Shown: one piece after another, positions 1 through 64,000 of the stretch
Position numbering within the stretch: position 1 is the first letter of the stretch
Layout: each line of letters starts with the position of its first letter
Source of the DNA: Verrucomicrobiia bacterium
Lineage (GTDB): Bacteria > Verrucomicrobiota > Verrucomicrobiia > Palsa-1439
Assembly (NCBI GenBank): GCA_022072455.1
Contig: JAJVHY010000012.1
Span: 124,001-188,000 of the forward strand
Length of the DNA: 64,000 bases
Reading direction: 5' to 3'
Made by a program: the position numbers and the translations under genes
Notes under the pieces: generated by a model
Seen by the model: the letters and a program-made list of their open reading frames with translations, nothing else
What the model was told of the DNA's origin: nothing
Databases searched by the model: none

Positions 1-870
1 GTTGTCAGAAGCAAAAATCAGGATGGTGTTGTCCGCGACGCCGTTCCGTTCGAGGGCCGCCATCACTTGGCCGACGACATCGTCAACCTGAAGACAGAAA
101 TCGCCGTAGGCATTGGTCTTGGATTTCCCCAGGAATGCCGGGGTCGGCAGGATCGGCGTATGCGGGGCCGGCAAGGAAAAATACAAGAAGAACGGGCGAC
201 CTTCCCGGGTGCGCTCGTCAATGGATTGCACCGCTCGTTGTGTCAATTTCGGGAGCACTTCGTCATGCTGGAAATCCGGCGCAATCGGGCCGGCGCGCCA
301 GAATGTTTTTCCTTCATTGGCGGGGATGATGCGATCCGGCCGCGCGGTGGGGCGCTCATTTGCCACATAGACGTATGGCGGCATATCCAGCGAAGCGCTG
401 ATCCCAAAGAAACAGTCGAATCCCACACTGACCGGCCCATTGGTAATCCTCCCGGCGAAGTCCACCTCGTCCGGCCTGTCGCTCCGCATGGGCCAGTTCC
501 AGCCGAGATGCCATTTGCCGATGCAGGCGGTGGCGTAACCGTGTTGCTTGAGGAACGAAGCTACCGTCATTCGTCCCGGCTCGATTACCGGCGGGGAATA
601 TCCCTCCGTCACATGCTTTTTCAGCCACGAACGCCAGTTGTAACGACCGGTCAGAAGGCTGTAGCGCGACGGCGTGCAGACCGCCGAACTGGCGTGGGCA
701 TCCCGAAAAATCATCCCCCTTGCGGCCAGTCGGTCCAGGTGCGGCGTTTGGATTCGCGATTGGCCATTCAGACAGGACAGGTCGCCGTAGCCCATATCAT
801 CGGCGAGGATGTAAACCAGGTTGGGTTGATCAATGGCCAAGGCACGAGGGTCTTTCTGCAAGCTGATCAT
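1..870 (-). CDS. Sulfatase, type I (formylglycine type), 3' end outside window
   Basis: The reading frame is open from the ATG at 870 to the window edge (290 codons), so the C-terminus is missing. It shows the hallmarks of the alkaline-phosphatase-fold sulfatases: a metal-binding DDMGYGD segment at residues 24-30, the formylglycine signature CTPSR at 65-69 (Cys65 would be converted to formylglycine), GKWHLG near 120, and a distal FASDN metal motif at the cut end. The start overlaps the stop of the amidohydrolase gene upstream by 4 bases (ATGA), so it is the last visible gene of the leftward operon. No signal peptide is obvious. The family hydrolyses sulfate esters; the substrate here is unknown. 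A CTPSR cysteine type needs a maturation enzyme, which is not in this window. Confidence 0.9.
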   Translation of the reverse strand, partial: MISLQKDPRALAIDQPNLVYILADDMGYGDLSCLNGQSRIQTPHLDRLAARGMIFRDAHASSAVCTPSRYSLLTGRYNWRSWLKKHVTEGYSPPVIEPGRMTVASFLKQHGYATACIGKWHLGWNWPMRSDRPDEVDFAGRITNGPVSVGFDCFFGISASLDMPPYVYVANERPTARPDRIIPANEGKTFWRAGPIAPDFQHDEVLPKLTQRAVQSIDERTREGRPFFLYFSLPAPHTPILPTPAFLGKSKTNAYGDFCLQVDDVVGQVMAALERNGVADNTILIFASDN

Positions 871-1649
871 TTCAATCCGGCGACTCCAAAGGCCCGCGCT
901 GCGTTCGCGAACAGAATCTTGTGTTTGTCCGTGTCCGCAAGCCGCGCGAACAAAACTTTGCTGACCTGCTGCGCTAGGGAAAATAGCGGCTGATCGCTAC
1001 CCCAAACGATCTGGTCGGCACCCACCGTCCGGACAAAGTGCTCCAGTAAATTGGTGTGCTCACGGGAATACGTCAGGTCGAGATAAAAGTTGCGGGCCTG
1101 CCGCGCGGCATCAACGTAGGGTTGATACGTAAAATCGCTCCCCGCATGCGCGGCGAAAAACACCACGTCCGGGTGAGACCGGGCCGCACGATCATACCCG
1201 GTCAATTGTCCACCCCAGGTGTGCGCCAACACCGGCCAGTGTTGCGCCGCCGCAAATTCCCAGGCCGGTTCGAAGCGCGGATCATCGTACGGCACCCCTT
1301 GTTGATAGACCTTGATCCCCTTGAATCCGGGAGTCGCCCGACACCGTTCCAACTCGGGCAGGATTAGGTCTGGATAGTTGGCATTGATGTGGACGTAACC
1401 CACAAACCGCTGTGGCTGTCGCCGCAACAGGTCGGTCACCTGGTCGTTGCCGCGACGGATGTCGCCGGCAATCGCCTGCAACGAACTGATCGCCGTCACA
1501 CTCACGCCGACGCGATCCATTTCCGCCAGATGCGCCTCGATCCCGAACGCGTCGAACAACGCCCACTCGCCAACGTGCGAGTGCATGTCAAAGACCGGGA
1601 AATCGAGTTTGCGCCCGGTCCGCCCATACTGAATCAACGCGTCGCTCAC
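867..1649 (-). CDS. Amidohydrolase-family (amidohydrolase_2) metal-dependent hydrolase
   Basis: This 260-residue protein has the layout of the TIM-barrel amidohydrolase_2 family. An HSH pair at residues 23-25 follows the first strand (FPVFDMHSH), His143 lies in VLAHTWGG, His168 in FFAAHAG and Asp219 in VWGSDQP. These are the usual metal ligands and catalytic Asp of lactonases and decarboxylases of the family. It overlaps the genes on both sides by ATGA. In a glycan locus such proteins often open sugar lactones, but that role is inference. It is intact and of normal family length, and no export signal is seen, so it is probably cytoplasmic. Confidence 0.85.
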   Translation of the reverse strand: MSDALIQYGRTGRKLDFPVFDMHSHVGEWALFDAFGIEAHLAEMDRVGVSVTAISSLQAIAGDIRRGNDQVTDLLRRQPQRFVGYVHINANYPDLILPELERCRATPGFKGIKVYQQGVPYDDPRFEPAWEFAAAQHWPVLAHTWGGQLTGYDRAARSHPDVVFFAAHAGSDFTYQPYVDAARQARNFYLDLTYSREHTNLLEHFVRTVGADQIVWGSDQPLFSLAQQVSKVLFARLADTDKHKILFANAARAFGVAGLK

Positions 1650-2401
1650 CAGCGCACCTCCGTCATCAATTGTTCGATATTACCCGCCAGAATGAGCGCC
1701 TTGTCGGCGGCGGCCAGTTCGCAGTACATCACCATCCCGACCAACCCGCCCGGCCCATAGTGCGGTAACCCTGACCCGAACAACAGTCGTTTCGCCCCGA
1801 AATGTCGTACCCACCGCTCGACGCCGCCCGGCGGGACGTAGGTGTGGCCCAAACACGCACGCAACTCCGGGTGTTGCCGCAGCAGCGGGTACAACCACAC
1901 GTCCGCGCGGTAGCCGAGGTTCGTCACCACCAGCCGCAACGCCGGGAATTCCCGGCACCACTGCTGCACGCGGTCCGGTGGCACCTCCTCGGCCGACACC
2001 AACAAAGGCAGCCGGCAGTCCGCGCACAACGCCAGCAACCCGCCGACCAGCCAGGTTTCCGTCCCGTGTTGCTGAAACTTCGGCCGCAGCCACACGGCCT
2101 TCGCCCCCGCCGCGCGCATCGCCTGCACGTAATCGGCCGGTTGGGGACTGTCATCATACGGGTGTGGTGCCAGCACAAACGCGGGGATCAGCCGGTCGCA
2201 ATCCGCCGCCGCGGCCGTGATCGCCGCGTTCGCGGTACGTGCCGAAGCCGGTGTGTGCGCCAGATTGCTGTACGCCAACGCCCGGTCGATGCCGCAGTAA
2301 TCCAGGATCGCCAGTGTCTCCGGCACGTCGCCGGGCAGGATGGCGTCGCGCCAGCCCCACGGCCCGATGCCGCAGTTCGCATCAATGATTTGCATGGTCA
2401 T
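1646..2401 (-). CDS. Amidohydrolase-like protein with degenerate metal site
   Basis: The product (251 residues from the first ATG, 249 if the MQIID start at 2395 is used) resembles its neighbour in fold but lacks the usual HxH pair: the first strand reads IIDANCGIG. The C-terminal metal motif is also altered, FGSGLP instead of the usual GSD. His residues remain in CLGHTY. It belongs to a known amidohydrolase_2 subgroup with an IDANCxxG start, so it may bind metal differently or be non-catalytic. It overlaps the preceding isochorismatase-like gene by 14-20 bases and the next gene by 4, so it is surely co-translated. Function is unassigned. Confidence 0.75.
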   Translation of the reverse strand: MTMQIIDANCGIGPWGWRDAILPGDVPETLAILDYCGIDRALAYSNLAHTPASARTANAAITAAAADCDRLIPAFVLAPHPYDDSPQPADYVQAMRAAGAKAVWLRPKFQQHGTETWLVGGLLALCADCRLPLLVSAEEVPPDRVQQWCREFPALRLVVTNLGYRADVWLYPLLRQHPELRACLGHTYVPPGGVERWVRHFGAKRLLFGSGLPHYGPGGLVGMVMYCELAAADKALILAGNIEQLMTEVRW

Positions 2402-3203
2402 GAATCGCCCTCACAAAATCCGTCACGTCAAAAACGAAACCGAAGCCAACCGAAACCCGCCACAGCCCAATTTCTTTGGCCAGGTTGCCGCGCGCCGTTT
2501 CCTTGTTTTCGACGGCGGTCACGGCCTGCCGCAAGGTGGAACAAATCAGTCCCCGGCGCGACATATCGATCATCCCACCGGGTGACATCAGCAAACACCA
2601 ATCCAAGTTAAACCCTACGTAGATCAGATGATTCACGCCGGCCCCCTGGCACAGCGCGAATAATTGGTCGGCGTTTTCGGCAATCCCTTCCTCACCGCGC
2701 GGCTCCGCCGGCGGCGCGAACCGCACCCGCGCCCAACCGCGAGCCACGTCGGCTTGATTGTGCGTGCCGACAAAAACCCGGTCGTTGCGGAATTGCTGCA
2801 ATTTCTCATAGGTCGGGTCCGGCGTGATCGTGGGCGCGGTCACTGGCGGGCCGGCCAACGCTACGGCGCGTTGATAGCCGGGATACGTTTGGTAATAGCC
2901 CGCCTTGGCGACGACGTGGAACAGCGCGATTGGCGACTTTCGGACCGCGTCCAGCAGCCCCGGTAACACATCGCGACAAACCCGGTAGGTCTCAGGAATC
3001 TCGGCACAACATCGGAACCAACCGGGATATTCTTCAGTCGTCCCGCAATCCCACGCGTGCATCACCACCAACGCCGTCCGCTGCGGATCAATCTCAATCT
3101 CGGCCGTCTGCCAGCCACCGTACCCCTCCGCGGGAACCGCGCGACTGTAATCCGCGTCGAACTGCTGGTAGAACTGCGTGGGAACTCGCAACCGACTGCT
3201 CAT
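2382..3203 (-). CDS. Isochorismatase-like cysteine hydrolase
   Basis: A 273-residue protein. The ATG at 3203 is chosen because it overlaps the heparinase stop by 4 bases, as elsewhere in the operon; the frame is open further upstream but only as antisense-like low-complexity sequence. Strands of the cysteine-hydrolase fold are visible: TALVVMHAWD near residue 47, IALFHVVAK near 92 and HLIYVGFNLDWCLL near 195, the last carrying the likely nucleophilic Cys. The family hydrolyses amides, carbamates or enol ethers. Substrate unknown; position between lyases and amidohydrolases suggests late processing of a breakdown product. Confidence 0.75.
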   Translation of the reverse strand: MSSRLRVPTQFYQQFDADYSRAVPAEGYGGWQTAEIEIDPQRTALVVMHAWDCGTTEEYPGWFRCCAEIPETYRVCRDVLPGLLDAVRKSPIALFHVVAKAGYYQTYPGYQRAVALAGPPVTAPTITPDPTYEKLQQFRNDRVFVGTHNQADVARGWARVRFAPPAEPRGEEGIAENADQLFALCQGAGVNHLIYVGFNLDWCLLMSPGGMIDMSRRGLICSTLRQAVTAVENKETARGNLAKEIGLWRVSVGFGFVFDVTDFVRAIHDHANH

Positions 3204-5275
3204 CGGGCGCTCGCCTCGCATTGGGAGTGAAACCACCGCCCCGTACCGGCACAACCCCCGGCCTGCCACGGCAAATTCCAGTGCATGTGCTGCTGATAAT
3301 ACACGTCACGCCGGCCGTTGACGTTGATCGCGAGTGCCGTCGCTTCCCACGAACTCAGGCGCCGCTCGTCCGCCTCGACCGCCAGCGCTTCGACCGACAG
3401 ATCGGGTACGGCGTCATCGGCAAACGGCGCCAGCACGACCGCCATAATCCAATCGCCGGTCGCGTTGGCTTCGAGCTGGACATGGTCGGGATTCTGGTAC
3501 GTGCGGATCGGATGCGGGTTGGATTCGAGCCGAAGCTGGCCGGTCATTCCCGGCACCGGCGCGAGCAGCAGGTTCCCGCCCGGACCGTGGGTGCGCACCT
3601 GGCCGTTCGGCAGCACCGTCGTACCCGCGAGCAAGTGGAAATGCTGTTGAAAACTCCGGGCAGCCTCGCCCTCGACTGTGAACCGGTCGAGCACAATCCA
3701 ATACTCGCCGCGCAAGTAGAAAATGCTGCGCCGATGCGCTGCCACCGGGTGCGCCAACCGCCGGTAGCCCTCCTGCACGCCGCTGAAGAAAGCAAACTGC
3801 GGTTCGCTGACAAATGTTTCGACAAACGGCCTGACCGGCCAGCCATACCGGTAAATCTGCTGCACCGGCACGTGGTCCTCGTTGTTCACCGTCGCGACGT
3901 TGTGCGCGCTGCTGCCGACCCGCCAGCGGCGTTTCTGCGGATCATTCCGAATTTCCGCTGCCGACCGGTACGAACCGTCGTTCTCCGTCACATCGCCGTA
4001 CCAGTTGTCCACCAACACCCGCCGCCCGCGCACGCACACCTCCATATTAAAGATGTCCGCGTGTTTGTGGCTGCTGCCGACCTCGCCGACAGGCATCGCA
4101 TTGATCGCCAGCCAGTCGGCGCTCGTCGTCCAGCCGGTCCGCATCGCGTACAATCCCGTATCCGGCAAGGCCGTGTCCAACGGCGGCGGCTCGCCGCGCA
4201 GCCCGCGATATGCGGCGGTCAGGTCGTCGCCGTTATCGCTCAGGAACGTCGGCTGTGCGGCCGCGTCCGGCTCCAGTTGGTCGAGAACGCCTTTCGCCTG
4301 AGTCAACTCGAACCGCGCCGCCAAGCGCCGGAACCGCGCCGTCGCGGCCGGCACGGGCTGCCGCACCGCGGACAAACCATCGCCCGTGCGCGGCCCGGCG
4401 GGCGCGCAATCACCGAACATTGGCCCGTCGCCATCGGGCGCGAGCATCCGCCAGGTGGCATCGGCCACCGTCCGCAACTTTGTGCGGAACGCCGGCGAAA
4501 ACTCGACGCCGTGCCGCGCGGCCAGGCGGGCGAACCCGATCACGTTGAAGGCGGCGAACTGGTGATACCCCGCGGCGCCTTCCTTCGACCAACCATCGGC
4601 AGCGAACAACACGTTCAGTTCACGCTCCAGATAGGTCGGCGCGAAGGCGGCGAACTGGCTCAGCCCGCGAAATTGTGGAAACAAGGCGCCCGCCATCCAG
4701 AATCCGAAAAAGCTGTGCGCCCACCAGTTATGGCCGTTGCAACCCAGCATCCGTTCCGCCCACGTGCGGGCCTCCGCCCACTCGACCGGCGCGATGGCAC
4801 AGAGCCAGCCAAAAACCGGCAACAAATCTTCATCGCGACACTCACGGTGCGCGCAGAGGCAACGCAGCAGTTGGGCCACGCCGTGGGTGATGCCGAACGT
4901 CCAGATGTTAATTGCCCAGTCGGCTTGCCGTGACAGAACCTTCTGCGCGACGGCTGCGCCCCGGTCGGCGTCCAACCCAAGCAACAACGTTTCTTCCCCG
5001 AGCGCCGCCAGTGCATTGGTGTGCGGCGGAAAAAATAGATCGCCCGCCAACGCGGTGTCGATGCGCTGTCGAGCCGCCGCGAGTTCCTGCGGCGCAGCCG
5101 CCCGGCGTAGTGCCCCGGTAAAGCCGTTTGTAAACCCAAAATATTCGTCGTCGTGTCGTCGCACCTGGGCCATCACGGCGAGCAATTGCTGGCGCGGTGC
5201 CGCCGCCGGCGGGTTCGCCAACTCGGGGTGCGACCAGTCAATTCGCTGGGCCAATTCCTGTTCCCACGCGTTCAT
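3200..5275 (-). CDS. Heparinase II/III-like polysaccharide lyase (paralog 1)
   Basis: The 691-residue protein has an N-terminal alpha-toroid part and, from about residue 390, a heparinase II/III-type beta domain with SSHKHADIFNMEV and LVDNWYGD. The His-rich HKHAD segment corresponds to the conserved core of that family. It is clearly homologous along its whole length to the protein at 32000-34030: both share LPVFGW, EWAEARTW, GHNWW and FP.FRG blocks. No signal peptide is visible at the N-terminus (MNAWEQELAQRIDW), unlike many secreted lyases, so it may act on imported oligosaccharides. The family eliminates at uronic acid linkages; the polymer is not known. Start and stop both overlap neighbours by ATGA. 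Confidence 0.85.
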   Translation of the reverse strand: MNAWEQELAQRIDWSHPELANPPAAAPRQQLLAVMAQVRRHDDEYFGFTNGFTGALRRAAAPQELAAARQRIDTALAGDLFFPPHTNALAALGEETLLLGLDADRGAAVAQKVLSRQADWAINIWTFGITHGVAQLLRCLCAHRECRDEDLLPVFGWLCAIAPVEWAEARTWAERMLGCNGHNWWAHSFFGFWMAGALFPQFRGLSQFAAFAPTYLERELNVLFAADGWSKEGAAGYHQFAAFNVIGFARLAARHGVEFSPAFRTKLRTVADATWRMLAPDGDGPMFGDCAPAGPRTGDGLSAVRQPVPAATARFRRLAARFELTQAKGVLDQLEPDAAAQPTFLSDNGDDLTAAYRGLRGEPPPLDTALPDTGLYAMRTGWTTSADWLAINAMPVGEVGSSHKHADIFNMEVCVRGRRVLVDNWYGDVTENDGSYRSAAEIRNDPQKRRWRVGSSAHNVATVNNEDHVPVQQIYRYGWPVRPFVETFVSEPQFAFFSGVQEGYRRLAHPVAAHRRSIFYLRGEYWIVLDRFTVEGEAARSFQQHFHLLAGTTVLPNGQVRTHGPGGNLLLAPVPGMTGQLRLESNPHPIRTYQNPDHVQLEANATGDWIMAVVLAPFADDAVPDLSVEALAVEADERRLSSWEATALAINVNGRRDVYYQQHMHWNLPWQAGGCAGTGRWFHSQCEASAR

Positions 5276-6534
5276 GTAATTCCCTTCTCCATTAACCCGC
5301 GGACAAGCCCACGCAGCCGGTCATTGATGCCCGGCGCGAGCGGCGCCGGCCAGTGATATTCCCAGAAGCTGTCCACTTCGTAGCCGTGCTCGGGGAGTTG
5401 CCGGTCGCTCGGCAGATAGATCGCGCAACCATTGGTGTACCCGAGCGGAAACGTGACGCCGGCCGGAGACTCGCGCCGAATGAGATTGCCGAGTTCGCCG
5501 ACCATCTCGCATTCGAGGGCGATCAGCCGCAGCCCTTTGCCCAGTTGGACGCCGTGGAACGTCATCGGCACCGCGTCGGGCAACCGACCAAACAACTCCA
5601 GTCGGCGCAACATGTCGACGGCCCAGGCGCGGCGGTCGGGCTTGTCAGCGACCGTCTGCAACTCTGTCCGCGTTGGCAACGCGCCCAGCGGCCAGAAAGT
5701 TTCCTCCGTCACAATGCGCAGGTCCGGCTCGATCTGTTGCAACGGCGCGCGAATCACGGCGTCCGCGATTTCCCGCCCGGCGGCTTCCATCTCCTCCCAT
5801 GTGCCGGGCCGCCATTTGTCTGAATCGGCGACTTGCCGGGGTTTCGTATCCCCGGCCGCGCCTTGGAGAAACACGCTGCCGCTGGTTTGGAAATGCTCGT
5901 TGAGCCGCCGCACCGCCACGCCCGGCCATTCGGCGGAAACGTCCAGCGTGTAAATCATCGAAGGATGACACGCCGCGGAGAACACGACCGCTTTCACCGC
6001 GCCGGCCGGCGTCTTGAAGATGGCCACCGGCAGATGCCGGCAAACTTCCGCCGCCGGATTCGGCAGCCATTCGGCGTGACCAGCGGCGTTCACACAGCGG
6101 CGGCTGACCGGCAGATCGGTCGTCGTCGCGCCCGCCCAACATTCCACCGGCTCGCGCGACTGCGCCGCCGCGCCGACCGCAACCAGAATGCCTTGTTCAA
6201 CTTTGTCGAGATAGACCGGATCCACTTTCCCGCTGTAATGCCATTCGCTGCACCGCGGCCCGGCATGGGTATGGGTAAAATTCAGCAGCACCTCGTTGAG
6301 CTTCAGATCGAACAACCGCGCCACCGCGCCACGCAGCCGGTCGGTGACAGTGCGCTCGAAGAACAACAGGTCGAGACTGAGAATGACCAATTGGCGGTCG
6401 TCCTGCTCGAACCACAACACCCGCGCGAACAGATCGTCATGGATGCGTTCGATGCCGCCGATTTGCCCCAGTCCCTCCATCGGCAGACCCAACGGTGGAG
6501 TGATACAGGCTTGACCAAAACCCACGTTCATCAT
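5272..6534 (-). CDS. Neutral/alkaline ceramidase-like hydrolase (paralog 1)
   Basis: A 420-residue protein with the N-terminal domain of the neutral/alkaline non-lysosomal ceramidase family: GFGQACITPPLG at the start, LSLDLLFF near 52, the zinc-binding FTHTHAGP at 86-93 and AACHPSMIY near 195. The family hydrolyses N-acyl bonds; bacterial versions in glycan loci may remove acyl or other groups rather than cleave ceramide, which is inference. A second copy lies at 25039-26397 in the divergent arm. Two ATGs are in tandem at the start; the first gives the operon's ATGA overlap with the upstream gene. No export signal. Confidence 0.8.
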   Translation of the reverse strand: MMNVGFGQACITPPLGLPMEGLGQIGGIERIHDDLFARVLWFEQDDRQLVILSLDLLFFERTVTDRLRGAVARLFDLKLNEVLLNFTHTHAGPRCSEWHYSGKVDPVYLDKVEQGILVAVGAAAQSREPVECWAGATTTDLPVSRRCVNAAGHAEWLPNPAAEVCRHLPVAIFKTPAGAVKAVVFSAACHPSMIYTLDVSAEWPGVAVRRLNEHFQTSGSVFLQGAAGDTKPRQVADSDKWRPGTWEEMEAAGREIADAVIRAPLQQIEPDLRIVTEETFWPLGALPTRTELQTVADKPDRRAWAVDMLRRLELFGRLPDAVPMTFHGVQLGKGLRLIALECEMVGELGNLIRRESPAGVTFPLGYTNGCAIYLPSDRQLPEHGYEVDSFWEYHWPAPLAPGINDRLRGLVRGLMEKGIT

Positions 6535-9500
6535 TCAAACTCCAATCGGCCCCAATTGGCCGGGGCGAGGCGCGACTCGGCGGGCACATCGTCCACGATG
6601 TTCGTGTCCTTGTTGAACAGATACCGGCGCAGGACAGTGCGCGTGCCACTCTGGTCGCTGAGCAACACGCCGAGATCGCCGCGCCATTTCTGACCGGCCG
6701 CGGGGCGCACGTGCAACTCATTCCACGGGATCGTCACCTCGGCGACATAACCGGTCGCGGTCTTGGTGACATCGAGCCGGACATTTTTCAACAACGCCAC
6801 CCGCTCAAACGTTTCCTCGGCCACCGGCGACCGGTACGTCCATGGTTCAGCGGTCAGCCCCGGCGGGACGCGTTTCCACAACGCCACGGCGTTGAACCCG
6901 GTCGGCCCATCGTCGGGCGCGATCACCACCCGCACGTCGCCCGGCAGAAAATCCTTACCGACTTTGCGATCTGCGCCGAGTTGAATGTCCACCGCGTCGC
7001 CGCCCTTAAAATCGTACCGCCAATCTTTCGACGCGTTTTGCCACGGCGACGGATCCTCGACCTCAAACCGGGCGGTGAGATGCTCGGCGGTCCAACTCAA
7101 ACTAACCCGCGCCTCGCGCCCGTCGCCAAACGCGATCGTCGCCGGCGCGCCCGCGCTCGCCACGACCCGCAACGTCGTGACGACCTCCTCGCCGCGCGTT
7201 GCCGCCGCCACCGCCTGCACCGCGGCGGCGTGTTGCTCGGCGCTCACGGCCAACTCAACCGGCGCGAGTCGGCGTACCTGTTCCCAGCCGGTCAGTTCGA
7301 TGATCCGGCCGTCCGTCGCGCCGGTGAACAAGTACACCTTGCCGGTGCGCGCGTGACGGAAGAAGTAGCCGTTGAAACTCTCGATGAACAACGTGTTGTA
7401 ATCCGCCGCCGGCCCGTACCCGACGTCGCTGCCGAAATGATCAATGAACAACCCGTCCTCGGTCAAAAACCCCGCGTACCCCCGGTAACACATGATCCCA
7501 ATGATCTCGCCGCCGTGCGCGACCGGCTGCTCGATCAACCCGAGAATCCGCAACGCGCCGAACAACTCGCCGGGTTTCGACAGATTCTTCGTCAGCCCAA
7601 ATCCCACCGACACCGGCGCGTACCGCCACAAAATCTCGCCGGTCGGGGTGAACTTGTAGATGCCGTCGGTCTTGCCATCCCCGGCGCGCGCTGTCCCGCC
7701 GGCGGCCGCGATGGCGTAGAAACTGCGCCAGTCATCCTTCAACGACGGCCACACATCCACCCGGACCTTCACGTCCCGCATCGGCCCTTCGCCCGTCAGA
7801 ATCGGCGGCGCGTCTTCCGGTTCGGGATACTGCGGCGCGCCGTGCGCGTCGAGGCCGGCGGGCGCGAAGATTTTTTGGCCGGCAATGAACTTCGCGCCCG
7901 GAAAAAACGTCCCGCCAAACGACACGATATTCGGCAACAGATTGACGCCTTCCAGCAACCGCACTTCGTCCACGCTGAATCGTCCATCGCCGTTGTGGTC
8001 GCACCACACCGTGCCGAAGCCCGGATACATGTCGCGGCCCATTTTCCGGCCTTCCAAACCCGGCAACCCACGAAACGCGTTGCCGATGTGCAGCAGCGGG
8101 CGCAACACCTCGGCGGCCGCCGCGTACACTCCGCCGTGGCCGTCGTAGGCTAACTTCTTGCCGGCGAACGTGGCGAACTGAAACGTCTGCCCCATGAACG
8201 CATACCGGTATTCCGCGCCGAGCAGCGTATCCGGCACGTGGTCGGCCCGGTAAACCGTCGCGGCAGGCGTGACACTGCCGGTGTCGTAGTCCACCACAAA
8301 GCGCGTGTTATGGATGAACACATTCTCCGGTGCCGCCGGATCGGGCGCCATCATCGGCGCATATTTCCCGCCCCCGAAAAATTCCTGCACCAACCGGCCG
8401 GTCTTCAGGTCCCACAAACTTTGCCGGCTCGGCAGTAAGTCCTGCTCGGCCACCCACAACCGACCCGCTCCGTCCGCCGCAATCCCGGCCGGCTGCAACA
8501 TGCCGGCCGGATCATACCGGCCGACGCGCGGGCGACCGCCCGGTTTTCCAACGGTACCGACTGGCTTGCCGGCCGAATCGAACCCGCGCACTTGTTGCGA
8601 CTTCCCGCGCACCGCCACCCAACTCACGCCCGCGCCGTCCACTGCCAACCCGCGCGGTTCGTCCAACCCGGTCACAAGCGTCCGCGCGCGCGGCGTTTTG
8701 CCGAGCGGTTCATCCACGACGACCAGCGCATTGCTGCTGATGACGTGGAGCGAGCGGGTTTTCTCGTTCCACGCCAGCGCGACCGGCTGCGCCACGGAAA
8801 GCGTCGTGACCGGTGTCATCGTCGCCAACGCGAATACGCGAACGCTGTCCTCCTTCGGCAACGCGGCGAACAAATGCCCGGCCCCGATCGTGATGTCGCT
8901 CAGCGTCCCGAAACCGCGCGTGACGTTCGTACTGACGTTGACCAAGCTGCTGCCGTCGGCGAACAACTGCCGGTTGCCGGTCGCCGCGTCATACACCGCC
9001 ACGCTGCCGGCACCGCCGCTGTTGGCCACGTACACGCGCCCGGCCTCGTGCGCGACGGCAATGAGTTGATCGCGCCACGGACTGTTCACGCCCCAGACTT
9101 TCCGTCCGTCGCGGTTGACCTTTATCAGGTCGTGACCTTTTTCCGCGGCATCCCACACGAAGTAGGCGTTACCGGTTTCGTCGGTGGCCACGGCAACGGC
9201 GGGTTGGTGGTCGCCGCCCCATTGTGACGATGAATCCGCGCCCTGCCACGGCGGCGTTCCGCTGTTGTGAACCGACGTGATGAAGCGCGATTGAATGCCG
9301 GGATGACTGATCCCGTGAATCGTGTACGCGCCGGTCGGCGCGGGCTGGCCGTTGTCGTCGAGGCCATCCCACGTGTCACGAACCACTCCGGCCGGCTGCG
9401 CCGATTTCATCCGCAACGTCCGCACGATCTGCCCGGCCGCGTTCCGAACCGCGAGACTGACAAAACCAGCGGCGGGATTTTGATATTCGAACGGGAGCGC

Positions 9501-10334
9501 GATGCCGACGCTGCCGGCGGCGGGACGTTTCCGTTTCTCGGCGCGGGCTTTGGCGGCGAGCCGGGCGGCGGTCTCGCCCGGTTTCACAAACGCCGCGTAC
9601 CCCCACCCGCTCGGATCGCGGAAGAACGAGACCGGTTTTGTGAAACAATCATAGACCACATGGACGGCTTTGCCGTCGGGACCGCTGAAATTACCCTGCA
9701 CCTGCAAGCGCCATTGACCGCCCGGCAGCGGCGGTTTCTGCCGGAGTTGCTCGTAAGTGAAAAATCCCTCGACCACGTAGCCGGCATCCACTGCCCGCAT
9801 CTGCAAGCCGCTCTCCGTGCCGGCCAGCACCACGTTGTCGTGCATGTCCATGCCGTAACCGAGATGCACCGCCGGCTGCCGGCCTTCGGTGTCGTACCAG
9901 ATCGTCAGCAGCGCGATGTTGCCGCTTTTGTCGCGCAACTGCGGCTTCAGAATCTCGGTCAGCCGGAACTGAAACGAATCCCCATCCCACGCCTCCGTTG
10001 GGTTGACCGCCGGGCGGGTTTTGTTCAACAACGGATTGCGGTCGGTGAACCGCGCGGCGAACCACAAACCGCGCTCGTCGTAGGCGAACGCCACCCGCAA
10101 CGCGAACTCATCCTTGACCAGTTCGTTGTTGTAGAAATGATAAAACGCCGCGGGATTCCAGTCGACAAGATCGCCGTCCACGGTCAGCGTCTGATTGCTC
10201 GCGGCAATCTCGGCGCGCGGGAACACTTCCAGTTCCGTCCACGGATTTTCCGTGAACACCATCACCACCGCCTGCGCGGTCGTAACCAAAGCCACGCCAC
10301 CGATTGCCAAAAGTCCGCCGAGTTTCTTTGTCAT
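6531..10334 (-). CDS. Large secreted beta-propeller protein with CBM9-like ends
   Basis: This 1267-residue protein starts at the ATG at 10334 (ATGA overlap with the upstream stop) with a signal peptide, MTKKLGGLLAIGGVALVTTAQA. The mature part begins with a carbohydrate-binding-9-like or glycoside-hydrolase-associated domain (TVDGDLVDW near 50). Next comes a FlgD-like Ig segment near 235-290 (DGLDDNGQPAPTGAY), a long NHL/propeller-like stretch with DGAG and DEPRGLAVDG repeats, and an EF-hand-like DHNGDGRFSVDE near 780. A second CBM9-like region lies at the C-terminus. It is probably a cell-surface or periplasmic glycan-binding or scaffold protein. No catalytic motif is recognised. Confidence 0.75.
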   Translation of the reverse strand: MTKKLGGLLAIGGVALVTTAQAVVMVFTENPWTELEVFPRAEIAASNQTLTVDGDLVDWNPAAFYHFYNNELVKDEFALRVAFAYDERGLWFAARFTDRNPLLNKTRPAVNPTEAWDGDSFQFRLTEILKPQLRDKSGNIALLTIWYDTEGRQPAVHLGYGMDMHDNVVLAGTESGLQMRAVDAGYVVEGFFTYEQLRQKPPLPGGQWRLQVQGNFSGPDGKAVHVVYDCFTKPVSFFRDPSGWGYAAFVKPGETAARLAAKARAEKRKRPAAGSVGIALPFEYQNPAAGFVSLAVRNAAGQIVRTLRMKSAQPAGVVRDTWDGLDDNGQPAPTGAYTIHGISHPGIQSRFITSVHNSGTPPWQGADSSSQWGGDHQPAVAVATDETGNAYFVWDAAEKGHDLIKVNRDGRKVWGVNSPWRDQLIAVAHEAGRVYVANSGGAGSVAVYDAATGNRQLFADGSSLVNVSTNVTRGFGTLSDITIGAGHLFAALPKEDSVRVFALATMTPVTTLSVAQPVALAWNEKTRSLHVISSNALVVVDEPLGKTPRARTLVTGLDEPRGLAVDGAGVSWVAVRGKSQQVRGFDSAGKPVGTVGKPGGRPRVGRYDPAGMLQPAGIAADGAGRLWVAEQDLLPSRQSLWDLKTGRLVQEFFGGGKYAPMMAPDPAAPENVFIHNTRFVVDYDTGSVTPAATVYRADHVPDTLLGAEYRYAFMGQTFQFATFAGKKLAYDGHGGVYAAAAEVLRPLLHIGNAFRGLPGLEGRKMGRDMYPGFGTVWCDHNGDGRFSVDEVRLLEGVNLLPNIVSFGGTFFPGAKFIAGQKIFAPAGLDAHGAPQYPEPEDAPPILTGEGPMRDVKVRVDVWPSLKDDWRSFYAIAAAGGTARAGDGKTDGIYKFTPTGEILWRYAPVSVGFGLTKNLSKPGELFGALRILGLIEQPVAHGGEIIGIMCYRGYAGFLTEDGLFIDHFGSDVGYGPAADYNTLFIESFNGYFFRHARTGKVYLFTGATDGRIIELTGWEQVRRLAPVELAVSAEQHAAAVQAVAAATRGEEVVTTLRVVASAGAPATIAFGDGREARVSLSWTAEHLTARFEVEDPSPWQNASKDWRYDFKGGDAVDIQLGADRKVGKDFLPGDVRVVIAPDDGPTGFNAVALWKRVPPGLTAEPWTYRSPVAEETFERVALLKNVRLDVTKTATGYVAEVTIPWNELHVRPAAGQKWRGDLGVLLSDQSGTRTVLRRYLFNKDTNIVDDVPAESRLAPANWGRLEFE

Positions 10335-12625
10335 GTCGTCTCTCGCTCCAGGTAAGCCCGCGCGGCCACGGCGCGGATATGGGTGTTCTCTTCGTGATCG
10401 GTCAAGGCCGGGGTCAGCGCCGCCAACGCCGCCGGGCCGCCGATCCGGCCGAGCGCCTGCACGGCCACGCTGTTGACCAGATAAAAATCCCGGCCATCCG
10501 CCAAAATCTGCCCCAACAACGGTACGCTCTCGCGGTCGCCGAGCCGGCCCAACGCCACGATCAACGCCAGCTTCAACCGCCACCGCTTCACCGCCGTCGG
10601 CGCATACAGTTCCCGGTCGGCGTGTTCCGCGCGCAGCAATTCGCGCAAGACCGGCGCCGCCGCCCGGCAATTCCGCCGACCCAACGCGTCCGCCGCCAGC
10701 GCCTGCGCCGGCCAATCGCCGCTGCGCAACGTCGTCAGCAGAAACCGCTCGTCGAAGTTCACGCCACGCGGCGCGAACTCCGGGAACTGCCAGTCGAAAT
10801 CTATTTCCAGATCCGGCAACGTCACCACATCCGGTTTCACGGCCGGTAGGTTGCCCGGGCGCGTCATCGAGACGCGCCGCGTCCGTCCGTCCACCGTCAC
10901 TTCAAATTCCCCATTCCCCACCCGCCTAATCGCCGCGCTCTGCGCCTCGGGTGCAATCAACACCGCGAACTCCGCCGCCGCGCCGCGCTGCAACAGTTCC
11001 AACCGCACGCACCGTTTTTCCTCCGTGCGCGGAAAACCCTCGATCTTCGTCGTCCGCGTTTCCTCCACAGACTCCCACGCCAATAACACCGGCCGGCCGC
11101 TGGGCAACGCCACGCGCGCCGTGTTGCCGGCGAGCGTCACGCCGGGGCGCAGATGAACCTGCCAGCGCCACGTGTGCGCCGACCGCGCCGCGAGCACGTC
11201 CCAGACAACGCCGAATCCGTCGTTGGACCACCACGACGTGCGTTGTGCGCGTGTCACATCGTACCGGGGTTGATAAAACGCCGCGCAATCCGCGCGCACC
11301 GACTGACCGTCGTAGTATTCCGGTTGACCGACACACCGCCGGCCGGGCCAGTACTCCGGCTCCTCGTCCACCACAATCGCGTTGGCCGCGCCGATCAAGC
11401 CGGACTCCGACTTGGCCGGCATCGCTGACGCCGGCCACGGATCAGCGCCGTTCACGGGCACGCCGTCCTGAAACACCGGCTCGCCCGCGTACTCGAACAT
11501 CAGATGATTCGGATCGCACTGGGCGCGGCCGAGCGCGAGCACGCCGTCGGCGGACGCATCCCAGACTTGCATCAACCGAGAGCGTCGCGTCACGTCATCC
11601 AGCGCCGCGCCGGTGCGCGGCAGAAACCACCCAAACAACTCCGCCGGCAACTCGCGGTCGTTGTAATCGGCAAACTGTTCCGGCCACCACACGAGCGTCC
11701 ACAACGGATCGTCCGCGCCCCACGCCAGCGCGCCGGGATGCGACCAATCCGTCACCGATGGGATCAGCGCGAGATAGCGGGGATTGCCGGTCCGGCGGGC
11801 GAGACAGGCGAACGGCGACGAATTGATCGCGCGTTGCCAGCCGTAATGATCCCACGGCGCAAGCCAGCCGCCCGGACTGACCAGACGCCGCTCCATCTCG
11901 ATGAGCGTCCGCAGCGTCGTGCCGTTCGGACGGAACGGCGTGTCGAACCAGTTGCGCCCGGTGAGTTGTTCGAGAAAATCCGCCGTCCAGCACAGCAGCG
12001 GCGTGTTGACGTGCGAAGTGTAGGTCGAACCTTCGCCGCCGTAACCGTCGGCGGGAAACAAGCCGAGCAGGTCCGGCAACCGGCCGAGACCCTCATCGAA
12101 GAGCAGTTGCGCCGTCGGATGCCGGGCGAGTTTGTGGCCGAAGAGATACCCGATGATCGCGCAGTGCAACGCCATCGAGAGCGCCTGGTTGTTGCTCGTC
12201 CGCGTCCGTCCTTGCAGGACGAGGAACGGGTGTTTGAAGGCGAACCCGACCAGGCTTTCCGCCGCCTGCGCGGTCTCCGCCTCCGACCACGCGCCGCGCG
12301 CGGCCAGCCAGTCGAAATAAATCGCGTATCGCAGGGCCGTGCCGCACCGGCACCACGTGTGAAATTGCACGTCATTGGCACCATCGTCTGCCGGCAGCTT
12401 TTCCCAATGGCGACGCAAGATCGCCCGCGCTTCGTCGAGTCCGTCGCCGGTGAGCAGCGCGGGCAGGAACAGCATGTTCGAGCGCGTGGCAGGATCGGCC
12501 AGAAAGCGCCGCTGATAATCGTCCCAGTACTCCTGCAACAATCCGCTGCTGCCGGCCAGTTTGCGTGCAAGCGCCACGGGGTCACCGGCCAGCAACGGTT
12601 GCGACATGGCAGGAACGGCGTGCAT
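10331..12625 (-). CDS. Alginate lyase/heparinase-like protein with C-terminal HEAT repeats
   Basis: A 764-residue protein. Its N-terminal half is a helical toroid with RTRTSNNQALSMAL near 145 and GGEGSTYTSHV near 205, in the style of alginate-lyase and heparinase folds. A beta-rich centre contains FEYAGEPVFQDG and WWSNDGFGVVWD. The last 150 residues are HEAT/PBS-lyase-like repeats (ALGRLGDRESVPLL, ALGRIGGPAAL). HEAT repeats on a lyase are unusual and may mediate protein contact. The annotated start could also be the MSQPLL codon at residue 7. The stop overlaps the propeller gene by 4 bases; the start touches the sulfatase stop by 1 base (TGATG). Substrate unknown. Confidence 0.7.
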   Translation of the reverse strand: MHAVPAMSQPLLAGDPVALARKLAGSSGLLQEYWDDYQRRFLADPATRSNMLFLPALLTGDGLDEARAILRRHWEKLPADDGANDVQFHTWCRCGTALRYAIYFDWLAARGAWSEAETAQAAESLVGFAFKHPFLVLQGRTRTSNNQALSMALHCAIIGYLFGHKLARHPTAQLLFDEGLGRLPDLLGLFPADGYGGEGSTYTSHVNTPLLCWTADFLEQLTGRNWFDTPFRPNGTTLRTLIEMERRLVSPGGWLAPWDHYGWQRAINSSPFACLARRTGNPRYLALIPSVTDWSHPGALAWGADDPLWTLVWWPEQFADYNDRELPAELFGWFLPRTGAALDDVTRRSRLMQVWDASADGVLALGRAQCDPNHLMFEYAGEPVFQDGVPVNGADPWPASAMPAKSESGLIGAANAIVVDEEPEYWPGRRCVGQPEYYDGQSVRADCAAFYQPRYDVTRAQRTSWWSNDGFGVVWDVLAARSAHTWRWQVHLRPGVTLAGNTARVALPSGRPVLLAWESVEETRTTKIEGFPRTEEKRCVRLELLQRGAAAEFAVLIAPEAQSAAIRRVGNGEFEVTVDGRTRRVSMTRPGNLPAVKPDVVTLPDLEIDFDWQFPEFAPRGVNFDERFLLTTLRSGDWPAQALAADALGRRNCRAAAPVLRELLRAEHADRELYAPTAVKRWRLKLALIVALGRLGDRESVPLLGQILADGRDFYLVNSVAVQALGRIGGPAALAALTPALTDHEENTHIRAVAARAYLERETT

Positions 12626-14088
12626 CAGCGGGAATCCGTTTCCCGCGGCACCACGTCGCCGCGTTCGAGGAAGAATGTTAGCAATCGCTCGCGCAATTGC
12701 TGGCGCACATCGGCGAGGGCGGGCTTGGCAATCTGGTTGTGCCGTTCCCGCGGGTCGGCGCGCAGATCATACAGTTCGTCAGTGTCGTACAACCGCCGGA
12801 CATACTTGAAATCGCGGGTGCGGCACATCACGGCCTTGCCGTTCTCCGCGCCTTCGCTCGGCTGCAATCCCACCCGCGGCCAGTACAGGCCACCGGCGGT
12901 GGAGCGCGACTCCAGTTCCATGCACTGCCGTTCACCGTGCAAGCGGCCACCTTCGCAGAAGACCGCGTCGCGATGTTCGTCAGTTTCGCCTGCGAGCACA
13001 CCCCGCAACGACTGCCCGCAGTGGTCGTAGCCGGGTTCAATCCCGGCCAAATCAAAGACCGTTGCCGGGAAGTCCACCAATTCCACCAGTGCGTCGCTGA
13101 CCCGCGGCTTGACCGGGACACTCTGCGGCGGTTTGACAAGAAATGGGACGCGCGTCAGGCAATCCTCGAACGTGTTCTGCGTTTTTTCAACCAGCCCGTA
13201 GTCGCCGGTGAAATCGCCGTGATCGGAAAAGAAAAACACCGCGGTGTCGTCGTACATACCGGACTCGCGCAACGCCTGCAGCACGCGGCCAAATTGATCG
13301 TCCACGCGGGCGCACATGCCGTAATACGTCGCGCGCAGTTCCGTCCAGCGGTCTTCGGTCCAGCCGGTCAGTTGTTGGCGCTCGGCAATCCCGCGCAACA
13401 AAGCGGGTTTACCGGCCCAATCTGCCGGTGTGGGCACGCGTTGCGGCAGCGCGCTGCGATCAATGCGGCTGTAGTATGGTTCCTCGACGGCATAGGGTGG
13501 ATGGGGGTACAGCAGCGGCAGGTAGAGGCAGAGCGGTTTGTCTTTTGGCGCATGGCGAATCATCTCGATCGCGCCCTGCACCATCGCCTCATCATGGTCG
13601 TAGTATCGTTCGTCGGTACCCTTGTCGAGCCGACCCCGGTAGAAAGAATAAAACGTGTCGCTGCCGGGCGCGCCGCGCCACTCAGCGGCGGTGGCGTGCG
13701 AGTCGGGCCGGGTCGGGCGCGGCGGTTGGAACTTCACGTCGCAATAATTCGCGAATCCGCTCTGCCCGGGCACGAGATCGTTCTTGCCACCCCACCAGAC
13801 GAAATAGTTGTGGTCGCGCAGAATCTTGAGCAGACACGGTTCTTCGGCGTGGAGCATGTGAAACATCGTGCGATGGCCGCGGACGTGCGGATACCAACCG
13901 GTCATGAACGAGCACCGGCTCGGCGTGCAGACTGGGTTTTGACAGAAGGCGTGGCGAAACGACACGGCGTCGCCGGTTACCCAGCGATCAAGCTGCGGCG
14001 TGGCCGCGCCGGGATTGCCCATGTGACCGAGTACGTCGCCGCGCCACTGGTCGGGGTTGAAAATCAGCAGGTGAGGGCGTGGCTTCAT
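12625..14088 (-). CDS. Sulfatase, type I
   Basis: A full-length sulfatase of 487 residues. It shows the N-terminal metal motif NPDQWRGD (11-18), the formylglycine signature CTPSR at 54-58 followed by CSFMTGWYPH, a GGKNDL segment near 100, and the distal FFSDHGDFTG motif near 285. It lacks a signal peptide (MKPRPHLLIFN), suggesting cytoplasmic action. It lies between the GH42-like gene and the HEAT-lyase gene, with an ATGA overlap upstream. It is one of three sulfatases in the window and is not closely similar to the others outside the family motifs. Confidence 0.92.
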   Translation of the reverse strand: MKPRPHLLIFNPDQWRGDVLGHMGNPGAATPQLDRWVTGDAVSFRHAFCQNPVCTPSRCSFMTGWYPHVRGHRTMFHMLHAEEPCLLKILRDHNYFVWWGGKNDLVPGQSGFANYCDVKFQPPRPTRPDSHATAAEWRGAPGSDTFYSFYRGRLDKGTDERYYDHDEAMVQGAIEMIRHAPKDKPLCLYLPLLYPHPPYAVEEPYYSRIDRSALPQRVPTPADWAGKPALLRGIAERQQLTGWTEDRWTELRATYYGMCARVDDQFGRVLQALRESGMYDDTAVFFFSDHGDFTGDYGLVEKTQNTFEDCLTRVPFLVKPPQSVPVKPRVSDALVELVDFPATVFDLAGIEPGYDHCGQSLRGVLAGETDEHRDAVFCEGGRLHGERQCMELESRSTAGGLYWPRVGLQPSEGAENGKAVMCRTRDFKYVRRLYDTDELYDLRADPRERHNQIAKPALADVRQQLRERLLTFFLERGDVVPRETDSR

Positions 14089-17000
14089 TTCGTCAAGTGC
14101 TGCAACTCAATTCGAGGTTCGGACAGTGTCACCGCCACTTCGCCATCCGTCCTGATGTGCAACGGCACTACGACCAGACCGTTGTCGTTGACCGGCGCGC
14201 GCGGCAACCAGGCGTTGATCAGCTCGGCCAACCCGTCGGTGATGCTGACCGGCTCGCCCGCGGCCGCGACCGACAGTTCCGGCACCACTCCGCCGCCGAC
14301 CCCGAGTCGGATGTTCGCCGGTAAGTCGCCCGCCGGTTTCACAGTAACGGTCAGGGTCGCGGTCACCACCCGGCAATCGCGGGGCAACGTCAGCGTGGCC
14401 AGCGGCGGCGTGAGCGGCGGACGCGCCGGCCAGTTCAGCGTCACCCGGTCGCGGCGGTCGGCAAATTGGGTCACCACCGGTTGCGCCAATGGCAGCCAGC
14501 GACCGGCCAGCCAAGTGGTGAGGCGGGTTTCATCTAGGGCGGAAATGGGGTTGGCCGGCGGCGCTTCCAGCAGGCGGGTCAGGACCGGCCACCACAACTG
14601 TTGCCACGCAGTGTATTCGCGGTCGTAGAACCCGACGCTGTCCAAGCTGGTCCGGTCGAGCACCAACCGCCCCTTCCCCAGCGTGAGAACCAGTGTCTGT
14701 CCATCCGCTGTCCCGGCAAACCATTGCCCCCCGCGCCGTTGACCGAGTTGCGTCAACGCGGCGAGCACGGCCGGTTGCTGCGTGGTCACGGTCAACCCGG
14801 TGGCGGGATCCAGGCCAAGGTCTTCACCGGTCAGCAACCAGCGTGAGCCGGCGCGGAGCGCGCTTTCGAGCGCATTCACCCGGTCGGGCCAGCGTTGCTC
14901 GGCGAGCGACCGTGTCAACGCGTGGCGATTCTCCGTGTTTGCATCGAACAGGTAATACGACAGGGCGAGCCGGTTCGTGCCGCGCTCGTACACGTCACGC
15001 AACTGATCGAGTGTGGCGACCAACTGGGGATCGGTCAGCGTCCGGGCCGGCCACTTTTCGCTCGGCCAGCCGCGCGGGACGACCGGTTGCAGGTTGTGCG
15101 GGAGAGGGAGATTCGGCGGGGTTTGGGGCGCAGGCGGCGGTGTTTCGGGAGTGTGCCCCGCCGGGACCAGTTGCAGCACCCGACCGTCGCCGGGCTGCAA
15201 CGGCAGGTCAAGATAGTCGCCGCGCTCACTTTGGCCAGTCCATGGCAGGTCGGTGCCGGCCAATAGATCGCGCAAACGCCAGCCGCGCTCATACCAGTGA
15301 ATCCGCCCGGTAATCAGCGGCGACCGATGATCGTTGAACACGACGAGATACTGGGTGCGGCCATCCGCGCCGACGAATAGTTGCGAGCCCCAGTACGGCA
15401 GTCCGTCACCGGCGGGCGCGGTGGCGGCGCGGTTCTCGATGAAATAGCGCGGGCGGATGTCGTGTCGCCGGGCGATTTCACTAACCAACCGCCGCGACGG
15501 TTCGCGGTCCGGGCGGACCGCCATGCCCCAGCCCCATTCCCGATGGAGGAAGTTGAAGTGATAGAGATGGCCCTTGCCAATCGCACGGTGCAAGACCGCC
15601 GGCGTGCCATCGGCCAGGCGTGCGACCACTTCGATGTCTGGCGCGAGATCGGTCAACGTCACGGCGAATGGCGTGCTCGCCATCTGGATGGGGCCCCATG
15701 TGAACGGTCCGCCGTCTTTGATCATGATTTTGTCGCGGCCTCGCAAACTTTCCCGCTCCAACGCGGCGCTATACCGGAAACCCATCCATTGATCCCAGCC
15801 GTCACCGGGGGCGGTCTCGAAGATCCGGCCGCGTTCGGTGAGCGAGGCAAACCCGGACGTGGTGATCAACACGCCCCCCCGTTCCACATACGCCCGCAAC
15901 GGGGCGGCCTGGTTCGTGCCGATTTGCGTGGCCGCCGTGGCGAACACAAGACGCTGGCTCGCCAGTTGTGTTTCATCGGCAAACGACGGCGGGAATCCCG
16001 ACTCGGCGAGCATGGTAAACGCCGATTGTAGATTGCGGTGCGCCCACCGCCGCTCCAACGACGGCGTGACCAACAACGCCGCGCCGCTCTCCGGGATCGT
16101 GGCGCGCGCGAGCAGGTCGGAGACGGGTTGAAAGCGACGCAGGAAACGCTTGAGTACCATCGAGGCGCGCGTGTGGGTCAGGTCGTAATTGAGCATCAAC
16201 GGGAAACCGAGCCAGAAGTTGACGTGCGTGACCTGGTTGGCGACCTGACTCCAGAGGCCGGCGGAAACGGTGGCCGGCTCGTCGAAATGATTCCAGATCA
16301 GCGAAAAACAAGGCTCGCCGCCGGTGCGCATCCGTTCCTGCGCGGCTTCGGTGGCCTGATATTCTTTGGGATAGTAGAGGTGATGCATGTGGGCCACGCC
16401 GACCGCGCCGGCGAACTTTGGCCCGTGCAGACTGTAAAACGTGCGGATGGCCGGGTTGATTTCCCGTGCCGTCGCGGTGCCCAGTTGCGCGACCTTGCGA
16501 AAATACCACGTGAAAAACTGCGTCGAATCCACATAGCGCGCCTGATCCCGGGCGTCCTCGGGAGCGTCTTCCACGGACTCCGTCGGGTCAAACTTGGGGC
16601 CGTCCAACGAGTACTTCTTGAGCAACAAGGCGTCGGCCCAATTCGTGAGCGGGGTTTGCCAACTCGCGGCGAGGGCGGCCACCGTCGCGTAGCGTTCCCG
16701 CAGGAATTGCTGGAAGACGCGCTGCGCGACCGGCGGCGCGGCGGCAGTGTCCCAGTAATATGTCGTGCCCCACCCGTTGCCAAAACCCGGTTCCTCACCG
16801 AGCGAGCCGAGCGTCAGCGCTGCGCCGGGCCACGCGCCGCCAAAGTTTTTGTGCATCCCGTGCATTTGTTGGCGCACCCGGCGGCGCAACTCGTCGTCGT
16901 TGTCGGTCTCAACAACGGGCGCGTTCCAGAGTTTCTTGCCGCCTTGCAACTCGGCGTACTTGCGCCAGCCATACCGCTCGGCCCACCAGAGCGACCGGGA

Positions 17001-18122
17001 TGTGGCGTAGCCGGTGCCCAAGCTGTTCATCCCGGCATCGGCAAACAGATTCATCGACGCCGCGGCCCGGTAGGACGCATCGCGGTACAACGATTCCCAG
17101 GGCGACCATTGCCATTGCCGGCGCATGTCCCAGGGCCGGTAATGATAGAGCGTGGTCGTGCCGCGGCCGACTGGCTGGTCGTTCACGAGCAGCCAGGCAG
17201 TGACGTAATAGGCATAAATGTCCACGCCCAGATCATCCGGCAACTTGTACGCAAACGTCTCCGCAATCGTGCCGGCAGTGACCGGGCGGGACTGCTGCCA
17301 CAGCACCCGGCCGAGCCGATCCGCCACCGCCAACACAAGCGTGCCGGCGGGCGCGGTTTCGGCGGCCACGGTCAAAGTGATGGATTCGCCGAACTCGGCG
17401 CCAACGCAATCCGGCGTCACGGTCAACCCCACCGGCCAATCAGGCGAAGCCGTCGGAGCCGCCGGCGCGGCGGGCACTGGCCGGTCGAGCAACTTTGCGA
17501 TTTGTTCCCGCCAGAATTGCGTCAACGCCGCTACCTCGTCGGTGGCGGGCCGGGCGCTCTCGGGATACGGACCGCTGTGGGGGAAAATCCACAAGTGTTG
17601 CGGCGCGGGCGTGACGCGCCATTGTTCCGGTCGCGGAAATAACGCCGGCGCGTTCGACACGGGTGCGGCGGCGGCAAACCAATCCGTCAACGCGTCCCCC
17701 GCCGCCAATTTGCTGGAATCACCAAAATAGATCAACGGTTTACCGGCGGCGACCCGCTCGGCCAACTTTTCCCGCGCCCAATCGGGCAGATCGTCCATGT
17801 TCCAGACAATCAAATCCCAGTCTTGCTCCAGTCGTTCGCGCAAGCGCTCGAAGGCGCGCGCGTTCAGCGGGGTGGCTTGGTCGCGCCAGTCTTTTTTCTG
17901 GAGCGAATCCATCAAGTGATAGACATCCCACTCGCGGGGATAGCTGTGCCAGTAGGTCATCTCCAAATCGAGTTGGCGGGTCCAGTACTCGAAATCCGGC
18001 CAGAACTGCGACGCCCCGTACCGCGGACTCAGCACCAACACCCGCCCGCGTTCGGCGAGGGCGGCGGTGGCGACACCAGTCAGCAAGAGGAACATCAATC
18101 CGAGGCGGACGAAGCGGAACAT
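14085..18122 (-). CDS. Secreted GH42-like (beta-galactosidase-type) protein
   Basis: A 1345-residue protein with a clear signal peptide (MFRFVRLGLMFLLLTGVATAALA). The central part resembles the GH-A barrel of family 42: a NLFADAGMNSLGTG segment, an acid-rich LGSLGEEPGFG near 442 that is a candidate catalytic acid region, and FYSLHGPK further on. It is followed by a class-I-amidotransferase-like domain (AYVERGGVLITTSGFA) typical of GH42 architecture. The protein is about twice the usual GH42 length, with long beta-rich N- and C-terminal regions. It is the first enzyme gene after the regulator, 4 bases from its stop. Family assignment is from architecture only; the second catalytic Glu was not located. 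Confidence 0.65.
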   Translation of the reverse strand: MFRFVRLGLMFLLLTGVATAALAERGRVLVLSPRYGASQFWPDFEYWTRQLDLEMTYWHSYPREWDVYHLMDSLQKKDWRDQATPLNARAFERLRERLEQDWDLIVWNMDDLPDWAREKLAERVAAGKPLIYFGDSSKLAAGDALTDWFAAAAPVSNAPALFPRPEQWRVTPAPQHLWIFPHSGPYPESARPATDEVAALTQFWREQIAKLLDRPVPAAPAAPTASPDWPVGLTVTPDCVGAEFGESITLTVAAETAPAGTLVLAVADRLGRVLWQQSRPVTAGTIAETFAYKLPDDLGVDIYAYYVTAWLLVNDQPVGRGTTTLYHYRPWDMRRQWQWSPWESLYRDASYRAAASMNLFADAGMNSLGTGYATSRSLWWAERYGWRKYAELQGGKKLWNAPVVETDNDDELRRRVRQQMHGMHKNFGGAWPGAALTLGSLGEEPGFGNGWGTTYYWDTAAAPPVAQRVFQQFLRERYATVAALAASWQTPLTNWADALLLKKYSLDGPKFDPTESVEDAPEDARDQARYVDSTQFFTWYFRKVAQLGTATAREINPAIRTFYSLHGPKFAGAVGVAHMHHLYYPKEYQATEAAQERMRTGGEPCFSLIWNHFDEPATVSAGLWSQVANQVTHVNFWLGFPLMLNYDLTHTRASMVLKRFLRRFQPVSDLLARATIPESGAALLVTPSLERRWAHRNLQSAFTMLAESGFPPSFADETQLASQRLVFATAATQIGTNQAAPLRAYVERGGVLITTSGFASLTERGRIFETAPGDGWDQWMGFRYSAALERESLRGRDKIMIKDGGPFTWGPIQMASTPFAVTLTDLAPDIEVVARLADGTPAVLHRAIGKGHLYHFNFLHREWGWGMAVRPDREPSRRLVSEIARRHDIRPRYFIENRAATAPAGDGLPYWGSQLFVGADGRTQYLVVFNDHRSPLITGRIHWYERGWRLRDLLAGTDLPWTGQSERGDYLDLPLQPGDGRVLQLVPAGHTPETPPPAPQTPPNLPLPHNLQPVVPRGWPSEKWPARTLTDPQLVATLDQLRDVYERGTNRLALSYYLFDANTENRHALTRSLAEQRWPDRVNALESALRAGSRWLLTGEDLGLDPATGLTVTTQQPAVLAALTQLGQRRGGQWFAGTADGQTLVLTLGKGRLVLDRTSLDSVGFYDREYTAWQQLWWPVLTRLLEAPPANPISALDETRLTTWLAGRWLPLAQPVVTQFADRRDRVTLNWPARPPLTPPLATLTLPRDCRVVTATLTVTVKPAGDLPANIRLGVGGGVVPELSVAAAGEPVSITDGLAELINAWLPRAPVNDNGLVVVPLHIRTDGEVAVTLSEPRIELQHLTK

Positions 18123-18126
18123 GCGG

Positions 18127-19209
18127 CTACCTGGTCACAGGGTTGCCCACCGCGACCGGCTCATCCGCGAACACTGCCGGCGCGAGGGTGACATGGGAGA
18201 AAGACTCGTTTTGGCGCTGGGCCGTCAATACCGCCACACACCGCTCCAGCAAACCGGTCATATCATAACCGAGGTGAACGACCGGAACAGTCGCCATCAC
18301 GGGATGTGGAAAATTGGCGTGCGCAATCACCGTCAACTCCTCGGGCACTCGCACGCCGGCATCGCGCACGCCGGTGGTGGCGTGTTCGAGTAGCACGTCA
18401 TCCAACACGAGCAGCGCATCCGGCCGCGTTTTCTGGTCAGGGTTCAAGAGCAACTGCATGACGTTGTGGGCGGCGGCGGCGCCGTGCGGATGGACAAACT
18501 GCGTCCAGTGCGGTCGCGTCTCCATGCCGCGCTGCGCCAAACCTTGCAGGAACAATTCACGATAGGCGGCCGGCAGAGTGCAGGCCAGGAGCGCCACGCG
18601 TGACCGATCGAGTGCCTTCAGCCGGTCGAGAGCCAGTTCGAAGAACGAGGTTCGATCAAAGCGAACCAGAGCGATGTCAGCCGGACCGTCGGGGCCGTGA
18701 CTGAACGCGACGCGCGGGAGACCGGCTTCTTTGCGCAGCGGGGTTTCGTCCCAGTGACCGGCGGCGGTGGCGAAGATGATTCCCGCCGTGCGATGCGTGG
18801 TGACATCGTGGAGCAGTTTCTCATAGTCGCCGTGCCGGAAATTGCCGCCGTGGCCGACGTGAATCGAAAATTTTGCCTGACCTTTGCGCGCGAACTTTTG
18901 CGCTTCGCGGGTGAGCGCGAGCCGGAAAGGCGAGACGGCGTCCTTGCTTTCGTGCGGAAAAATGATCCAGTAGTTGTTGAGATGCGGCGGCGCATCGGCC
19001 ACGAACGAGCCACTGCGGCCGCGTGGTTCGACGTAGCCTTCCTCGATGAGGCGGTCGAATACGCGCTGGACAGTGACCGGACTGACGCGATAACTTTTGA
19101 CGAGTTCATGCCGCGCCGGAATCCGGCTGCCGGGGGCGAATTCGCCGCACTGGATTCGGTGTTGGAGTTCCTTGAAAAGTCGCTGTTGACGTTGGGGAGG
19201 ACGAGCCAT
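18127..19209 (-). CDS. GntR-type HTH regulator with LacI-like sensor domain
   Basis: A 360-residue protein starting at the ATG at 19209; an upstream in-frame TTG exists but gives an unlikely leader. Residues 1-75 form a GntR winged helix: RLFKELQHRI, FAPGSRIPARHELVKSYRVSPVTVQRVFDRL, then EGYVEPRGRSGSFV. The rest is a periplasmic-binding-protein-like effector domain of the LacI type (GIIFATAA, DALLVLDDVLLEHA, LTVIAHANFPHPV). This hybrid is common in Verrucomicrobia. It sits at the head of the leftward operon, divergent from 19356, with a palindrome 39 bases upstream, so autoregulation and control of both arms is likely. A sugar is the expected effector. Confidence 0.9.
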   Translation of the reverse strand: MARPPQRQQRLFKELQHRIQCGEFAPGSRIPARHELVKSYRVSPVTVQRVFDRLIEEGYVEPRGRSGSFVADAPPHLNNYWIIFPHESKDAVSPFRLALTREAQKFARKGQAKFSIHVGHGGNFRHGDYEKLLHDVTTHRTAGIIFATAAGHWDETPLRKEAGLPRVAFSHGPDGPADIALVRFDRTSFFELALDRLKALDRSRVALLACTLPAAYRELFLQGLAQRGMETRPHWTQFVHPHGAAAAHNVMQLLLNPDQKTRPDALLVLDDVLLEHATTGVRDAGVRVPEELTVIAHANFPHPVMATVPVVHLGYDMTGLLERCVAVLTAQRQNESFSHVTLAPAVFADEPVAVGNPVTR

Positions 19210-19247
19210 GACGGTAGATAATATGGAGGCGTTCAGATTTTGCAAGC

Positions 19248-19270
19248 CACTATTTCATATAGTGAACTAT
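19248..19270. promoter_or_regulatory. Candidate operator of the GntR-type regulator
   Basis: The sequence contains CACTAT-TTCAT-ATAGTG, a perfect 6-bp inverted repeat, overlapping a second one, ATAGT-GA-ACTAT. It lies 39 bases upstream of the regulator ATG and about 85 upstream of the divergent gene. The same ATAGTG core recurs at 31170-31196 and 35063-35089. Binding by the adjacent regulator is inference. Confidence 0.55.
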
Positions 19271-19284
19271 TTTTCATCAATCGC

Positions 19285-19314
19285 TTGACTTGATGTCAAT
19301 TGAGAGCGTAGATT
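19285..19314 (+). promoter_or_regulatory. Candidate sigma-70 promoter for the rightward operon
   Basis: TTGACT at 19285-19290 and TAGATT at 19309-19314 are spaced by 18 bases, 42 bases upstream of the ATG at 19356 and just downstream of the palindrome. It reads as an ordinary -35/-10 pair. Confidence 0.45.
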
Positions 19315-19355
19315 AACTAGTGTTTGAAAAAGGGGTTGACTGGCCACTCATCATT

Positions 19356-19997
19356 ATGAACACATACTTGTTGAATTACACTTCAACCATAGTCGTTCGC
19401 GGATTGGCACTGGGTTTAGTGTTGACGGTTGGCGGAGTGCCGCTGCTGGCTGGCTCCGTCGTGCTGGTGGATGCGAAGACTCGCAACGGCAGCTTTGAGG
19501 CGTCCGACAAGGGCGTACCCGCGTGGACAGTCGTTCAGGCCGATTGTGAGGCGGCTGTGACGAATACGCCGCCCGGTGACGCGACCCATGGGAAACGGTG
19601 CGTCGCCCTGCACAGCGTGGTCAGTTCAGCGCGGAGCGCCTTCGGCTATATCGTCAATGTAATCCCTCTCAAGGAAGCCAACGGGCCGCATTTTGAATTG
19701 GAATGGACGGCGTGGTCGGCCGAAAAGAATCCGTTTCAGTCCCGGGCGGCGTATCTGGTGTTCTTTCGGGACAAGCAGGTAGTGCAGGAGTCCAAGGCGC
19801 CGATTGATCAGGGACCAATCTCCACCAAACCGCAGAAGTTCCGAGTGGTTCACACCCTGCCGGCCACCGGCTGGGACCATGTGGAATTGCGCCTGATCTT
19901 GATGCGTCACGGCCAGCCGGGCACGGTCGCCGACGGGTTTGTGGACGCGGTGACGTTGCGACAACTCAAGGAGCTTCCCCGCAAAACTGGATCATGA
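19356..19997 (+). CDS. Small secreted NGSFE-domain protein A
   Basis: A 213-residue protein beginning at the ATG at 19356 with a hydrophobic signal segment (VVRGLALGLVLTVGGVPLLAG). A GTG 36 bases upstream is also in frame. The mature part opens with VLVDAKTRNGSFE and is beta-rich, ending in VDAVTLRQL. This resembles the N-terminal module of many verrucomicrobial PEP-CTERM proteins but has no PEP-CTERM tail. It is a homolog of the next gene, sharing DQGPI.T.P and the FELE.-AWS segments. Probably a carbohydrate-binding-like jelly-roll; function unknown. Its stop overlaps the next start by 4 bases. Confidence 0.75.
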   Translation: MNTYLLNYTSTIVVRGLALGLVLTVGGVPLLAGSVVLVDAKTRNGSFEASDKGVPAWTVVQADCEAAVTNTPPGDATHGKRCVALHSVVSSARSAFGYIVNVIPLKEANGPHFELEWTAWSAEKNPFQSRAAYLVFFRDKQVVQESKAPIDQGPISTKPQKFRVVHTLPATGWDHVELRLILMRHGQPGTVADGFVDAVTLRQLKELPRKTGS

Positions 19998-20623
19998 AAA
20001 AAATTGTAACGAATTTCCGAATCAGTAGTCGGTCCTGCATGGCGGCCGGACTGCTGGCGGTCAGTTTGCTGCCGAATGTTGGGAGCGCAAAATCAGTCAC
20101 CTTGGTGGATGCGACGACGCGCAACGGCAGTTTCGAGACGGGACAACTGTCACCCTGGCAAGCCGTCGAAACCCCTGTTAAGTTCACCAACGCCAAACCA
20201 CCCCTCGCGGCCGACGGGAAACGGTATGTCGCCATCGAGAATGTCGCCAGTTCAGGGCGTGGCGCGGCCGGGTATTTGATCAATCACCGTCTTCCCGCGC
20301 GCGAACGTGACGGCCAACACTTCGAGTTGGAATACATCGCGTGGAGCGACGGCAAAGACCGCTTTCTTAGTCGCTCGGCGTATCTGGTGTTCAAGAAAGG
20401 TAAGGACGAGGTGGTGAAAATCGAAATCATTGATCAAGGTCCAATCACCACCGAACCCAAAACCTACCGGACGGTGTTCAGCACCAGCTACAGCGGCTGG
20501 GACTCTGTTGATTTACGGATCATCCTGCGCCGCTCGGGGCCGTCCGGCACTCGCGGCACCGGCTATCTCGACGGCGTGACGTTGCGCCAAACCACCGAGG
20601 CACCGAAACCCACCGCGCCGTGA
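19994..20623 (+). CDS. Small secreted NGSFE-domain protein B
   Basis: A 209-residue paralog of the preceding protein, with a signal sequence ([18 protein letters not shown]) followed by [16 protein letters not shown] and a matching C-terminal [11 protein letters not shown]. Shared blocks include [17 protein letters not shown] and [11 protein letters not shown]. The ATG overlaps the previous stop (ATGA) and its own stop overlaps the next GTG start. No anchor is seen, so it is probably released to the periplasm or outside. Tandem duplication is the simplest origin. Confidence 0.75.
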
Positions 20624-21321
20624 ACACCATCCGCCAACGGCCAATGCGCGCGGTAGGGTTTACCTTGGTGGAATTGCTGGTGGTGATTGCGATCATCGCG
20701 TTGCTGGCCGCGCTGCTGTTGCCGGCATTGAAATCCGCCCGGCGGAAGGCGCGCGAAACGGTCTGCCTCTCCAACCAACGGCAGCTTTGGCTCGGGCACA
20801 TGTTGTATGTGGATGACTACGCGGGACGGAATTGTTTTGTCCGGTATAACAATGGCGAAACGACCGTCTGGCCCATCAAGTTCCTCCGGCCCTATTTTCC
20901 GCAAGTTGGCACGTGGAACACGCCCCAAAAGCGGTGGACCGGCAAGGCGGACATTTTTTATTGCCCGGAAGATCCGCGCGACAGAACCCTGCAATCCCAC
21001 TTCAACTGTGCCAGTTATCGCATGTTCAACTCCTGGGGGTCGTGTCAGACTACGCCGGCGATTTGTTATGAGCCGCAGAAAATGGAAACTCTCACCAATC
21101 CCGCCTTCTTAGTGTTCTTCTGGTGCAAACCATCCGATCGGGCGGTGGAAGGCGCCGGGTTGGATCAGTTTATTTTTCCGACTTGGCACAGCAACCCCGC
21201 GGCGACGCCGGCGATGTTTGCAGACGGGCATATCGAGAAGATTGAGTTTTTGGGATACCTGTCGAAATACAAGTTTCCGCCCAGCGCCGGCCCGATTGCC
21301 AGCGGCTGCTCCTGCCTCTAA
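20620..21321 (+). CDS. Prepilin-like (N-terminal methylation) secreted protein
   Basis: A 233-residue protein with a type IV prepilin-like leader: [26 protein letters not shown], with the cleavage site after Gly and Glu at +5. The C-terminal [15 protein letters not shown] matches the H-Xn-DG motif common in Planctomycetes and Verrucomicrobia pseudopilins. The GTG at 20620 is coupled to the previous stop (GTGA); the ATG at 20644 is an alternative start. Such proteins are very numerous in these phyla and often sit singly within metabolic operons; a role at the cell surface or in a secretion pseudopilus is inferred. Confidence 0.85.
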
Positions 21322-21341
21322 CCCGCTTCGCGAAGATTTTT

Positions 21342-22070
21342 ATGTCCAACGCCCAAAACACAACCAACGAACTGCAACGCCGGCGCCTACCAATGGCGAT
21401 CCTGCCCATCGGCGCCACCGAACAACACGGCCCACACCTGCCGTTGGCCACCGACAACCTGATCATCGAACACATCGCGCAGCAAGTCGCCAAGAAACTG
21501 CGCGCGTATTGTCTGCCGACGCTGCCGTTCTCCGTTTCCCACATGCACCGTGGCCAGTGCGGCACGATCTGGCTGCGTAACGACACGCTGGCGCAAGTCA
21601 TCCGCGACGTCGCGCTCAGTGTGCGCCACGAGGGCTTCACTCAACTCGTGATTCTGAATGGCCACGGCGGAAATCTGAATCTGGTCTCGGTGGTCCAAGA
21701 CTTGAATCTGGACTTCCCTGATCTGCTCACGCTGGTCATCAAGCCGACCGATGTCATTGCCGAGAGCGACATTTTTAAGAACCCACCGGCCTGGCGGCAC
21801 GCCGACGAGTTCGAGACCTCCTGTATTCTGCATCTGCAGCCCGAGTTGGTGCGTGTGAAAAAACTGCGCGACCAACCCGCCGCGCTTGACCGGGAACTGT
21901 TGCGGTACATGCCGTTCAAGAAAATCTCGCCGCTGACGTTCATGGGCCGGCCGACGCAAGCCACCGCTGACAAGGGTCGCCGCGCGCTGGAGTTTATCGT
22001 CGAGCGGACGGTGGCGAGTCTGCGCGCCAACCTGCAAAAAGTCACCCAGGCCCGGAGATCACGCTCATGA
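21342..22070 (+). CDS. Creatininase-family amidohydrolase
   Basis: A 242-residue protein with the family motifs GATEQHGPHLP at 24-34 (metal ligands Glu27, His29 or His32, with Asp38 in LATDN) and ILNGHGGN at 104-111. The family includes creatinine amidohydrolase, the formamide hydrolase ArfB and the mycofactocin peptidase MftE; none can be singled out here. It starts 20 bases after the prepilin gene and its stop is overlapped by the next ATG. Presumably cytoplasmic. In this locus it may cleave an amide on an amino sugar derivative, which is speculation. Confidence 0.85.
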   Translation: MSNAQNTTNELQRRRLPMAILPIGATEQHGPHLPLATDNLIIEHIAQQVAKKLRAYCLPTLPFSVSHMHRGQCGTIWLRNDTLAQVIRDVALSVRHEGFTQLVILNGHGGNLNLVSVVQDLNLDFPDLLTLVIKPTDVIAESDIFKNPPAWRHADEFETSCILHLQPELVRVKKLRDQPAALDRELLRYMPFKKISPLTFMGRPTQATADKGRRALEFIVERTVASLRANLQKVTQARRSRS

Positions 22071-22189
22071 AACTGCACATTGTCGACAGCGGCAATCCCG
22101 ATCCCTTGCCGGAACGGTTCGGGAGCGCCTTTCTGATCGAGATCGGCGCCGAGTTGATCCTGGTCGCTTGCGGGCCAGCCACCTCATGA
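22067..22189 (+). pseudogene. Remnant of an MBL-fold (RNase Z-like) hydrolase N-terminus
   Basis: The 40-codon frame starts with an ATGA overlap. It reads like the first 40 residues of a metallo-beta-lactamase-fold hydrolase: MKLHIVDSGNPDP, ERFGSAFLIEIG, ELILVACGPATS, then a stop. In intact members the text continues from DCGPGTT into the HxHxDH region, which is absent. The next frame codes for an unrelated C-terminus, so a deletion has probably fused two genes here. Identification rests on pattern memory of the family N-terminus. Confidence 0.55.
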
Positions 22190-22479
22190 ACCGCGCGCCC
22201 AGTTGGGGAATCACAACAATCACCCCGGCCGCGCCGGTGCCCGCCGGTGCCTGGTGTACGTTGCGGTTTCGGTTCCGGTGCGGGCAGCCGATTGACGAAA
22301 CCGGCGGACTCGCCAAGGAAATCCAGGTCTGCCGGCTGCCGGACCGCCTCCGCCAGCACGACTTCGACTGCGCGCTGCCGATCGGGAAATTGCAACGCGG
22401 CGACAACCCCATCCATGTTCGGGTGACCCAGGAGGACGGTCACCTGAGCTGGAGCAGCCCAATTTATCTGGTGAAATGA
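22186..22479 (+). pseudogene. C-terminal fragment of a DUF3604/PHP-like protein
   Basis: This 97-codon frame begins at an ATG overlapping the previous stop. It encodes no N-terminal domain of any known family. Its ending, NPIHVRVTQEDGHLSWSSPIYL, is typical of the last beta-sheet segment of DUF3604 metal-dependent hydrolases (..VRV.Q.DG..AWSSPI). The 5' part of such a gene, normally 500 or more codons, is missing. It is most simply the downstream half of a deletion scar with the MBL-fold remnant. It may still be translated as a small protein. Confidence 0.5.
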
Positions 22480-23645
22480 ACCTTCCCCGCATCCTAATTC
22501 TGCTGATTGGAGTCTGCACCATGTCTGACGCACAAGAAACGAACCGCCAAGAAACCAATCGCCCGTTGCGCGTCTGGGCGTTTGGCGACGCCCATGTCGG
22601 CACCGACGCGCGCAAACGGCGCGAGAGCCTCGCCGACGCGCTGCGGCAGAGCGAAGCCGGCTTCGAGTGGGACATCGCCATTGATGTCGGCGACAACTCC
22701 GGCGGCCAGGCCGTGCCCGATGACGCCGAAGGCCGGGAGATCGTCCGGCAGTTTGGCGTCTTGAAGAAACATCGCCGCGAACAGATTTACAACATTTGCG
22801 GCAACCACGACCGCGGCGGGCTGGACGAACCCGCCGCCTGGTGGTTTCAGAAGTGGATTGACCCGATCGGCGAGCACACACCGCACTCGGGCGTGGACCC
22901 GGCCCGACGGCCGTACCCGATCACCGGCACGTGGGAACGCTATTCGTTTCGCGTCGGCAATCTGTTGTTCCTGATGATGAGCGACATCAATGAGCCGACC
23001 CAGAAAATCGGCCGCGGCCCGCTTGGCGGCAACCCAGGCGGCGTGGTCAGCGCCGAGACCTTCGAGTGGTGGCAGCAGATGGTGACGGGAAACCCCGAGG
23101 CGATCATCATCACGGTTCATCATTATTTGCTGAAAGACACCACCACCGCCACTGGTGAGTGGGAAGGCATGGTCAAGGACGCGCGCGGCAACTGGAAAAG
23201 CGGCTATCACGGCCACAAACCGCAGGGCACACCGCAAGGCGCGTCGTATCTGTACTGGGTCGGCAGCGTGCCGGACGCGCAGGCGTTCGAGAAGTTCCTC
23301 GCGGCCCGACAACCCGCTGACGCTCCGGCTGGCAGCAATGTCATCACCTTGTGGCTCGGCGGGCACACGCACCCGCGCACTCCCGACGATACGCACGGCG
23401 GCAAATCACTGATTGCCACGAAGTGGGGCGTGCACTTCCTGAATGTCTGCCCGCTGACTCAGCATCACATCAACCCGAGTCATCCCACCACCCCGTTGAG
23501 CCGGTTGTTGACCTTCACGCCCGGCAGCGACGAAGTGCGCGTGCAATGCTGGCTGCACACCGCCGAATTCGCTCCGCGCGGCTGGCATGCGCCCGCCGAG
23601 CGGCGGTTGAAACTGCCGCGCCCCTTCCACTGGGAGCAACCATAA
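22476..23645 (+). CDS. Secreted or lipid-free metallophosphoesterase
   Basis: A 389-residue calcineurin-like phosphoesterase. The metal-binding signature is complete: WAFGDAH (37-40), DVGDNS (70-75), ICGNHD (108-112), TVHHYLL near 210 and LGGHTHPR near 293. The first 19 residues (NLPRILILLIGVCTMSDAQ) look like a signal peptide. The start overlaps the previous stop by ATGA. Members of this family hydrolyse phosphomono- or diesters; this one is a single-domain version. Its place between sulfatase and amidase genes suggests action on a decorated glycan or glycolipid, but no substrate evidence exists. Confidence 0.85.
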   Translation: MNLPRILILLIGVCTMSDAQETNRQETNRPLRVWAFGDAHVGTDARKRRESLADALRQSEAGFEWDIAIDVGDNSGGQAVPDDAEGREIVRQFGVLKKHRREQIYNICGNHDRGGLDEPAAWWFQKWIDPIGEHTPHSGVDPARRPYPITGTWERYSFRVGNLLFLMMSDINEPTQKIGRGPLGGNPGGVVSAETFEWWQQMVTGNPEAIIITVHHYLLKDTTTATGEWEGMVKDARGNWKSGYHGHKPQGTPQGASYLYWVGSVPDAQAFEKFLAARQPADAPAGSNVITLWLGGHTHPRTPDDTHGGKSLIATKWGVHFLNVCPLTQHHINPSHPTTPLSRLLTFTPGSDEVRVQCWLHTAEFAPRGWHAPAERRLKLPRPFHWEQP

Positions 23646-25045
23646 GCGATCGCCCCAACATCGTCCTGATCATGACCGACCAGCAGCGCGGCGATTGTTT
23701 GTCCGCCGACGGTCACCCGGTGTTGCTGACGCCGAACATGGACAGCCTCGGTTTTCAGGGCACACGCTTTCGTCGCGCGTATTCGACCTGCCCGGTTTGC
23801 ATCCCGGCCCGGCGCAGTCTGCTCAGTGGCCAGTTCCCGCGCACGCACGGGCTGGTCGGGTATCAGGACGGCCTCGCGTGGGACGCGCCGACGACGTTGC
23901 CGGCCGCGCTGGCGGCGGCGGGTTACGAAACGGCCTTGGTCGGACGCAGCATGCATCAGTGGCCGGCCCGGCAACGGCACGGCTATCAAACGATGGTCAT
24001 CCACGGCGCAGATTACGACGAGTTTCTACGCCGCAACAGCCCGCTGGAAAATCCCCAATGGTTCGGCGGCGGCGTGCTGCACAACGACTGGACCGCCCGC
24101 CCGTGGCATCTGGACGAATCGTTGCACATGACGAATTGGACGGTGGACGAAGCGTTGCGGTTTCTGCGCCGGCGCGATCCCACCTGTCCATTTTTCCTGA
24201 CGGTCTCCTTCATCGCGCCGCACCCGCCGTTGCAGCCGCCGGCGTTTTATCTCGACCGCTATCTGCGCACCGGCGTGCCGGACCCGGTGGTAGGCGACTG
24301 GGCCGGTGCCCCGCCGGGGCCGGCTGACTACACCCACGCGGATTACGTCGCCCCCTTGCACGTGCGGCTCGAAGGCGAGGCGTTGCGCAGTTGTCGGGCG
24401 GCCTACTACGGGCTGATCAATCACGTGGACGATCAAATCCGCCGGTTGCTCAGCCCGGACGGCGGGCCGGCGGCGGTGGTCGGCGATAACACGCTGATCG
24501 TGTTCACCTCCGACCACGGCGAGATGCTGGGCGATCATTATCGCTGGCGCAAGGGCCTCGCCTACGAACCATCGGCACGCGTGCCGTTGCTCATCCGCCC
24601 CCCGCGCCGCAGCGGCTGGCCCCGCGGCCAGGTGGTGGATCAGCCCGTCTGCCTCGAAGACCTCATGCCCACGTTGCTCGACCTGGCTGGCGTGCCGATT
24701 CCGACAACCGTTGAGGGACGCAGCCTGGCACCGTTGCTGCGTGGCGAACAACCGGCCTGGCGCGATTATCTGCACCTCGAATGCGCGCCGCAGTTCCACG
24801 CGTTGACCGATGGCCGCGAGAAATACGTCTGGCTGCCCACCACGGGTGAGGAACAATTTTTCGATCTCCGCGACGACCCACAAGAATTGCGCAATCTCAC
24901 CGGCTACCCCGACCGTGTCGCCCCGTGGCGCGCCCGGCTGGTGCGCGAGTTGCGCGAGCGCTCCGAAGGGTTCACTGACGGACGGCAACTGATCGCCGGC
25001 CGCCCCTACCCCGCCCTGCTGCCCCATGGAGGACGGCCATGCTGA
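23642..25045 (+). CDS. Sulfatase, type I, apparent ATA start codon
   Basis: The sulfatase homology begins exactly at codon 23642: (I/M)SDRPNIVLIMTDQQRGD, with the formylglycine signature CIPAR at 53-57 and FTSDHGEMLGDHY near 290. The codon in the start position is ATA, overlapping the previous TAA stop by 4 bases. All other junctions here use ATGA, so one G-to-A change at 23644 would have altered both codons. The frame is open upstream to a GTG at 23351, but that stretch is antisense-style sequence inside the phosphoesterase gene. Total length is 467 residues, normal for the family. No signal peptide. Confidence 0.85.
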   Translation: MSDRPNIVLIMTDQQRGDCLSADGHPVLLTPNMDSLGFQGTRFRRAYSTCPVCIPARRSLLSGQFPRTHGLVGYQDGLAWDAPTTLPAALAAAGYETALVGRSMHQWPARQRHGYQTMVIHGADYDEFLRRNSPLENPQWFGGGVLHNDWTARPWHLDESLHMTNWTVDEALRFLRRRDPTCPFFLTVSFIAPHPPLQPPAFYLDRYLRTGVPDPVVGDWAGAPPGPADYTHADYVAPLHVRLEGEALRSCRAAYYGLINHVDDQIRRLLSPDGGPAAVVGDNTLIVFTSDHGEMLGDHYRWRKGLAYEPSARVPLLIRPPRRSGWPRGQVVDQPVCLEDLMPTLLDLAGVPIPTTVEGRSLAPLLRGEQPAWRDYLHLECAPQFHALTDGREKYVWLPTTGEEQFFDLRDDPQELRNLTGYPDRVAPWRARLVRELRERSEGFTDGRQLIAGRPYPALLPHGGRPC

Positions 25046-26397
25046 GGGCGGCCTTTGGCAAACTCGCGTACACGCCGCCGCCCGGCACCCGGCTGGGCCG
25101 GCTCGGGGTCAACATCTTCATTGCCCAAGGGGTGCACTCGTCGTTGGAAGCGCGGGTGGCATTGTTTGATGATGGCCAGCAGCGGCTCGCGCTGGTCGCG
25201 TTGGACCAGGGATTCGTCTCGGCGGCAGTCACGGCGCGACTGCGCGCTGCGGTGCAAACGGGCGCCGCGGTGCCGCCCGCGCAGTGTCTGGTGTCCGTCA
25301 CCCACACCCACAACGCGCCGGCCTTGATGCCCTGGCGCGACGATGATCCGGGTTACGCGCAGGCCGACACGTTGGCGGAACAGTTGGTGGAACTCAGCCG
25401 GCAACTGGCGGCGCAACTGGCACCGGTGGAACTCCGGTTGAGCGAGACGACCGCCCCGGGTTGGGCGGAGAACCGTCGCTCGATCTACCGGCAGGCCGAC
25501 GGCCGGGAATGGGTGGCCACGCATGGCGACCGCGCAGCGCCGGGGTTTGTCCGCCCCGAAGGCCCGGACGAAACGGCGTTGCGCGCGTTGTGGGCGGTGC
25601 GCCCCGATGGCACGGTGGCTGGCGGACTGGTCAATTTCTGGTGCCACCCGACGACGCTGTACGACGAACCGGTTTGGTCGGCAGATTTTCCGGGCGTGGT
25701 GCGCGCCCGGTTGGAGCGGGAAGTGGGCGGGACGTTTGTGTATCTAACCGGCCCGTGTGGTGATCTGTCGCCCGCGCGCAATGAGTTGGCGTTCTGCGAG
25801 CCGATGGGGACGGCGTTGGCGGAAAAGTTACTTGCGGGACGCGCCACCGCGCGGCCTCTAGCCGCGGAGTCGGTGGGGGCCGCCAATGAGCGCCTGACGC
25901 TGGCGCAACGCATGGTGACGCCAGCCCAGGTGCGGGTGGCGCGCGAGTATCTGGCGGGAACCCGGCCGTCCGGCAGCGCGCCGTTGGTCGAGGTGCTGTA
26001 CGCCTGGCCATTTCATTTCGCAAGCCACACGGGTAACATAGACGACTGGATGGCGCAGGAGATTCTCGGGATGTGGGAGTGGCAGAAACGCGCCGCAGAG
26101 CCGGTGCTGCACGAAACGGTCGAGGTCCAGGCGCTGCGGGTGGGTGATCTGGTGCTCGCCACCATCCCCGGCGAGTTGTTCAGCGCGCTGGGGCACGCGA
26201 TCCTGGCCGACGCATCGAGCGGGGCGCGCTGGGTGGTCGAACTCGCCAATGGATATCACGGTTACCTGCCCACACCGGCGGCATTCGCGCACGGCGGATA
26301 TGAATGTTGTCTCGGCTATCAGAGCCGGCTGGAACCGAAGGCAGGTGAAAAGCTGGTGGCCGTGGCCCGGCGGTTGGCGACGAAACTCCGGCTATGA
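25039..26397 (+). CDS. Neutral/alkaline ceramidase-like hydrolase (paralog 2)
   Basis: A 452-residue relative of the protein at 5272-6534. It has GKLAYTPPPG at the N-terminus, SVTHTHNAP at 86-94 as the zinc-site motif and FWCHPTTLY near 205. TGPCGDLSPAR near 238 matches the GxxGD(xSP) block of ceramidases. It lacks a signal peptide. The ATG at 25039 overlaps the sulfatase stop by 7 bases. Presence of one paralog in each arm of the divergent locus suggests two related but distinct acyl or ester substrates. Confidence 0.8.
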   Translation: MLRAAFGKLAYTPPPGTRLGRLGVNIFIAQGVHSSLEARVALFDDGQQRLALVALDQGFVSAAVTARLRAAVQTGAAVPPAQCLVSVTHTHNAPALMPWRDDDPGYAQADTLAEQLVELSRQLAAQLAPVELRLSETTAPGWAENRRSIYRQADGREWVATHGDRAAPGFVRPEGPDETALRALWAVRPDGTVAGGLVNFWCHPTTLYDEPVWSADFPGVVRARLEREVGGTFVYLTGPCGDLSPARNELAFCEPMGTALAEKLLAGRATARPLAAESVGAANERLTLAQRMVTPAQVRVAREYLAGTRPSGSAPLVEVLYAWPFHFASHTGNIDDWMAQEILGMWEWQKRAAEPVLHETVEVQALRVGDLVLATIPGELFSALGHAILADASSGARWVVELANGYHGYLPTPAAFAHGGYECCLGYQSRLEPKAGEKLVAVARRLATKLRL

Positions 26398-27185
26398 ACC
26401 TGCCCGTCCATTACCTGGGACTGGCGGTGATCCTGTTTTTGTCGAACACGTTGTACGCGGCCGCCGGGTTCGGGTTTGGGTTGTTGTCCGTGCCGGTGTT
26501 GTTGCTGGCCGGCTGGCCGCCGTACCAAGCGGTGGCGATTTCCGCGACCTCCGTTATCGTCCACGGCAGTTTCAGTTTCTGGCGGACGCCGCCGCGGACA
26601 GCCGATGGTGCCCTCATGCGGCCGCCCGGCCGCGAGTTGCTCTGGTTGGTGGCGGCGGGCGTGGCGGGTCAGCCGGTCGGCGTCTGGTTGCTGAGTCGGC
26701 TGGCGGGCTGGAGCCGGGCCGAGATGACGCAGGTCTTTGGCGGCCTGTTGTTGGTTGTGTTGGCGGTGAAACTCTGGTGGCGGCCCCGGCCGCAACCCCG
26801 GCTCCACCCCGCGTGGGGACTGGGGACGCTGTTCAGCTCGGGGCTGATTTCCGGCATGAGCGGCATGGGCGGACCGCCGCTGGTGCTGTGGGCGATGGCG
26901 CATACCTGGTCGGCGGAACGGATCCGGGTCACGCTCTGGACGTTATTTTCGTTGTTGTCGGTGACCAATCTGTGTTGGCTGAGTTGGCGGTTCGGCGCGC
27001 CCGTGCGCGAGGCGATTGGGTTGGGTTTGCTGTTCGGGCCGGTGACGTTGCTGGGGGCGGCGCCGGGCAATTGGATTGCGCGGCGTTTGTCGCCCACCCA
27101 GTCGCGCCACGCGGTCACGGCCATTCTGCTGATCGTCGCCCTCTACGCCGTCAGTCAGCCAATCCTCTTGGGAACGGGGCGATGA
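26394..27185 (+). CDS. TauE/SafE (TSUP) family membrane exporter
   Basis: A 263-residue integral membrane protein with about eight hydrophobic segments and the two family repeats: YAAAGFGFGLLSVPVLLLAG in the first half and GLISGMSGMGGPPLVLWAM in the second. TSUP proteins move sulfite, sulfoacetate or other organosulfur anions across the inner membrane. In a locus with three sulfatases, disposal of a sulfur anion is plausible but unproven. It overlaps its neighbours by ATGA on both sides. Confidence 0.88.
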   Translation: MNLPVHYLGLAVILFLSNTLYAAAGFGFGLLSVPVLLLAGWPPYQAVAISATSVIVHGSFSFWRTPPRTADGALMRPPGRELLWLVAAGVAGQPVGVWLLSRLAGWSRAEMTQVFGGLLLVVLAVKLWWRPRPQPRLHPAWGLGTLFSSGLISGMSGMGGPPLVLWAMAHTWSAERIRVTLWTLFSLLSVTNLCWLSWRFGAPVREAIGLGLLFGPVTLLGAAPGNWIARRLSPTQSRHAVTAILLIVALYAVSQPILLGTGR

Positions 27186-28159
27186 GAGCGCGCTTGAAAC
27201 GTTACTGGTTTCTGATCGGGATGACCGCCGCCATCGGCGGCGGGTTCGTGTTCCCCGAAACGAGTCGAGCCTATCAACGGTCGGGACTGGTGGATTGGGC
27301 CATCGCGCTGGTCATGTTCTGTGGCGGGTTGACCCTCGCAACGGATCACATCCTCCGGCAATTCCACAACTGGCGCGCGGTGCTGCTTTCCGTGTTGATG
27401 ATGTTCGTCCTGGCGCCGCTGGTCATCTGGCTGGGCTGCGCGCCCTTGTGGTTGTTTCCCGGTGAACAGAGCAGCCAACTCTACATGGGCTTCATGATCC
27501 TCGCCGCCCAGTCCTGCACCCTCGGCTCCGGCATTGTCATCTCGACAATTGCTCGCGGGAATGTCCCCCTCGCCCTCGTGATCACCGTCCTCAACAGCCT
27601 GTTGGCCGCCGTCCTGACGCCGCTGATTCTCCGCCTGACACTCGCCACACAGGTGAGTTTCGACGTCTTGGCGCTGACGGGCAAACTGGCGCTGATCATT
27701 TTTCTGCCCGTGGTGCTGGGCCAGCTGGCACGCCCCGTCGTCGCCCGGTGGTTGGGAGTCGTCCCGTGGTTGCCCGCGCTGCTGACCCAACTGGTAATTC
27801 TCTCGCTAATTTTCATGGCCGTCGGCACGGCCGCGGAGTGGTTGACCCGGTCGCCCTGGCTCGTGCTGGGGTTGGCCGGCTGGATCCTGGCGCTGCACGT
27901 CGCCGTGCTGGCCGTGAATTACGTCACCGCCACGCTGATCACCCGCGACCAACCATCACGGCGTTCCCTCATGCTCTGCGCGTCCCAGAAAACACTAGCC
28001 ACAGGCAGTTATGTCTGGGCCCGCCATTTCGTCGTCAACCCGCTCGGCGGGATTCCATTGCTGTTCTATCATGTCGTCCAACTGGTTTTTGATTCATTGC
28101 TGGCGCATTGGCTGGCCCGGCAGGACGCCAACCCCGGGAGATCATCACATGTCACGTAA
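27182..28159 (+). CDS. Bile acid:sodium symporter-like (BASS/YfeH-type) transporter
   Basis: A 325-residue membrane protein starting at the ATG at 27182 (ATGA overlap). It has roughly nine to ten transmembrane stretches, with family-like segments FCGGLTLATDHI, AAQSCTLGSGIVISTIARGN and LCASQKTLATGSYV. The last two match the two crossover motifs of sodium-dependent bile acid symporter homologs. It is the only obvious importer-type carrier in the locus; it could take up an acidic sugar product. The gene end overlaps the next ATG by 11 bases. Confidence 0.8.
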   Translation: MRARLKRYWFLIGMTAAIGGGFVFPETSRAYQRSGLVDWAIALVMFCGGLTLATDHILRQFHNWRAVLLSVLMMFVLAPLVIWLGCAPLWLFPGEQSSQLYMGFMILAAQSCTLGSGIVISTIARGNVPLALVITVLNSLLAAVLTPLILRLTLATQVSFDVLALTGKLALIIFLPVVLGQLARPVVARWLGVVPWLPALLTQLVILSLIFMAVGTAAEWLTRSPWLVLGLAGWILALHVAVLAVNYVTATLITRDQPSRRSLMLCASQKTLATGSYVWARHFVVNPLGGIPLLFYHVVQLVFDSLLAHWLARQDANPGRSSHVT

Positions 28160-29159
28160 ATCAACACCAGCCCGGCCGCTCCGCATCGGCCTCGTTGGCT
28201 GCGGACGCATCAGCCGCGCCCACGTCGCGGGCTACCGGCAGGCGGGTGGAGCACGCATCGTCCGCGTCTTCGATGCGAATCCCACCGCCGCGGCGGCGCT
28301 CGCACAAGAAACGGGCGCTGCGGTGGCCGACTCCCTGGCGGCACTGGCCCAGCCAGCCGAAGTGGACGCCGTCAGTATCTGCACGCCGCCGGCGTTTCAT
28401 TTGGAACATGGCCGGCTGTTTGTGCGCGCGGGAATCCCGGTGTTGTGCGAGAAACCGCTCGCCGCCAACCTCGCCGACGCTCAAAAACTGGCGGCCCTGG
28501 TCGGCCGGCGCCGCGCGTTGTTCATGGCCGGGTTTTGCCATCGGTTTCATCCGCCAATCCGCGCGCTGCGGGAGTTGTTGCGGCGTGGCCGGTTGGGCAA
28601 ACCGTTGGTGTTCCGCGTCACGTTCGCCGGTCAATTTCCGCTGACGGGCGATCACCGGGCCAACGCCCGGCTGGCCGGCGGCGGGTGTCTCGCCGATAAC
28701 GGCGCGCACGCCGTGGATTTGTTCCGGTTTCTGATCGGGGAAGTGGCGACGGTGCAAGCCCAGACCGGCCACCTCGTCCAACCGGCCGCCGTGGAAGATT
28801 ACGCGGCGCTGTTGTGGCGCGGTCGCGATGGCTGCGTCGGCGAGTTCGTGACGGGGTACTCGTTTCCGCAGGCCGAAAACACCGTGACTATCTGGTGCGC
28901 CAACGGCGTGGTGACCGTGAACTATGGCGTGCCCAACCGGCCCGAACTCGTTTATCAGCTGGCAGGCGAGACGACGGAGCACGTGGTCAACGTCAAGTCC
29001 ACCCCCGACCGGTTCACCACCGAAGTGAAACATTTCCTCGACTGTGTGCGCACCGGCAACCAGCCGAGCGTGACTGCGGCCGACGGCTTGGCCGCCGTGA
29101 AAATCATCACCGCTGCTTATCGGGCGGCGCAAACCGGCCGCGCGGTGAAACTGCGTTAA
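28149..29159 (+). CDS. Gfo/Idh/MocA-family oxidoreductase 1
   Basis: A 336-residue protein with an N-terminal Rossmann motif IGLVGCGRISRAH, the SICTPPAFH strand and the VLCEKPLA motif near 100 that carries the catalytic Lys. HRFHPPIR follows, and the C-terminal alpha/beta domain contains DNGAHAVDLF, where the His is the usual second catalytic residue. It should oxidise or isomerise a sugar or inositol with NAD(P). The ATG at 28149 overlaps the transporter stop by 11 bases, indicating coupled expression. Confidence 0.9.
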   Translation: MSRKSTPARPLRIGLVGCGRISRAHVAGYRQAGGARIVRVFDANPTAAAALAQETGAAVADSLAALAQPAEVDAVSICTPPAFHLEHGRLFVRAGIPVLCEKPLAANLADAQKLAALVGRRRALFMAGFCHRFHPPIRALRELLRRGRLGKPLVFRVTFAGQFPLTGDHRANARLAGGGCLADNGAHAVDLFRFLIGEVATVQAQTGHLVQPAAVEDYAALLWRGRDGCVGEFVTGYSFPQAENTVTIWCANGVVTVNYGVPNRPELVYQLAGETTEHVVNVKSTPDRFTTEVKHFLDCVRTGNQPSVTAADGLAAVKIITAAYRAAQTGRAVKLR

Positions 29160-29164
29160 TCACA

Positions 29165-30013
29165 ATGAAAACTCAACGCCTAGCCTTCGTTGATTACCGG
29201 CTGGAAAACTTCCACGCCAACGAATTCCTGAAACTCTTGCGCCACGAGTTGCAAGAGCGCGACGTAGTCGTCAGCGGTTGCCACGCGCTCAATGAACCGG
29301 CGGGCCGCCTCTGGGCGCAGACTAACGCCGTCCCGTATTTCGCCAACATCGGCGCACTCAACGACCACGCGGATTGTTTCATGGTGCTCGCGCCGTCGAA
29401 CCCCGAAGTGCATCTCGATCTCTGCCAGCGGGTTTTTCCGTTCGGCAAACCGACGTATGTGGATAAAACCTTCGCGCCCGATCTGGCGACCGCCCGGGAA
29501 ATCTTCGCGCTGGCCGACCGGTATCGTGTCCCCGTCCAAACCACGTCCGCCCTGCGCTACACCAACGTCCAGACCTTTGTCCGAACAGCGGGCGTCCGTC
29601 ACGTGGTGGCGTGGGGCGGCGGCCGGTCGTTCGCCGAGTACGCCATTCATCCGGTCGAACTGGCGGTGAGCTGCCTCGGTCCCGAAGCCGTTTCATTGCT
29701 GCGGCGCGGGACCGGTCAGTACTCGCAACTGCTCCTCAACTTCAGCGGAGACCGCACCGCCGTCATCAACGTCTACCCCAACACCGACACGCCGTTTGCC
29801 GCCAGTGTCACTACCGACACAGAAACCAAGTTGATCACAGTGGATGGGGCGACGTTGTTCGTGGATGCGCTGACCGGGATTCTGGATTTCTTCGACGCCG
29901 GGAGACCGAACATTGACCGCGCCGAGAGCCTGATGATCCGCCAGATTCTCGATGTGGCAGAGCAACCGGCCGCGCTCACAGGATTTGTCAATTTGGAGGC
30001 GGTTGAATCATGA
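29165..30013 (+). CDS. Gfo/Idh/MocA-like protein 2, altered nucleotide site
   Basis: A 282-residue protein, shorter than usual for the family. The N-terminus reads LAFVDYRLENFHANEFLK instead of a GxGxxG loop, and the usual EKP is replaced by YVDKTFAPD. The rest keeps the fold: LAPSNPEVHLDL, FAEYAIHPVELAV with the conserved His, and VITVDGATLFVDA. NAD(P) binding may be lost or changed; related short proteins occur next to true oxidoreductases in Verrucomicrobia loci. It starts 5 bases after gene 1 and overlaps gene 3 by ATGA. Confidence 0.75.
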   Translation: MKTQRLAFVDYRLENFHANEFLKLLRHELQERDVVVSGCHALNEPAGRLWAQTNAVPYFANIGALNDHADCFMVLAPSNPEVHLDLCQRVFPFGKPTYVDKTFAPDLATAREIFALADRYRVPVQTTSALRYTNVQTFVRTAGVRHVVAWGGGRSFAEYAIHPVELAVSCLGPEAVSLLRRGTGQYSQLLLNFSGDRTAVINVYPNTDTPFAASVTTDTETKLITVDGATLFVDALTGILDFFDAGRPNIDRAESLMIRQILDVAEQPAALTGFVNLEAVES

Positions 30014-31101
30014 ACCGAAAACTACGCGTCGCCGTCAGCGGCATCGGTTGGTGCGGCGGCGAACACATCAAGGCCTTCCAAGCCCACCCGGACTGTGAGG
30101 TGGTTTTGTTGCACGGGCGCGACGAAACGCGCGTCCGCCAGAACTTGGAAAAGTTCGGCGTCAAGAACTGCGCGGCCAAGATCACCACGCGGACGGAAGA
30201 TTTGTTCCGGGGCGACGTGGACGTGCTCAGCATTGCCGGCATTAACTCGACCCACACGCCCCTGGCTTGTGAAGCCGCCCGGCACGGCATTCATTTGATG
30301 ATCGAGAAACCGGTCGCGCGCGATGTAACGGAGTTACAGACGCTGCTGACCGCCGTCGGCAAGTCGGGAGTCAAAACGGTGGTTAGTTTCGAGTTGTACT
30401 GGAATCCGCTGTTTCAGGTCGCGCGCTGGTTGATCGCCAGCGGACGGCTGGGGCGCGTGATGTTTGTGCGGACCAACTACCACAGCCGCGTCGGGCCGTG
30501 GTACGCAGGCTGGGACTGGTGTCGCACGCGTGCGGAAGGTCGCAGCCTCCTCCTCAATGCCGGCTGCCATGCCGTGGATGCCGTCCGCCAGTTCACCAAC
30601 GACGAACCGCAAGCGGTGTCCGCGTTCCACACCACCGGCCTCGCCCAAGGCTATGAATACCCAACGACCATCCAATTAAACATCCAGTTTGCCGGTGGCC
30701 AACTCGGCCAGGTCTCCGCCTCCGCCGATGTGGCGACGCCGTATCATTTCGGGCTGGAGATTTACGGGACGAAACTTTCGCTCGTGAACCAGTACTTGCG
30801 CTGGCCGGACGGTGAACCGGTCACCGTGGCCGAATTGCAGCACGCCTGTCCTCTTCCCGGCGTCCGCTTCGTGGCGGAAGCCTACAGCGAAACAAAATCC
30901 CAGATCCGCGTGGATTGCCTCCTGCCGACGAGCGTCAGTGTTGATCACCACCCGTTTCGGGACGAGGCGGCGGCGTTGGTTGACGCGATCCAGCGAGGCG
31001 GAGAGACTCCCTTGTCGGTTGCCCGGGCCGCTATTACCCACCGGATTTGTTTCGCCGTCGACCAGTCGGCGGACCGGGGAGGCCAACCGGTTCAGCCGTA
31101 A
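30010..31101 (+). CDS. Gfo/Idh/MocA-family oxidoreductase 3
   Basis: A 363-residue protein with VAVSGIGWCGGEHIKAF as a slightly altered Rossmann loop, INSTHTPLACEAA, and the canonical MIEKPVAR Lys motif. SFELYWNPLF follows, and NAGCHAVDAVRQF in the second domain contains the catalytic His. It is the last gene of the long rightward operon, followed by a 155-base gap with its own regulatory motif. Substrate unknown; probably a keto or hydroxy sugar. Confidence 0.88.
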   Translation: MNRKLRVAVSGIGWCGGEHIKAFQAHPDCEVVLLHGRDETRVRQNLEKFGVKNCAAKITTRTEDLFRGDVDVLSIAGINSTHTPLACEAARHGIHLMIEKPVARDVTELQTLLTAVGKSGVKTVVSFELYWNPLFQVARWLIASGRLGRVMFVRTNYHSRVGPWYAGWDWCRTRAEGRSLLLNAGCHAVDAVRQFTNDEPQAVSAFHTTGLAQGYEYPTTIQLNIQFAGGQLGQVSASADVATPYHFGLEIYGTKLSLVNQYLRWPDGEPVTVAELQHACPLPGVRFVAEAYSETKSQIRVDCLLPTSVSVDHHPFRDEAAALVDAIQRGGETPLSVARAAITHRICFAVDQSADRGGQPVQP

Positions 31102-31169
31102 CACAAGGTGACTATCGGAACGCTATCGCAATCAGCGTCGCTTAAATAGTTCTTGTTTTTAAATGCAAG

Positions 31170-31196
31170 TATGATTTATACAATAGTGTATTATTT
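31170..31196 (+). promoter_or_regulatory. ATAGTG regulatory motif, site 2
   Basis: An AT-rich block in a GC-rich context with pattern TATGATT-N5-AATAGTGTA-N-TATTT. The same pattern with the same spacing is present at 35063-35089. A weak promoter, TTGTTT (31154) and TATACA (31177) with a 17-base spacer, overlaps it, so binding here would be expected to repress the PEP-CTERM gene 60 bases downstream. Confidence 0.5.
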
Positions 31197-31256
31197 CCCG
31201 GAATGTACTGGGTTTTAGTTTGAACTATCGACCGTAAAACAGAAGAGAGGTGTTCG

Positions 31257-32003
31257 ATGTATCAGCACGGAAAGTCCCAATTTTCCAACTTTCTAACCGC
31301 TTCGATCTTAGTTGCCCTGCTCGCTCCTGTCGGCCACGCCACATTACTCCCGGGCGACTTCGAGACGCACCGGACTATCGCCAATTCCGGTACGAATACC
31401 GGCAACGGCAGTTTCGAGACCGGTGCTATTGGCGGCTGGAATAACACGAGCTTGGGACTGACCTTTACCGTCGTCACCACAAGCCCGCCCGGCCCTGCGG
31501 ACGGAACCTACTTGGGCCAGAAGGTTGGCACCAATGCCACCGCTGGAACAACGTCCATCGCGGGGCGCATTGACAAGCCGGCGCGCAATCTCGCGGGATT
31601 CACGCTCGACGATGGCGATGTGTTGCGCATCCTCATTGATTTTGCGCGGCCCGCCAACCAAGGGTTCACTTCGGTCACATTAGTCCTTCAACCGAAGTCG
31701 GGAAACACGGATGTCGGTAGTTCCTTCACGCTGCCGTCTTTGTCACTCTCGGGCACGGACCAGTGGTTCTCCTACGCGCACGACTTTCTGCTGACCGACA
31801 TCACGGCCACGTACAACGGATTTGATTTGCAGATGACCTTCCGCGCGTCGGGCGTTCCCAGCGGCGCCATCCGGACCGGCTACGTGGACAACCTCTCCTT
31901 CACGCAAGGGTTCATGATCATTCCGGAGCCGGCGACGGTTTTCCTGGTCGGCATTGCCGGATTGCTGTTGTGGGGGCGCCGCCTTTCGAAGCCAACCCGA
32001 TGA
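31257..32003 (+). CDS. PEP-CTERM protein with NGSFE domain
   Basis: A 248-residue secreted protein: signal peptide (SNFLTASILVALLAPVGHA), an N-terminal NTGNGSFETGAIGGW block like that of the pair at 19356-20623, and a beta-rich body. It ends in a complete PEP-CTERM sorting tail, IPEPATVFLVGIAGLLLWGRR. Such tails are cleaved by exosortase (EpsH-type), not present in this window. A good ribosome site (GAGAGGTG) precedes the ATG. The stop overlaps the heparinase start by 4 bases. Confidence 0.88.
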   Translation: MYQHGKSQFSNFLTASILVALLAPVGHATLLPGDFETHRTIANSGTNTGNGSFETGAIGGWNNTSLGLTFTVVTTSPPGPADGTYLGQKVGTNATAGTTSIAGRIDKPARNLAGFTLDDGDVLRILIDFARPANQGFTSVTLVLQPKSGNTDVGSSFTLPSLSLSGTDQWFSYAHDFLLTDITATYNGFDLQMTFRASGVPSGAIRTGYVDNLSFTQGFMIIPEPATVFLVGIAGLLLWGRRLSKPTR

Positions 32004-34030
32004 CCTCCCTCGCGCGTGAGTTGTGTCAACAGATTGACTGGCAGTATCCCGCCCTGGCGCGAACCGCCGCCGCCCAAGCGTACCGGGCGAACGATTGTGA
32101 GACTGCGGCGCTGGAGTTCGTTCACTATCTACGACAACGGCGGCGCCCATTTTGTGGGTACAGCCCGGCATACGTCGCCGCGCTGCGCCGGCATGCCACG
32201 CCCGCCTTTCGCCGACAAGCTCAGGCTGAGCTAAGCCGGTTGCGGACGGTGCCATTCCTCGGCGGCGACCATCCGGACGGACGCGGCACGTTGCTGGCGG
32301 CCCGGCCGGAAGTGCTCCAAGTAGCCGGCACCCCGGCGGATTTTGAGGAATTCGCGCGCCGCGTGGCTGCCAGCCAACCGCGCTGGGATAAGAGCGCCAA
32401 ACACACGATCTTTCAACTCGCGCGATTTCTGCCGGCGGTGTTTCCGCTCGCTGAGTGTTCCGACGAAGCGTTGCTGCCGGTGTTCGGATGGCTGACGACA
32501 ATCTTCCCGACGGAATGGGCCGAGGCGCGGACGTGGGGCGACACCATGCTCGGACCGAGCGGCCACAACTGGTGGGTCGCCCAGTTAGGCGCGACTTGGA
32601 TTCACGCGTTGTTGTTTCCCGAGTTCCGCGGGTTCACAAAATTCCGAGCCTTTTTCCCTGATTGGTTTGAACGTGAGATTCAGTTGCTGACGCACTCCGA
32701 TGGGTTCACGCGCGAATGCACAGTGGCGTATCACCTCGCCACCACCGCCGCGTTCATCGAGGTCAGCCGGTTGGCCGCCGCCAATGGACTGCGGCTCAGT
32801 CCCGCGTTTCACGAACGCCTGCGGCGGATGGCGGCGGTCGAGTGGAAACTCGTGCAACCCACCGGCCACTACCCGGCCTTTGGCGATATTCACAACTTGG
32901 AACCATTTCTGTTCCAGCGCGTGCCATCGCTGGCGGCGCTGACCGGGTCGCCGGAAATGAAATGGCTCGCGGAACATTTAGCACCGCGCCGCCCGCGCCC
33001 GTTCGGCAAACTGTTGATCGAGACGCTGCAATTTCCGTCGGTCGGCGAAGACCTCGCGCCGCGCTACAGGCGAATCAAAGCACGCGCACCGGCCACACTC
33101 GACACCGCGCTGCCGGCGTCCGGCATTTTCGTGATGCGCCAGAACTGGACCCGGCAAGCGGACTATGCCGCGCTGGATGCAAGCGCGCGGGGCAACATCG
33201 TCAGCAGTCACGGTCATGGCGCGATTTTCGATTTAATGCTGGTCTGTCGCGGACGCGCGATCACGGTCGGCAACGGGAAGGGGCCAGACGTCGGGATGGA
33301 TGAACCGCGCCGGCATTGGCGGGTGAAAAGTGAGTCGCATACCGTCGCCACGATGGACGGCGAAGATCATTTGCCGTGGCGACGGGCGTACCGGTTTGCG
33401 AATCATGTGTCGCCGACCATCGAGGTTTGGCGCAGTGAGCCGGGCTTTGCCTATTTCAGCGGGGCGCACGAGGCGTATGAACGGCTCGGCGACCGCGGCG
33501 CGGTGTGTCGGCGCAAACTGTTTTACCGGCGCGGGCGATATTGGATTTTGATGGATCGGTTCGGCGTGGCAAATGTCACCCAAACCCACACCTACCGGCA
33601 ACATTTCCAACTCGGCGTGCCGGCGCGCGTGTTGGCGAACGGTCAAGTCACCACCACCGGTCGCGGCGGCAACCTGCTGTTTGTGCCCGTCGCCGGCGTC
33701 CCGTCACTCGCGCCGTGTCCCTGGCCGCTCGAAGGTTATTTCAATCCCCGGCAACTGGTGTTCACTCAACCCAATGTCACCGGTCATGGGTTGTTCGTGA
33801 CGGTGCTGGTACCGTTCCGCGATACCGCCCGGCCCAATGTCCAAGCGCGGTTGTTGCCAGTCATGGCGGACGACCGGGAATTGTCCCCGTGGGAAGCGAC
33901 CGGGTTGGAGATTGTCATCAATGGCCGACGCGAGGTGTACGTGGATTTCCATGTCACCTGGTACTTGCCGTGGAAATGCGGCGGACACACCGGTCAACAC
34001 CGATTGTTTCATTCCACGGTATTGCGATGA
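32000..34030 (+). CDS. Heparinase II/III-like polysaccharide lyase (paralog 2)
   Basis: A 676-residue homolog of the protein at 3200-5275, sharing LPVFGW, EWAEARTW, GHNWW, FPEFRGF and LSPAF blocks in the same order. The core of the heparinase II/III domain is SSHGHGAIFDLMLV with GNGKGPDV near 415. The first domain is alpha-helical. The ATG at 32000 is coupled to the PEP-CTERM stop; upstream in-frame codons lie inside that gene. No signal peptide, so action on intracellular oligosaccharides is likely. The two paralogs probably handle different linkages of one polymer; that is inference. Confidence 0.85.
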   Translation: MTSLARELCQQIDWQYPALARTAAAQAYRANDCETAALEFVHYLRQRRRPFCGYSPAYVAALRRHATPAFRRQAQAELSRLRTVPFLGGDHPDGRGTLLAARPEVLQVAGTPADFEEFARRVAASQPRWDKSAKHTIFQLARFLPAVFPLAECSDEALLPVFGWLTTIFPTEWAEARTWGDTMLGPSGHNWWVAQLGATWIHALLFPEFRGFTKFRAFFPDWFEREIQLLTHSDGFTRECTVAYHLATTAAFIEVSRLAAANGLRLSPAFHERLRRMAAVEWKLVQPTGHYPAFGDIHNLEPFLFQRVPSLAALTGSPEMKWLAEHLAPRRPRPFGKLLIETLQFPSVGEDLAPRYRRIKARAPATLDTALPASGIFVMRQNWTRQADYAALDASARGNIVSSHGHGAIFDLMLVCRGRAITVGNGKGPDVGMDEPRRHWRVKSESHTVATMDGEDHLPWRRAYRFANHVSPTIEVWRSEPGFAYFSGAHEAYERLGDRGAVCRRKLFYRRGRYWILMDRFGVANVTQTHTYRQHFQLGVPARVLANGQVTTTGRGGNLLFVPVAGVPSLAPCPWPLEGYFNPRQLVFTQPNVTGHGLFVTVLVPFRDTARPNVQARLLPVMADDRELSPWEATGLEIVINGRREVYVDFHVTWYLPWKCGGHTGQHRLFHSTVLR

Positions 34031-35049
34031 ATCTTATGAACGTCGGCATGGTGGGGGTGATGAACTTCGGTCGAGTGCGTCGGTCACGACTGCGGGAGAC
34101 GGGATTGTTTCGCGTGGCGGTCGTTTGCGACCGCAACCCGGCATGGCTAGCCACAGCAGCGGGCGAGGAGAACGCCCAGCCCTATTCCGATTTTGACGCG
34201 TTGCTGAAGCATCCCGGGCTGGAGGGCATCGTTATCAGCACGGGGGCCGATTCCCACGCGGCGTTGAGTGTGGCGGCACTGCGCGCGGGGCTGCCGGTGT
34301 TCGTTGAAAAACCGCTCTGCACCAGCGTAGCGGAAATCGCCGAACTGCGCCGTGTCCAGCGCGAGACCGGGCTGGCGGTGGGTGTGGGGCACAACCATTG
34401 TCCCAGCGACAACTTGCTCCAACTGGCCCGCGACTACATCACCACCGGTAAGCTGGGGGTCGTGGCGGCATACGAGGAGAACTCCTCCCACTCCGGCGGA
34501 CTCGAAATCAAACCCGGCGACTGGCGCGGGTTGGCCGACCGCAACCCCGGCGGGATGCTGTTCCAATGCGGTGTGCATGCATTGCACCGGTTGAACTGGT
34601 TGTTCGGGCCGGTGACAGCGGTGCAGGCGATGCTGCGTTACGACGCGAATCCGGTCACGCAGACGGCTGATGTCGCCAATGTTTTGCTGCGGCACGAAAG
34701 CGGATTAGTCGGCACGTTGAACTGCTACCACGTCACCGCCTATTGCCACGAACTCCGCATTTTCGGCACAGCCGGCAATCTCTACTTGGATACGCATACC
34801 GGCACGGCGTGGTTTCAGGAGCGACGTCGGGGTGCGACCGAAGAGCGCGTCCCAGTCAGCATCCAGACTCATACTCCACACGCCGGTGATCTGAGCCTGA
34901 CCGAGTGGCATCGCGCCATCCGTTCCGGTCAGCCAAACTATCCGGGCTTGGCCGATGGCGCTTACGCAGTCTTGCCTGTATTTGCGGCGGTATTGGCTGC
35001 GAAAAATCGGCGCGAAATGCTTCTGCAAGAACTTGAAAATAAGGCTTGA
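34027..35049 (+). CDS. Gfo/Idh/MocA-family oxidoreductase 4
   Basis: A 340-residue protein with VGMVGVMNFGRVR (a divergent nucleotide loop lacking the second Gly pair), VISTGADSHAALSVAAL, VFVEKPLCTS with the catalytic Lys, and GMLFQCGVHALHRLNWL containing the catalytic His. It is the last gene of the PEP-CTERM/heparinase unit and overlaps the heparinase stop by ATGA. The pairing with a lyase suggests oxidation of an unsaturated uronate product, which is inference. Confidence 0.88.
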   Translation: MNLMNVGMVGVMNFGRVRRSRLRETGLFRVAVVCDRNPAWLATAAGEENAQPYSDFDALLKHPGLEGIVISTGADSHAALSVAALRAGLPVFVEKPLCTSVAEIAELRRVQRETGLAVGVGHNHCPSDNLLQLARDYITTGKLGVVAAYEENSSHSGGLEIKPGDWRGLADRNPGGMLFQCGVHALHRLNWLFGPVTAVQAMLRYDANPVTQTADVANVLLRHESGLVGTLNCYHVTAYCHELRIFGTAGNLYLDTHTGTAWFQERRRGATEERVPVSIQTHTPHAGDLSLTEWHRAIRSGQPNYPGLADGAYAVLPVFAAVLAAKNRREMLLQELENKA

Positions 35050-35062
35050 AGTTTCCAATAAA

Positions 35063-35089
35063 TATGATTCAATTAATAGTGTAATATTT
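35063..35089 (+). promoter_or_regulatory. ATAGTG regulatory motif, site 3
   Basis: Pattern TATGATT-N5-AATAGTGTA-N-TATTT, matching site 2 at 31170 in 21 of 27 positions by eye, 62 bases upstream of the large repeat protein. AGTGT at 35079 is also mirrored by ACACT at 35091, forming a small inverted repeat. Likely the same regulator acts here. Confidence 0.5.
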
Positions 35090-35151
35090 AACACTTATCA
35101 CACGGTGAGGCGTGGCTGGCAATTCGCGCTTGGCAGCGTTAGGAGAACGAT

Positions 35152-38100
35152 ATGAGTACAAGTTATCCTGGAGACAAAGTTCGGCGGTTCCTCTTAGTTC
35201 TGATCTTGGGAAGCACCTTCCCCGGAGGGCGTTCCGCTCACGCGGTTGATTTCATTTGGACGAATGTCGTCAACAACATCGGGGTTTCAAGTGCCGCGTC
35301 CAGTTGGTTGAATGGGGTCGCCCCGACCGCACCCGGCGCATATGCGGATACCTTCTTCTTCACCAACGACCTGAGCGCCGCTCGGACGGCTATCATTGAT
35401 CAGTCCTACAACCTCGCCAACCTGATTGCGACGAATAGCGGCACATTCTTCCGCACCATCCGTCTCAACAATAGTCTGACCCTCGCGGTCAACGGCACCG
35501 CCATCATCGGCTCGAACACGCTGCTCAACATCGGCGCTGATACTACGGGTGGCGCGACGTTCTCCAACAACAATTTATTCCTCCAAGACAATGGCCGGAT
35601 CGCTTTCAACAGCGGCGGCACCTTGAACGCCGGGACGCTCACCGTGGGCGGCGCGTTTTCCAACACGCCGCAGAGCATCATCTCCGCGACCGGCGCGGCC
35701 TTTCTGCGATTCAGCAGTTCGTTCGTCACCAATGCCGGCACCATGTCATTCCTGATGGCCTCCGCGAATGGCGCGTCCGGTAATCAGATGCTCACGCTGA
35801 CTGCCGGGGCGAATTCCAATGCGTTCTTTGTCAACAGCGGCACGATTCTGATGGGAGTGACAGGTAGTTCCAACGGCAGCCGCACGTTTGCCTTTAGCAA
35901 CCAATTCGTCAACACTAGCACCGGCTCACTCGTCCTCACGAATGTCACCACCACCAATGGCAGCCATCCAGTCAATGTGATCTTCACCGGCGCCACCCGC
36001 CTCAGCGGCGGCGCCTCAACCAATAGCGGGACCATTCGCCTCGTGCGCACTGCCACCGGCTTTCCCCAACCCGCCGGCACCTTGACCCTCCGCAACGGCG
36101 ACTTCGTCAACTTGGGCACGTTGACCGTCAACCAGATTTCCAATACGACCTCTGCCCTGATTCTCGCGGAAACCGGCTCCGTCTTTTCCAACGGGTTGGG
36201 TGGACAGGTCATCTTGGAGGAGAATGGCACCGGCACGTTTGCGATTCGCGCCGACAAGATTGTGAATCTTGGCACCAACTTGATCAACGCCGGCTCACTG
36301 TACTATCAAGGTAGCGCTGGCAACAATGAAACCTTCCTGGACAATGCCGGCACGATTATTTTTGCCGGCGGGGGCCTGGGCGTTCGCGGCACGTTCACCA
36401 ATCAAGCGACCGGCCGGATCCTCGGCACCTTCACCAATACGCTCAACGTAGGGACGCTGACGTTCATCAACGTCGGCACGATGCAGAACAGCAATTTCTT
36501 CAATGCCGGCGGGCTGAGTTATGCCAGCGGCGTGGGCAACATCGTCAACGTGAGCGGGGGCACGGTCATCCTCGAAGCCGGCAACCCGGTCATGACCATC
36601 GTCACCAACGCCAGCGGCGGAACCATTCGCGCCTCCGGCGGCGACACCACCATCAACGGCTTTTTCGTCAACCAAGGGACGCTGATCATATCCAACAACA
36701 CCACGCTCACCTTCAGCGGCGCGCGCAACACCGGCACCATTCTCGTCAGCAATGCCGCCGTCCTGAACATCGGCGGCTCGACCGCCAGCGCCGCCAATCT
36801 GTCCACGATGGTCTTCACCAATGAGGGGAACATCAACTTGGGGGTGGGCGGCAACAACGCGGCGGCCACGCTGAATGCGAGCACCAATGGCATCGGCCTG
36901 TTCAATCAGGGCATCATCCAACGCGGCACCGGCAGCGCCTCACTGCCCAATAGCTTTGTGAACGCCGCCGTCATCAACGGACCTGACGGAACAATCCGGC
37001 TAGCCACAGTCAACCAGATTCTCACCTTTTATTCGTTGCTCACCAACTTCGGCACGGTCTTCATTCCCGCCGCCAATCAGACCATCACCATCAGCAACGG
37101 CAACTTCGTGAACAACGGCATCCTCAGCAACAATTTCGCCGGACGCTTGAACATCGTGAACGGTTCCCTGATCAACAACGGCGTGGCGTACTTCTCGGAC
37201 AACGGCACATTGAATGGCACCACCGCTCTGTTGGGGGCCAACACCATTACGAACAACAGCTACATGGAAATCACCCGCTGGGGCTTCGGTGGTTATCTTC
37301 TAGCCAACACCGCGCCGCTGGTGAACAACGGCACGCTCGTCCTCTACCGACCGTCGGGAACAACGAATACCGGCGACCAATTCACTTCGGCCTCCTTTCA
37401 CAATAGCGGTTTCGTGAGCGCCATCGGCAATGGGCCGAATCTGGCCGCCGCCGATCTGCCCGTGACCCTAATTGGCGCGGCTTCCACCAACCAACCCACC
37501 GGCACCCTCCTCGCCACCAACGGCACCGTTTGGGCGTTCCGGGGCGCCTTCCGCAATCAAGGCCATATTCGCGTCGAGTCCAATTCCATCTTTGCCACCG
37601 GCCATAGCGGCGGCAGCCAAGTGGACCTCGCGCGGTTCGTCGTCGGCACCCGGGTACTGAACAACGAAGGCACCATTACCCTCAACGACGGCGGATTGCT
37701 CGGCGTCAGCCAACTGACCAACGTCAGTGGCGCGGTGCTGCAAGGAAACGGACAGATCGGCACCCTCACCTTCTCCAACAGCTTTACCGGCGGGGCGGGT
37801 TTTGTCGTCGAGGCGGCGGACATTCTCAATGCCGGCACCATCGCTCCCAACGGCCTGTTCAACGCGGGCACTATCACCAATCTGGCCGGCGGCGTGATCA
37901 GCGGCAACGGCCAGATCGTCTCATTGGTCATCAGTAATCTCAGCGGCGGCACCAACTCCTATAATACCGGCGGCCAAATCTACAACGCGGCCGGTGCCAC
38001 GGTATTGGCGCGCAACGGCACCCTCATCCTCAGCAACGGCTTCAGCGCCCAGCAGGGCACCATCGGCGCGACCAACAACAGCGTCCTCCAACTCGGCGGC

Positions 38101-40281
38101 GGCACGCAGGCGTTGACCAACGACGGCACCATCTCACTCGTCGGTGGCGAACTGCGCGCCGGCAATCTCCTGAACAACAGCAACATCGTCATGCGCACCG
38201 GCAACACCACGTTGACCATCGCCGGCACGCTGTTCAATCCAGCCAGTGGCACCCTGCTGGCCACCAACACCACCGCCACCGTGACCGGCGTGCTCAGCAA
38301 TCTCGGACTGGCCGAAGTCCGCAGTAGCCGGCTCAATCTCGCCGGGCTGACCGGCACCGGCACAATCACCAACGCCACCGGCACCCTCGCGTTCCACAAC
38401 ACCACCAGCACCACCTACGACGGCGTCATCGTCGGCCAGAATCTCCTCTTGCTCATGGCCGGCCCCGGCACGCAAACCCTAGCTGGTGTCACCAGCTTTA
38501 CCGGTGGCACCCTCGTCAGCAACGGCACCTTGCGTTTGAGCGGCAACGATCGCTTGCCGGCCAACGGCACCCTCACCAGCCGCGGCGGCACCCTCGACCT
38601 CGCCGGTAACAGCCAGACCATCGCCGGCGCAATCACCTTCGATGGCGGCACCGTCCAGAACGGGTCCCTCACCAATGCCGGTGTCGCCCATTTCGCCGGG
38701 CAGAGCGGCACCGTCTCCGCCACGCTCGCCGGCTCGACCGGGCTGACCAAGACCGGCAGCGGCGTGTTGACGCTGGCCGGCGTGACCACCTATACCGGCG
38801 GCACGTTCGTCAGCAACGGCACCTTGCGCGTCAACGGCTCCGTGGCCGGCGCGGTCAACGTCTATAACGGCGGCACCCTCGGCGGGACCGGCACCGTCGC
38901 CGGCTTGACCACGATTTTCAGCGGCGGCCGCCTCGCTCCCGGCAACAGCGTCGGCACCAACTTCACCGGCGGGCTGACGTTGCTGCCGAACAGCCTCTTG
39001 AATTGGGAATTCAATTCGACCGCCAACGACCTGACTGTCGTCACCAACCTCAACGGCCTGACGATCAGCGGCGGCAAGTTCAACCTCTACGCCGAGGGCG
39101 GGACGCTGGCCTGGGATACGGCCGGCTTGTACAAACTCATCGGCTATACCGGCACGGTCAATGGCGCGGTCAGCGCGTTGGGTGTGAACAACCCGGTGGC
39201 GGGGCGGATCTACCAGTTCTCGACGGTGACCGGCGATGGGACGGCGCCGTTCTACGTCGTGCTCTCGTTGGCCAGCGAAAAGTTCTGGGACGGCGGCAGC
39301 GGGGTGGATTCCAATTGGCAGACGCCCGAGAACTGGGGCAACGACACCGCACCGGTCGAACATGATCAACTGGTCTTCACCGGCTTTATTAACCGGCTGA
39401 ACAACACGAACAACTTCGCCAGTGGCACGCGGTTCAGCGGGATCATCTTCACGAACTCCGCCGGGGCGTTCACGCTCAACGGCAACGCGGTGAATCTGAC
39501 CGGCGGCATCGTCAACAAGAGCACCGCGATCCAGACGATCAATCTGCCGTTGGTGTTGGACACGATCAATCCGGTCATCAACGCCGCCAATGGGGACATC
39601 GTCATTGCCGGCAACATCAGCGAAGTGATCAGCGAAGTGCGCGGGATCACGAAGACCGGCAACAAGACATTGATCTTGTCCGGCATCAACACCTACACCG
39701 GCAACACCTTCGTCAACAGCGGGACGTTGCTGGTGAACGGGACGATGGCGAGCGCAGCCGGGGGAATCTTCGTGCAGAGCGGGGCGACAATTGGCGGGAC
39801 CGGGATCGTGGCGCGACCGTTGACGTTGCAGACCGGAGCGATTTTGGCGGCGGGCGTGCCGGGGACGCCGGGGGTGTTGACGATCAGCAGCACGTTGACG
39901 TTGTCGAACGATTTCATTCTGGCGTGGGACGTGAGCACGACCAGCACGGATCGGGTGGCGGCTTCGACGGTGAACTTTACCGGGACGGACTTACGGTTGC
40001 AGTTGGGTCACTCCGAAGGGTCAGTGGGGACGAATGCGGTGTTTGTGTTGATGGAATGGACGACCGGGATCAATACGGACAACTTGACGAACAACGTGAG
40101 TTTCTACAAATCGGGCGGCTGGAACACGGCGAACGCATCGGTGTACATCGAGAACAACCAACTGCTCCTGACCGGCGTGTACGCAATCCCTGAGCCGAGC
40201 GTGTTGCTCATGTTGATCGCCGGCGTGGTCACCCTGTATGTGGTGCGGCGCCGTTTCCCGGCGGCGAGCGGGAACAAATGA
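35152..40281 (+). CDS. Giant autotransporter-repeat protein with PEP-CTERM tail
   Basis: A 1709-residue protein with a signal segment (FLLVLILGSTF.. SAHA) and a body made almost entirely of beta-helix style repeats rich in Asn, Gly, Thr and Ser. Later repeats (LTKTGSGVLTLAGVTTYTGGTFVSNGTLRVNG and GITKTGNKTLILSGINTYTGNTF) match the autotransporter-associated beta strand repeat. The extreme C-terminus is a PEP-CTERM tail, IPEPSVLLMLIAGVVTLYVVRRR, rather than an autotransporter barrel. It has a good AGGAG site before the ATG. Probably a surface or extracellular adhesin or scaffold. Long antisense frames here come from its biased repeats. Confidence 0.9.
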   Translation: MSTSYPGDKVRRFLLVLILGSTFPGGRSAHAVDFIWTNVVNNIGVSSAASSWLNGVAPTAPGAYADTFFFTNDLSAARTAIIDQSYNLANLIATNSGTFFRTIRLNNSLTLAVNGTAIIGSNTLLNIGADTTGGATFSNNNLFLQDNGRIAFNSGGTLNAGTLTVGGAFSNTPQSIISATGAAFLRFSSSFVTNAGTMSFLMASANGASGNQMLTLTAGANSNAFFVNSGTILMGVTGSSNGSRTFAFSNQFVNTSTGSLVLTNVTTTNGSHPVNVIFTGATRLSGGASTNSGTIRLVRTATGFPQPAGTLTLRNGDFVNLGTLTVNQISNTTSALILAETGSVFSNGLGGQVILEENGTGTFAIRADKIVNLGTNLINAGSLYYQGSAGNNETFLDNAGTIIFAGGGLGVRGTFTNQATGRILGTFTNTLNVGTLTFINVGTMQNSNFFNAGGLSYASGVGNIVNVSGGTVILEAGNPVMTIVTNASGGTIRASGGDTTINGFFVNQGTLIISNNTTLTFSGARNTGTILVSNAAVLNIGGSTASAANLSTMVFTNEGNINLGVGGNNAAATLNASTNGIGLFNQGIIQRGTGSASLPNSFVNAAVINGPDGTIRLATVNQILTFYSLLTNFGTVFIPAANQTITISNGNFVNNGILSNNFAGRLNIVNGSLINNGVAYFSDNGTLNGTTALLGANTITNNSYMEITRWGFGGYLLANTAPLVNNGTLVLYRPSGTTNTGDQFTSASFHNSGFVSAIGNGPNLAAADLPVTLIGAASTNQPTGTLLATNGTVWAFRGAFRNQGHIRVESNSIFATGHSGGSQVDLARFVVGTRVLNNEGTITLNDGGLLGVSQLTNVSGAVLQGNGQIGTLTFSNSFTGGAGFVVEAADILNAGTIAPNGLFNAGTITNLAGGVISGNGQIVSLVISNLSGGTNSYNTGGQIYNAAGATVLARNGTLILSNGFSAQQGTIGATNNSVLQLGGGTQALTNDGTISLVGGELRAGNLLNNSNIVMRTGNTTLTIAGTLFNPASGTLLATNTTATVTGVLSNLGLAEVRSSRLNLAGLTGTGTITNATGTLAFHNTTSTTYDGVIVGQNLLLLMAGPGTQTLAGVTSFTGGTLVSNGTLRLSGNDRLPANGTLTSRGGTLDLAGNSQTIAGAITFDGGTVQNGSLTNAGVAHFAGQSGTVSATLAGSTGLTKTGSGVLTLAGVTTYTGGTFVSNGTLRVNGSVAGAVNVYNGGTLGGTGTVAGLTTIFSGGRLAPGNSVGTNFTGGLTLLPNSLLNWEFNSTANDLTVVTNLNGLTISGGKFNLYAEGGTLAWDTAGLYKLIGYTGTVNGAVSALGVNNPVAGRIYQFSTVTGDGTAPFYVVLSLASEKFWDGGSGVDSNWQTPENWGNDTAPVEHDQLVFTGFINRLNNTNNFASGTRFSGIIFTNSAGAFTLNGNAVNLTGGIVNKSTAIQTINLPLVLDTINPVINAANGDIVIAGNISEVISEVRGITKTGNKTLILSGINTYTGNTFVNSGTLLVNGTMASAAGGIFVQSGATIGGTGIVARPLTLQTGAILAAGVPGTPGVLTISSTLTLSNDFILAWDVSTTSTDRVAASTVNFTGTDLRLQLGHSEGSVGTNAVFVLMEWTTGINTDNLTNNVSFYKSGGWNTANASVYIENNQLLLTGVYAIPEPSVLLMLIAGVVTLYVVRRRFPAASGNK

Positions 40282-40522
40282 TGACGCGAGATCTCGAAGA
40301 CCTAGAAACTGAACCTATGAGAACTCGATGGGCTTCCACGTCCCTCAAGAAACCGCGCGAATCTTAGGCGAAGCCATCGATTACGCTCGGCAAGCCGAAC
40401 TCGCAAGCCCAATGATGGACTGCCAACGGAGCGTTGAGTCTCTCAAACGGTTGGCTTACGTATCAGTACGTGATTCGTTACAAAGCCGGCGGAGAAGCCA
40501 ACTCAAACGAACAGACCGGCCG
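40282..40522. other. Intergenic segment between regions A and B
   Basis: This 241-base stretch separates the plus-strand glycan locus from the minus-strand stress cluster. It begins with a 10-base palindrome, CGAGATCTCG, after the giant gene. No convincing gene, terminator with a T-run or RNA is seen; short frames are present but carry no recognisable family. Confidence 0.4.
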
Positions 40523-40912
40523 CTACTTTAACACGTCATCCACCCAACTCAGCGCCGCCATCATGTTCGGAAAACCCATGGTCGTGACGGACAGCAAGAC
40601 CGCGTGACGGATCTGCTGCGGTGAGCAACCGACTTCGAGCGCCTTGCGGGTGTGCGAGTGCACTGCGCCTTCATGGCGTGCGCCGATGGCGATGGCTAAA
40701 CCGATCAAAGTCCGTGTCTTCGCGTCAAGCGGACCGGCGCTGCGCGCAGCTGTGCCCAGTTGTTCGTACGCTTTAGCGACGGCAGGATACGTTTCCAGGA
40801 ACTTCAGGAAGCGCTTCGGGACTTGGCCTTTCTTAACAGTCTTTTTCATGGCCGGCATCATACCGGTAGCCGGGCTGGTTGTTCCAGCGGTTTCATCGCG
40901 TCTCTCTCTCAC
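40523..40912 (-). CDS. Carboxymuconolactone decarboxylase-like (AhpD-fold) protein
   Basis: The C-terminal 100 residues follow the CMD family pattern: [46 protein letters not shown]. The usual CxxC of AhpD-type peroxidases is absent (EGAVHSH occupies its place), although a single Cys remains in VGCSPQQ. It is thus a cysteine-poor CMD subgroup of unknown reaction. The GTG at 40912 overlaps the cupin stop (GTGA); ATGs at 40858 and 40849 are also possible. Nearest neighbour is the cupin, a common partner in small oxidative-stress units. Confidence 0.8.
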
Positions 40913-41244
40913 GCCAGCAGTATCGTGAGCATCATCTTAAACCGAGTGGCAGCCTTCAACGCGTGCGGCTTTTGCGCGGACATTAGAATGGTTTCGGCGC
41001 TGCGAACGTGATGCCGTTTGCCGGCGATGCTAATCTCGGCTTCACCATCGAGCACTTGGACCAACGCATCAAACGGCGCGGTGTGCTCGCTTAAGCCCTG
41101 CCCGGCGTCGAAGGCAAACAAGGTGACAGAGCCGGACTTGGTTTTGAGGATCTCACGACTGACAATCGCGCCGGGTTGATACTCCACCAGATCGGCGAGG
41201 CAAACTCGTAGGGCTGACGGAAAGGCGCGCTTAGTGGTTTTCAT
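40909..41244 (-). CDS. Small cupin-domain protein
   Basis: A 111-residue protein beginning MKTTKRAFPSALRV at 41244. It has a single cupin_2 barrel: GSVTLFAFDAGQGLSEHTAPFDALVQVLDGEAEI in the first motif and a weaker second motif, ILMSAQKPHALKA. The metal ligands of the first motif are partly present (His and Glu). Members of this type bind metal or small ligands and often accompany CMD proteins. It overlaps the preceding gene by 14 bases and the CMD gene by 4. Upstream in-frame sequence belongs to the neighbour and is rejected. Confidence 0.8.
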   Translation of the reverse strand: MKTTKRAFPSALRVCLADLVEYQPGAIVSREILKTKSGSVTLFAFDAGQGLSEHTAPFDALVQVLDGEAEISIAGKRHHVRSAETILMSAQKPHALKAATRFKMMLTILLA

Positions 41245-41830
41245 GTGGGTTGGCGCTTTCCGTTTGATGGCCGTGAGTTGAGCCGGCGGCGGTGTGCAGT
41301 CGTTCGACGTAGTGAACGAACTCGACATAAGCCGCAACGTACTCGCGTCCCGCCGCGACATTGTGGTCGGCGTGCTTCTTTGCTTCCAGCGACCGGGTGA
41401 AGCGTTTACGGATGCCGTCGGCAACGGCCTTCGACACCTCGTTGGCCAAGTTATCCACTTTGCCGGTTTCCAGCGCCTTGTCGGCGGCGGCAATGGGCGG
41501 TTCGATTTCGCCGGCCGGCTTGAGGCCGGTGTACGGCGCGCCTTCGGCCGCGCGATGCACGCGCACCAGCGTTTCGAAGAAGTACGTGTCGGCTAGTTCC
41601 TTCGCCTCGGCGCTTTGCTTGCGAACCGCCAGCGTCTTGTCGAACGCCTTTTTGATTTCTGCCTCGTCCTTTTTCTGCACCCAGATTAAGACGAGATTCA
41701 CGTCACCCTTTTCGAGCGCGACTTTGGCCGCGTTGACGACCGGCCCGTCCAACGTGTCGCAATGCGCTCGCACGGTTACCGGTGCCAGCAGCGCCAGCGT
41801 GACCAGCACATTGAGTAGGATACGTGTCAT
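41231..41830 (-). CDS. DUF6448 family exported protein
   Basis: A 199-residue protein with a signal peptide (MTRILLNVLVTLALLAPVTVRA) followed by HCDTLDGPVV, the start of the mature domain in DUF6448. The body is helical with acidic and lysine-rich stretches (QKKDEAEIKKAF, RSLEAKKHADHNVAAG). The C-terminus is His-rich (STHGHQTESANPHENH), suggesting metal binding. A good AAAGGAC ribosome site precedes the ATG at 41830. Function unknown; family members occur near redox and stress genes. Confidence 0.8.
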   Translation of the reverse strand: MTRILLNVLVTLALLAPVTVRAHCDTLDGPVVNAAKVALEKGDVNLVLIWVQKKDEAEIKKAFDKTLAVRKQSAEAKELADTYFFETLVRVHRAAEGAPYTGLKPAGEIEPPIAAADKALETGKVDNLANEVSKAVADGIRKRFTRSLEAKKHADHNVAAGREYVAAYVEFVHYVERLHTAAGSTHGHQTESANPHENH

Positions 41831-41892
41831 TTGATGATGTCCTTTACCTGCCGCCACAACAACGGCAGCCTTTGTTGGATAGCTTGGTCTGC

Positions 41893-41958
41893 TTACTGAC
41901 CGATACGGTCGCGCTTCATTTGTTCGTATTCCAAAAATTCTGTCGGTCTCGTCTTCAT
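41893..41958 (-). CDS. Possible 21-residue micro-ORF after folE
   Basis: An ATG one base beyond the folE stop opens a 21-codon frame (MKTRPTEFLEYEQMKRDRIGQ is 21 residues; key features are a Lys/Arg-rich, Glu-rich amphipathic sequence). A GGGGAAAG stretch lies 7 bases upstream. It could be a translationally coupled small protein or chance. The remaining 60 bases before the DUF6448 gene contain a Cys-rich frame, KGCRCCGGR, without a start codon. Confidence 0.25.
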   Translation of the reverse strand: MKTRPTEFLEYEQMKRDRIGQ

Positions 41959-41959
41959 T

Positions 41960-42550
41960 TTACTTTCCCCGGTCGGTGGTGGCTAGCCTGTGAAAAAGTT
42001 CGTCGCGCAAATTGGGGTCTTTCTGAAATGCGCCGTGCATGACATTTACTTTCATGGTGGAATGCGTGTCGCGGACGCCACGCCCCATGGCGCACATGTG
42101 CTTGCCATCAATCAGCACCGCCACGCCCAAGGGTTCAAGGATTTGCTCGATAAACGTGGCAATCGAGTGGGCGGTCCGCTCCTGATTCTGCAATCGCCGG
42201 GCAAAGTACCCCGCAATCCGGGACAGCTTGGACAGCCCGAGGATCATTTTGTCGGGGACATACGCAATGGTGATGCTCATGGTGATTGGCAGCAGATGAT
42301 GCTCACACAAGCCGACCTCCTTGATCCCCTCGACGATCACCATATCGTGGCAGACTGCTGTTTGGCACTCGGCCTTGAACATTGTCTTAAGCTGGTCGGG
42401 CTCCATCCGCGAGCCTTCCGTCATTTCCACCACAGCCTTGGCGGCACGTCGGGGTGTTTCTTTCATCCCCGCAGCATCGAGGTCCGCGCCAAGTTCTTTC
42501 AGAATCCCAGCATAGTGTTCTGCGATCTTATTGAGGTCGGGTTGCACCAT
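41960..42550 (-). CDS. folE: GTP cyclohydrolase I (FolE)
   Basis: A 196-residue type IA GTP cyclohydrolase. It makes 7,8-dihydroneopterin triphosphate from GTP, the first step of folate and pterin synthesis. Zinc ligands are visible in LCEHHLLP (Cys and His) and HMCAMGRGVRDT (second Cys). KLSRIAGYFARRLQNQERTAHSIA is the substrate-binding helix region. The ATG at 42550 is preceded by AGGAG. A partner DUF488 gene lies immediately upstream. Confidence 0.93.
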   Translation of the reverse strand: MVQPDLNKIAEHYAGILKELGADLDAAGMKETPRRAAKAVVEMTEGSRMEPDQLKTMFKAECQTAVCHDMVIVEGIKEVGLCEHHLLPITMSITIAYVPDKMILGLSKLSRIAGYFARRLQNQERTAHSIATFIEQILEPLGVAVLIDGKHMCAMGRGVRDTHSTMKVNVMHGAFQKDPNLRDELFHRLATTDRGK

Positions 42551-42554
42551 GTCA

Positions 42555-42908
42555 TCACTCCTTCTGTTTCGTCTCAAGGTAAGTCTTCAACGCCACGACA
42601 TTGTTGTGTGCTGCATCCTGAGAGCTAAATAGCAACGTCACACGGCCCTTGCTTGCCGCAACAAGGATCGGCTGCCACGCTTCGGGGTGCTGATCAAGCT
42701 CGGCCCGGTAGCGACGCTGAAATTCCTTCCACTTGGCGGGATCGTGGCCGAACCACTTCCGCAGTGCGGTGCTCGGGGCAGCGTCGCGAAGCCAGCCGTC
42801 GAGTTTGGCCGTTTCCTTTTTCATCCCGCGCGGCCACAGGCGTTCGACGAGAAGGCGAATACCGTCCACCTTCGCTGGCGGATCGTACACGCGTTTGATT
42901 TGAATCAT
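42555..42908 (-). CDS. DUF488 family protein (YeaO-like)
   Basis: A 117-residue protein. It has the DUF488 signature IKRVYDPPAKVDGIRLLVERLWPRG at the N-terminus, DGWLRDAAPSTALRKWFGHDPAKW in the middle and TLLFSSQDAAHNNVVALK at the end. The family is widespread, often next to stress genes, with unknown biochemistry. The ATG at 42908 overlaps the PtsI-like gene's stop (ATGA); longer upstream frames are antisense-like translations of that gene. Four bases separate it from folE. Confidence 0.88.
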   Translation of the reverse strand: MIQIKRVYDPPAKVDGIRLLVERLWPRGMKKETAKLDGWLRDAAPSTALRKWFGHDPAKWKEFQRRYRAELDQHPEAWQPILVAASKGRVTLLFSSQDAAHNNVVALKTYLETKQKE

Positions 42909-44677
42909 GGTTGTGCCTCCGTTCTGAGCTCTTTTCCTGCGGACAAGGCGCGGAGACAGTCTTTGATCTCTTGAATCGTGCCCAACTCCAGAATCTGTTT
43001 GGCCAAATGCTCCGCTTGCGAAATGCTGGTCGCACGGATCGCGTTCTTGACCTCCAGGATTTCGCCGGGGTTGACGCTGAGACTCCGAAACCCTAGCCCT
43101 AGCAACAGTTGGGTCAACGCCGGGTTGCCGGCAATCTCGCCACAAATGGAAACGTTCTTGTTCTTCGTCCTCGCTGTCGTCGCCACCCAGCCCAGCATTT
43201 GCAGCACCGCCGGGTGAAGCGGCTCGTAGTAACCCGCCGCCTCGCTGCTCGTTCGGTCGGCGGTCAATAGGTACTGAACGAGATCGTTCGTCCCGATACT
43301 GAAGAAATCGACTTCTTGCGCCAGCCTTCCGGTCATGATGGCGGCTGCCGGCGTCTCGATCATTGCGCCGACGGGCACGTTGGGATTGAATGCCTGGCCT
43401 TCGACCGCCAAGCTTGCCTTGGCCGCCTCGATTTCGGCTTTGGCCGCAAGCAGGTCTTCCACTCCGCCGATCATGGGAAAGAGAATGGCGACGGGATGGG
43501 TCGCGCTCAGCCGAAGAATGGCGCGCAACTGCGCCCGCAGGATCTCGGGATGCGCCAGCAACAGCCGTGTGCCCCGACACCCCAACGAGGGGTTCGCTTC
43601 GGGTGGAGATGGAAAGTAGGGCAACTGTTTGTCGCTGCCGATATCCAGCGCACGGATCACTACTTCGCGCGGCTTCAACCGGTCCGCCGTGGTGCGGTAG
43701 ATCTGGTATTGTTCTTCCTCTGATGGAAAATGATCCTGGACGAGAAAGACAAATTCGGTCCGGTACAACCCGACACCGTCGGCGTTCAACGTCGCGGCCA
43801 CCACCGCGTCGGCTGACTTCCCGATGTTAGCGCACAGTTTGATCGCGACGCCGTCCCGCGTCACCGCCGGCAAATCAATCAATCCCTTCAAAGCAGTCTG
43901 ATGCGCCTGCAGATCGGCTTCCAGCCGGTCGTACTCGCGTCGAATTGTCGGCGTCGGGTTGATGAAAACCCGGCCCGCCAGACCATCCACGATGAGGTGG
44001 TCGCCGGTGCGGATTGTCTTCGTCGCATCCGGGACGTGAATGAGCAGCGGGATGCCCAAGGCGCGCGCGAGGATGGTGGCGTGGGCCGTTTGCCCGCCCT
44101 TTTCGATGACCAGCCCGCGAATCGTCTGGCCGTCCAACTGCGCCATGACGGATGGCAACAACTCGCCGGTGACGATCACACTTCCGTCAGGAAAAATCGG
44201 GATTGCCGGTAGCTGACTCTTGGTCAGAATGTCCAGCAGCCGTTTTCCGACATCGCGCAAGTCCGCCGCCCGCTCGCGGAAGTAAGGGTCTTCCACCTGA
44301 ACAAACACGGACGTCAGCTTCTTGACGGCCATGTCCACGGCGGCCTCCACGTTGATCTTTTCCGCCAGACAGAAACTGCTCACTTCTTCCCGCAACAAGG
44401 GGTCGTGCAACAGAAACCGCTGCGCCTCAAAAATCCCGGCCTCCTGCCTCCCAATTCCTCGTTGGACTTGCTGCTGCAGCTTCAACAGGTCTTGCTCCGC
44501 TGCGAAACTGGCGGCATCGAAACGCTTCATTTCCTGCGGCACTTCGCTCGCCTCAATCGTGCGTCGCGGCACGGTGACCTCTTCGGCGCAATCGCACACA
44601 ACCGCCGGCCCCCGGGCCAGGCCCGATGAAGCCACTTCGCCAAAGATCATCGCGGATGTTTTTGTATGCTCGATCAT
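42905..44677 (-). CDS. ptsI: Phosphoenolpyruvate-protein phosphotransferase (PTS enzyme I type)
   Basis: A 590-residue enzyme I homolog. It contains an N-terminal helical HPr-binding-like region, the phosphohistidine swivel segment KGGQTAHATILAR (His199), the PEP-binding barrel with GLYRTEFVFL, and FFSIGTNDLVQYLLTADR. The catalytic Cys lies in VSICGEIAGNP near 517. All catalytic residues appear present. No HPr or EIIA gene is next to it, so the phospho-acceptor is unknown; a regulatory role sensing PEP/pyruvate is plausible given pyruvate kinase in the same region. It is 8 bases downstream of transaldolase. Confidence 0.92.
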   Translation of the reverse strand: MIEHTKTSAMIFGEVASSGLARGPAVVCDCAEEVTVPRRTIEASEVPQEMKRFDAASFAAEQDLLKLQQQVQRGIGRQEAGIFEAQRFLLHDPLLREEVSSFCLAEKINVEAAVDMAVKKLTSVFVQVEDPYFRERAADLRDVGKRLLDILTKSQLPAIPIFPDGSVIVTGELLPSVMAQLDGQTIRGLVIEKGGQTAHATILARALGIPLLIHVPDATKTIRTGDHLIVDGLAGRVFINPTPTIRREYDRLEADLQAHQTALKGLIDLPAVTRDGVAIKLCANIGKSADAVVAATLNADGVGLYRTEFVFLVQDHFPSEEEQYQIYRTTADRLKPREVVIRALDIGSDKQLPYFPSPPEANPSLGCRGTRLLLAHPEILRAQLRAILRLSATHPVAILFPMIGGVEDLLAAKAEIEAAKASLAVEGQAFNPNVPVGAMIETPAAAIMTGRLAQEVDFFSIGTNDLVQYLLTADRTSSEAAGYYEPLHPAVLQMLGWVATTARTKNKNVSICGEIAGNPALTQLLLGLGFRSLSVNPGEILEVKNAIRATSISQAEHLAKQILELGTIQEIKDCLRALSAGKELRTEAQP

Positions 44678-44685
44678 CGTGGCGT

Positions 44686-45819
44686 TTAGAGCGTTCTCTG
44701 ATGTTCTGCCGACTTTTTGACCAGTGCGTTCATGAGCTTGTCGAACGCTTGGTTGAATTTCTCAACGCCCTCGTCCTCAAGTTGCTGGGTTACCTGATCA
44801 ATGTTGAGCCCGAGTTCCGGCAAGCGCTGCATGACCCAACCGGCTCGCTCGACATCCTGTTCGAGACGTGCTTTCGGTTCGCCGTGGTCGCGGTACGCAT
44901 CGAGGGTCTCGACCGTGACGGTATTGATCGTGTCCGGCCCGATCAGCGCTTCGACGTATTTCAAATCGCTGTAGTCCGGGTTCTTGGTGCTGGTGCTGGC
45001 CCATAACAGCCGTTGGACGCGAGCGCCCCGGCCGGCCAGTTTCGCAAATCGCTCACTCGCGAAGATTTCCTTGTAGATTTGGTAGGCCATGATCGCGCTG
45101 GCGATGGCAACCTGTCCCTGCACCTTCTTCGCGACAGCCGCTTCCTTGCCGCCGCGCGCGATGAGTTTCTCCAACGACGGATCGACCAGCGCATCCATGC
45201 GGCTCACAAAGAAGCTGGCCACGGAGGCGACATGTTCTATGGACTTCCCCTCGTGCGCACGCGCTTCCATGCCGGCGAGGTAGGCGGCCGCCACTTGCCG
45301 GTAACGTGGCAATCCGAAGAGCAACGTGATGTTGACGTTGATGCCCTCGCTGATGAGTTGCTGGATGGCGGGCAGCCCTGCCGCCGTCGCCGGGACTTTG
45401 ATGAACACGTTGGGCCGGTCCAAGGCGGCCCACAACCGGCGGGCTTCCTCAATCGTGCCGGTGGTGTCATGCGCCAGGTGAGGATTGACCTCAAGGCTGA
45501 CATAGCCATCCTTGGCATCCTCCGTGTCGTACACGGGACGGAACACGTCGGCGGCGCTCTGCACGTCGCGCTGGCTGAGGGTCTCGTAAACTGCATTCGT
45601 GTCCTTCCCCGCAAGGGCCAGGGCGCGAATGTCCTCGTCGTAATTCTGGCTGCCGGCGATGGCCTTCTCGAAGATGGACGGATTCGAGGTCATCCCTCGC
45701 AATCCATCTTCCTCAATCAAACGCCGTAGCGCGCCACTGGCGATCAGGTCGCGCCGGGTGTAGTCCAACCAGATGGACTGGCCGAACTCTTTCAGCTTCA
45801 ACAGGGGGTTCTCTTTCAT
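44686..45819 (-). CDS. tal: Transaldolase
   Basis: A 377-residue transaldolase of the longer TAL type: IWLDYTRRDLI and GMTSNPSIFEKAI near the N-terminus, then PNVFIKVPATAAGLPAI with the Schiff-base Lys near 143, NVNITLLF and RLLWASTSTKNPDYSDLKYV. It moves a three-carbon unit between sugar phosphates of the pentose phosphate pathway. It precedes the PtsI-like gene by 8 bases and likely shares its mRNA. Full length. Confidence 0.93.
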   Translation of the reverse strand: MKENPLLKLKEFGQSIWLDYTRRDLIASGALRRLIEEDGLRGMTSNPSIFEKAIAGSQNYDEDIRALALAGKDTNAVYETLSQRDVQSAADVFRPVYDTEDAKDGYVSLEVNPHLAHDTTGTIEEARRLWAALDRPNVFIKVPATAAGLPAIQQLISEGINVNITLLFGLPRYRQVAAAYLAGMEARAHEGKSIEHVASVASFFVSRMDALVDPSLEKLIARGGKEAAVAKKVQGQVAIASAIMAYQIYKEIFASERFAKLAGRGARVQRLLWASTSTKNPDYSDLKYVEALIGPDTINTVTVETLDAYRDHGEPKARLEQDVERAGWVMQRLPELGLNIDQVTQQLEDEGVEKFNQAFDKLMNALVKKSAEHQRTL

Positions 45820-45880
45820 AATGGTATCCCGGGATGCTCGCTATGAGCACCGGTGACGTCTTTTAGTTGTACCGCCCGCC

Positions 45881-46117
45881 TCACAAGTCCGCATGCGTGC
45901 CGTCGCAGAACGGCGCGGTATGGGTGTGCTTGCACTGGCAGAGCGCGACCCGTTTGGCCGCGTCGAGCTTGAATTCCAGCGGCTCGAAGCCCGTTCCTTT
46001 GTGCGAACCATCGCAAAACGGCTGGTTCTTTGACCGCCCACACCGACACCACCAGTATGTCCCTGCTGCCAGGTCCAACACGGCCGGTTCTTTTGCTGCA
46101 ATGATAGGTTCAGGCAT
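45881..46117 (-). CDS. Double CDGSH iron-sulfur protein
   Basis: A 78-residue protein with two CDGSH-type motifs, CRCGRSKNQPFCDGSH and CQCKHTHTAPFCDGTH. Each provides the three Cys and one His that hold a 2Fe-2S cluster. It has its own AAAGGAG ribosome site 8 bases before the ATG at 46117. The frame is also open upstream without a stop into the flavin reductase reading frame, so a fusion product is possible. These small proteins are thought to act in electron transfer or iron and redox sensing. Confidence 0.88.
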   Translation of the reverse strand: MPEPIIAAKEPAVLDLAAGTYWWCRCGRSKNQPFCDGSHKGTGFEPLEFKLDAAKRVALCQCKHTHTAPFCDGTHADL

Positions 46118-46145
46118 TGTGATTCTCCTTTGTTGTTGAGGTTGC

Positions 46146-46873
46146 TTAGTATCCCGTGAACTTCGTCTGTCCATATACGCTTTCCGTCCATGCCGGCTTC
46201 GTGCAGCGCGTGGGTCACGCCTTCGACAAACCGGGGGCGGACCAGCGACATAACAGCCCCCGGCCGGTTCTTCCGGCAAATGCTGCCGCACGAAGTTCAC
46301 ATCCACATAACCTGTCAGACCGTTCCAGCCGGTCTTGGATTTCTCCGGCTGCGTCATCGTGGCCAGCAGGTGAAAACTCGCATCGTCTTTCGCCCACGCT
46401 TCCAGTTCCTCCAGAAACGCCGCCTGTTCGGGACAGCGATTCGCGTACACCAGCGTCAGATGCCGGGCCGACGACTGTTCCCGGGCATGCTTGATCATGC
46501 TGCGAAACGGCGTGATGCCAATCCCGCCTGCAAACAAGACCACCGGCGCGTCCGAGTCTGGATCAAGGAGGAAGTTCCCTGACGGACCGTTGACGTTTAC
46601 CGGCGTGCCGATGGGTACGTCGGCCAAGCTCCTTTTGAAGGCGCTCCCCGTCATGCGCACGGCAATCAGCACGAAGGGATCAGCCGGCGCGGAGGCGATG
46701 GAAAACGACCGCACGTTGCCTTTCGGATCGGGATACGGCGGATCGGTCAGCCCAACACGAACGAACTGCCCCGGCTGGAATGAAAAACTCTGTCCCGCCA
46801 AATCCAAACGGAAGCTCATGGTCGCTTCCGCGACCTGCTTCCTTTCCGCAAGCTGGAATGTGAATTTCGCCAT
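46146..46873 (-). pseudogene. FAD/NAD(P)-binding oxidoreductase, apparent frameshift near the C-terminus
   Basis: From the ATG at 46873 the frame encodes a ferredoxin-reductase-like protein: an FAD domain with NVRSFSIASAP, an NAD domain with VLFAGGIGITPFRSM and the C-terminal GCYVAGPP. After a run of five G (46233-46237 on the plus strand) the expected FVEGVTHALHEAG continues in another frame, indicating an extra base. Without correction the frame runs on through basic low-complexity residues into the CDGSH gene as a 330-residue fusion. Corrected, the frame passes DEVHG and then continues antisense to nothing recognisable. A sequencing error is possible. Confidence 0.7.
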
Positions 46874-46910
46874 AGCGTTTGTAGTCTCCGCCTAAAGACT
46901 GATGGTTGCA

Positions 46911-46994
46911 ACACGTTCCGGAGTCGTCCATGTGAAACTTCGCTTCACAGATGGAGATGACCAGCGGCCTCCGGTTGATACAACACTTCCTCGG
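46911..46994 (-). repeat. Direct repeat copy 1: duplicated 3' end of rnk
   Basis: On the minus strand this reads the last codons of the Rnk-like gene (VLYQPEAAGHLHL, stop) and about 35 bases beyond, without the rest of the gene. It lies right after the gdh stop. The matching copy is at 48361-48444, with roughly nine differences in 84 bases and a distance of 1450 bases. Confidence 0.85.
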
Positions 46995-46995
46995 C

Positions 46996-48261
46996 TCAAG
47001 GGAATAGACCCCGTAGTTGCTTGGCGTGAGCGATTTTGCTGATGCCAAGCGCCAGCGCGGCGTCCCGCATGTAAAGATTGTGCTTCTTGGAAAACTGGAG
47101 GACCTGGTGGAGGGCGGTCTCCAATTGCCGGTAGAGCTTGTCGTTTACTTCGGCTTCCGTCCAGAAGAAGCTTTGCAGATCCTGCACCCATTCAAAGTAG
47201 CTCACGATCACGCCGCCGGCGTTGCAGAGAATGTCGGGGATAAGGAAGATTGCCGGATTCTGCCGCAGAATCTCGTCCGCTTCGTACGTGGTCGGACCGT
47301 TGGCGGCTTCGGCCAGCACCCGGCATTTCAGCTTGCGGATGTTCTTCTCGGTGATCTGGCGTTCGAGCGCAGCCGGGATGAGTACATCGCACTCCAGTTC
47401 CAACAGTTGCTCGTTGGTAATGCGGTCGCCGACGCCTTTCAGCTCGCCGAAATGCTTGTGCGTGGCGGCATAGTCGATCAACGCGTTCACGTCGAGTCCT
47501 TGTGGATTGTAGAACCCGCCGGTGTAATCGCTCACGGCGACCACTTTCGCGCCAAACCGGTGCAACTGCTGCGCGGCCACCGAGCCGACGTTGCCGAAAC
47601 CTTGCACGACGATCCGCGAACCTTCGGATGGCATCTTCAGATTTTCCAGCGTGCGGTTGACAAGATACGCCACGCCCCGGCCCGTCGCTTCGCGGCGACC
47701 GGCTGAGCCACCGAGAGCGACCGGCTTGCCGGTCACGATTTGCGGGACGGGATTCCCCACGTGCATTGAGTACGTGTCCATCATCCAGGCCATGACCTGC
47801 TCGTTCGTACCGAGGTCCGGCGCCATCACGTCGATGTGCGGCCCGATGAACGGGATCATCTCCTGGGTATAGCGTCGCGTCATCCGTTCGAGTTCGCCGC
47901 TGCTCATCTGGCGCGGGTCGCATGTGACTCCGCCTTTTGCGCCCCCGTACGGCAGTCCGCACAGTGAACACTTCCAGCTCATCCACATTGCCAACGCCGC
48001 CACTTCGCCGAGTGTCACCTCAGGGTGATACCGGAGACCGCCCTTGGTCGGCCCGACCGACAAATGATGCTGCACCCGGTATCCCGTGAACATCTCCGTG
48101 TGTCCGTCGTCCATTCGGGTCGGGATGGTCACGATGAACGCGCGTCGGGGCACTTTGGTACGGGCGCGTTCGCCTTGCGGGAGATTGAGGAAGTCGGCAA
48201 CACGATCATACTGCTGACAGGCCATCGCGAATGCCGGTGACTGCATGAATGCATCAATCAT
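46996..48261 (-). CDS. gdhA: Glutamate dehydrogenase (Glu/Leu/Phe/Val family)
   Basis: A 421-residue protein with KGGLRYHP near 85-92, LPYGGAKGGV with the catalytic Lys near 125, MAPDLGTNEQVM and the Rossmann loop VVQGFGNVGSVAA near 225. AEAANGPTT follows further on. It interconverts glutamate and 2-oxoglutarate. A strong AGGAAGG site precedes the ATG at 48261. The gene lies precisely between two copies of the rnk 3' end, hinting that it was inserted there by recombination. It ends 1 base or so from the downstream repeat copy. Confidence 0.94.
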   Translation of the reverse strand: MIDAFMQSPAFAMACQQYDRVADFLNLPQGERARTKVPRRAFIVTIPTRMDDGHTEMFTGYRVQHHLSVGPTKGGLRYHPEVTLGEVAALAMWMSWKCSLCGLPYGGAKGGVTCDPRQMSSGELERMTRRYTQEMIPFIGPHIDVMAPDLGTNEQVMAWMMDTYSMHVGNPVPQIVTGKPVALGGSAGRREATGRGVAYLVNRTLENLKMPSEGSRIVVQGFGNVGSVAAQQLHRFGAKVVAVSDYTGGFYNPQGLDVNALIDYAATHKHFGELKGVGDRITNEQLLELECDVLIPAALERQITEKNIRKLKCRVLAEAANGPTTYEADEILRQNPAIFLIPDILCNAGGVIVSYFEWVQDLQSFFWTEAEVNDKLYRQLETALHQVLQFSKKHNLYMRDAALALGISKIAHAKQLRGLFP

Positions 48262-48300
48262 GAATGTGCCTTCCTCAAAGGGAACACGCGCATCTCAGCG

Positions 48301-48322
48301 GTATTCTTTGGCCTGAGAATAC
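48301..48322. promoter_or_regulatory. Inverted repeat upstream of gdh
   Basis: GTATTCT-N8-AGAATAC is a perfect 7-bp inverted repeat 40 bases upstream of the gdh ATG. It is a candidate operator or a hairpin in the leader; no binding protein can be named. Confidence 0.4.
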
Positions 48323-48360
48323 TACGTCTCCCTCAATTGTTTCTAGCCCCATTGTTGGAC

Positions 48361-48444
48361 ACGCGCTCCGGAGTCGTCCGCATGAAACTGCGCTTCATAG
48401 ATGGAGATGGCCAGCGGCCTCCGGTTGATACAACACTTTCTCGA
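48361..48444 (-). repeat. Direct repeat copy 2: native 3' end of rnk
   Basis: This is the last part of the intact Rnk-like coding sequence plus about 35 bases of 3' flank. It matches 46911-46994 in the same orientation at about 89 percent by eye. Confidence 0.85.
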
Positions 48445-48811
48445 CCCGCAGGCGCACCGAACCGGCAGGCACGTTCCACGAGAATTCATCGCCGACGCGC
48501 TGGCCGAGCATCGCCGTGCCAATCGGCGCGACCACGGAAATTTTGTCGTGCTCGATGTCGGCATTGCCGGGGAAGACCAGCGTGAAGGTCATTTCTTCGT
48601 CGGCGTCCAAGTCGCGCAGCCGCGCCTTGGAATTCATGGTGATCACATCCGGCGGCACGTCCGCCGGCAGGACCACGCGGGCGTTTTCCAGTTCGGACCG
48701 CAACGCCCGCAGGTCTTCCCGTGAGTCCTCCAGGCCTTCGAGGAGCGTGCGGAGTCGCTTCAAGTCGGGTTCAGTGATGTAAACAAGCCGTGTCTTTGTG
48801 ATGGTTTTCAT
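48395..48811 (-). CDS. rnk: Rnk/GreA-type nucleoside diphosphate kinase regulator
   Basis: A 138-residue protein with an N-terminal coiled coil (DLKRLRTLLEGLEDSREDLRALRSELENA) and a GreA/GreB C-terminal-like domain (ITMNSKARLRDLDADEEMTFTLVFPGNAD, SVVAPIGTAMLGQRVGD). This matches Rnk, which binds RNA polymerase near the secondary channel. No clear ribosome site precedes the ATG at 48811, and the frame is open upstream into a truncated dehydrogenase gene, so it may be made as a 278-residue fusion from 49231. Its 3' end is duplicated beyond gdh. Confidence 0.85.
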   Translation of the reverse strand: MKTITKTRLVYITEPDLKRLRTLLEGLEDSREDLRALRSELENARVVLPADVPPDVITMNSKARLRDLDADEEMTFTLVFPGNADIEHDKISVVAPIGTAMLGQRVGDEFSWNVPAGSVRLRVEKVLYQPEAAGHLHL

Positions 48812-49231
48812 AGTGCTTTCGCTTTCATTGGTTGATTGTGGTGTCCCGCCGCGACTGGCCGCGAAGATCGGCAGCGTGTCCAGGTCCGTCAGATCGAGCA
48901 CGACATTGATCCGATGTCGCCGCAACAGCCGGTGATACTCCGCCGTGTCGTCCGGAAAATCGAACCGGCGGCGGATGAAGTCATAATGCAGTTTCTGCGG
49001 CGTGAGTTGCCGATTATGGAGCAGACCGTCCTGCTGATCCACGCAGACCAGGCTCTTCCAGTATCCGCGGATCGGTTTCAAGCGCCGCAGAAACGCCTGC
49101 GCCACATGCCCCGACGCGCCCAGAATCAGCAGGTTCGGCGACCCGCCGGCTTCCGCGTGTATCTCGCGCGTCGGCGCGAACGCCCTGACTTCACTGCCGG
49201 CAGAAGTGGTTGTTGAGGTTTCTCGAAACAT
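48812..49231 (-). pseudogene. Truncated Rossmann-fold dehydrogenase, in frame with rnk
   Basis: From an ATG at 49231 with a very strong AGGAGGAG site, the frame encodes about 125 residues with PNLLILGASGHVAQAFLRRL (NAD(P)-binding loop), LVCVDQQDG and INVVLDLTDLDTLPIFAA. This resembles the N-terminal third of saccharopine-dehydrogenase-like proteins. It then breaks off into SRGGTPQSTNESEST and joins the Rnk start without a stop codon. The rest of the enzyme is missing. Either a deletion left a remnant that still drives rnk translation, or the fusion is functional. Confidence 0.65.
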
Positions 49232-49244
49232 GATGCTCCTCCTG

Positions 49245-49601
49245 TTATGGGCCGATTCTTTCCAGCTCGACTGTTCCTCTCTGGAAAGCGAACCCGCGCT
49301 GCGGACGCGCCCGCCGTGCAAGCAAACTTGTCTTTCGTTTACGGAGACGGCGTTCGATCTTTTCCGCCACGGCGTCGAGCGCCGTGAGCGCATCGGTGGC
49401 GGTGTGCTCGGCATGCAAGTCGCGACCGGGAATCTCGTAATGGACGCGGACGATAAACTGCGCGAGGGTCGGGCGGTGGAGATGCACTCGCGCCCGGAGC
49501 GCCTGCGGCGCGTATTTGGCGACGCGGCCAATCTTCGTGTAGATGGCTTGCTTCAAGTCATCATCGAGCGCCACGCGTTTGGTGTGAATCAGGATGTTCA
49601 T
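49245..49601 (-). CDS. hpf: Ribosome hibernation promoting factor (short HPF/RaiA)
   Basis: A 118-residue protein with the S30AE fold: MNILIHTKRVALDDDLKQAIYTKIGRVAKYAP, then HLHRPTLAQFIVRVHYEIPGRDLHAEHTATDALTALDAV and an RRLRKRK basic tail. It lacks the C-terminal extension of long HPF. It binds the 30S subunit and dimerises or silences ribosomes in slow growth. The GGAGGA site is inside the end of the upstream receiver gene and the starts overlap (ATGA). Confidence 0.88.
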   Translation of the reverse strand: MNILIHTKRVALDDDLKQAIYTKIGRVAKYAPQALRARVHLHRPTLAQFIVRVHYEIPGRDLHAEHTATDALTALDAVAEKIERRLRKRKTSLLARRARPQRGFAFQRGTVELERIGP

Positions 49602-50074
49602 GCTCGTTTTTCCTCCACAGTTGATTGTCGCATCGCTTCCCGGACCAAGTCTAAGAACTGCTCCACCCGGAAGGGGCGTTCGAGATAGGCAAAACAATCC
49701 GTCTTTTGCGCAAACTCGATGCCCGGAGCTTCCGCGACAGCGATGACTCGAAGATTGGGAAACTCCGACCGGCGAGCGCGAGCTAATGTACCGGCGCCGA
49801 GTTGAATGACGGAAGTGCTGGCGACGACCACGCGGAATGAACCGTCGCCGCGCCGGAGTGTGTCGAGCGCCTCTCGCAGACTGCCAGCCCCGCACGCGGG
49901 CAGTCCGTGGTTGTTCAGGAGATAAACGAACGTGATGAGTGGGGCGATGTTCTCGTCCACAACCAGTACCGCCGGGCCCTCACGCTTGCCGGGTTTCAGG
50001 CGCGGTCTGTCGCTCAACCACGGGCTGAGATCGTGCAACCATGTCGTGTACCTGTATCCGCTGAACGCATTCAT
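49598..50074 (-). CDS. Receiver-like protein without phospho-acceptor Asp
   Basis: A 158-residue protein whose residues 40-150 follow the response-regulator fold: AVLVVDENIAPLITFVYLLNNHG at the first strand, ACGAGSLREALDTL, RVVVASTSV and LRVIAVAEA. The strand that should end in the phosphorylated Asp reads VVVASTSV, with no Asp, and the usual KP motif is LERPF. It is therefore a pseudo-receiver. It overlaps the true receiver upstream and HPF downstream by ATGA each, so the three are co-translated. Confidence 0.75.
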   Translation of the reverse strand: MNAFSGYRYTTWLHDLSPWLSDRPRLKPGKREGPAVLVVDENIAPLITFVYLLNNHGLPACGAGSLREALDTLRRGDGSFRVVVASTSVIQLGAGTLARARRSEFPNLRVIAVAEAPGIEFAQKTDCFAYLERPFRVEQFLDLVREAMRQSTVEEKRA

Positions 50075-50466
50075 GCCACCATCACCTCCGCTTCGGTCAC
50101 ACCGCTCAAGGCGGCTTGCACTGCCGAGGTGATAAGCGCACCGCTCAAGGGTTTCTCCAGTACTGCCGCCGCACCCCACAGCACCGCCGCGTCCCGGACA
50201 TCCTCATCGTAAAACGGGGTCATCAGGATGACTGGCAACTGCGGATACCGGCGGTGGATATGCTGTAACAGTTCCAGCCCGTTCATGCGGGGCATCTCCA
50301 TGTCGCTGAGCACGACGGTCACGTCTTCCGTGGCCAAGAGGTTCATGGCTTCGTCACCGCTGGCGGCTTCCAGCGGCTCAAATCCCTGTCGCCAGAGCAA
50401 GCGCGCAGCGGCTTGCCGGTGCTGGGGATGATCGTCCACTACGAGGACTCGAATGTTTGGATTCAT
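50071..50466 (-). CDS. Single-domain response regulator
   Basis: A 131-residue receiver: VLVVDDHPQHRQAAARLLWRQGFEP with the acidic pair near 9-10, VTVVLSDMEMPRMNG with the phospho-acceptor Asp near 54, VILMTPFYDED with the switch Thr, and LEKPLSG with the conserved Lys. No output domain. The frame continues upstream but only as non-homologous sequence; the ATG at 50466 has a weak AGAGAGAA site. It may act as a phosphorelay shuttle or by protein contact. It is coupled to the pseudo-receiver. Confidence 0.88.
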   Translation of the reverse strand: MNPNIRVLVVDDHPQHRQAAARLLWRQGFEPLEAASGDEAMNLLATEDVTVVLSDMEMPRMNGLELLQHIHRRYPQLPVILMTPFYDEDVRDAAVLWGAAAVLEKPLSGALITSAVQAALSGVTEAEVMVA

Positions 50467-50498
50467 GATATGTTCTCTCTTGCTTGACTTGTTTTGCT

Positions 50499-50927
50499 TT
50501 ACCAACCGTCCCATACCGGCGAGGAACGCCACGCTGGCGTCGCGCCGGTCAGCGCCCGATGCACTGCGCCGAGGAATTCGTCCAGCTCCAGCGGCTTGCA
50601 CAGATACTGAAACGCTCCGTTGTGCATCGCCTCGCCCAACTCGCACCAGTCGCCAAACGCCGTGATGACGATGACCGGCAATTCTGGGAAGTCCTGCTTC
50701 AAAATGGTCAGCAACTGTGTGCCCTTAAGGCCCGGCATCAACACATCCGTGACCACGAGGTCGGGCGGCGGTTCTCCCGTGCTGAGATACGTCAGCGCAG
50801 TCGCTGCGTCGGGCTTGGCGATCACGGTATAACCGTTGCGTTGCAGCAGCTTGGTCAACGCCGTGCGCAACTCGTCATCGTCGTCCACGAGAAGGACCCG
50901 GTAGTTTTTTTGTGTCGTGTCTTTCAT
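50499..50927 (-). CDS. Single-domain response regulator, tandem copy 1
   Basis: A 142-residue receiver, YRVLLVDDDDELRTALTKLLQRNGYTV, with DLVVTDVLMPGLKG (Asp acceptor), VIVITAFGDW and LCKPLELDEF. It is highly similar to the next gene, down to the upstream DNA. The ATG at 50927 lies 12 bases after a GG-N10-GC element and has no ribosome site; an ATG at 50999 is also in frame. No output domain is present. Confidence 0.88.
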   Translation of the reverse strand: MKDTTQKNYRVLLVDDDDELRTALTKLLQRNGYTVIAKPDAATALTYLSTGEPPPDLVVTDVLMPGLKGTQLLTILKQDFPELPVIVITAFGDWCELGEAMHNGAFQYLCKPLELDEFLGAVHRALTGATPAWRSSPVWDGW

Positions 50928-50939
50928 GCCTGTCGCTTT

Positions 50940-50955
50940 AGCAACGACAATGCCA
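50940..50955 (-). promoter_or_regulatory. Sigma-54-like -24/-12 element, copy 1
   Basis: On the minus strand TGGCAT-N5-TTGCT gives GG and GC separated by 10 bases, the sigma-54 spacing, ending 12 bases before the ATG. The same layout precedes the paralogous regulator at 51592. Transcription from it would be nearly leaderless. Confidence 0.45.
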
Positions 50956-51184
50956 GCGCCAGAAAAGCCCGATTTACTGAGGTTTCTGTGACGACTCATC
51001 CGGCAAACGCGACACGTCGCCGCACCCGCAGTGGGCGCAACGGCAAGTTGCCGCAGGCGACGCGCACGGGCTTCCGCGGTGTTGTTGGAGGAAGAAGTGA
51101 AGCGACCTCGCAGCTTCGCGGGTGTTGGATGAGTACTGCGGGCGAAAAGCCAGTCGCACGCTGGTCAGAGTGACCGGCCGGCCT

Positions 51185-51592
51185 CTACCGGCCTTGTACG
51201 ACCGGCCGGTGTTTCAAAGCGCGGCGCACCGTGTCGAGGAACGCCTCGATCTCCAGCGGTTTGCAGAGGTAGGCGGCCGCCCCCTTGCTGCGGGACTTGT
51301 AGTAACCACCAAGGTCTCCAAACGCTGTGATCAAGATCACTGGAAGATCGGGAATATCCGCTTTCAGGAGGTGAAGAAACTCCATGCCGTTAATATCCGG
51401 CATCACCACATCGCTAATGACCAGATCAAATGTCTCCTCGTTGCCGGCGAGACAACGGACGGCGCTGGTCACGTCGGGTTGGGCGGTGACGGAATAGCCT
51501 TCGTGCTGCAACAGTTTCGTCAGTGCCTTGCGCACTTCGTCGTCGTCATCCACCAGTAAGATGCGGTATTCTTTATCCGTGATCTGGCTCAT
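51185..51592 (-). CDS. Single-domain response regulator, tandem copy 2
   Basis: A 135-residue paralog of the preceding regulator: YRILLVDDDDEVRKALTKLLQHEGYSV, FDLVISDVVMPDINGMEF (Asp acceptor), VILITAFGD and LCKPLEIEAF. Upstream in-frame sequence shares only a short AG.VVAK..GM pattern with copy 1. The ATG at 51592 lies just after a -24/-12-like element and lacks a ribosome site. Together with copy 1 it is a tandem duplication. Confidence 0.88.
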   Translation of the reverse strand: MSQITDKEYRILLVDDDDEVRKALTKLLQHEGYSVTAQPDVTSAVRCLAGNEETFDLVISDVVMPDINGMEFLHLLKADIPDLPVILITAFGDLGGYYKSRSKGAAAYLCKPLEIEAFLDTVRRALKHRPVVQGR

Positions 51593-51604
51593 GCCGTCCC
51601 GCTT

Positions 51605-51620
51605 AGCTACGACTGTGCCA
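51605..51620 (-). promoter_or_regulatory. Sigma-54-like -24/-12 element, copy 2
   Basis: On the minus strand TGGCAC-N5-TAGCT has the GG-N10-GC spacing and ends about 12 bases before the ATG at 51592. It matches copy 1 in position; the flanking 60 bases are also conserved between the two. Confidence 0.45.
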
Positions 51621-51791
51621 GCGTTGGAATCGCACGAATGCAGAGGTTTTCGCAACGACTCGACGCGGAGGGCGACACGCTGCCGCACGCGCCCTGGGCG
51701 CAGCGGCAAGTTGTCGCAATGAAACGTAACGAACCGACGGATCATCACCGGATCGGTGGTCGGGACATGATGCCAGGCCGTTGTTGCCAAC

Positions 51792-52325
51792 TCAGACATT
51801 CCGGTTCTTCTTCGGGCGAAAGGCGCGCCCTGCCGAATTCGCTTTCCACGCGCGCACAGTGAGGACGGGACAGGATGCGTGACGCACCACGTATTCTGCG
51901 GTGCTACCGAGAAACACGCGCTTGAGCCCGGTGCGGCCATGGGTGGAAATGACAATCAAATCGATGCCCAACGTTCCGGCCGTCTCGACGATGACATCTC
52001 CCGGATGACCGTCTTTGATGACCGTCACGAGCGGCCGCTTGCTCCGAATCGAGCGGGCCAGATCGTCCAGTTTCTTCTTCCCGCTGCGTCGCAGATCTTC
52101 GATGAGCGCGGGATAATCCAACGCCGCGTAATCGCCGCTGGTAGGGTAATAATCGGCGTGAATCACATGCACCAACACGATGCCCGCTCGAAATTGCCGG
52201 GCAATCGGAAGCGCATAATTCAGCGCGTCCTCCGAGCACCAGGAAAAATCAATGGGCACGAGGATGTTTTTCAGCCGGAACGGCCAGGCGGCAACTTTTG
52301 GGTTGGACGTTGGTTTGCTGTTCAT
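51792..52325 (-). CDS. Universal stress protein (UspA family)
   Basis: A 177-residue protein: ILVPIDFSWCSEDALNYALPIARQF at the N-terminal strand, GHPGDVIVETA, and the ATP-binding-type loop STHGRTGLKRVFLGSTAEYVVRHASCPVLTV. The GxxG...GS pattern of ATP-binding UspA proteins is present. An AGGAGGG site lies 8 bases before the ATG at 52325. Expected cytoplasmic; member of the stress cluster. Confidence 0.9.
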   Translation of the reverse strand: MNSKPTSNPKVAAWPFRLKNILVPIDFSWCSEDALNYALPIARQFRAGIVLVHVIHADYYPTSGDYAALDYPALIEDLRRSGKKKLDDLARSIRSKRPLVTVIKDGHPGDVIVETAGTLGIDLIVISTHGRTGLKRVFLGSTAEYVVRHASCPVLTVRAWKANSAGRAFRPKKNRNV

Positions 52326-52499
52326 ACTGATACCCTCCTGTGATCGATGGTTTTGCCAGTCGAATTTGTCTCCCGCTTCTCCATTTGGCAGTTCCAACGA
52401 GAACTTTTCAAGGAAACTCTCGCGAAAGATCAGTGGCTCAACGCCACCACAGCGATTCAATCGGGAGCAAAATTCTCAACCTGTCAGAGATTAGGTTAA

Positions 52500-52563
52500 A
52501 TCGAGTCACAGCTTCGCGCGACGCCGGCGCTCTCCATCGCCACGTCCGTGCCGCTGCCCATCG
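52500..52563 (-). pseudogene. Stub of a copper P-type ATPase
   Basis: Just after the cysteine-protein gene the minus strand reads [16 protein letters not shown], then departs (ARSCDSI) and stops at about 52500. This is the conserved hinge segment of heavy-metal P-type ATPases, cut after about 16 residues. It is shared with the truncated ATPase at 53702-53992. Confidence 0.7.
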
Positions 52564-52648
52564 CAATGCCGCCAACGCCGGCGCCGGCCTCAGTGATGGA
52601 TCACGTACTGGTGTGGCGCAGCCTCAAATTTCGCCGCGCACGAAACGC
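52520..52648 (-). repeat. Direct repeat copy 1: cysteine-protein end plus ATPase stub
   Basis: About 129 bases nearly identical to 53951-54080 in the same orientation, covering the C-terminal 15-20 codons of the cysteine-protein gene, its stop, a GCCGGCGCCGGCG linker and the first codons of an ATPase fragment. Confidence 0.88.
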
Positions 52649-52781
52649 AGCAAACGGTGTAGTACGCGCCTGCGTGATACACCTCGACGCGGTCCTCGCC
52701 AGCGCGGATGTTCTTGGTGCAGACCTTGCATCGCGCGGCTGGCGGCATAGTGGGCCGTTGGGGTTCTGGCTTCGTTGCCAT
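52590..52781 (-). CDS. Small YHS/TRASH-like cysteine metal-binding protein
   Basis: A 63-residue protein with two cysteine pairs, ARCKVCTKNI and [21 protein letters not shown]. The second resembles the YHS or TRASH metal-binding knuckle in which CxxC is followed by F and P-x-x-Y. A strong AGGAGGA site precedes the ATG at 52781. It lies 22 bases after the CBM48 gene and in front of an ATPase stub; an ancestral order of cysteine protein then copper ATPase suggests a metallochaperone-like role. Confidence 0.75.
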   Translation of the reverse strand: MATKPEPQRPTMPPAARCKVCTKNIRAGEDRVEVYHAGAYYTVCCVSCAAKFEAAPHQYVIHH

Positions 52782-52803
52782 GATGTCCTCCTGCCCGCTA
52801 CTC

Positions 52804-53067
52804 TTACACCACCATGACCGAATTGTCGCTCCCGTGCGGATTGGCGGCAGACTCTTTGGCGGCGGGATCGCTGATCCATTGGCCGTCCACCACATACCGG
52901 TACTCGTGGCGGCCTGGACGCAGCGACACTTTCGTCTTCCATTGGCCGTTCTTGCCTCGCGTCAGCGGCGTGCGGGTCGCATCCCAGTCGTTGAATGTAC
53001 CCGCCACCGCGACGGTGCTGGCCTGTGGCGCATCCAGTGTGAACGTAATGCTCTTTGATCGTGCCAT
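52804..53067 (-). CDS. CBM48/AMPK-beta-like glycogen-binding domain protein
   Basis: An 87-residue protein consisting of a single CBM48-type beta sandwich: ITFTLDAPQASTVAVAGTFNDWDA, WKTKVSLRPGRHEYRYVVDGQWISDP and NPHGSDNSVMVV. The Trp and Lys positions of glycogen binding in AMPK-beta domains appear conserved (FNDW, YRYVVDG). No catalytic domain, so it may tether something to glycogen or starch. It has an AAGGAGG site before the ATG at 53067. Confidence 0.85.
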   Translation of the reverse strand: MARSKSITFTLDAPQASTVAVAGTFNDWDATRTPLTRGKNGQWKTKVSLRPGRHEYRYVVDGQWISDPAAKESAANPHGSDNSVMVV

Positions 53068-53238
53068 CGTTATGCCTCCTTCTGTTTGATCTAACGCGGC
53101 CTTTCCCTGAAACCCTCGCCACTTCATGTATCGCTCATCGGGTACACGCGTGCAACCTGCCTGCGTTCGCACCACGAGGCGCAGTGAATTTACCGCGCTC
53201 CGTGACGCTCCGTCTCCCGTCTGCGGGCTGGCTGGCGA

Positions 53239-53592
53239 TCAGTGCGCTTTGCAGATCTCCAGATTGTCACCGCAAGTCTTGCAGGTATGCTGGAACTTGC
53301 CGGTCTCGAAGTAGCTCAGGACGGCGTTCCGGCAGTCGGGGCATTCCATTTTCTTGATTGAGGAATACCCGACGATGCCCGCTTTGCCAGCGCGGCGGGG
53401 CACTTTGACCCAGGTTACTTCGCATTTCGGGCAGCGCACCGCCTCGGACATGGTGAGGGTGGTGGATTGCGTGGCGGTCGCGGTCTTGCAACCGACCAGC
53501 AACAGTCCCGTCGCCGACAGTCCGACGCCGACAAGCGCGATGGTCACGGCTTTCCTGAGTTTTCCTAACGTTGATGTGGTTGGGGTGGACAT
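53239..53592 (-). CDS. Zinc-ribbon lipoprotein
   Basis: A 117-residue protein. The leader IALVGVGLSATGLLLVGC has a lipobox (LVGC), so Cys36 should be lipidated. The mature part carries zinc-ribbon-like pairs CPKC, CPDC, CKTC and a terminal CKAH. An AAAGGAAA site precedes the ATG at 53592; an upstream ATG at 53676 is in frame but gives an unlikely leader. Role unknown; metal-binding or redox at the inner or outer membrane is likely. Confidence 0.75.
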   Translation of the reverse strand: MSTPTTSTLGKLRKAVTIALVGVGLSATGLLLVGCKTATATQSTTLTMSEAVRCPKCEVTWVKVPRRAGKAGIVGYSSIKKMECPDCRNAVLSYFETGKFQHTCKTCGDNLEICKAH

Positions 53593-53647
53593 GGTGTTTC
53601 CTTTCGTTCGTTTGCTTTGGTTGACCGGTTGACTGCGATTGCTGAAA

Positions 53648-53656
53648 TCATGCCAT
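53648..53656 (-). other. Two-codon minigene (ATG GCA TGA) with perfect ribosome site
   Basis: AAGGAGGTG lies 5 bases before ATG GCA TGA in the leader of the lipoprotein gene. Such minigenes can act as translational stalling sites or be chance leftovers of a rearranged gene. Confidence 0.3.
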
Positions 53657-53701
53657 AGCTGCACCTCCTTCGCCATAACTCGTTCGCTTGCCGAGAAACC
53701 T

Positions 53702-53992
53702 TCATAGAATTACCCGCCTCAACCGCAGCGCGTTCGCGACCACCGACACGGAGCTGAAGCTCATCGCGGCGGCGGCAATCATAGGGTTCAGCAGCAGACC
53801 GATGAACGGATACAAAATGCCGGCGGCGATGGGCACGCCGAGCACGTTATAGACGAATGCGAAGAACAGGTTTTGGCGGATATTGCGCATCGTGGCCCGG
53901 CTCAGCAAGCGCGCCTTGGCAATGCCGCGCAGGTCGCCTTTGACCAGCGTGACGCCGGCGCTCTCCATCGCCACGTCCGTGCCGCTGCCCAT
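53702..53992 (-). pseudogene. C-terminal fragment of a copper-type P-ATPase
   Basis: The 96-codon frame encodes only the end of a heavy-metal P-type ATPase: [38 protein letters not shown], the last two transmembrane helices and [17 protein letters not shown]. It aligns with the last 96 residues of the intact pump at 60497-62788. All catalytic parts (CPC, DKTGT) are missing. It follows a fragment of the cysteine-protein end, the same junction as at 52520-52648. Confidence 0.85.
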
Positions 53993-54080
53993 CGCAATGC
54001 CGACGTGCGCCGGCGCCGGCCTCAGTGATGAATCACGTACTGGTGCGGCGCAGCCTCAAATTTCGCCGCGCGCGAAACGC
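53951..54080 (-). repeat. Direct repeat copy 2: cysteine-protein end plus ATPase start
   Basis: Nearly identical to 52520-52648 at a distance of 1431 bases. Here the cysteine-protein part is only the final [15 protein letters not shown] and stop, beginning 7 bases after the Na/Pi cotransporter stop, while the ATPase side continues for 96 codons. Confidence 0.88.
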
Positions 54081-54086
54081 TCTGAT

Positions 54087-55706
54087 TCAGTCATTCGCGA
54101 ACTCTTCCTGATCGCGCTCGATGACATTGCCCTCGTCGGCTTCAATTGTATCGGTGCTCAGATGGTGCAGCGCGCGCCACGTGTGATAGCCGACGGCATC
54201 AACCCAACGCAGACCGTCAAGGGTATGGAGTGCATGCCCCGGCTCCACTGTTCCGTGAGCACTCTCCTCCAATAAAGCGGCACGTTCAGTGCGCCGGCGT
54301 TCCGCCAAAACCAGCGAAAGCCGTTGCAGCTTGTCGCGCTCCGGCGCAGGCGCTTGCCGACGCAATGACGCCGCAGCAGTCTCGACCATCTCCAGCACCG
54401 TGCGCTTCGGTTCCTGCAACCGTTGTTCACCATTCAGCAGCGAAGGTTCGAAGTTATTTTTCATCACGACTACCAATTGGTTCAGATGATCCAACGCGTG
54501 GATCATCGAGATGCGGGTGTTGAGTTGGCGGGGACGAGACGCAGGGAACGAAATTAACCCAAGGAAGCGCCGCGTTTCTTTCAGCGCCGCCAATACTGCA
54601 TCCGTCCGGTCTGGTATTACGGGAATTGAGCCGCGAAGCCGGCGGTCGATCTCATTGAGCACTTCCGCAGACACATCCATGAGCGTGCGGCGCACCGCTT
54701 CAATCGCGACTTCGGGAATTTCAATAAGCGACGCATCGAGATGTCGGGTGAGAGCCGGACCGCGCTCGGGAACGAGGCGTTCAATGAAGGCGCTGAAGTG
54801 CTTGACTCCCGGTAATACCAAAAGCGCAGCAAGCAACGTGAACCCCGAATGGAACGCGGCCAGAATCACGGCTCCGAATTGAGAGCCAAGACTCTGCTCG
54901 GCTTGCTTCACGCTCCAGACGAAAATCGGGAGAATCACGAACGCCACGACGCCAGCCGCGACGCTGAATAGTATGTGCGCCATTGCCGTACGCTTCGCCG
55001 GCGTCGTTGCGCCAATCGTAGCGAGAGCAGAAGTGGACGTTGTGCCAATACTCGCCCCAATGATGAGCGATGTGCCTTGTTCCAGATCAATCATTCCCGT
55101 ATGGAATGCCGCCAGGGTCGTCGCGACGGCGGCGGCGGATGATTGGGTGATCACGGTCAGCACGATTCCGATTCCGACAAGCAGCACGCGACCGGTGAGC
55201 GTCCCGTGTGGAAGACTGTTTGGTGAGAATGATTCCGAGAGGGAGACCATCCCTGATTGGAGAATGTCGATGCCCACAAACATCAGTCCAAATCCAGCCA
55301 CCGCTAAAGCAATTGCCGCGTTACGGCCATGGGAAACCAATCTGGCTAGCGCACCCAACCCCACCAGCGGGAACGCCAACTTGCCAATGCCAAATTTCAT
55401 TCCCACCAATGAGATAAGCCACCCCGTGCTCGTCGTGCCCAAGCTCGCGCCCATGACGATGCCGATTGCTTGCGAAAAAGTTAGAACGCCCGCACTGACG
55501 AAACCGATGGTGGCCAGCGTAGTGGCGCTCGATGACTGAGCCAACACGGTAATTCCCGCGCCCGAAACGAACGCGGTTGACGGTCGACCCGTGAACCGGA
55601 CGAGGATTCGACGCAGCGTGTCTCCCGCCGCCGTCTTCAGCCCATCGGACAGCAGGAAGACGCCGAGGAGAAACAGGCCGATTCCGCCGAGCAATTGAGA
55701 TACCAT
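54087..55706 (-). CDS. Na/Pi cotransporter family protein with PhoU-like tail
   Basis: A 539-residue membrane protein. The two family repeats are visible as GITVLAQSSSATTLATIGFVSAG and GIVLTVITQSSAAAVATTLAAF, with GASLGTTST and GASIGTTSTSAL. About eight to nine membrane segments are followed by a 200-residue helical PhoU-like cytoplasmic region from near 330. The QSSS motifs mark the sodium-phosphate site. The stop at 54087 abuts the repeat copy. No ribosome site stronger than AAAGA is seen. Confidence 0.9.
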   Translation of the reverse strand: MVSQLLGGIGLFLLGVFLLSDGLKTAAGDTLRRILVRFTGRPSTAFVSGAGITVLAQSSSATTLATIGFVSAGVLTFSQAIGIVMGASLGTTSTGWLISLVGMKFGIGKLAFPLVGLGALARLVSHGRNAAIALAVAGFGLMFVGIDILQSGMVSLSESFSPNSLPHGTLTGRVLLVGIGIVLTVITQSSAAAVATTLAAFHTGMIDLEQGTSLIIGASIGTTSTSALATIGATTPAKRTAMAHILFSVAAGVVAFVILPIFVWSVKQAEQSLGSQFGAVILAAFHSGFTLLAALLVLPGVKHFSAFIERLVPERGPALTRHLDASLIEIPEVAIEAVRRTLMDVSAEVLNEIDRRLRGSIPVIPDRTDAVLAALKETRRFLGLISFPASRPRQLNTRISMIHALDHLNQLVVVMKNNFEPSLLNGEQRLQEPKRTVLEMVETAAASLRRQAPAPERDKLQRLSLVLAERRRTERAALLEESAHGTVEPGHALHTLDGLRWVDAVGYHTWRALHHLSTDTIEADEGNVIERDQEEFAND

Positions 55707-55747
55707 GACGAGTCTTTTTTCTGTCGTTCAGGCTATGAATTTTGCCA

Positions 55748-57046
55748 TCACATGCCAAACATCCTCAGCGCCACCGTTGCCAATCCGAGAAATACCAGGA
55801 AGCCCATCGTATCGGTCAGCGCCGTCACAAAAATGCTGGAGGCCAGCGCGGGATCAACTTTGCACCATTTCAACCCGAACGGAACGGCGACGCCCGCCAA
55901 TGCGCCAAGAATCTGATTCAACAACATCGCCGTCCCGGCCACAACTCCGAGGAGCACGCTTCCCTTCCAGCCGAACGCGATGAGACCGATCGCAAGCGCC
56001 AAGACAACACCGTTGCCAGCTCCAATAAACAGTTCTTTGCGCAGCGCACGCAACGCATCGCCCGGTGCCACCTCACCCAGGGCGAGACTGCGGATGATCA
56101 CCGTGAGCGCTTGATTCCCGGCATTACCGGCCACCGCGCAGATGAGCGGCAGGAACGCAACGAGTGCTGTCCAGCGTGAGATGGTTCCTTCAAAGAAACT
56201 GACGACGGTCGCGGCTCCCAAGGCCGTGCCCAGGTTCACGCCAAGCCACGGCAGACGTTTGGCGATGGAATGCCTCCAGGGAGTCCAGATGCGTTCCTCG
56301 CCAAAGAGACCCACCATCAAATGCATGTCTTCGGTCGCCTCGGCCTGCGCCACCCGAATCGCGTCGCGGATTTTCACGACGCCTACCAGACGCTCCCGCT
56401 CGTCCACCACGGGCAAGCCAAGAAAGTGATAATGATGAACTTGCCGGGCAATCGCCTCCTGGTCGTCGGTGACGTGGAGAACCCGGACTTCCCGGTTCAT
56501 GATGTCGCTCATGCGGCGTTCCGCGGGAGCAAACACCAGGTCGCGCAGCGAAACCACGCCGACGAGTCGTTCTGCGTCGTCGGTGACGTAGATGTAGAGC
56601 ACGTCGTCGGTGCGCTGTTCGGGATTGGCGCGAAGGTCCGCGAGGCATTCTTCAACTGTTTTATCTGCCCGCACCGCGATGAAGCGGTTGTCCATGATGC
56701 CGCCCGCCGAGTCGGGGAGATGGCGCAGCAGCGCCGTTACCACCGCCGACTGATCAGGAGGCAATGCTGTGAGCACTTCTTCCCGGCGCTTCACGGGCAG
56801 TGCGAACAGGAGATCGGCAACCATGTGCGGAGGGAGGAATCGCAACCAGCCTACAATTTGGCCGCCCGTGAAGCCTTCGAGCAAGTTGGCGGCTTTATCG
56901 GTGTGCAATTCCGCCAGTATCACGGCGCCTTCAGCCGGTGGAAGCTGCTGCAGGACCTCTCGCGCTGCATCTGAGGGGAGGCGTTCAAGGCGATCCGCCA
57001 GGTCGGCTGGATGGATGTTCTGCAAGTGGGTTGTATCGTCCTTCAT
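55748..57046 (-). CDS. mgtE: Magnesium transporter MgtE
   Basis: A 432-residue MgtE. The N-domain (ADLADRLERLPSDAAREVLQQLPP) and a CBS pair (ADKTVEECLADLR, YVTDDAERLVGVVSLRDLVF, HYHFLGLPVVDERERLVGVVKIRD) are followed by five membrane helices with VAGNAGNQALTVIIRSLALGEV. It is the magnesium-gated channel of the family. The ATG at 57046 has no ribosome site and lies 18 bases beyond a long hairpin; a longer frame to 57127 would translate the hairpin and is rejected. Confidence 0.92.
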   Translation of the reverse strand: MKDDTTHLQNIHPADLADRLERLPSDAAREVLQQLPPAEGAVILAELHTDKAANLLEGFTGGQIVGWLRFLPPHMVADLLFALPVKRREEVLTALPPDQSAVVTALLRHLPDSAGGIMDNRFIAVRADKTVEECLADLRANPEQRTDDVLYIYVTDDAERLVGVVSLRDLVFAPAERRMSDIMNREVRVLHVTDDQEAIARQVHHYHFLGLPVVDERERLVGVVKIRDAIRVAQAEATEDMHLMVGLFGEERIWTPWRHSIAKRLPWLGVNLGTALGAATVVSFFEGTISRWTALVAFLPLICAVAGNAGNQALTVIIRSLALGEVAPGDALRALRKELFIGAGNGVVLALAIGLIAFGWKGSVLLGVVAGTAMLLNQILGALAGVAVPFGLKWCKVDPALASSIFVTALTDTMGFLVFLGLATVALRMFGM

Positions 57047-57064
57047 AAAGAATTCATTTCGGAT

Positions 57065-57122
57065 GGCAGCTTCCGTGGCCGGACTTTCGGTGGGACTACA
57101 GTCCGCCCACGGAAATGCTGCC
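57065..57122 (-). promoter_or_regulatory. Long hairpin in the mgtE leader
   Basis: Arms GGCAGC and GCTGCC enclose a 15-base inverted repeat (AGTCCGCCCACGGAA against TTCCGTGGCCGGACT, one mismatch) with a 14-base loop; an AT bulge separates the arms on one side. Inside, GGACT can pair either across the long stem or with a neighbouring AGTCC, giving two exclusive folds. It lies between the DUF2721 stop and the mgtE start. A cis-acting RNA switch is possible. Confidence 0.6.
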
Positions 57123-57136
57123 CGCAAAAGCGAGTG

Positions 57137-57685
57137 CTAGCTTTTTCTTTGCTCTGACAATATCTCCGCGTTCTTGGATGCGCCTGCGCTCCGCAGTGAT
57201 TGTCGCTCCCGAATCAGCGCCGCTTCTGCGCGGATGTTGTCCAGCGACATTCTTGTGGCCTTAGAAAGTTTTACACTTCCAAAAACCAGTCCACCCACGC
57301 CCACCAAACCGAGAGCGATCCCCAATCCTGCCATCGCGCGAAACCATAACGCACCCCACAAAGGCGCAAGCCCTTCAGCGAGCAATGTTATGAGCGTGGC
57401 GGCGGCGAACGCGCCGAGCGCTACGTAGATCGAATGCAGGGCGCGCAAGAGGAGCACCGCTTGCCTTTCGACGCGATTCACTTGCTCCAGCAGGTACGTC
57501 GCTTCCGCCTCCGGCAAATCTCCGACTTCGGATTTCGCGAGCAGTTCGTGCATCCGGTCTCGGGTACGAAACATTCTGTTGATTGTGCTTTGCGCCAACG
57601 TGCTCGTCGCGTTGGTCAAGATAGCCGGGGCTGCGATCAACGTGAGTACGGCAAAAGGGCTTTGGGTGAATTCCAGTGGCTGCAT
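57137..57685 (-). CDS. DUF2721 membrane protein
   Basis: A 182-residue protein. It begins FAVLTLIAAPAILTNATSTLAQSTINRM with a membrane helix, continues with a charged linker (RDRMHELLAKSEVGDLPEAEA), a pair of further hydrophobic segments (SIYVALGAFAAATLITLLAEG, ALWFRAMAGLGIALGLVGVGGLVFG) and a charged tail. This matches DUF2721, an uncharacterised inner-membrane family. It precedes mgtE by about 90 bases and may share transcription. Confidence 0.82.
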   Translation of the reverse strand: MQPLEFTQSPFAVLTLIAAPAILTNATSTLAQSTINRMFRTRDRMHELLAKSEVGDLPEAEATYLLEQVNRVERQAVLLLRALHSIYVALGAFAAATLITLLAEGLAPLWGALWFRAMAGLGIALGLVGVGGLVFGSVKLSKATRMSLDNIRAEAALIRERQSLRSAGASKNAEILSEQRKS

Positions 57686-57756
57686 AGGCTTTCAAAAGAT
57701 ATGATGACCTGCGTCCTGGAGGCGCGCAGGCGGCATTTAGTGGGTTCTGTTTATTC

Positions 57757-58245
57757 TTATCGTTGAGCGTGCGCTTCGACGAACCAGAGCAGCTTGTCGA
57801 TGCCGCGCGAAACTTCGGTGAACAGATCGGCCGTATCGGCATCGCCCGCCTTCGTTGCCGAGTCGATCGCCGCCCGGACATACTTGCCGAAGACCGACAG
57901 TGCGTTGGAAAGAGCTTCGACGTGGTTGCTGCCCGCGCTGATGTCGAGGGGATACTCACTTAGGCGCGAGTTTTTCGCCGCGACCCTAACGGTCCCTTGA
58001 GCGACTCCGCCCAGCGCGACTGCGCGCTCCGCGATTTCGTCAGCGAAGCCGTCCAATTCATCCGCCACTTTGTCGAACAGTTCGTGAAGCGAGAAGAAGC
58101 TCGCTCCCTTCACGTTCCAATGCGCCTGCTTCGCCTGTAGCTGAAGGTCAAGGGCATCGGCCAGGTTTTGGTTCAGCAGGTTAATCACCATCCGGCGCGT
58201 TGGCTCCGGCAGGTCGTTTTTGGTTTGATTGAGTTGAGTTTTCAT
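57757..58245 (-). CDS. dps: Dps family ferritin-like protein
   Basis: A 162-residue protein with the Dps helical bundle: LNQNLADALDLQLQAKQAHWNVKGASFFSLHELFDKV contains the ferroxidase His, and DGFADEIAERAVALGG the partner acids. The C-terminus is helical without a long basic DNA-binding tail; the N-terminus is short and Gln/Asn/Lys rich. It stores iron and detoxifies peroxide as a dodecamer. A possible promoter (TACGAT) lies about 25 bases upstream of the ATG. Confidence 0.93.
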   Translation of the reverse strand: MKTQLNQTKNDLPEPTRRMVINLLNQNLADALDLQLQAKQAHWNVKGASFFSLHELFDKVADELDGFADEIAERAVALGGVAQGTVRVAAKNSRLSEYPLDISAGSNHVEALSNALSVFGKYVRAAIDSATKAGDADTADLFTEVSRGIDKLLWFVEAHAQR

Positions 58246-58322
58246 GGTTGTGATGGCTCAGATCGTAGCAGAAGTTCCTATTTTACACTAGCGTTCAGGG
58301 CAAAGGACTGGAAGGGAATCGC

Positions 58323-59030
58323 TCAAGGTTGCCTTTCGGTCAAAATCTCACCGCCTTCGTTTTCCCATCGCTCTATCGCTCTTTTTTGCGCCATGATCTC
58401 CTTATCGCCCACGCGTTGATTCGGCGCCAAGCCGAGAATTGCGTTCGAGACGGAGTTCCACAAAACGATGACCGGCCCTTCGGCGAGGCTGTGCTCAAAA
58501 CCAAGAATGCTGAGCGATGCTGTGCTGAGAAGAAAATGCTGCGCCTGGCTCACAGGCAATCCGATCCAACGCGCGGCCAGGACACGCCCGAAGTGGCCAT
58601 GGGAGAAGATGGCAATATTTCCTTCCAGCGCACTGAGGCGGGTAATCACCCGGTCAGCGCGTTCGGAAGCTTGGGAGGGTGACTCACCATGCGGACATCC
58701 ATCCCGGAAAAGATTCCAGTCCGGCCGCACAACACGAATGTCCACCGAGCGTTGTCCTTCGTAGTCGCCGTAGTCCCACTCCGCCAGGTCCGGATCGACT
58801 TCGGCGACTGCATCCAACCCGGCCAACTCGCACGTCCGCCGTGCCCGCTGTCGCGGACTGGTGAAGCCGCGGCTGAACCTTACGGCACGGAGACGTTCTC
58901 TCAGCTCGCGTGCGTCCTCTTCGCCCTGTTCGTTGAGCGGAATGTCGGTTCGGCCCGTGTGCTGGCCGGAAAGCGACCAGGCCGTTTCGCCGTGGCGAAT
59001 GAGGTAAAGGCGCGGGAGCATGACGGTCAT
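58323..59030 (-). CDS. Histidine phosphatase family protein
   Basis: A 235-residue protein with LYLIRHGETAWSLSGQHTGRTDIPLNEQG, the phosphohistidine His in RHGE near 12, FTSPRQRARRTCELAG, LAEWDYGDYEG and the second His in AIFSHGHFGRVLAARW. This is the phosphoglycerate-mutase-like family; sequence fits a cofactor-type phosphatase rather than a mutase because of the DYGDYEG block. It overlaps the pyruvate kinase stop by 4 bases (ATGA), suggesting a shared step in sugar phosphate or PEP metabolism. Confidence 0.88.
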   Translation of the reverse strand: MTVMLPRLYLIRHGETAWSLSGQHTGRTDIPLNEQGEEDARELRERLRAVRFSRGFTSPRQRARRTCELAGLDAVAEVDPDLAEWDYGDYEGQRSVDIRVVRPDWNLFRDGCPHGESPSQASERADRVITRLSALEGNIAIFSHGHFGRVLAARWIGLPVSQAQHFLLSTASLSILGFEHSLAEGPVIVLWNSVSNAILGLAPNQRVGDKEIMAQKRAIERWENEGGEILTERQP

Positions 59031-60448
59031 AGGTTCATGACTTCCATTCGATGGTTGCTCTCGGCTTCATTCGCCGACGGCTGTCGCGTGAGAATGGCGA
59101 ACTCGCCAGGAAGTTCGTGGCGACCTACCCACTCCTTGACGTAGGCATTCCACGAGAGCGGCGGGTTCGGCTCATGCAGCGGGAGCACCCCGTAGGAGAA
59201 GAGCAAGTCTTGACAGGTCTTCTCACTAGGACTTAACGCGGCAATCCACACCGGCAGTCGGAACATGGAGAGCCGACGTGCCGACGCACCGCTGCCGGTG
59301 CTGGCGAACACAGACGCGGGCTTGAGGTATTGGAGGCTGGCTTCGACGCTCACGGCGACGAGATGCTCGGGCCGCAAGTGAACTGCAGCATCGGCGCCCG
59401 CATACATTTCCTTCACCGAGATCTGTCGCTGGCTCGGCTCCACAGCGGCAGCGATGCGCGCCAGCATCGCCACCGAATCGACAGGGTAAGCGCCGATCGC
59501 GGACTCGCCGGAGAGCATGACACAATCCGTGCCGTCGAGGATGGCATTCGATACGTCGGTGGCCTCGGCCCGCGTCGGCAGACGATACGTGGTCATGGAC
59601 TCCAGCATTTGCGTGGCGGTGATGACGGGCTTGGCGTGCCGAATCGCGCGGCGCATGATGTCTTTCTGCACCAGAGCAATTCGCTCGATGGGCACTTCTA
59701 CGCCGAGGTCTCCCCGCGCAATCATGATACCGTCGGCGGCGGCAAGGATTTCATCCAACCTATCTAGCGCGCGTGCCCGCTCAATTTTTGCAATGAGGAA
59801 CGGCTGCCGCCCCGACTCCCGTGCAGCTTGGCGCACCGCCTGAAGGTCCGCAGCGCTTTCTACGAAGGACTGGCTCACCGCGTCCACGCCTTGTTCGAGG
59901 GCGAACTTCAGGCATTCGCGGTCGTGTTCAGTAAACGCGCTGATGCCGAGGTCAATTCCGGGCAGGTTCAATCCTTTGCGAGAACGCAACTCACCACCGA
60001 CTTTCACAACGCACTCCACGTCAGCGCCCCGCACATCAGCCACTTCGAGCTGAATGTACCCGTCGTTGAGCGAAAGAATGTCACCGCGTTTCACGACTTG
60101 TGGCAATCGCGTGAGGCTGACGGACACACGCCGCCGGTCGCCGACCACGTCGTCGGTTGTGAGCGTGAAACGTTCACCGGCCTGCAACTGGACTTTCTCC
60201 ACCCCCAATTTGCCGACGCGTATCTTCGGGCCAGACAAATCCGCCATGATGGCCACGCGCTGGCCCACGGCTTTGGCGGCAGAGCGAATGTTCTCGATGT
60301 TCTGCCGGTGATCCGCGAATTCACCGTGGGGAAAGTTCAACCTTGCGACATTCATCCCAGCCCGAATCATCTGCTCAGGGACTTCCGGCGTTTTGGAGGC
60401 CGGGCCGATAGTGGCAACGATCTTGGTTTTATTGGGTGCGAGCTTCAT
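59027..60448 (-). CDS. pyk: Pyruvate kinase
   Basis: A 473-residue pyruvate kinase: TKIVATIGPAS at the start, ARLNFPHG, IMADLSGPKIRVGKL, the catalytic Lys region FLIAKIERARAL near 222 and GIMIARGDLGVEVP near 242. ATQMLESMTTYRLPTRAEATDVSNAILDGTDCVMLSGESA covers the substrate site. Full length with a variant C-terminal domain. It converts PEP and ADP to pyruvate and ATP. With the PtsI-like protein in the same region it suggests control of the PEP pool. Confidence 0.95.
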   Translation of the reverse strand: MKLAPNKTKIVATIGPASKTPEVPEQMIRAGMNVARLNFPHGEFADHRQNIENIRSAAKAVGQRVAIMADLSGPKIRVGKLGVEKVQLQAGERFTLTTDDVVGDRRRVSVSLTRLPQVVKRGDILSLNDGYIQLEVADVRGADVECVVKVGGELRSRKGLNLPGIDLGISAFTEHDRECLKFALEQGVDAVSQSFVESAADLQAVRQAARESGRQPFLIAKIERARALDRLDEILAAADGIMIARGDLGVEVPIERIALVQKDIMRRAIRHAKPVITATQMLESMTTYRLPTRAEATDVSNAILDGTDCVMLSGESAIGAYPVDSVAMLARIAAAVEPSQRQISVKEMYAGADAAVHLRPEHLVAVSVEASLQYLKPASVFASTGSGASARRLSMFRLPVWIAALSPSEKTCQDLLFSYGVLPLHEPNPPLSWNAYVKEWVGRHELPGEFAILTRQPSANEAESNHRMEVMNL

Positions 60449-60449
60449 T

Positions 60450-60500
60450 TCACATGTCGGCCAACTCGGTTTCGAGAATGGGGCGAAGGTTGCATTTCAT
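60450..60500 (-). CDS. Possible 16-residue coupled micro-ORF
   Basis: An ATG overlapping the P-ATPase stop (ATGA) opens 16 codons ([16 protein letters not shown]), ending one base before the pyruvate kinase ATG. Coupling geometry equals that of real genes here, but no family match is known; it may be a gene remnant. Confidence 0.25.
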
Positions 60501-62788
60501 AATCTCGCTCTCCGCAGCCGCAGCGCGTTGCCGATGACCGAAACGGAACTCAGGCTCATCGCCGCGCCCGCGATGATGGGGCTGAGCAGTACACCAAAAA
60601 GCGGGTACAATACACCGGCGGCGACGGGGACACCGAGTGCGTTGTAGATGAACGCGAAGAAGAGGTTCTGGCGAATGTTCCGCATCATCGCGCGGCCGAG
60701 CCGGATCGCGCGCACGATGCCGCGCAGGTCACCCTTCACCAATGTGACGCCGGCGCTTTCCATCGCGATGTCCGTGCCCGTGCCCATCGCGATACCGACA
60801 TCGGCGGCGGCGAGCGCGGGGGCATCGTTGATGCCGTCGCCGACCATGCCGACGATGCGGCCCGCCGCCTTGAGTGACTTCACCTTCTCATGTTTGTCGT
60901 GCGGCGTAACACCAGCCTGGAAATCGGCAATGCCGAGCTTGCGTGCGACGGCTTCGGCGGTGCGCGGGTTGTCGCCGGTCAGCATGAGGATGTTGACGCC
61001 GAGTTCGCGCAGTTCGGCAAGCGCCTGGGGCGTGGTGGACTTCACCGGGTCGGCCACGGTCATGACGCCAGCGGCGCGGCCATCAATCGCGACGAAGATG
61101 GCGGTCGCGCCTTCCGCCTGGTGGGGAGCGGCGAGGGTTTCGAGTGCGGCGATGTCGGCCACTCCGTTCTCGCGGAGGAAGTCCGGTTTGCCAATCAAGA
61201 TGCGGCGTCCAGCGACAGTGCCCGCCACGCCGCCTGCGGTGGTGGATTGAAAATCCTTCGCGGCTTCGAGCGGAAGCTGCCGCTCTTGGGCCGCCACGAC
61301 GACGGCGTGCGCCAGCGGATGCTCGCTGCCCTGTTCAAGCGAAGCGGTGAGGCGAAGCAGTTCCTTCTCGTCAAAGCCGCCGACTGGCAACCACTGAGCG
61401 AGCTTCGGTTTCCCATCCGTGAGCGTACCGGTCTTGTCCACGGCGAGCGTGTCGAGTTTGGCGAGATTCTCGATGGCCTCGGCGTTGCGGATGAGCACTC
61501 CCATCTGCGCGCCGCGTCCGACGCCGACCATCACGCTCATGGGCGTCGCGAGACCGAGCGCACAGGGACATGCGATGATGAGCACGGCCACAGCGTTCGT
61601 GATGGCATAAGCGAGACGCGGCTCTGGCCCGAAAAAGTACCAGGCGACGAACGTGAGCGCGGCAATCGCCAGCACCGCCGGAACAAACCACCCCGCGACC
61701 TTGTCCGCCAAGGCTTGAATCGGCGCGCGACTGCGCTGGGCCTGTGCGACGAGATTCACGATCTGTGCGAGCATCGTTTCACTGCCGACGCGCTGGGCCT
61801 TCATCACGATGCTGCCCGTGGTGTTGACCGTGCCGCCAGAAACTTTCGCGCCGACGGTTTTCTCCACTGGAAGCGGTTCGCCGGTGAGCATGGATTCATC
61901 AACCGACGTGCGACCTTCTACAACTTCGCCGTCCACCGGAATCTTCTCGCCGGGGCGCACGCGCAACAAGTCGCCAGGATGCACGGCATCGAGCGGCACG
62001 TCCTCATCCCCCGTTGGTGTGACACGACGCGCGGTCTTCGGTGCGAGGCCCAGCAACGATTTGATCGCGCCGCTGGTGCGCTGGCGGGCGCGAAGTTCCA
62101 ACACCTGGCCGAGCAAGACGAGCACCGTGATGACGGCGGCGGCCTCGAAGTAAATGGCTGGCTTGCCAGCGTGGCCGGCGGCAGCGGGGAACGCCTGCGG
62201 AAAGAACATCGCCACCGCGCTGAAGGCGTAGGCCGCGCCGACACCCAGCGCGATGAGCGTGAACATATTCAGACTGCGATTTACCAGTGAACACCAGCCG
62301 CGCACGAAGAAAGGCCAGCCCGCCCACAACACGACCGGCGTGCTGAGAATGAATTGTCCCCACCGCGATACTTCTCCCGTTACCCACTCGGCGTGACTCC
62401 AGGCAGGAATCAGGTGCGCCATCGCCACGATGAACACGGGCAACGTCAGCACCGCGCCAATCCAGAAACGCCGCGTCATGTCACGCAACTCCGTGTCGTC
62501 GGCGGGTTCAGCCGTGACCATCTTCGGCTCAAGCGCCATGCCGCAGATGGGACAATTGCCGGGCTGGTCTCTTTCGATCTCCGGGTGCATCGGGCAGGTA
62601 TAGAGGGCGGCGGGCTGTTGGGAAGTTGGAGTGCGGGAGTGTTGGGTGAGATATTTGTCCGGTTCATCTCGGAATTCCGCGAGACAATGGTTGCTGCAGA
62701 AGAAGTACGTTTTGCCGGCGTGTTCCAGCGTGCCGGCTGCTTCGTCGGAATTGATCACCATACCGCAGACAGGATCACGAGTTTTCAT
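60497..62788 (-). CDS. copA: Copper-type heavy-metal translocating P-ATPase
   Basis: A 763-residue pump. An N-terminal YHS domain ([19 protein letters not shown]) is followed by a heavy-metal-binding segment ([21 protein letters not shown] at 63-88). Eight membrane helices include the CPC motif ([13 protein letters not shown] near 406); the phosphorylation loop is DKTGTLTDG near 450 and the hinge [20 protein letters not shown]. These mark a P1B ATPase for copper or silver export; the metal was not tested. The final 96 residues are duplicated at 53702-53992. Expression may be metal-induced; no clear operator was recognised upstream. Confidence 0.93.
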
Positions 62789-62911
62789 GACTTTGACCTT
62801 CCGTGCTTTACCGACCGACAGATAATTCGCCGCCTGTCAATACGTCTCCATCTTGCGCAGGAGTTTCGGACTAAGCGGACCACACGAACGTTTCTCGTTT
62901 CATGTCTCATT

Positions 62912-63601
62912 CTACTTCTGCGAGGTGGTGGACACTTGTCCGTCTTTGACTTGGTAAATGCAATCGAAGCCCTCGATCATGCGCTGGTCGTGGGTGACGC
63001 AGATGACGGCGCTGCCCTTTTCGCGGGCGATCTGCCGAAACAAGGCCATCACGCTCTTGCCGCGTTCGGTGTCGAGTGCAGCGGTCGGTTCGTCGGCGAG
63101 GATCACTTGCGGCGAGTTGGCCAGGGCGCGAGCGATGGCGACGCGCTGTTGTTCACCGCCGGACAGTTTTTCGGGCAGGTGCTCCTGGCGCTCGCCGACG
63201 CCGAGGTAATCGAGCAGTTGCTGCGCGATGCCGACGGCGTTCGCGCCGGTGACGCCGTTGATCTGGAGGGCGATGAGGACGTTTTCACGGGCGGTCAGGA
63301 ACGGCACGAGGTTGTGCGATTGAAAGATGAATCCCATGTGCTCACGGCGGAAACGTCGCAGGTCGCGCACCTGCCAGCCGTTGTCATAGAAACAGGTCTG
63401 GCCGATGCAGACGCGGCCACTGGTCGGCTCGATGATCCCGGCAATCGCCGTCAGCAGGGTGGTCTTGCCGGAACCGCTCGGGCCGAGGATCGCGACCAGT
63501 TCGCCCCGACGGGCGACAAGATTGGCGTCGCGCAACGCGGTCACCGCGGTGTGACCGCTGCCGTACACTTTGGTCAAGTTCTCGACGTGAACGACTTCCA
63601 T
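62912..63601 (-). CDS. ABC exporter ATP-binding protein (MacB/LolD/DevA type)
   Basis: A 229-residue ATPase: Walker A GPSGSGKT near 41-48, Q-loop FIFQSHN, signature LSGGEQQRVAIARAL and Walker B VILADEPTAALD. The organisation with an FtsX-type permease immediately upstream (4 bases) is that of MacB/LolD/DevBCA transporters, which handle lipoproteins, peptides or glycolipids. The partner permease runs off the window end. Confidence 0.9.
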   Translation of the reverse strand: MEVVHVENLTKVYGSGHTAVTALRDANLVARRGELVAILGPSGSGKTTLLTAIAGIIEPTSGRVCIGQTCFYDNGWQVRDLRRFRREHMGFIFQSHNLVPFLTARENVLIALQINGVTGANAVGIAQQLLDYLGVGERQEHLPEKLSGGEQQRVAIARALANSPQVILADEPTAALDTERGKSVMALFRQIAREKGSAVICVTHDQRMIEGFDCIYQVKDGQVSTTSQK

Positions 63602-63605
63602 GATG

Positions 63606-64000
63606 TTATCCTGTCAGCGCCGCGCCGGCTTCGACCCGCAGGGCGCGGCGGATGCCCAGCGCGCTGGCAAGCATGCAGATGGCAACGACGACACCCAGCA
63701 GCGCCAATTGGTCGGCGGTCTCGACCACCACCAAGCGCGGCCATTTGTCGAACGTCAGGTTACCGAGCACGACCGCGATGCCGTAGGCGATCAGGCCGAG
63801 CGAGAGCGATTGCTGGAGAATCAACGCGACGATCGTTCGATTCGGCGCACCAATCAGTTTCAACAGGGCAATCGGTTTCAGCTTGTCCAACGTCATTGTG
63901 TAAATGATTTGCGCGATGATGACCGTGGCGATGATCACCAGCAGCGCCCGAAACAGCCCAATCTGCCGGCGCGCTTTGTCCACGCTCCCCGTCAACATCA
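63606..64000 (-). CDS. FtsX-like ABC permease, C-terminal part
   Basis: Only the last roughly 130 residues are in the window. They contain three to four membrane helices: LFRALLVIIATVIIAQIIYTMTLDKLKPIALLKLIGAPNRTI is the first with the conserved FtsX-type KPIALLKLIGA loop, then SLSLGLIAYGIAVVLG and LALLGVVVAICMLASALG with the terminal RRALRVEAGAAL. It matches the permease domain of DevC/MacB/LolC proteins. The gene starts beyond position 64000; its stop is 4 bases before the ATPase start. Confidence 0.85.
   Translation of the reverse strand, partial: MLTGSVDKARRQIGLFRALLVIIATVIIAQIIYTMTLDKLKPIALLKLIGAPNRTIVALILQQSLSLGLIAYGIAVVLGNLTFDKWPRLVVVETADQLALLGVVVAICMLASALGIRRALRVEAGAALTG

Follow-up and report, generated by a model that had tools for sequence, protein, structure and literature searches.

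A candidate ATA start codon, or a one-base error, in the overlap of a phosphoesterase and a sulfatase gene of a Verrucomicrobiia bacterium

The closest described cases of AUA initiation come from S. aureus, for which one study reports AUA starts of infC, ccpN and citZ (PMC13009471). In poor medium, reporters with the AUA of ccpN or citZ reached about 10% of the yield from AUG; in rich medium, the ccpN reporter reached up to 30%. According to the same study, the unusual start of infC serves IF3 self-control in both S. aureus and E. coli (PMC13009471). For ATT, a level of about 0.3% in E. coli is cited from Hecht et al. in PMC10666635. A study of 61,358 ancestral AUG starts lists no switch from AUG to AUA, and its text makes no mention of AUA, so that a real switch would be rare within the reach of that study (PMC5622118). 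Initiation at AUA is thus possible, though weak and rare.

Co-directional genes sharing the four bases ATGA, with a Shine-Dalgarno (SD)-like sequence inside the upstream gene, are described as termination-reinitiation overlaps in two sources (PMC6728339; PMC10666635). We analyzed a junction of the same arrangement in a 64,000-nucleotide stretch of a Verrucomicrobiia bacterium genome (GCA_022072455.1, contig JAJVHY010000012.1, positions 124,001 to 188,000; hereafter the window), in which an ATA start and a TAA stop take the place of ATG and TGA. A literature search on AUAA or ATAA overlaps with coupling found nothing. Like the three S. aureus genes, the sulfatase in the window has an AUA at the expected start with an SD sequence before it. 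In contrast to the S. aureus starts, which rest on ribosome profiling and, for ccpN and citZ, also on reporters, the start in the window is predicted from sequence; infC and ccpN of S. aureus have an extended SD sequence, whereas that in the window is moderate; and the ccpN start is common to S. aureus and B. subtilis, whereas the single homologous junction found for ours carries ATG (PMC13009471).

The phosphoesterase–sulfatase junction

The sequence-only reading of the window had described a sulfatase gene opening with ATA, overlapping the TAA stop of a phosphoesterase gene by four bases. This description is right in detail: positions 23642–23645 read ATAA, the ATA opens the sulfatase frame, and the TAA at 23643–23645 closes the phosphoesterase in the list of open reading frames. 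The flanks are ...CTGGGAGCAACC on the 5' side and GCGATCGCCCC... on the 3' side, and the two frames differ by -1 at the junction. Counting ATAA as a four-base overlap of stop and start presupposes that ATA is the start. From 23642, the sulfatase frame translates as ISDRPNIVLIMTDQQ... / ISDRPNIVLIMTDQQRGD... over 467 residues to a TGA stop (25043–25045), and the N-terminus predicted for this start is (M)SDRPNIVLIMTDQQR. We agree with the same reading that a G at 23644 would give an ordinary ATGA overlap. Its statement that ATGA is found at almost all neighbouring junctions was too strong: of the window's 26 close co-directional junctions, 10 have ATG at -4 and 2 have GTG there.

Table 1. Features at the junction, in window coordinates.
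Feature	Position	Strand	Basis
Calcineurin-like metallophosphoesterase gene	22476..23645	+	Open reading frame; PF00149; C-terminus aligns with that of L034
In-frame upstream ATG, rejected start	23546..23548	+	Coding score; nearer starts in relatives
GGGAG, Shine-Dalgarno-like, 5 bases 5' of ATA	23632..23636	+	Sequence; duplex calculation
Inferred sulfatase start ATA, inside 4-base overlap	23642..23644	+	Start place in relatives; ATGA in L034
Type I (formylglycine) sulfatase / arylsulfatase gene, 467 residues	23642..25045	+	PF00884; NF010322; CxPxR
In-frame internal ATG (M11), rejected start	23672..23674	+	Conserved residues lost; no SD sequence

The match of the upstream gene to Pfam PF00149 is weak (22.9 bits, cut-off 21.5). 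The downstream gene exceeds the curated cut-offs of Pfam PF00884 (160.8 bits against 25) and of the arylsulfatase family NF010322 (PRK13759; 507.8 bits against 481), and its best match among solved structures is the choline-sulfatase 7oz8 (E 8.6e-97). The motif CxPxR, the formylglycine motif, occurs as C53-I-P-A-R57, where C53, A56 and R57 belong to columns at least 95% conserved among the sulfatase relatives. Judged by domain and motif, the downstream gene is a type I (formylglycine) sulfatase, which, start codon aside, shows no difference in kind from NF010322 or 7oz8.

Phosphoesterase, sulfatase, a neutral-ceramidase-like protein (sub-threshold match) and a TauE/SafE permease follow one another in a row at 22476–27185 of the window. 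A ceramidase-like gene also lies near the sulfatase in L038, L046, L055, L057 and L059 and near the phosphoesterase in L182; the phosphoesterase, the sulfatase and the ceramidase-like protein may work together. At the 3' end of the sulfatase gene, its stop and the ATG of the next gene share seven bases (ATGCTGA, 25039–25045) rather than four.

Position of the sulfatase start

From 235 related loci found in public genomes, we compared the sulfatase with the best 80 (44–68% identical). The start was readable in 79 of these, several having short upstream sequence and one (L094) too little, and the nearest canonical codon is not necessarily the true start in each relative. With that reservation, the nearest ATG, GTG or TTG stands no more than 12 residues ahead of the conserved PN (of "RPNI") in 74 of the 79; the distance is 5 residues in 29 of them and 4 residues in 12, the latter being the spacing of the ATA in the window. 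At the alignment column of the ATA, L114, a paralogue from this genome, carries ATG. The residues that follow are conserved (R4 in 66/78, P5 in 78/80 and N6 in 73/80 relatives; residues 7–10 hydrophobic in all 80), and the protein shows no deviation across the 84 columns with conservation of at least 95%. The gene therefore looks intact and translated from at or just before R4; decay of the sulfatase was rejected on the same grounds. Translation should, on this comparison, begin at or just before 23642, and this start place is well supported by homology; according to the relatives and the coding scores, it is the ATA codon that falls there, and no canonical codon fits.

Canonical codons do exist in the frame, which is open further upstream: ATG at 23546, GTG at 23423 and GTG at 23351, with the next downstream ATG at 23672. 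Translation of a correctly read sequence from one of these is an unlikely alternative. The five relatives in which no canonical start lies so close to PN (L038, L040, L044, L051 and L067) suggest that longer N-termini may occur in some relatives. The stretch 23546–23641, however, scores -9.2 as coding sequence in the sulfatase frame against +1.9 in that of the phosphoesterase, and 23351–23545 scores -27.9 in the sulfatase frame. The ATG at 23546, which would add 32 residues, was further rejected for its weak SD duplex (-3.0 kcal/mol) and for the nearer canonical start of the 74 relatives, and the ATG at 23672 because it would strip conserved residues 4–10 and has no SD sequence (duplex -0.7 in one calculation and +0.7 in another). 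As for the relatives themselves, the nearest in-frame ATG, GTG or TTG lies more than 30 residues before PN in L038, L040 and L044, which may have longer N-termini or unusual starts.

The homologous junction and ATA starts within the genome

Among the best 80 sulfatase loci, only L034 (record: Planctomycetota bacterium, LacPavin) has the phosphoesterase in front of the sulfatase within the sequence examined, the two proteins being 65% and 67% identical, respectively, to those of the window. Its junction is ATGA, an exact four-base overlap in the same frame relation and with a normal ATG. The phosphoesterases end in AERVLTLPRAFEAPRP (L034) and AERRLKLPRPFHWEQP (window), each followed by the stop codon; between AER and the stop they are equally long, and the stops occupy homologous positions. 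The L034 sulfatase begins MTERSTANRPN, with five residues more before RPN than in the window. The comparison of orthologous junctions proposed by the sequence-only reading thus yielded a single homologous pair, whose ATGA suggests an earlier ATG form; together with the start place in the orthologues, it lends support to that reading's choice between a rare natural initiation codon and a base error at one position. From this one comparison, the junction likely passed from ATGA to ATAA by a single G-to-A change, and the non-canonical start is not kept in the one relative that has the junction.

A search with the phosphoesterase (E ≤1e-40) covered 384 genomes at class level and 387 at phylum level, two overlapping sets with 5 matching genomes each, including this one. 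No sulfatase stands behind the phosphoesterase in seven other loci, within about 1.5 kb or less of flank; in L149, a distant sulfatase (27%) lies in front of it. Six of these seven phosphoesterases end within a few residues of the junction point, the exception (L150) running on into different sequence. These endings speak against a -1 frameshift that fuses phosphoesterase to sulfatase, as does the identical frame relation of L034 with its normal ATG. Even though the -1 relation of the frames would fit such a fusion, the region 23601–23660 holds no slippery heptamer of the form X XXY YYZ, and we consider a frameshift extremely improbable. The junction shows no remarkable predicted RNA structure, with a z of 0.48 and 134 of 200 shuffled sequences folding as well or better.

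Within the genome, a sample of 464 kb (the window and 400 kb more), with genes called by a simple codon model, contains 165 close co-directional pairs. Canonical starts stand at -4 in 68 of them (50 ATGA, 14 GTGA and 4 TTGA) and between -13 and +20 in 69 more, leaving 28, which we judged by eye. Among these 28, an in-frame ATAA occurs only at the window junction, and one other pair has an in-frame ATAG, but with an ATG 12 bases 5' of its ATA; two further in-frame ATAA occur in pairs of the sample with a canonical start close by. No second case like the window junction was thus seen in the 165 pairs. ATA is also rare as a codon (92 of the 124,012 in genes of the sample), and from these two observations ATA starts are no habit of this genome, for this sample and method; widespread use of ATA starts was rejected accordingly. 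The placement of the ATA is beyond chance, a rare codon standing where the relatives start and at the place of the L034 ATGA. A second screen, of 307 genes, looked for the lack of a canonical start close to where coding begins and flagged 6; this screen is blind to cases of the window type, where an ATG follows 30 bases downstream.

The GGGAG before the ATA is computed to pair with the anti-SD sequence at -6.5 kcal/mol with a 5-base spacer, and the 16S tail GGATCACCTCCTTTC, the usual anti-SD, is present in the genome. This duplex is at least as strong as those computed for 41 of the 50 ATG, 9 of the 14 GTG and 3 of the 4 TTG starts that the sample has at -4. An equally strong one occurs at 98 of 1035 random in-gene positions, about one in ten, and an SD sequence is expected under the base-error hypothesis too; both count against taking it as a sign of a real ATA start.

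The infC gene, whose unusual start serves IF3 self-control, offers a comparison in the same lineage. In this genome (L151:1237-1270; G000:C27), infC has no ATG near the conserved start; GGAGGT is followed after 7 bases by an ATT (1252–1254) and after 1 base by a TTG, and the gene appears, from this arrangement, to start at ATT. Of 27 infC loci fetched, 15 were readable by a motif pattern and 12 were left out. The codon 5 or 6 before the motif in the 15 is ATT in nine, ATC in one, ATA in one and none of these in four. Within the family, the 8 readable genomes, this one included, have ATT in seven and ATC in one (L164); the ATA belongs to L166, of the same class and another family, and stands behind CAGGAGGT. 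An ATG or TTG is also found 7–12 codons before the motif in 4 of the 11 AUH loci (L156, L159, L164 and L166). The infC start of this genome and family thus resembles the sulfatase ATA as an AUH codon behind an SD sequence; unlike infC, the sulfatase shows no sign of IF3 regulation. That the AUA is a fixed, natural feature of the overlap, a codon that free initiation would mostly refuse but reinitiation by the terminating ribosome tolerates, setting a low ratio of sulfatase to phosphoesterase and placing the sulfatase under IF3 control, seems improbable to us.

A real base or an assembly error

The explanation that we put first, at a little under an even chance, is that the sulfatase starts at 23642, that the ancestral junction was a normal overlap of stop and start, ATGA, and that the base is real. 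A G-to-A transition at 23644 would have changed the start from ATG to ATA and, at once, the stop from TGA to TAA. A ribosome terminating the phosphoesterase at TAA and held by the GGGAG just upstream would then reinitiate at the AUA with the initiator tRNA (fMet), with a yield below that of AUG. The start place by homology, the ATGA of L034, the SD-like sequence and the intact gene are the computed parts of this explanation; we infer the direction of change (from one comparison), the reality of the base and reinitiation at AUA. The ATG of the single homologous junction and the lone occurrence among 165 pairs tell against a real ATA.

The same two observations are what one would expect from a consensus error, or a minority-strain base, in a draft assembly whose true base is G and whose junction is the standard ATGA; we give this account a substantial chance, somewhat short of even. 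The assembly is a 36-contig draft with completeness at 95.57 and contamination at 2.14, and the sample holds another isolated oddity, an in-frame TAA inside a gene on the minus strand at G000:C1:87793-87795. If that TAA were an error, one such event in the 124,012 codons sampled, about 372 kb of coding DNA, would correspond, very roughly, to one wrong base in 20,000, and at that rate an error would be about as likely as a real ATA start. On the other hand, the sulfatase gene is otherwise intact, and the number of ATG-to-ATA errors expected in a few hundred genes would be well below one. Real base and consensus error therefore stand at nearly equal odds. The TAA itself (L136:7793-7795) reads ...APQQTQV, stop, IYSAYDKEHLYFAI... 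in an otherwise continuous frame, and may be a nonsense change, an assembly error or the mark of a decayed gene.

If the ATA is real, the sulfatase would be one more bacterial gene with an AUA start, a further case of a known phenomenon, and its junction an overlap where reinitiation might relax the choice of start codon. A gene caller restricted to ATG, GTG and TTG would then misplace the sulfatase start by at least 32 residues early or by 10 late. If the base is an error, the case shows that single wrong bases in a draft genome can be recognized by comparing junctions.
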